Assembly (NCBI GenBank): GCA_003155565.1
Contig: PMDM01000064.1
Location: 145-10,944 of the forward strand
Length of the DNA: 10,800 nucleotides
Direction: 5' to 3'
Source: Methylococcaceae bacterium
Lineage (GTDB): Bacteria; Pseudomonadota; Gammaproteobacteria; Methylococcales; Methylomonadaceae
The notes beneath the pieces were generated by a model that worked only from the letters and a program-made list of their open reading frames with translations, ran no database searches and was not told the DNA's origin. Shown piece after piece: positions 1 to 10,800 of the stretch (the first letter of the stretch is position 1; the number at the start of each line of letters is the position of its first letter). The translations under genes were made by a program, and so were the position numbers.

Positions 1-24
1 TTTTGCCCTGTTTTTCTTATTTAG

Positions 25-42
25 TGGTACAAATTTGGTACA
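25..42. repeat. Paired TGGTACA direct repeats, candidate integrase arm-binding sites
   Basis: TGGTACA occurs twice, at 25-31 and 36-42, 11 bp apart, which is about one helical turn. It lies just outside the integrase promoter. Tyrosine integrases bind short arm-type direct repeats next to their att site and gene, so this fits such a role. No second att copy can be identified inside the window, so the element boundary is not proven. Confidence 0.4.
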
Positions 43-64
43 TTTGCCAACGAGGGGTTATAAT
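35..64 (+). promoter_or_regulatory. Sigma70-like promoter of the integrase gene
   Basis: A perfect TATAAT -10 box lies at 59-64. TTGGTA at 35-40 (4 of 6 matches to TTGACA) lies 18 bp upstream. The -35 box overlaps the second TGGTACA repeat, so integrase binding there could repress the promoter. Transcription would begin near position 71 and leave a leader of about 125 nt before the integrase start. Confidence 0.6.
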
Positions 65-68
65 AAAA

Positions 69-178
69 CCCGTAATTAAAAACGGGCTTGCAGGTGTTGA
101 TAGCACCACACAGCCCTGACCGATCGACTTAACAAGGCGGGTTAAGCTATGGATATTATAGCAAAGCCGGTTGCAACC
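69..178 (+). ncRNA. Hairpin-rich 5' leader of the integrase mRNA
   Basis: Several perfect inverted repeats are packed in this untranslated stretch. GGGCT (84-88) pairs with AGCCC (112-116), enclosing GGTG (93-96) with CACC (104-107). CTTAAC (128-133) pairs with GTTAAG (141-146). GGTTGCAACC (169-178) is self-complementary. CCCGT (69-73) could pair with ACGGG (82-86), which shares bases 84-86 with the first stem, so two mutually exclusive folds are possible. The last palindrome ends just before the AAGGAG ribosome site at 182-187. A regulatory leader is an inference from these pairings; I do not recognise a named RNA family. Confidence 0.4.
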
Positions 179-195
179 CTTAAGGAGTTTGCAGC

Positions 196-1195
196 ATGGC
201 CACTGTTCGAGAAGTTAAATCGCCTGTTAACGGCGCAATCAGTTATCTAGTCCGGGTAAGGCTTAAGGGCTACCCGCCCCAATCGGCAACTTTCACAAGG
301 TTGACCGATGCCCGAAAGTGGGCAGAATCCACCCAGGCGGCAATCCGTGAAGGCCGCCACTTCAAGACCGCCGAAGCCAAAAAGCACACGTTCGGTGATA
401 TGGTTGGCCGCTATATCAAGTCCGTCCTGCCAAAAAAATCCAAAGTCCAAGCCTTCAAGCAAAAAATGCAGTTGGAATGGTTTAGAGCGGCTGGGATCGT
501 ACACCCTGGCGGATGTCACTCCGGCCTTGATCGTCAAATGCCGGGATGAACTGGCGGACGGCACCACCTACCGCAACACCCAACGCAGCCCGACTACGGT
601 TGTGCGTTACTTGAGCGCGTTGTCGCATTGCTACAGTATCGCTGTGACCGAATGGGGTTGGTTGGAAGAATCCCCTATGCGTAAGGTCAAAAAGCCCCGC
701 GAATCACGCGGTCGGGTGCGCTTCCTGGATGACGGCGAACGCGCACGGCTGCTGGACGCTTGCAAGGAATCTTCCAACCCGTTGCTTTACCCGTGCGTGG
801 TGCTGGCCTTGTCCACCGGTATGCGTTATTCGGAACTCATGGGCTTGCGTTGGCAGGCCACGGCTTAGCGTTGTTACGCAACCATGCCAAGATTAAGGGG
901 ATGGACACCGATTTGCTGTTCCCTAGCGAGCAAAATAAGAACAAGCCCTACAAACACCCGCAGCGCGTTTGAATTTGCGCTTAAACGCGCTGAAATCAAC
1001 GATTTTAAGTGGCATGACTTGCGGCATTGCACCGCGTCGTATCTCGCCATGAATCACGCAAGCTTGCCCGAAATTGCCGAAGTGTCGGGGCATAAGACTT
1101 TGGCGATGGTCAAACGCTATTCCCACCTGAGCGACGCCCATCTGAGCAATGTGGTGGCCTCGATGAACGAGAAATTGTTTGGCGGGGTGGTTTGA
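196..1195 (+). pseudogene. Tyrosine-recombinase integrase, disrupted by frameshifts and a deletion
   Basis: This is the remnant of a site-specific tyrosine recombinase that would have integrated and excised the element. ATG at 196 follows AAGGAG with 8 nt spacing. Frame 1 gives an arm-type N-terminal domain, then a core-binding domain. The sequence leaves frame near 480, and homology continues one frame over from about 482 (ERLGSYTLADVTPALIV). The catalytic arginine is at 824-826 (STGMRYSELMGLRW). Around 853-868 the reading frame breaks again and the protein is too short: from that Arg to the HxxR histidine is 63 codons, against about 96 in XerD, so about 30 codons, including the beta-hairpin lysine, are missing. 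A third shift occurs near 968. The distal box is intact: H (1013), R (1022), H (1091) and Tyr (1118), with spacings 3, 23 and 9 as in XerD. The frameshifts alone could be sequence errors; the deletion is unlikely to be. Confidence 0.9.
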
Positions 1196-1902
1196 TGAAG
1201 CGAGGTATAGAAGTGCGGCATTTTGAAATGCAGCAAAAGGTAATGTTTTTAAAAGGCGAACTGGTTGATGAATATCCTGAATTAATTGACCTAGAAGATT
1301 CAATAGACGATCTTTGCTCAATGCTTTCTGATGTTTCGGATACTTGGCTGGATAGGTTGCCTGATGAATTTCTGGAATTATGTAAATTACATGATCGCGG
1401 TGTGGCTGATTTATATGGGCACGATGTAGAAAAATTAAAAGAAGACATAGCTCAAACAATGCAACAAAGTAAGAATGCTGTCTTGTTGGCTTTTGATGAG
1501 CTTGAGCTTATCCAAGAAGCCTTATCGACACATTGCGCCTTTAAATATGTACAAAAATATGTATCTAATACGACTATTAAAGACACTCAAAAATGGATTG
1601 GTTCAGCCGAAATTTTAGGCTTAAAAGGCGACCTTACAGATGACATCAATGATAAAAAAAAGCTTATGGATCGTTATGACACCAATCTTTTGATTGGTAA
1701 AAAGCCTAAACAAGCCGTTGAGGATGTTAAAAAGTTTTTTAAAATCCCAGACGGGTATGAGTATGCTCTCAAACAAACAATTCAAAACGAATTGAGAAAA
1801 AGAAGAAAGATAGCTAATTTCCTCGGGGTTAAAGATTCTTTCACCCATGCCAAAATGCCCAGCACAAGCGGTTATGACCAAAAAATCAAGGAAAAGATAT
1901 AA
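1195..1902 (+). CDS. Orphan AT-rich cargo protein, 235 aa
   Basis: I do not recognise this protein. ATG at 1195 overlaps the integrase stop as TGATG, so it is probably translationally coupled and shares the integrase transcript. The product is soluble-looking, with no signal peptide or membrane segment. The N-terminal half is acidic and helical, with clusters such as LIDLEDSIDD near residues 30-40. The C-terminal third is basic (NELRKRRK near 200). The gene is clearly more AT-rich than its neighbours, with A/T-ending codons and lysine AAA/AAG-rich stretches. It sits between integrase and regulator, a common cargo slot in satellites and islands. A strong terminator follows, which makes it a self-contained unit. 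A defence or accessory role is only a guess from position and composition. Confidence 0.75.
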   Translation: MKRGIEVRHFEMQQKVMFLKGELVDEYPELIDLEDSIDDLCSMLSDVSDTWLDRLPDEFLELCKLHDRGVADLYGHDVEKLKEDIAQTMQQSKNAVLLAFDELELIQEALSTHCAFKYVQKYVSNTTIKDTQKWIGSAEILGLKGDLTDDINDKKKLMDRYDTNLLIGKKPKQAVEDVKKFFKIPDGYEYALKQTIQNELRKRRKIANFLGVKDSFTHAKMPSTSGYDQKIKEKI

Positions 1903-1957
1903 ATTTCATATTGTTATAAATAAACGCAATATATACGCCATTATTGATGATTTTTTG

Positions 1958-1991
1958 GGTAAAAATCTCCTAGAGTTTTTTACCTTTTTTT
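1958..1991 (+). terminator. Rho-independent terminator after the cargo gene
   Basis: A near-perfect hairpin spans 1958-1984: a 12-nt arm, a CTA loop and a 12-nt arm, with one T-T mismatch. The outer pairs are GGTAAAAA with TTTTTACC. A run of seven T (1985-1991) follows directly. It ends the integrase-cargo transcript and separates it from the regulator downstream. Confidence 0.85.
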
Positions 1992-2009
1992 AAAGTAAGC
2001 AAAAATACA

Positions 2010-2040
2010 AAATAGCCCCATAACCTAACTGGAGCTATTT
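2010..2040 (+). promoter_or_regulatory. Hairpin that encloses the ribosome-binding site of the AlpA-like gene
   Basis: AAATAGC (2010-2016) and GCTATTT (2034-2040) are perfect inverted repeats. The GGAG ribosome site (2031-2034) lies in and beside the right arm, and CC at 2018-2019 can pair with GG at 2031-2032. The start ATG follows at 2041. The fold would occlude translation initiation of the regulator. It could equally be a DNA operator for the AlpA-like protein. Which of these applies is an inference. Confidence 0.4.
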
Positions 2041-2041
2041 A

Positions 2042-2389
2042 ATGACCAAATCCAACCAAGAACCCCAACCCGAGTTAGATCGGCAAACCGTTTACCTAAG
2101 CGTTCGAGAAGCCTCGCAAAAGTCCGGCATGTTTAGCGAGGCCGCTATCAGGATTCAAATATTCAAGGCAGACGATAATGGGCTGACACAAGCAAAAGCT
2201 ATCCGGCGTGTTGCTGGTCGTGTCCTGATCCATTGGGAAAACTATATGCGCTGGATAGATTCCCAACCATCAACCCCGCCTGTTCATAATCTGATTAAAG
2301 CGCGGCGCGGACGCAAAAAAGCAAATACCAAAACCTATTGTCCGGGCAAGTTGGTTGAGGTAGAAAGCGGGTGGCCTCATGTCGATTAG
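2042..2389 (+). CDS. AlpA/excisionase-like winged-helix DNA-binding protein
   Basis: The protein is 115 aa. The region from about residue 18 to 75 resembles the small helix-turn-helix regulators of the AlpA/Xis kind found in satellites and integrative elements: YLSVREASQKSG, then a helix, then AIRRVAGRVLIHWENYMRWIDSQ. The arginine-rich RRVAGRVLI strand pair followed by an aromatic helix is typical of the wing and last helix. The C-terminus has a basic patch (KARRGRKK). The start follows GGAG (2031-2034). In such elements this protein controls excision or the switch to replication. Here the integrase is dead, so its remaining role may be control of the primase-helicase transcript downstream. 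Its stop overlaps the next gene. Confidence 0.7.
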   Translation: MTKSNQEPQPELDRQTVYLSVREASQKSGMFSEAAIRIQIFKADDNGLTQAKAIRRVAGRVLIHWENYMRWIDSQPSTPPVHNLIKARRGRKKANTKTYCPGKLVEVESGWPHVD

Positions 2390-2546
2390 GATGGATGTTA
2401 GTGTTAAGTTCGGGGATGCCTCAAGCCAGCAGGCCTTTGAGGATGCCGTCCAAGCGTCCGGGCTTACGTTTGGTCAATACCTTGCTGGTTTGCTTAATTG
2501 TGAACTGCCGCCGCTTAAGGTCAATGAAGGGTTCGACATAAAATAA
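2379..2546 (+). CDS. Small overlapping protein, 55 aa, possibly ribbon-helix-helix
   Basis: ATG at 2379 lies inside the end of the AlpA-like gene, overlapping its stop by 11 nt, which points to translational coupling. A second in-frame ATG at 2391 is an alternative start. The product begins with a short beta-like stretch (MDVSVKFG). Two predicted helices follow (SQQAFEDAVQASG and TFGQYLAGLL), an order seen in small ribbon-helix-helix DNA-binding proteins. No family can be named with certainty. Its place between the regulator and the primase suggests a regulatory or copy-control helper. Confidence 0.6.
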   Translation: MSIRMDVSVKFGDASSQQAFEDAVQASGLTFGQYLAGLLNCELPPLKVNEGFDIK

Positions 2547-2740
2547 CTAAACCCCGCCCCCCATGAAAAAGCAAGCAGGCGGCTTTGCTCCAGTTGCACG
2601 TCGCAGTGCAGCAACCTTGCCACGCCCGTCAAAAAATCCGAAGGTACTTCCCCCAACCATACCCAAAAGAGGGTTAAATAGCCGCGATGTACAGCCAGAT
2701 AGCAGGGTTTTGAGTTTGTCAACCCCTATTTTTTACCGTC

Positions 2741-5476
2741 ATGGCCGATAACGTCGCCGAAATAATAACCCAAGCTGAGGCGTTAGGGTTTTTGGGCGTG
2801 ACCGCCGCCAAGTTGTTGCCTGGCCGCTGGCTATATTTCCGAGTTTCCGGCAATAAACAGCGCGATGCCGGCAGGATCAGGCTTTCCGAACTAACCCTCA
2901 AAAATGGGCGGCGCGTGTTCGTCGGTGTGATCGGGGTTTTTAATGGTGCGGACTTCCATTATGAAAAAATAGACCTCTCCAGCGACAAAGATAAGTATGG
3001 CTCGACCACCGAAGAACGGAAAAAAATTGCCGCGCAAATAAAAGCACAACGTAAGTCTTTCGAAGCCGCCGAACGTGCCAAGGCCAACAAAGCCGCGCTC
3101 CTGGCGGAAAAGTTTTATCACAATTGCAAACCTGCCATCCCCTTATCGGCTTTATACCTGTCAGACAAGCAGGTTAACGCTTATGACATCCGCATGACAT
3201 CCGATGGCGGGGCGGTCGTCGCAATCAGGGGGGGTGGGCGAATTGTCGCGCTCCAGTTTTTGCTGTCCAAAAACATCCCTGCCCACACGGAAAAAATCAG
3301 GAAAAACGGCGGCAACAACAAGAAAATCTGGCCTTTCGGCTGCAAGATAAAGGGCGGTTATCACTGGATTAGCGGGATACCTCGCCCTGGCGATGTGATT
3401 GTTATCGCAGAAGGTTATGCGACGGCGGCCTCAATCCATAAGGCAACGGGTTTGATCTGTGCTGTGGTTTTTTCGGCTGGCAACATCAAACCCGTCGTGG
3501 ATACGCTCCTGGGTCAATACCCCGATGTATACCTGCTAATTGCTGCGGACGATGACGACCTGAAGCAATGCCCTAGTGAGGATTGCCGCCACCGTTTCAT
3601 GCTCTCGCAGCAAGACGACCACTCCAATTGCCCTGAGTGCAAGCGATCATATGGCCGCAAAAATACGGGCAGGGATGCCGCCTTGAAAGCCTGTGGCGAT
3701 AGTGGCGGTAAGCGGGTGTCCTACACCCTCCCTAGATGGTCGGATAACGCCAAGCGGCTGCACGCTTGGGTTAAACACGGCAACAAGCGCACCGATTTTA
3801 ACGACCTGATGATTGACGAAGGCGATGCCGCCGTCCGGTTGCAGTTTGAGCGGTACATTGCCGACTTGCGGCTTAGGTTGCCTAGCCATGCCGAACGTGT
3901 AGCCACGCTACCGGCTCAAGATGCCGGCAAAACTAAGTATATGATGGAGGATTTACCAGCGGCCTTGTGGCGGTTCGTCTTGATTGCAGACGGTGGCGAT
4001 TCAGTTTACGACATGTTGTTACGAAAAGTTGTAAAAATGAAAGACGCGAAAAATCAGATGGCTGGCCGTGATGTTCGGACAAGATGGTATGCGGCGGTAG
4101 AGCTTGACAAGCGCGTTATCGCAATGGACGACATCTGTATGCAGTTTAGCCTTGAAGACATTGGAAAGCCAGGTAACCCTTGGTTTGGCTACCAGACGAG
4201 AGCCGTCCAAAATGATGAGGCTTGCAACCTTATTGCGCCGTTCATCAAAGATGTGATTTGCAACGGGAACGAAGAGCATTTTCATTTTTTGATGTGCTGC
4301 ATAGCCTTCCCAATTCAGAACCCAGGCGCAAGTATTGATATTGGGACTATCTTGCAGTCAGACGAAGGTAGCGGGAAAGGTCTTTTTGGAAAAATATTGT
4401 CGCGTCCATACGGGCGGCATGGGATTGTGCTTAACCAAAATGACCTTGAAGACCGTTTCAATGCCCACATGGACAATATCCTGCTGTGTGTTTTCGAGGA
4501 AGTCGGCGTCGGCGGCGGGAAAGATGGGCATAAATTAAAAAATCTGCTGAAACACATGGTTACCGGTGATACCGCGAGGATAAACCCCAAGCAGGTGAAC
4601 GGTAGGATGGTTTTAAACCGGACTATTTATTATTTTTTTACCAATGAGTTGCTCCCGTTTTTGCTCGGTAACCAGGCGCGACGATGGTTTGTGTTAAGGC
4701 AAAACGAGAAAATTAGCAAACTCGAAGCTACTAAGATCAAGGCTCAGATCATGAGTGAAGAAGGTGCTAATGCTTGGCACTACATGTTGGAAACATACCC
4801 AATGCAAGGTTTTACTGGTTATGAAGACCCACCGGAGACGGAAGCAAAGACCGAGATGCAGGAGATGTCAAAAGACTCCCCGATCAGGTTCTGGAATCAA
4901 TTGATAGCCGGAGAAATTCTTGAGATCGAAATCGACAAGCCCATTCTTAACCGTGACCTATACAAATTATTCTGTGTGTGGTGCAAAAACGAGGGGATAA
5001 ATAGCGTCCCTTCAATACAGTTTTTTATCCCGCATATAAAACACCAGGAAGGTGTTGCCCAAATGCGTAACACCTATCAAATTACCCTGGAACATACAGA
5101 TGGGTATGAAAATGGCCAGCCCGTGATTAGATACGAAACAATAGATTACAAAAGCAAGCCGTTCATCCAGCCCAAAAAATGCAAAGAGTTGCCGAATCCG
5201 CGTAATGGATTAGCGCCACAATTGGGTGTTGGGGGTACTTGCTTTTCGCAAAGCAATGGGGGATTATGCGAAGTCTTAGCAAAAAGCCCTCAAAATTTTC
5301 GTTTAGTCGCGTCAGTCGCGGCACTTCAAAATACAAAATACAAAGTCCCGCGACCGCTAGAAGCCACGGATTACGGGCTAGTCGCGTCAGTTGCGTCAGT
5401 CGCGGGGGGATATCCTCGTATGCGTGCACGAATATTTTTTTTATCCATACCCTATTTTTTTCTCTCTCGCGTATGA
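2741..5476 (+). CDS. Toprim primase / SF3-type (DUF5906-like) helicase, 911 aa
   Basis: This is a likely replication initiator of the element, combining primer synthesis and unwinding as in satellite and plasmid primase-helicases. Residues 1-90 are uncharacterised and a charged coiled-coil-like stretch covers 90-125. The Toprim domain spans about 215-360: acidic motif IAEGYATA (Glu224), LLIAADDDD (Asp270/Asp272), and TDFNDLM at 351-357. Inside it, between DDDLK and GRDAALKA, four cysteines (277, 282, 297, 300) form a putative zinc ribbon. The helicase spans about 500-660: Walker A DEGSGKG with Lys546, Walker B ILLCVFEE (Glu586/587), sensor-1 Asn635 (YFFTNE) and arginine finger Arg647/648. From about 815 the tail is low-complexity and encodes VASVA repeats, because the DNA there carries the origin-like array. 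No clear Shine-Dalgarno precedes ATG 2741. The protein appears intact. Confidence 0.88.
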   Translation: MADNVAEIITQAEALGFLGVTAAKLLPGRWLYFRVSGNKQRDAGRIRLSELTLKNGRRVFVGVIGVFNGADFHYEKIDLSSDKDKYGSTTEERKKIAAQIKAQRKSFEAAERAKANKAALLAEKFYHNCKPAIPLSALYLSDKQVNAYDIRMTSDGGAVVAIRGGGRIVALQFLLSKNIPAHTEKIRKNGGNNKKIWPFGCKIKGGYHWISGIPRPGDVIVIAEGYATAASIHKATGLICAVVFSAGNIKPVVDTLLGQYPDVYLLIAADDDDLKQCPSEDCRHRFMLSQQDDHSNCPECKRSYGRKNTGRDAALKACGDSGGKRVSYTLPRWSDNAKRLHAWVKHGNKRTDFNDLMIDEGDAAVRLQFERYIADLRLRLPSHAERVATLPAQDAGKTKYMMEDLPAALWRFVLIADGGDSVYDMLLRKVVKMKDAKNQMAGRDVRTRWYAAVELDKRVIAMDDICMQFSLEDIGKPGNPWFGYQTRAVQNDEACNLIAPFIKDVICNGNEEHFHFLMCCIAFPIQNPGASIDIGTILQSDEGSGKGLFGKILSRPYGRHGIVLNQNDLEDRFNAHMDNILLCVFEEVGVGGGKDGHKLKNLLKHMVTGDTARINPKQVNGRMVLNRTIYYFFTNELLPFLLGNQARRWFVLRQNEKISKLEATKIKAQIMSEEGANAWHYMLETYPMQGFTGYEDPPETEAKTEMQEMSKDSPIRFWNQLIAGEILEIEIDKPILNRDLYKLFCVWCKNEGINSVPSIQFFIPHIKHQEGVAQMRNTYQITLEHTDGYENGQPVIRYETIDYKSKPFIQPKKCKELPNPRNGLAPQLGVGGTCFSQSNGGLCEVLAKSPQNFRLVASVAALQNTKYKVPRPLEATDYGLVASVASVAGGYPRMRARIFFLSIPYFFLSRV

Positions 5477-5580
5477 GGCGTTTTAGTCCCGCGACTGACG
5501 CAACTAACGCGACAAGCGCATTTAGCGCGACTTACAGCGGTCGCGGGACTCCATACACACATTTCATTACTGCCGCGACT
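5305..5580. repeat. GTCGCG iteron-like array around an AT-rich core, candidate replication origin
   Basis: The hexamer GTCGCG occurs on either strand at 5306, 5315, 5349, 5381, 5399, 5490, 5508, 5526, 5540 and 5574. One-base variants lie at 5390 and 5499. Spacing is a multiple of 9 in each cluster: 5306/5315, 5381/5390/5399 and 5490/5499/5508/5526. The unit is AGTCGCGTC. A 26-bp inverted repeat (5381-5406 against 5488-5513, one mismatch) flanks an 81-bp core with T-rich tracts at 5431-5468. A second perfect 13-bp inverted pair is 5344-5356 with 5538-5550. The array runs through the end of the primase gene and past its stop, so it is not explained by protein coding. By analogy with satellite P4, where the primase-helicase binds iterons near its own gene, an origin is likely. 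Confidence 0.6.
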
Positions 5581-5940
5581 AACCACCCGATATATTACCT
5601 ATTACTTTCATTATTATTAATAATAGTTAGTAAAAACAATAAGATAAGGAAATAGATAAGAAAACAGGCCAAACCCTGGCTATCCATCCGGCTTTCTGTT
5701 TTGTTCACCGTTTGGGCGTTAGCGGGTCATTTGCCGCCAGAAATCGCCCCGCCGCTCCCGATTAAGAAAGGGGGAGGGGCAAAAAATCAAAGTAACAGAT
5801 TGATGTTTAGCGTCCAATGGGCGATTTGCCGTTTTTTGGGTTTTGGCTTATGTGGGCGGATACTGGCCTTTTACGGCCTGATTTACGCAAGCTGGGGTTA
5901 TGTTGGTCGGGTAAATTGCGAAACTAGGCAGGCTGGCAGA
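5581..5940. other. Non-coding stretch: AT-rich segment, then inverted repeats
   Basis: No convincing gene is seen here. Bases 5581-5660 are very AT-rich and continue from the iteron array. AAAACAG (5661-5667) and CTGTTTT (5696-5702) form an inverted repeat, with GCC/GGC inside. A GC-rich hairpin follows (GCCCC 5746-5750 with GGGGC 5776-5780, and CTCCC 5755-5759 with GGGAG 5772-5776). An outer 9-bp inverted pair, AAATCGCCC (5741-5749) and GGGCGATTT (5819-5827), encloses it. Neither hairpin carries a T-tract in the orientation of a terminator. They may belong to the origin. Confidence 0.35.
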
Positions 5941-6273
5941 TTAGTTGTTGACCGCCTTCCTAAAAACATCTGCAGCCCACTTGTTCAAAGATTGCCCTGC
6001 CAATTTAGCGGCGGTCATAGCGGCGGTATGGATTTCCGGCGGTATCCGCAACACCATCTTGCCGCTGGCGGGTTTGTTGGGCGGTTGCCCAAGTTTTTCA
6101 CACACGTCCAGGTAATCATCGACGGATTCCCTGAATGCGGCTTGCAGTTCGGCAACCGATTCGGCATGAAACCCTACAATGTCATTGATGCCGACCAAAT
6201 GTCCGACAAAAATACTATCCTTGTCGTCATATTCAATACGGGCGGAATAGCCCTTGTAAGTCATGGTGTTCAT
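5941..6273 (-). CDS. hicB: HicB-family antitoxin
   Basis: This 110-aa antitoxin neutralises HicA mRNA interferase and usually represses its own operon. Residues 4-60 form the partly degenerate RNase H-like fold typical of HicB (YKGYSARIEYDDKDSIFVGH, then GFHAESVAELQAAFRESVDDYL). Residues 70-106 form an Arc-like ribbon-helix-helix DNA-binding domain (GKMVLRIPPEIH, then a helix ending AGQSLNKWAADVFRKA). The start ATG overlaps the hicA stop as ATGA, so translation is coupled to hicA. With hicA interrupted at codon 6, coupling should be weakened, but the antitoxin frame itself is intact. It is the only operon in the central part on the minus strand. Confidence 0.85.
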   Translation of the reverse strand: MNTMTYKGYSARIEYDDKDSIFVGHLVGINDIVGFHAESVAELQAAFRESVDDYLDVCEKLGQPPNKPASGKMVLRIPPEIHTAAMTAAKLAGQSLNKWAADVFRKAVNN

Positions 6274-6524
6274 GGCGTTACCCCAATCTTGGTTAAAAAT
6301 TGCCTTGCGTCTATTACGCGGTATCTCAACGCTTCTTTTTGCGGGTGAGGACGATGGAAAAACACTTTTGCGCCAGCCAACTCAAAAGCGACCGAAGAGC
6401 CGTTGCCTTCTATTTTTCGGCAACCCAAGGCGATAAAAAGGCTTTCGATGAGCGACCATTCGATTGCCCCGTTTACGGGATCGGCAAAAATAGCTTGCAG
6501 GGTTTTTCAGTGCTTTTTATTCAC
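6270..6524 (-). pseudogene. hicA: HicA-family toxin with a nonsense codon at position 6
   Basis: The minus-strand frame from 6524 to 6270 reads GTG AAT AAA AAG CAC TGA and then continues as a complete HicA (mRNA interferase) of this subfamily. It includes KTLQAIFADPVNGAIEW, a helix IESLFIALGC, and the conserved histidine region VFFHRPHPQKEAL, ending TKIGVTP. HicA proteins of this type normally read (N/S)KHRKTL at the N-terminus, so the TGA (plus-strand 6507-6509) replaces an Arg codon, consistent with a single CGA to TGA change. No in-frame ATG follows, and the first later GTG lies past the middle of the protein, so restart is unlikely. The toxin is probably dead. The gene overlaps hicB by 4 nt (ATGA), as is usual for hicAB. 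Confidence 0.85.
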
Positions 6525-6530
6525 CGCGCA

Positions 6531-6559
6531 ATGATAGCAAAAAATGCTATCACTAACAA
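6531..6559 (-). promoter_or_regulatory. hicAB promoter with overlapping palindromic operator
   Basis: On the minus strand TTGTTA (6559-6554) and TATCAT (6536-6531) are separated by 17 bp. A perfect inverted repeat, GATAGCA (6533-6539) and TGCTATC (6545-6551) with a five-A spacer, covers the spacer and most of the -10 box. That is where an Arc-like HicB dimer would block RNA polymerase. The GTG start of hicA lies only 6 nt after the -10 box, with no Shine-Dalgarno, so this promoter would give a leaderless or very short-leader mRNA. The palindrome also lies upstream of the plus-strand gene starting at 6580 and might control both directions. Confidence 0.6.
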
Positions 6560-6579
6560 AATTAACGCCATTAATTGTC

Positions 6580-7140
6580 GTGAATAAGCAAGACTTCCCA
6601 ATACTTGCCAGCGACTATGGTCAATATGATCCTGATTCACTTGAACGTGGCCGCACAGCTTTTATTGCGCTCGCAAACCGGCTAAGCCCCGATAGTAATA
6701 GATTACTGAACGCAGAATTGGAGTTTCTAAAAAACTTTGGTGCAGGACTTGAAACCGGGCTTGGTTTGGACGAAGCGTTAATTTTGGCGGCCAAGACGCC
6801 GCCGCCTGTTGAAGCGCGGGGCAAGCGTTCACCCAGTTGCCAAGACAAATATGAAACCAGAAACCACCTGTTAAAAGAAGCTTACGATTGCCTCTCAGGT
6901 GAGCCTTAGACAAGGTGCAGCAAAATTTCCGACGACATTGGGCGTTTTTGCGAAAAGATTAAAGCTGGGGAAATCCCTGTATGCACGACCGATTACGATG
7001 GCTACATACTTGAGTTATGCAGCAGTGGTGGGTTAAAGGTGCTAAATACCCAAGAAGGCGTTTGGTCTGCCTTACAAAAAGACAAACCCAACCCACTGAG
7101 CGATAGCCCACTTTCTGAAAAAAAGAAATCTAATTCTTAG
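6580..7140 (+). pseudogene. Unrecognised protein gene interrupted by an in-frame TAG
   Basis: From GTG at 6580 the frame gives about 109 residues (NKQDFPILASDYGQYDPD, a helical middle, then LLKEAYDCLSGEP) up to TAG at 6907-6909. The same frame then stays open for another 76 codons (TRCSKISDDIGRFCEKIKAG, then DYDGYILELCSSGGLKVLN) to TAG at 7138. The downstream half has no start codon except one GTG at 7039, and its residue composition matches a real protein. The simplest reading is one 186-residue gene with a CAG to TAG change. The ATG at 6544 is an alternative start but lies inside the hicAB palindrome. I do not recognise the family. A single-gene call for 6580-6909 alone remains possible. 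Confidence 0.55.
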
Positions 7141-7145
7141 CTTGC

Positions 7146-7181
7146 AGCTTTTTGGCCGTTTGCGACAATAACCAAAAAGCT
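7146..7181 (+). promoter_or_regulatory. Perfect 10-bp inverted repeat next to the ribosome site of the S49 operon
   Basis: AGCTTTTTGG (7146-7155) and CCAAAAAGCT (7172-7181) are exact inverse complements with a 16-nt loop. The AAGGAG ribosome site (7182-7187) begins at the next base. No T-tract follows, so it is not an ordinary terminator. It may stabilise the operon's 5' end, attenuate transcription, or serve as an operator. Confidence 0.45.
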
Positions 7182-7195
7182 AAGGAGTAACAACA

Positions 7196-7672
7196 ATGGC
7201 AAAAGTGTTTGCCCGAGAAAAATTTGAACAAATAAAAACCGAAGTGGAAGTCGCCCGCGCCGCGAGTGGTGCGGCGAACGATGACCGGCATTTCTACCGA
7301 GAAGCCTACCAAAAACAGGCCGCATGGTTCAAGCGCACTTACAAACGCCATAACCGGCTTGCCCGTGCCGACGCAACAAACAGCGTTTATTTTTTCCAGG
7401 CCGAGTTTGGAAAAATCACAAAAATCATTGATGACCAGTCCGCAGCCAAACACCACCTAGAAGAACTGTTTTTGAGCTTGTTGGAACACAAATCCGCAGA
7501 ACGGCGGTGTATTGAGGCGAGGGACAACCTAAACACTGTGGCGGGTTGCTTTGGGATTCTGGAGGATTTTGCCAGGAAGCACATCAAAAACATACCGACC
7601 AAACATATAAATGCTATGTCCGATAATTCGTTCTACGGATCGGCTCAAGGAGGGTTTGCCAATGGCGAATGA
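7196..7672 (+). CDS. Helical protein of unknown function, first gene of the S49 operon (158 aa)
   Basis: I do not recognise this protein. ATG at 7196 follows AAGGAG (7182-7187) with 8 nt spacing, a strong start. The product is mostly helical and rich in charged and aromatic residues. Examples are AREKFEQIKTEVEVARAAS at the N-terminus, then HFYREAYQKQAAWFKRTYKRHN, and a helix HHLEELFLSLLEHKSAERR in the second half. It has no membrane segment and no cysteine motif. The last codons overlap the next gene by 11 nt, and that gene's AAGGAGG lies within this coding sequence, so the two are coupled. Position at the head of the operon suggests it works with the two genes downstream. Confidence 0.75.
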   Translation: MAKVFAREKFEQIKTEVEVARAASGAANDDRHFYREAYQKQAAWFKRTYKRHNRLARADATNSVYFFQAEFGKITKIIDDQSAAKHHLEELFLSLLEHKSAERRCIEARDNLNTVAGCFGILEDFARKHIKNIPTKHINAMSDNSFYGSAQGGFANGE

Positions 7673-8258
7673 TGCAATATCCAAAACAACCAGCCTTATC
7701 ACCCATGCGACCAACGAATACAAGAACAAACTTGAAGCAGTGCGCCAACAACGCAATGAACTGCTCAATGAAATCGAGCTAATAAAAATCTCGCCGTTGC
7801 CATTGACTGACGTTATCGCAAGGGTTGAGGCGTTTGTCTCAAGCAACAACCTAATCACTGGCTTAGAAAGCTTCTTTTACCCCTACGAAACTAACAACCG
7901 TCTGTTAACGGTTGAAACCATACCCGACACCGCTCCGGTATATGTTGTTAATGACATGCTTGCAACTAAGTTTAGATCATCTGTTAATTTGGCGGGTGTG
8001 CTGTGCAGCCTTTTCGGTGACACCATCAAAAAAACCTTGGTTGACGCTGTTACCCAAGAAGCCGACTTTTATCCGCCTGGGCCACCATTGGCTGAACGTC
8101 CAGGCTTGATTAGCGGATTGCAGGAAAAAATACACAGCCTGGAAATCGAAGAAGAAGCCCTTATCTGTGAGGCTAAGGCGGTCGGTATTGGTGGAGTTTA
8201 TCGTCGTGGTGACATTAACCCTGAGATAGTTTTGATGATGGAGGTGGCGGATGCGTAA
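7662..8258 (+). CDS. Coiled-coil protein of unknown function upstream of the S49 peptidase (198 aa)
   Basis: ATG at 7662 is chosen because AAGGAGGG (7647-7654) sits 7 nt before it. An earlier in-frame ATG at 7611 lacks a ribosome site. Residues about 15-40 form a likely coiled coil (EYKNKLEAVRQQRNELLNEI), followed by ISPLPLTDVIARVEAFV. Coiled coil followed by a short proline-leucine turn and a helix recalls small proteins found in prophages, but I cannot name a family. A second helical stretch lies near 150-170 (LISGLQEKIHSLEIEEEAL). The stop overlaps the peptidase start by 8 nt. Tight coupling suggests it acts in the same process as the peptidase, for example as a partner or substrate; this is an inference. 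Confidence 0.75.
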   Translation: MANDAISKTTSLITHATNEYKNKLEAVRQQRNELLNEIELIKISPLPLTDVIARVEAFVSSNNLITGLESFFYPYETNNRLLTVETIPDTAPVYVVNDMLATKFRSSVNLAGVLCSLFGDTIKKTLVDAVTQEADFYPPGPPLAERPGLISGLQEKIHSLEIEEEALICEAKAVGIGGVYRRGDINPEIVLMMEVADA

Positions 8259-9252
8259 CCCCGCCCTATTTTCCCGTATCTTCAACACCCCCTTGATGAT
8301 CCAACCGTCCAAATTGGACGCTATCATTGCCGGGATCGGCGGCAGGTTTGGATTTGATAATAAACCGATGCCAGAAATGGCCTTGACCGCAACCGGGGGA
8401 CACAAGCAACCCGGCTATGAGGTGATCGGCAGCGTGGCGGTCATTGATATTTTCGGGGTTCTGGTTCACCGTGGCGGGTTTGATGCCAATAGCAGTTACC
8501 TCCTGGGTTATGACCGGATCGGCACGGCCTTCATTGCCGCCCTAAACGATACAGCGGTCAAGTCCATCCTGTTGCAGATCGATTCCCCAGGCGGTGAAGT
8601 GGCCGGGGCTTTTGAGTTGGCGGCCATGATTAAACAGGCTCGGGAAACAAAGCCCGTCAATGCCGTCATATCCAGCATGGCGACGTCCGCCGGGTACTTG
8701 CTGGCAAGCGCAGCGGGTGACATTGCAATCAGCCAAACAGGCGTGGCCGGTTCTGTCGGCGTGTTCTTGCGGCATGTGGACGTTTCCAAAATGGCCGAAA
8801 ATGAAGGCTTTAAGGTGACCTATGTTTTTGCCGGTGGCCATAAGATAGACGGCAATCCCCACGAACCTTTGCCCGATGCCGTTAAAGCCGACCTGCAAAC
8901 GGAAATCAACAAACTTTACGGCCTGTTTGTAAGCACGGTAGCCGATAACCGGGGATTAAAGCCCGGAACGGTCAAGGCACAAGAAGCCGCCGTATTCACC
9001 GGGCAGGATGCCATCAAGGCAGGGCTTGCCGACCGCATGGCCACGCCGGATGAAGTCCTGGCCGAAATGCAACGCGGTATTTTCCAAACTAGCAAAACCA
9101 ATAATGCCGCTGCAATGGCGCACCAAGAACAGCTTGAAGCGGTGGCGGGATGGGACAAGGCCATCAAGTCACTCAGCCCGCCAAAAACGGTAAGTGTCAG
9201 TTTGGCCGGGGTGATGGATAAGGCGAAGTGTTGGGTTGAAGGTCGTAATTAA
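8251..9252 (+). CDS. S49 (SppA / lambda gpC-like) serine peptidase, 333 aa
   Basis: This is a Ser-Lys dyad peptidase of the S49/ClpP-crotonase superfamily. In phages, such enzymes mature the prohead by cleaving scaffold or portal-associated proteins. ATG 8251 follows GGAGGT (8240-8245). Residues 60-115 contain the first core strand and oxyanion region (VAVIDIFGVLV, then ILLQIDSPGGEVAG). The nucleophile is Ser146 in SSMATSAGYLLASAA. SQTGVAGSVGVFLRHVD follows, and the likely general-base lysine is Lys198 (GGHKIDGNP). The domain ends near 272 with AAVFTGQDAIKAGLADRM. Residues 275-333 are an extra tail. No signal peptide or membrane anchor is seen, which favours the phage-type over the bacterial SppA type. 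It is unusual that no portal, terminase or capsid gene adjoins it. Confidence 0.9.
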   Translation: MRNPALFSRIFNTPLMIQPSKLDAIIAGIGGRFGFDNKPMPEMALTATGGHKQPGYEVIGSVAVIDIFGVLVHRGGFDANSSYLLGYDRIGTAFIAALNDTAVKSILLQIDSPGGEVAGAFELAAMIKQARETKPVNAVISSMATSAGYLLASAAGDIAISQTGVAGSVGVFLRHVDVSKMAENEGFKVTYVFAGGHKIDGNPHEPLPDAVKADLQTEINKLYGLFVSTVADNRGLKPGTVKAQEAAVFTGQDAIKAGLADRMATPDEVLAEMQRGIFQTSKTNNAAAMAHQEQLEAVAGWDKAIKSLSPPKTVSVSLAGVMDKAKCWVEGRN

Positions 9253-9464
9253 TGGAACTCAAACTGTATTTGACCGACCAACAGAAAGCGCAACGGGCTA
9301 TAACCATTCGCGCCCGGAAGTTATTCCAGGAAAGGTTTAGCGGCCTGCACTGGGATGATGCGCCGGAACAGGATCGGCAAAGATTCCTAGGGCTTGCAAA
9401 AACCGACTTGCGTTCGACGGGAAAAACCTCAGTACCCTGCGAAACGAACAAAGCCCAAGATTAA
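9252..9464 (+). CDS. Small protein A of a tandem paralogous pair (70 aa)
   Basis: The start ATG overlaps the peptidase stop (TAATG), so it is translationally coupled to the peptidase. The sequence contains LTDQQKAQRA, then KLFQERFSGLHWDDAPEQDR, and a polar tail. It shares LTDQQK, an F-x-E pattern and the W-x-DAPE motif, at the same spacing, with the next gene. The overall pattern (helix, tryptophan-acidic-Pro turn, helix) suggests a compact helical protein. The family is not recognised. A partner or regulator of the peptidase module is possible. Confidence 0.65.
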   Translation: MELKLYLTDQQKAQRAITIRARKLFQERFSGLHWDDAPEQDRQRFLGLAKTDLRSTGKTSVPCETNKAQD

Positions 9465-9467
9465 TAC

Positions 9468-9680
9468 ATGGACGTGAACACACTGGCAAACCTGACCGAC
9501 CAACAAAAGTTTGAAATGGCCGTGTTTGCCCGTATGCACGAAATCTTTGCCGAAACCAACGGCGACTTGAAATGGCTGGACGCACCCGAACACAAACGCT
9601 CGCTGGCCAAAAAAGCGGCGGGACTTGAATTAGACACGCCAGAGAAACGCTCGGCTTTCTTTGCGCGGCACGAACGGTAG
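9468..9680 (+). CDS. Small protein B of a tandem paralogous pair (70 aa)
   Basis: It starts 3 nt after the stop of the preceding gene. It carries the same core as protein A: LTDQQK, then EIFAETNGDLKWLDAPEHKR. The 13-nt DNA block TGACCGACCAACA is identical at 9271-9283 and 9493-9505, at the LTDQQK codons. About one third of the aligned core residues are identical, so the duplication is old or the copies have diverged in function. The C-terminus is basic (KRSAFFARHER). No ribosome site is obvious, so coupling to gene A is likely. Function unknown. Confidence 0.65.
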   Translation: MDVNTLANLTDQQKFEMAVFARMHEIFAETNGDLKWLDAPEHKRSLAKKAAGLELDTPEKRSAFFARHER

Positions 9681-9890
9681 GCTTGACTCCAATTGCGCCT
9701 GGTAGCGATGCCCGGTTATCGCACCGTAAAAACTGGGGAGATAACGACAGCACTAGCCCCGTGGATTGGGTGTGTGCGGATTAGGCTTGCAGGCGGCCCG
9801 TCGTAATGCCTGGGTTGCATTGCCGAGGCGTTTCCGGTCACCGCCCCCAAAAACCGGATTTAATAGTATCCTTAGCAAATTGACGTTTCC
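9681..9890. other. 210-bp stretch without a confident gene
   Basis: No credible gene with start and ribosome site is seen. A second plus-strand frame is open from 9629 to TAG near 9782 (ending SPVDWVCAD) but has no good start. GCGAT (9704-9708) with ATCGC (9717-9721), and GCCT with AGGC flanking a GG/CC pair near 9808-9829, can form short hairpins. They could belong to an untranslated RNA or processing sites; there is no further support. Confidence 0.25.
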
Positions 9891-10124
9891 ATGCCCTCGT
9901 TTTTGAGATCACAAACCCCAAAGAGTTTTAAACGCCCAAATTGCAACTTGCCCGATTCCCAAGCAAAAAAGATTTGCTATTCTTGCGGAAAAGGCTTCAG
10001 CAAGAGCCAAGGCCGCGCAAAGGCAATGTCGGTTGAAGGAGAGACGGATTGGCATGTTTGCCAGGTGTGCGTTGAAAAAAGGTACGGCAGGGACGTACTC
10101 ACAATTGTGGCTGAAACACGCTAA
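9891..10124 (+). CDS. Small four-cysteine zinc-binding protein (77 aa)
   Basis: CYSC (Cys29, Cys32) and CQVC (Cys57, Cys60) form two CxxC knuckles 24 residues apart, the pattern of a small zinc ribbon. The preceding segment is basic (KSFKRPN). The spacing differs from the P2 Ogr/Delta activator pattern, so I do not call it Ogr. No ribosome site is visible before ATG 9891, and the start is uncertain. It lies 210 bp after the paralogous pair on the same strand, and may be a DNA- or RNA-binding accessory of the element. No family can be named. Confidence 0.55.
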   Translation: MPSFLRSQTPKSFKRPNCNLPDSQAKKICYSCGKGFSKSQGRAKAMSVEGETDWHVCQVCVEKRYGRDVLTIVAETR

Positions 10125-10130
10125 AGCACA

Positions 10131-10152
10131 TATAACCGCGTTAGGTTATAAT
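10131..10152 (+). promoter_or_regulatory. Palindromic operator overlapping the -10 box of the DUF433/DUF5615 operon
   Basis: TATAACC (10131-10137) and GGTTATA (10144-10150) are perfect inverted repeats with a 6-nt spacer. A consensus -10 TATAAT lies at 10147-10152, sharing bases with the right arm. The -35 region is poor (about 10124-10130). This layout fits repression of the operon by its own antitoxin, as in most type II systems. The 13-mer around the -10 box is identical to that of the integrase promoter. Confidence 0.55.
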
Positions 10153-10192
10153 AAAATCATAGTCAAAACACCTGATTGGGCATAAAAGGCGC

Positions 10193-10423
10193 ATGAATAT
10201 CGATTACCACGACATCATTACCATCGAACCCGGCAAGAGAGCGGGTAAACCTTGTATCAGGGGGCTGCGGATTACTGTTGACGATGTGCTGGATTATTTT
10301 GCGGCGGGGATGACCGAGCAAGAGATTTTAGAGGACTTCGATTATTTGACCCACAACGACATCCTGGCTTGTTTTGCGTTTGCAGCCGATAGGGAAAGGC
10401 ATACCCGCGTTATCAGTGGATGA
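10193..10423 (+). CDS. DUF433 (VapB-like) antitoxin, 76 aa
   Basis: The protein matches the DUF433 pattern throughout: PGKRAGKPCIRGLRITVDDV, then LDYFAAGMTEQEILEDFDYL, then DILACFAFAADRE. DUF433 proteins are helix-turn-helix antitoxins paired with DUF5615 PIN-like toxins (the VapBC45 type). It would bind and inhibit the toxin and repress the operon through the palindrome upstream. A purine-rich AAAAGG (10184-10189) lies close to the ATG. The stop overlaps the toxin start as ATGA (10420-10423), so the toxin is made only when the antitoxin is translated. Confidence 0.88.
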   Translation: MNIDYHDIITIEPGKRAGKPCIRGLRITVDDVLDYFAAGMTEQEILEDFDYLTHNDILACFAFAADRERHTRVISG

Positions 10424-10752
10424 AACTGCTGTTTGATGAGAACCTATCGCCTAAACTCGTACAGACTTTAGCCGATATTTTTCCCGATTCGGCACATGTT
10501 GACCGTATCGGTTTTGGCGGCAGCCCTGATGACGACGTTTGGGACTATGCCAAAGTCAACGGATTTACCCTGGTAAGTAAAGATTCCGATTTTTACGATA
10601 AAAGTATGTTGTACGGACACCCACCTAAAGTGATATGGATTAAGCGCGGCAACTGCTCGAATCGGCAAATCCAATTGCTCTTGCGTAACAAGCTGGAGCC
10701 TATCAATGCTTTTGCTCAGGACGACCAAGTTTCGTTTATCGCCTTTACCTAG
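10420..10752 (+). CDS. DUF5615 PIN-like toxin (VapC-type), 110 aa
   Basis: This is a PIN-like nuclease of the DUF5615 family, the usual toxin partner of DUF433. The hallmark N-terminus MKLLFDENLSPKLV carries Asp6. GFGGSPDDDVWDYAK carries Asp39, and LVSKDSDFYD carries Asp55 and Asp57. These acidic residues form the metal site expected for RNA cleavage. The length is normal for the family and no lesion is seen, so unlike hicA this toxin appears active. Translation is coupled to the antitoxin through ATGA. As the last gene of the element side, it would stabilise the element in the chromosome. Confidence 0.88.
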   Translation: MKLLFDENLSPKLVQTLADIFPDSAHVDRIGFGGSPDDDVWDYAKVNGFTLVSKDSDFYDKSMLYGHPPKVIWIKRGNCSNRQIQLLLRNKLEPINAFAQDDQVSFIAFT

Positions 10753-10800
10753 TAAGGTTTTTTTGCGGCTTCCATCACAAAATCGAATCGTTACAATTGA

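Follow-up and report, generated by a model that had tools for sequence, protein, structure and literature searches.

The window analysed here, a 10,800-nucleotide stretch of a Methylococcaceae contig, carries a block of short repeats (iterons) at 5303-5582 that very probably serves an integrated phage or phage satellite as its replication origin, or as a cis site needed for replication, and would be bound by the adjacent Toprim/SF3-like primase-helicase. A sequence-only reading of the window had already proposed an origin recognized by this protein, and the proposal is now supported by the position of the block, its layout, two experimentally known relatives (the origin of EcCICFT073 and the crr of P4) and the finding that, in related elements, the iteron word tends to change along with the C-terminal domain.

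Ten exact copies of GTCGCG were counted at 5306-5579 over both strands, where 0.12 would be expected in such a stretch (Poisson P for at least ten in 276 bp = 1.8e-16, uncorrected for the choice of place), and two GTTGCG variants occupy the middle 9-bp positions of the left and right inner blocks, just as the sequence-only reading had it. The 9-bp phasing that it described is also found, as the step within the blocks of two and three copies (5303/5312, 5378/5387/5396 and 5490/5499/5508). The whole 10.8-kb window holds 13 copies against 4.78 expected from dinucleotide shuffles, a number reached in 0 of 200 shuffles; to the two copies that had been noticed outside the array (3245 and 4399), a third has to be added at 4677 on the minus strand. 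The reported 26-bp inverted repeat is present at 5379-5404/5490-5515, with two mismatches instead of one. The copies are ordered as two direct, one opposite, three direct, an 85-bp core, three inverted, one inverted, one opposite and one inverted, and the core between the two iteron blocks (5303-5404 and 5490-5582) is richer in A+T (58%, with a stretch of 80% inside) than the window (52%). The features are as follows.

2741..5279, plus strand: primase-helicase gene (listed ORF 2741-5476; the last conserved residues lie in another frame, at 5229-5279)
Residues ~220-284 of its product: Toprim_3, below Pfam's cut-off
Residues 538-641: DUF5906, the helicase part
Residues ~717-828: C-terminal winged-helix-like domain
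5303..5320, plus strand: left outer iterons, two copies with a 9-bp step (TTAGTCGCG TCAGTCGCG)
5349..5357, minus strand: single opposite-orientation copy inside the left spacer
5378..5404, plus strand: left inner iterons, three with 9-bp steps, the middle one GTTGCG
5405..5489: core between the iteron blocks, 58% A+T
5417-5430: alternating purine/pyrimidine run of the core, 14 nt
5431-5465: A+T-rich stretch of the core, 80% A+T
5464-5473: core element CTCTCGCGTA
5490..5516, minus strand: right inner iterons, three with 9-bp steps, the middle one GTTGCG, inverted relative to the left block
5526..5582: right outer copies at 5526-5534 (minus), 5537-5545 (plus, opposite) and 5574-5582 (minus)
5344-5406/5488-5550: arms of an imperfect inverted repeat, 63 nt, 81% complementary

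The product of ORF 2741-5476 is a Toprim-type primase fused to a DUF5906 helicase part, and its predicted fold matches the NrS-1 and SaPI5 primase-helicases. Its close homologues P0002-P0006 are protein matches without DNA context, with identities of 58-78% for P0002-P0005; P0004 (61% identical) and P0005 (58% identical) end in LGKCVLAFRAAMGQYASKK and LGRWVLAFRAAMEDYK, and the window counterpart of this conserved end is LGVLAFRKAMGDYAKS followed by a stop, encoded in the other frame at 5229-5279, so that the end of the listed ORF that runs across the array does not encode conserved protein. The array had been thought to cross the primase stop codon; the listed ORF does overlap it, but the natural stop, at 5277-5279, precedes it, and the first 9-bp iteron (5303) starts 23 bp later. 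Judged by this conserved end, the array is located after the natural end of the primase gene. The frame change reflects either a mutation or an assembly error, and the window copy may have decayed.

With the window primase as the sole query, no relative was found in genomes or viral contigs, and alignment-based queries were needed. Relatives were collected by protein searches from whole genomes, viral contigs, named genomes and phage records, each of the viral-contig and named-genome searches contributing its 80 best out of more than 460 relatives, a set that leans to the closest. There were 228 loci with an ORF reaching the helicase, 215 with a closed ORF and at least 350 bp downstream, and 148 representatives after removal of near-duplicates. 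The 148 include the window's own entry (score 3, its ORF end not being the natural end), which was excluded from the 147 used below and, for the counts of orientation and spacing, was replaced by the window sequence read from the natural stop. The sequence-only reading had suggested aligning the region downstream of homologous genes, and an array, in other words than GTCGCG, does recur there: one 7-mer is found at least five times within 350 bp past the stop codon in 133 of the 147 listed related primase genes (129 of 148 with a filter that removes two-base words, the former count being made without it), 14 of the 147 falling below this number, against 6 of 673 control ORFs of at least 120 aa in the same loci. 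The period-9 sum amounts to 1704 after primase genes versus 45 in gene segments, and the best period among the 129 positives is 9 in 95, 12 in 17, 11 in 5, 8 in 4 and others in 8. In the loci with both blocks, the first iteron lies at a median of 11 bp past the stop. In 123 of 134 loci, the left side holds two or more copies in one orientation and the right side two or more in the other; the perfect two-block order is seen in 48, versus 1.06 expected under random orientation, and the window falls outside these 48, given its opposite copies. The words vary between elements (TGTGCAGGG, TGTGCGGGA, TGTGCCATG, TTGCCGGAA, GTATACCGG, TGTGTTGGG and many more), and GTCGCG never occurs in more than three copies past the primase stop in any other locus examined.

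The sequence-only reading knew of no described origin with this repeat, but the kind of origin is already known: it is that of phage-inducible elements (PICIs) and P4. The rep-ori of EcCICFT073, a Gram-negative PICI, supports a plasmid experimentally (PMC6092414), and the ori of PICIs lies downstream of pri (PMC10111431). EcCICFT073 was located in the E. coli CFT073 record by gene order. Like the window array, its origin lies directly 3' of the primase-helicase gene and consists of two inverted iteron sets around a core; the iteron order (two, one opposite, three, core, two, one opposite, two, with 9- or 11-bp steps) is close to that of the window, and the helicase has DUF5906 in both. In contrast, the iteron word is GGTAGA in EcCICFT073 and GTCGCG in the window, and the 300 bp examined in EcCICFT073 contain no alternating purine/pyrimidine run longer than 10, unlike the window. 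The EcCICFT073 protein has D5_N and Pox_D5 domains, and its C-terminus matches 1KA8, a P4 primase fragment, by sequence; 1KA8 is not among the listed fold matches of the window's C-terminal model. P4 alpha combines primase and helicase in one protein (PMC7145576). The placing of the P4 crr resembles that of the window array, with type 1 repeats in both orientations, some at 9-bp steps, and a position 45 bp past the alpha stop; unlike the window, P4 has in addition an ori with type 2 repeats at a distance, its crr contains two 120-bp direct repeats, and its type 1 word is GTGAACA, not GTCGCG. By sequence, the match of the window's C-terminal domain to P4 alpha (HMM score 1.8 bits) and to the PICI protein is too weak to use, and a profile comparison gave a probability of 3.7%. 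Helicases of SaPI and SCCmec bind downstream iterons through their C-terminal domain, as described in PMC7581432, which gives the primase of SaPIs as AEP, while that of the window is Toprim. The hosts of SaPI Rep-ori and SCCmec Cch2 are staphylococcal, unlike that of the window, and the Cch2 iterons are five bases long. For the phage NrS-1 primase, the structure of the C-terminal region (6k9c) was solved as protein alone.

By analogy with these relatives, the primase-helicase would bind the 9-bp iterons of the two inverted blocks via its C-terminal winged-helix-like domain, assemble into ring oligomers that flank the core on either side, melt it, unwind outward and then prime. Binding, ring assembly, melting, initiation and the continued function of the window copy are all inferred.

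The strongest competing explanation, in itself improbable, is that of an operator array, the iterons binding the primase or another regulator and controlling transcription of the following genes without forming an origin. The array does sit between two genes, and autoregulation by initiators is common. However, an arrangement of two inverted blocks flanking a core is that of the tested EcCICFT073 origin and similar to that of the P4 crr, and the array follows the primase gene whatever comes next: in phage S1 a hypothetical gene annotated over the array and then the small terminase gene, in Lodos a hypothetical gene, and in the window HicB on the other strand.

Across the relatives, the iteron word and the C-terminal domain, its probable reader, tend to change together. 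Among 110 proteins whose arrays have at least six copies, word similarity tracks the C-terminal domain over and above the helicase core (partial r 0.34, reached in 0 of 500 permutations, the pairs not being independent), compared with 0.21 for the core given the C-terminus, a residual correlation meaning that shared descent is not fully removed; for the N-terminal part given the core, partial r with the word is -0.05. For pairs with a core identity of 70% or more, identity in the two C-terminal segments is 66% and 59% where the words agree (162 pairs) and 47% and 41% where they differ (89 pairs), whereas the other protein segments differ by 5-8 points between same-word and different-word pairs. 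In the clearest pair, L072 (word GTATACCGG) and L026 (GTGTGCAGG), protein identity is 81-92% in the five consecutive segments that reach to residue 715 (numbering of the window protein), and then 57% and 42%; L129 and L115 behave alike (76-100%, then 50% and 31%). A counter-example is L076/L028, with different words and C-terminal segments that are still 83% and 69% identical. In L026, L070 and L072, a hairpin-like stretch lies in the left spacer, between the outer and the inner iterons (GCCGCGCCGCGCGTGGC in L026, GCCGCGCCGTTCGCGGC in L072), and is partly kept when the iterons switch.

The cores have recurrent features of their own. When 81 cores with lengths of 55-110 bp are divided into eighths, alternating purine/pyrimidine runs of at least 8 make up about 0.6 of the second, third and seventh, versus at most 0.13 in gene segments. 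The A+T content of the middle eighths is 0.47-0.52 versus 0.33-0.39, the A+T excess being modest (0.43 versus 0.41 between the blocks as a whole). The longest alternating run averages 17.8 nt versus 6.6 in shuffled sequences for the 76 cores of at least 60 bp, and a run of at least 12 nt is found in 63 of these 76, versus 3 of 76 gene segments. The motif CGCGTATA, with at most one mismatch, is present in 50 of the 81 cores (3.8 expected; 2 in gene segments), and CTCGCGCGTA, with at most two mismatches, in the right half of 44 of the 81, against 7 in the opposite orientation, 7.4 in shuffles and 4 in gene segments. An attempt to read the left core motif as an inverted CTCGCGCGTA was rejected, both orientations fitting equally (35 versus 32 of 81, at most two mismatches), so only the right-hand element is claimed; the left half of the window core differs from the inverted motif by 4 mismatches and does not fit. 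In the L072/L026 pair, both core tracts are the same (TTACGTGACGCGCGAGAAAC, CTCGCGTATATG), while the iterons and the centre differ. Tentatively, as a possibility that we rate somewhat below even, these origins might be two-layered, with an exchangeable address (iterons plus C-terminal domain) and a fixed opening device (alternating tracts bracketing the centre, and the oriented CTCGCGCGTATA); the device would be kept and the address swapped in L072/L026, the device would act through DNA shape or be recognized by a host factor or the conserved helicase/primase body, and the GTCGCG array of the window would be one such address. As an address, the GTCGCG array is found after none of the other primase genes examined.

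The layout is also carried by phages. Fourteen phage records were picked by hand from the match lists, six of them also belonging to the set of 148. An array of at least six copies follows the primase/helicase gene in nine (S1, pAN, H4907, Lodos, PG1, Mcat4, Turba, SC_9 and PS3), among them phages with annotated terminase genes; Mcat7 has four copies there, and an array is absent in the remaining four (M6, Haddon, Murka and TM26). In Halomonas phage H4907 (L066:4774-5010), the layout is similar, with TCAGACA copies at 8- or 12-bp rather than 9-bp steps. In phage S1 (L064:2454-2804), the annotated hypothetical gene gp2 covers the iteron array and, given this coincidence, may not be a real gene. 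The last iteron of S1 also lies ~60 bp before the small terminase gene, which would suit a DNA packaging site (cos or pac); in Lodos and PG1, however, that gene follows the primase at distances of ~2.7 kb and ~1.9 kb, and the way in which the array changes together with the C-terminal primase domain further argues against packaging, an explanation with very little probability left.

A 2018 paper reserves such a layout for PICIs, and no published description of such origins in phages was found in the open-access literature, searched as text without figures. As far as searched, three points go beyond what is in print: that ordinary phages have this layout, that word and C-terminal domain switch together, and that a core with alternating tracts and CTCGCGCGTATA recurs. 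For a large set of phages and satellites, a sequence rule for origin finding is suggested, namely to search the DNA immediately after the DUF5906 primase-helicase stop codon. With the natural pairs in which word and C-terminal domain have switched, the recognition code of this initiator class can be tested directly, and such switching would explain how related elements could be present in one cell without either reading the origin of the other.

No more probable than a packaging site is a coding repeat, in which the array would be a low-complexity VAS repeat of the primase tail with 9 bp equal to three codons. The listed ORF does read VASVASVA over the array; against this, the conserved protein end stops at 5279 in the other frame, the listed ORF ends at 5476, before five of the ten exact GTCGCG copies, and the arrays of relatives come after the stop codon. 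A dispersed chromosomal repeat (REP-like or insertion-derived) that landed here by chance would fit the palindromic arrangement but can practically be dismissed, since its own genome (an 80% complete assembly of 495 contigs) shows no second such block, none of 100 relatives has a match and the paired-hexamer pattern shows no genomic enrichment (16 sites with one mismatch allowed, five of them in the array, versus 33 for a reversed control). The genome-wide dispersal that would have refuted the sequence-only reading was not observed in that assembly. Rfam (gathering threshold) and tRNA scans of the window gave no matches.

Parts of a tyrosine integrase are spread over several frames with stops at 196-1195, representing either a decayed gene or assembly errors. 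At 8251-9252, a Peptidase S49 of the phage head maturation protease family is encoded. For comparison with PICI elements, the 11.2-kb contig carries the broken integrase, the primase and this protease gene; no AlpA match was obtained for the single candidate scanned (2042-2389), and neither a terminase nor a major capsid gene was found among the window ORFs scanned; the element is either a prophage remnant or a capsid-carrying satellite. Right after the putative origin, at ~5941-6515 on the minus strand, a HicB gene (Pfam) adjoins a reading frame that we take to be HicA-like, likely forming a toxin-antitoxin pair, and a second pair is likely formed at 10193-10752 by a short, presumably DUF433-like frame followed by a DUF5615 gene (Pfam).

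The 16-mer AGTCGCGTCAGTCGCG was found at 13 viral-contig loci, mostly unlike the window. One of them, L017:2080-2382, has 21 GTCGCG copies in 300 bp as a 9-bp repeat and looks like coding low complexity. The other loci have two to five GTCGCG copies in their densest 300 bp, and only L023 resembles an origin: at 5341-5513 of this GC-rich viral contig, a AGTCGCGTCA array and a GTACGCGCGCG tract follow an AAA_25 gene, not a DUF5906 gene, a similar word being paired here with another helicase type.
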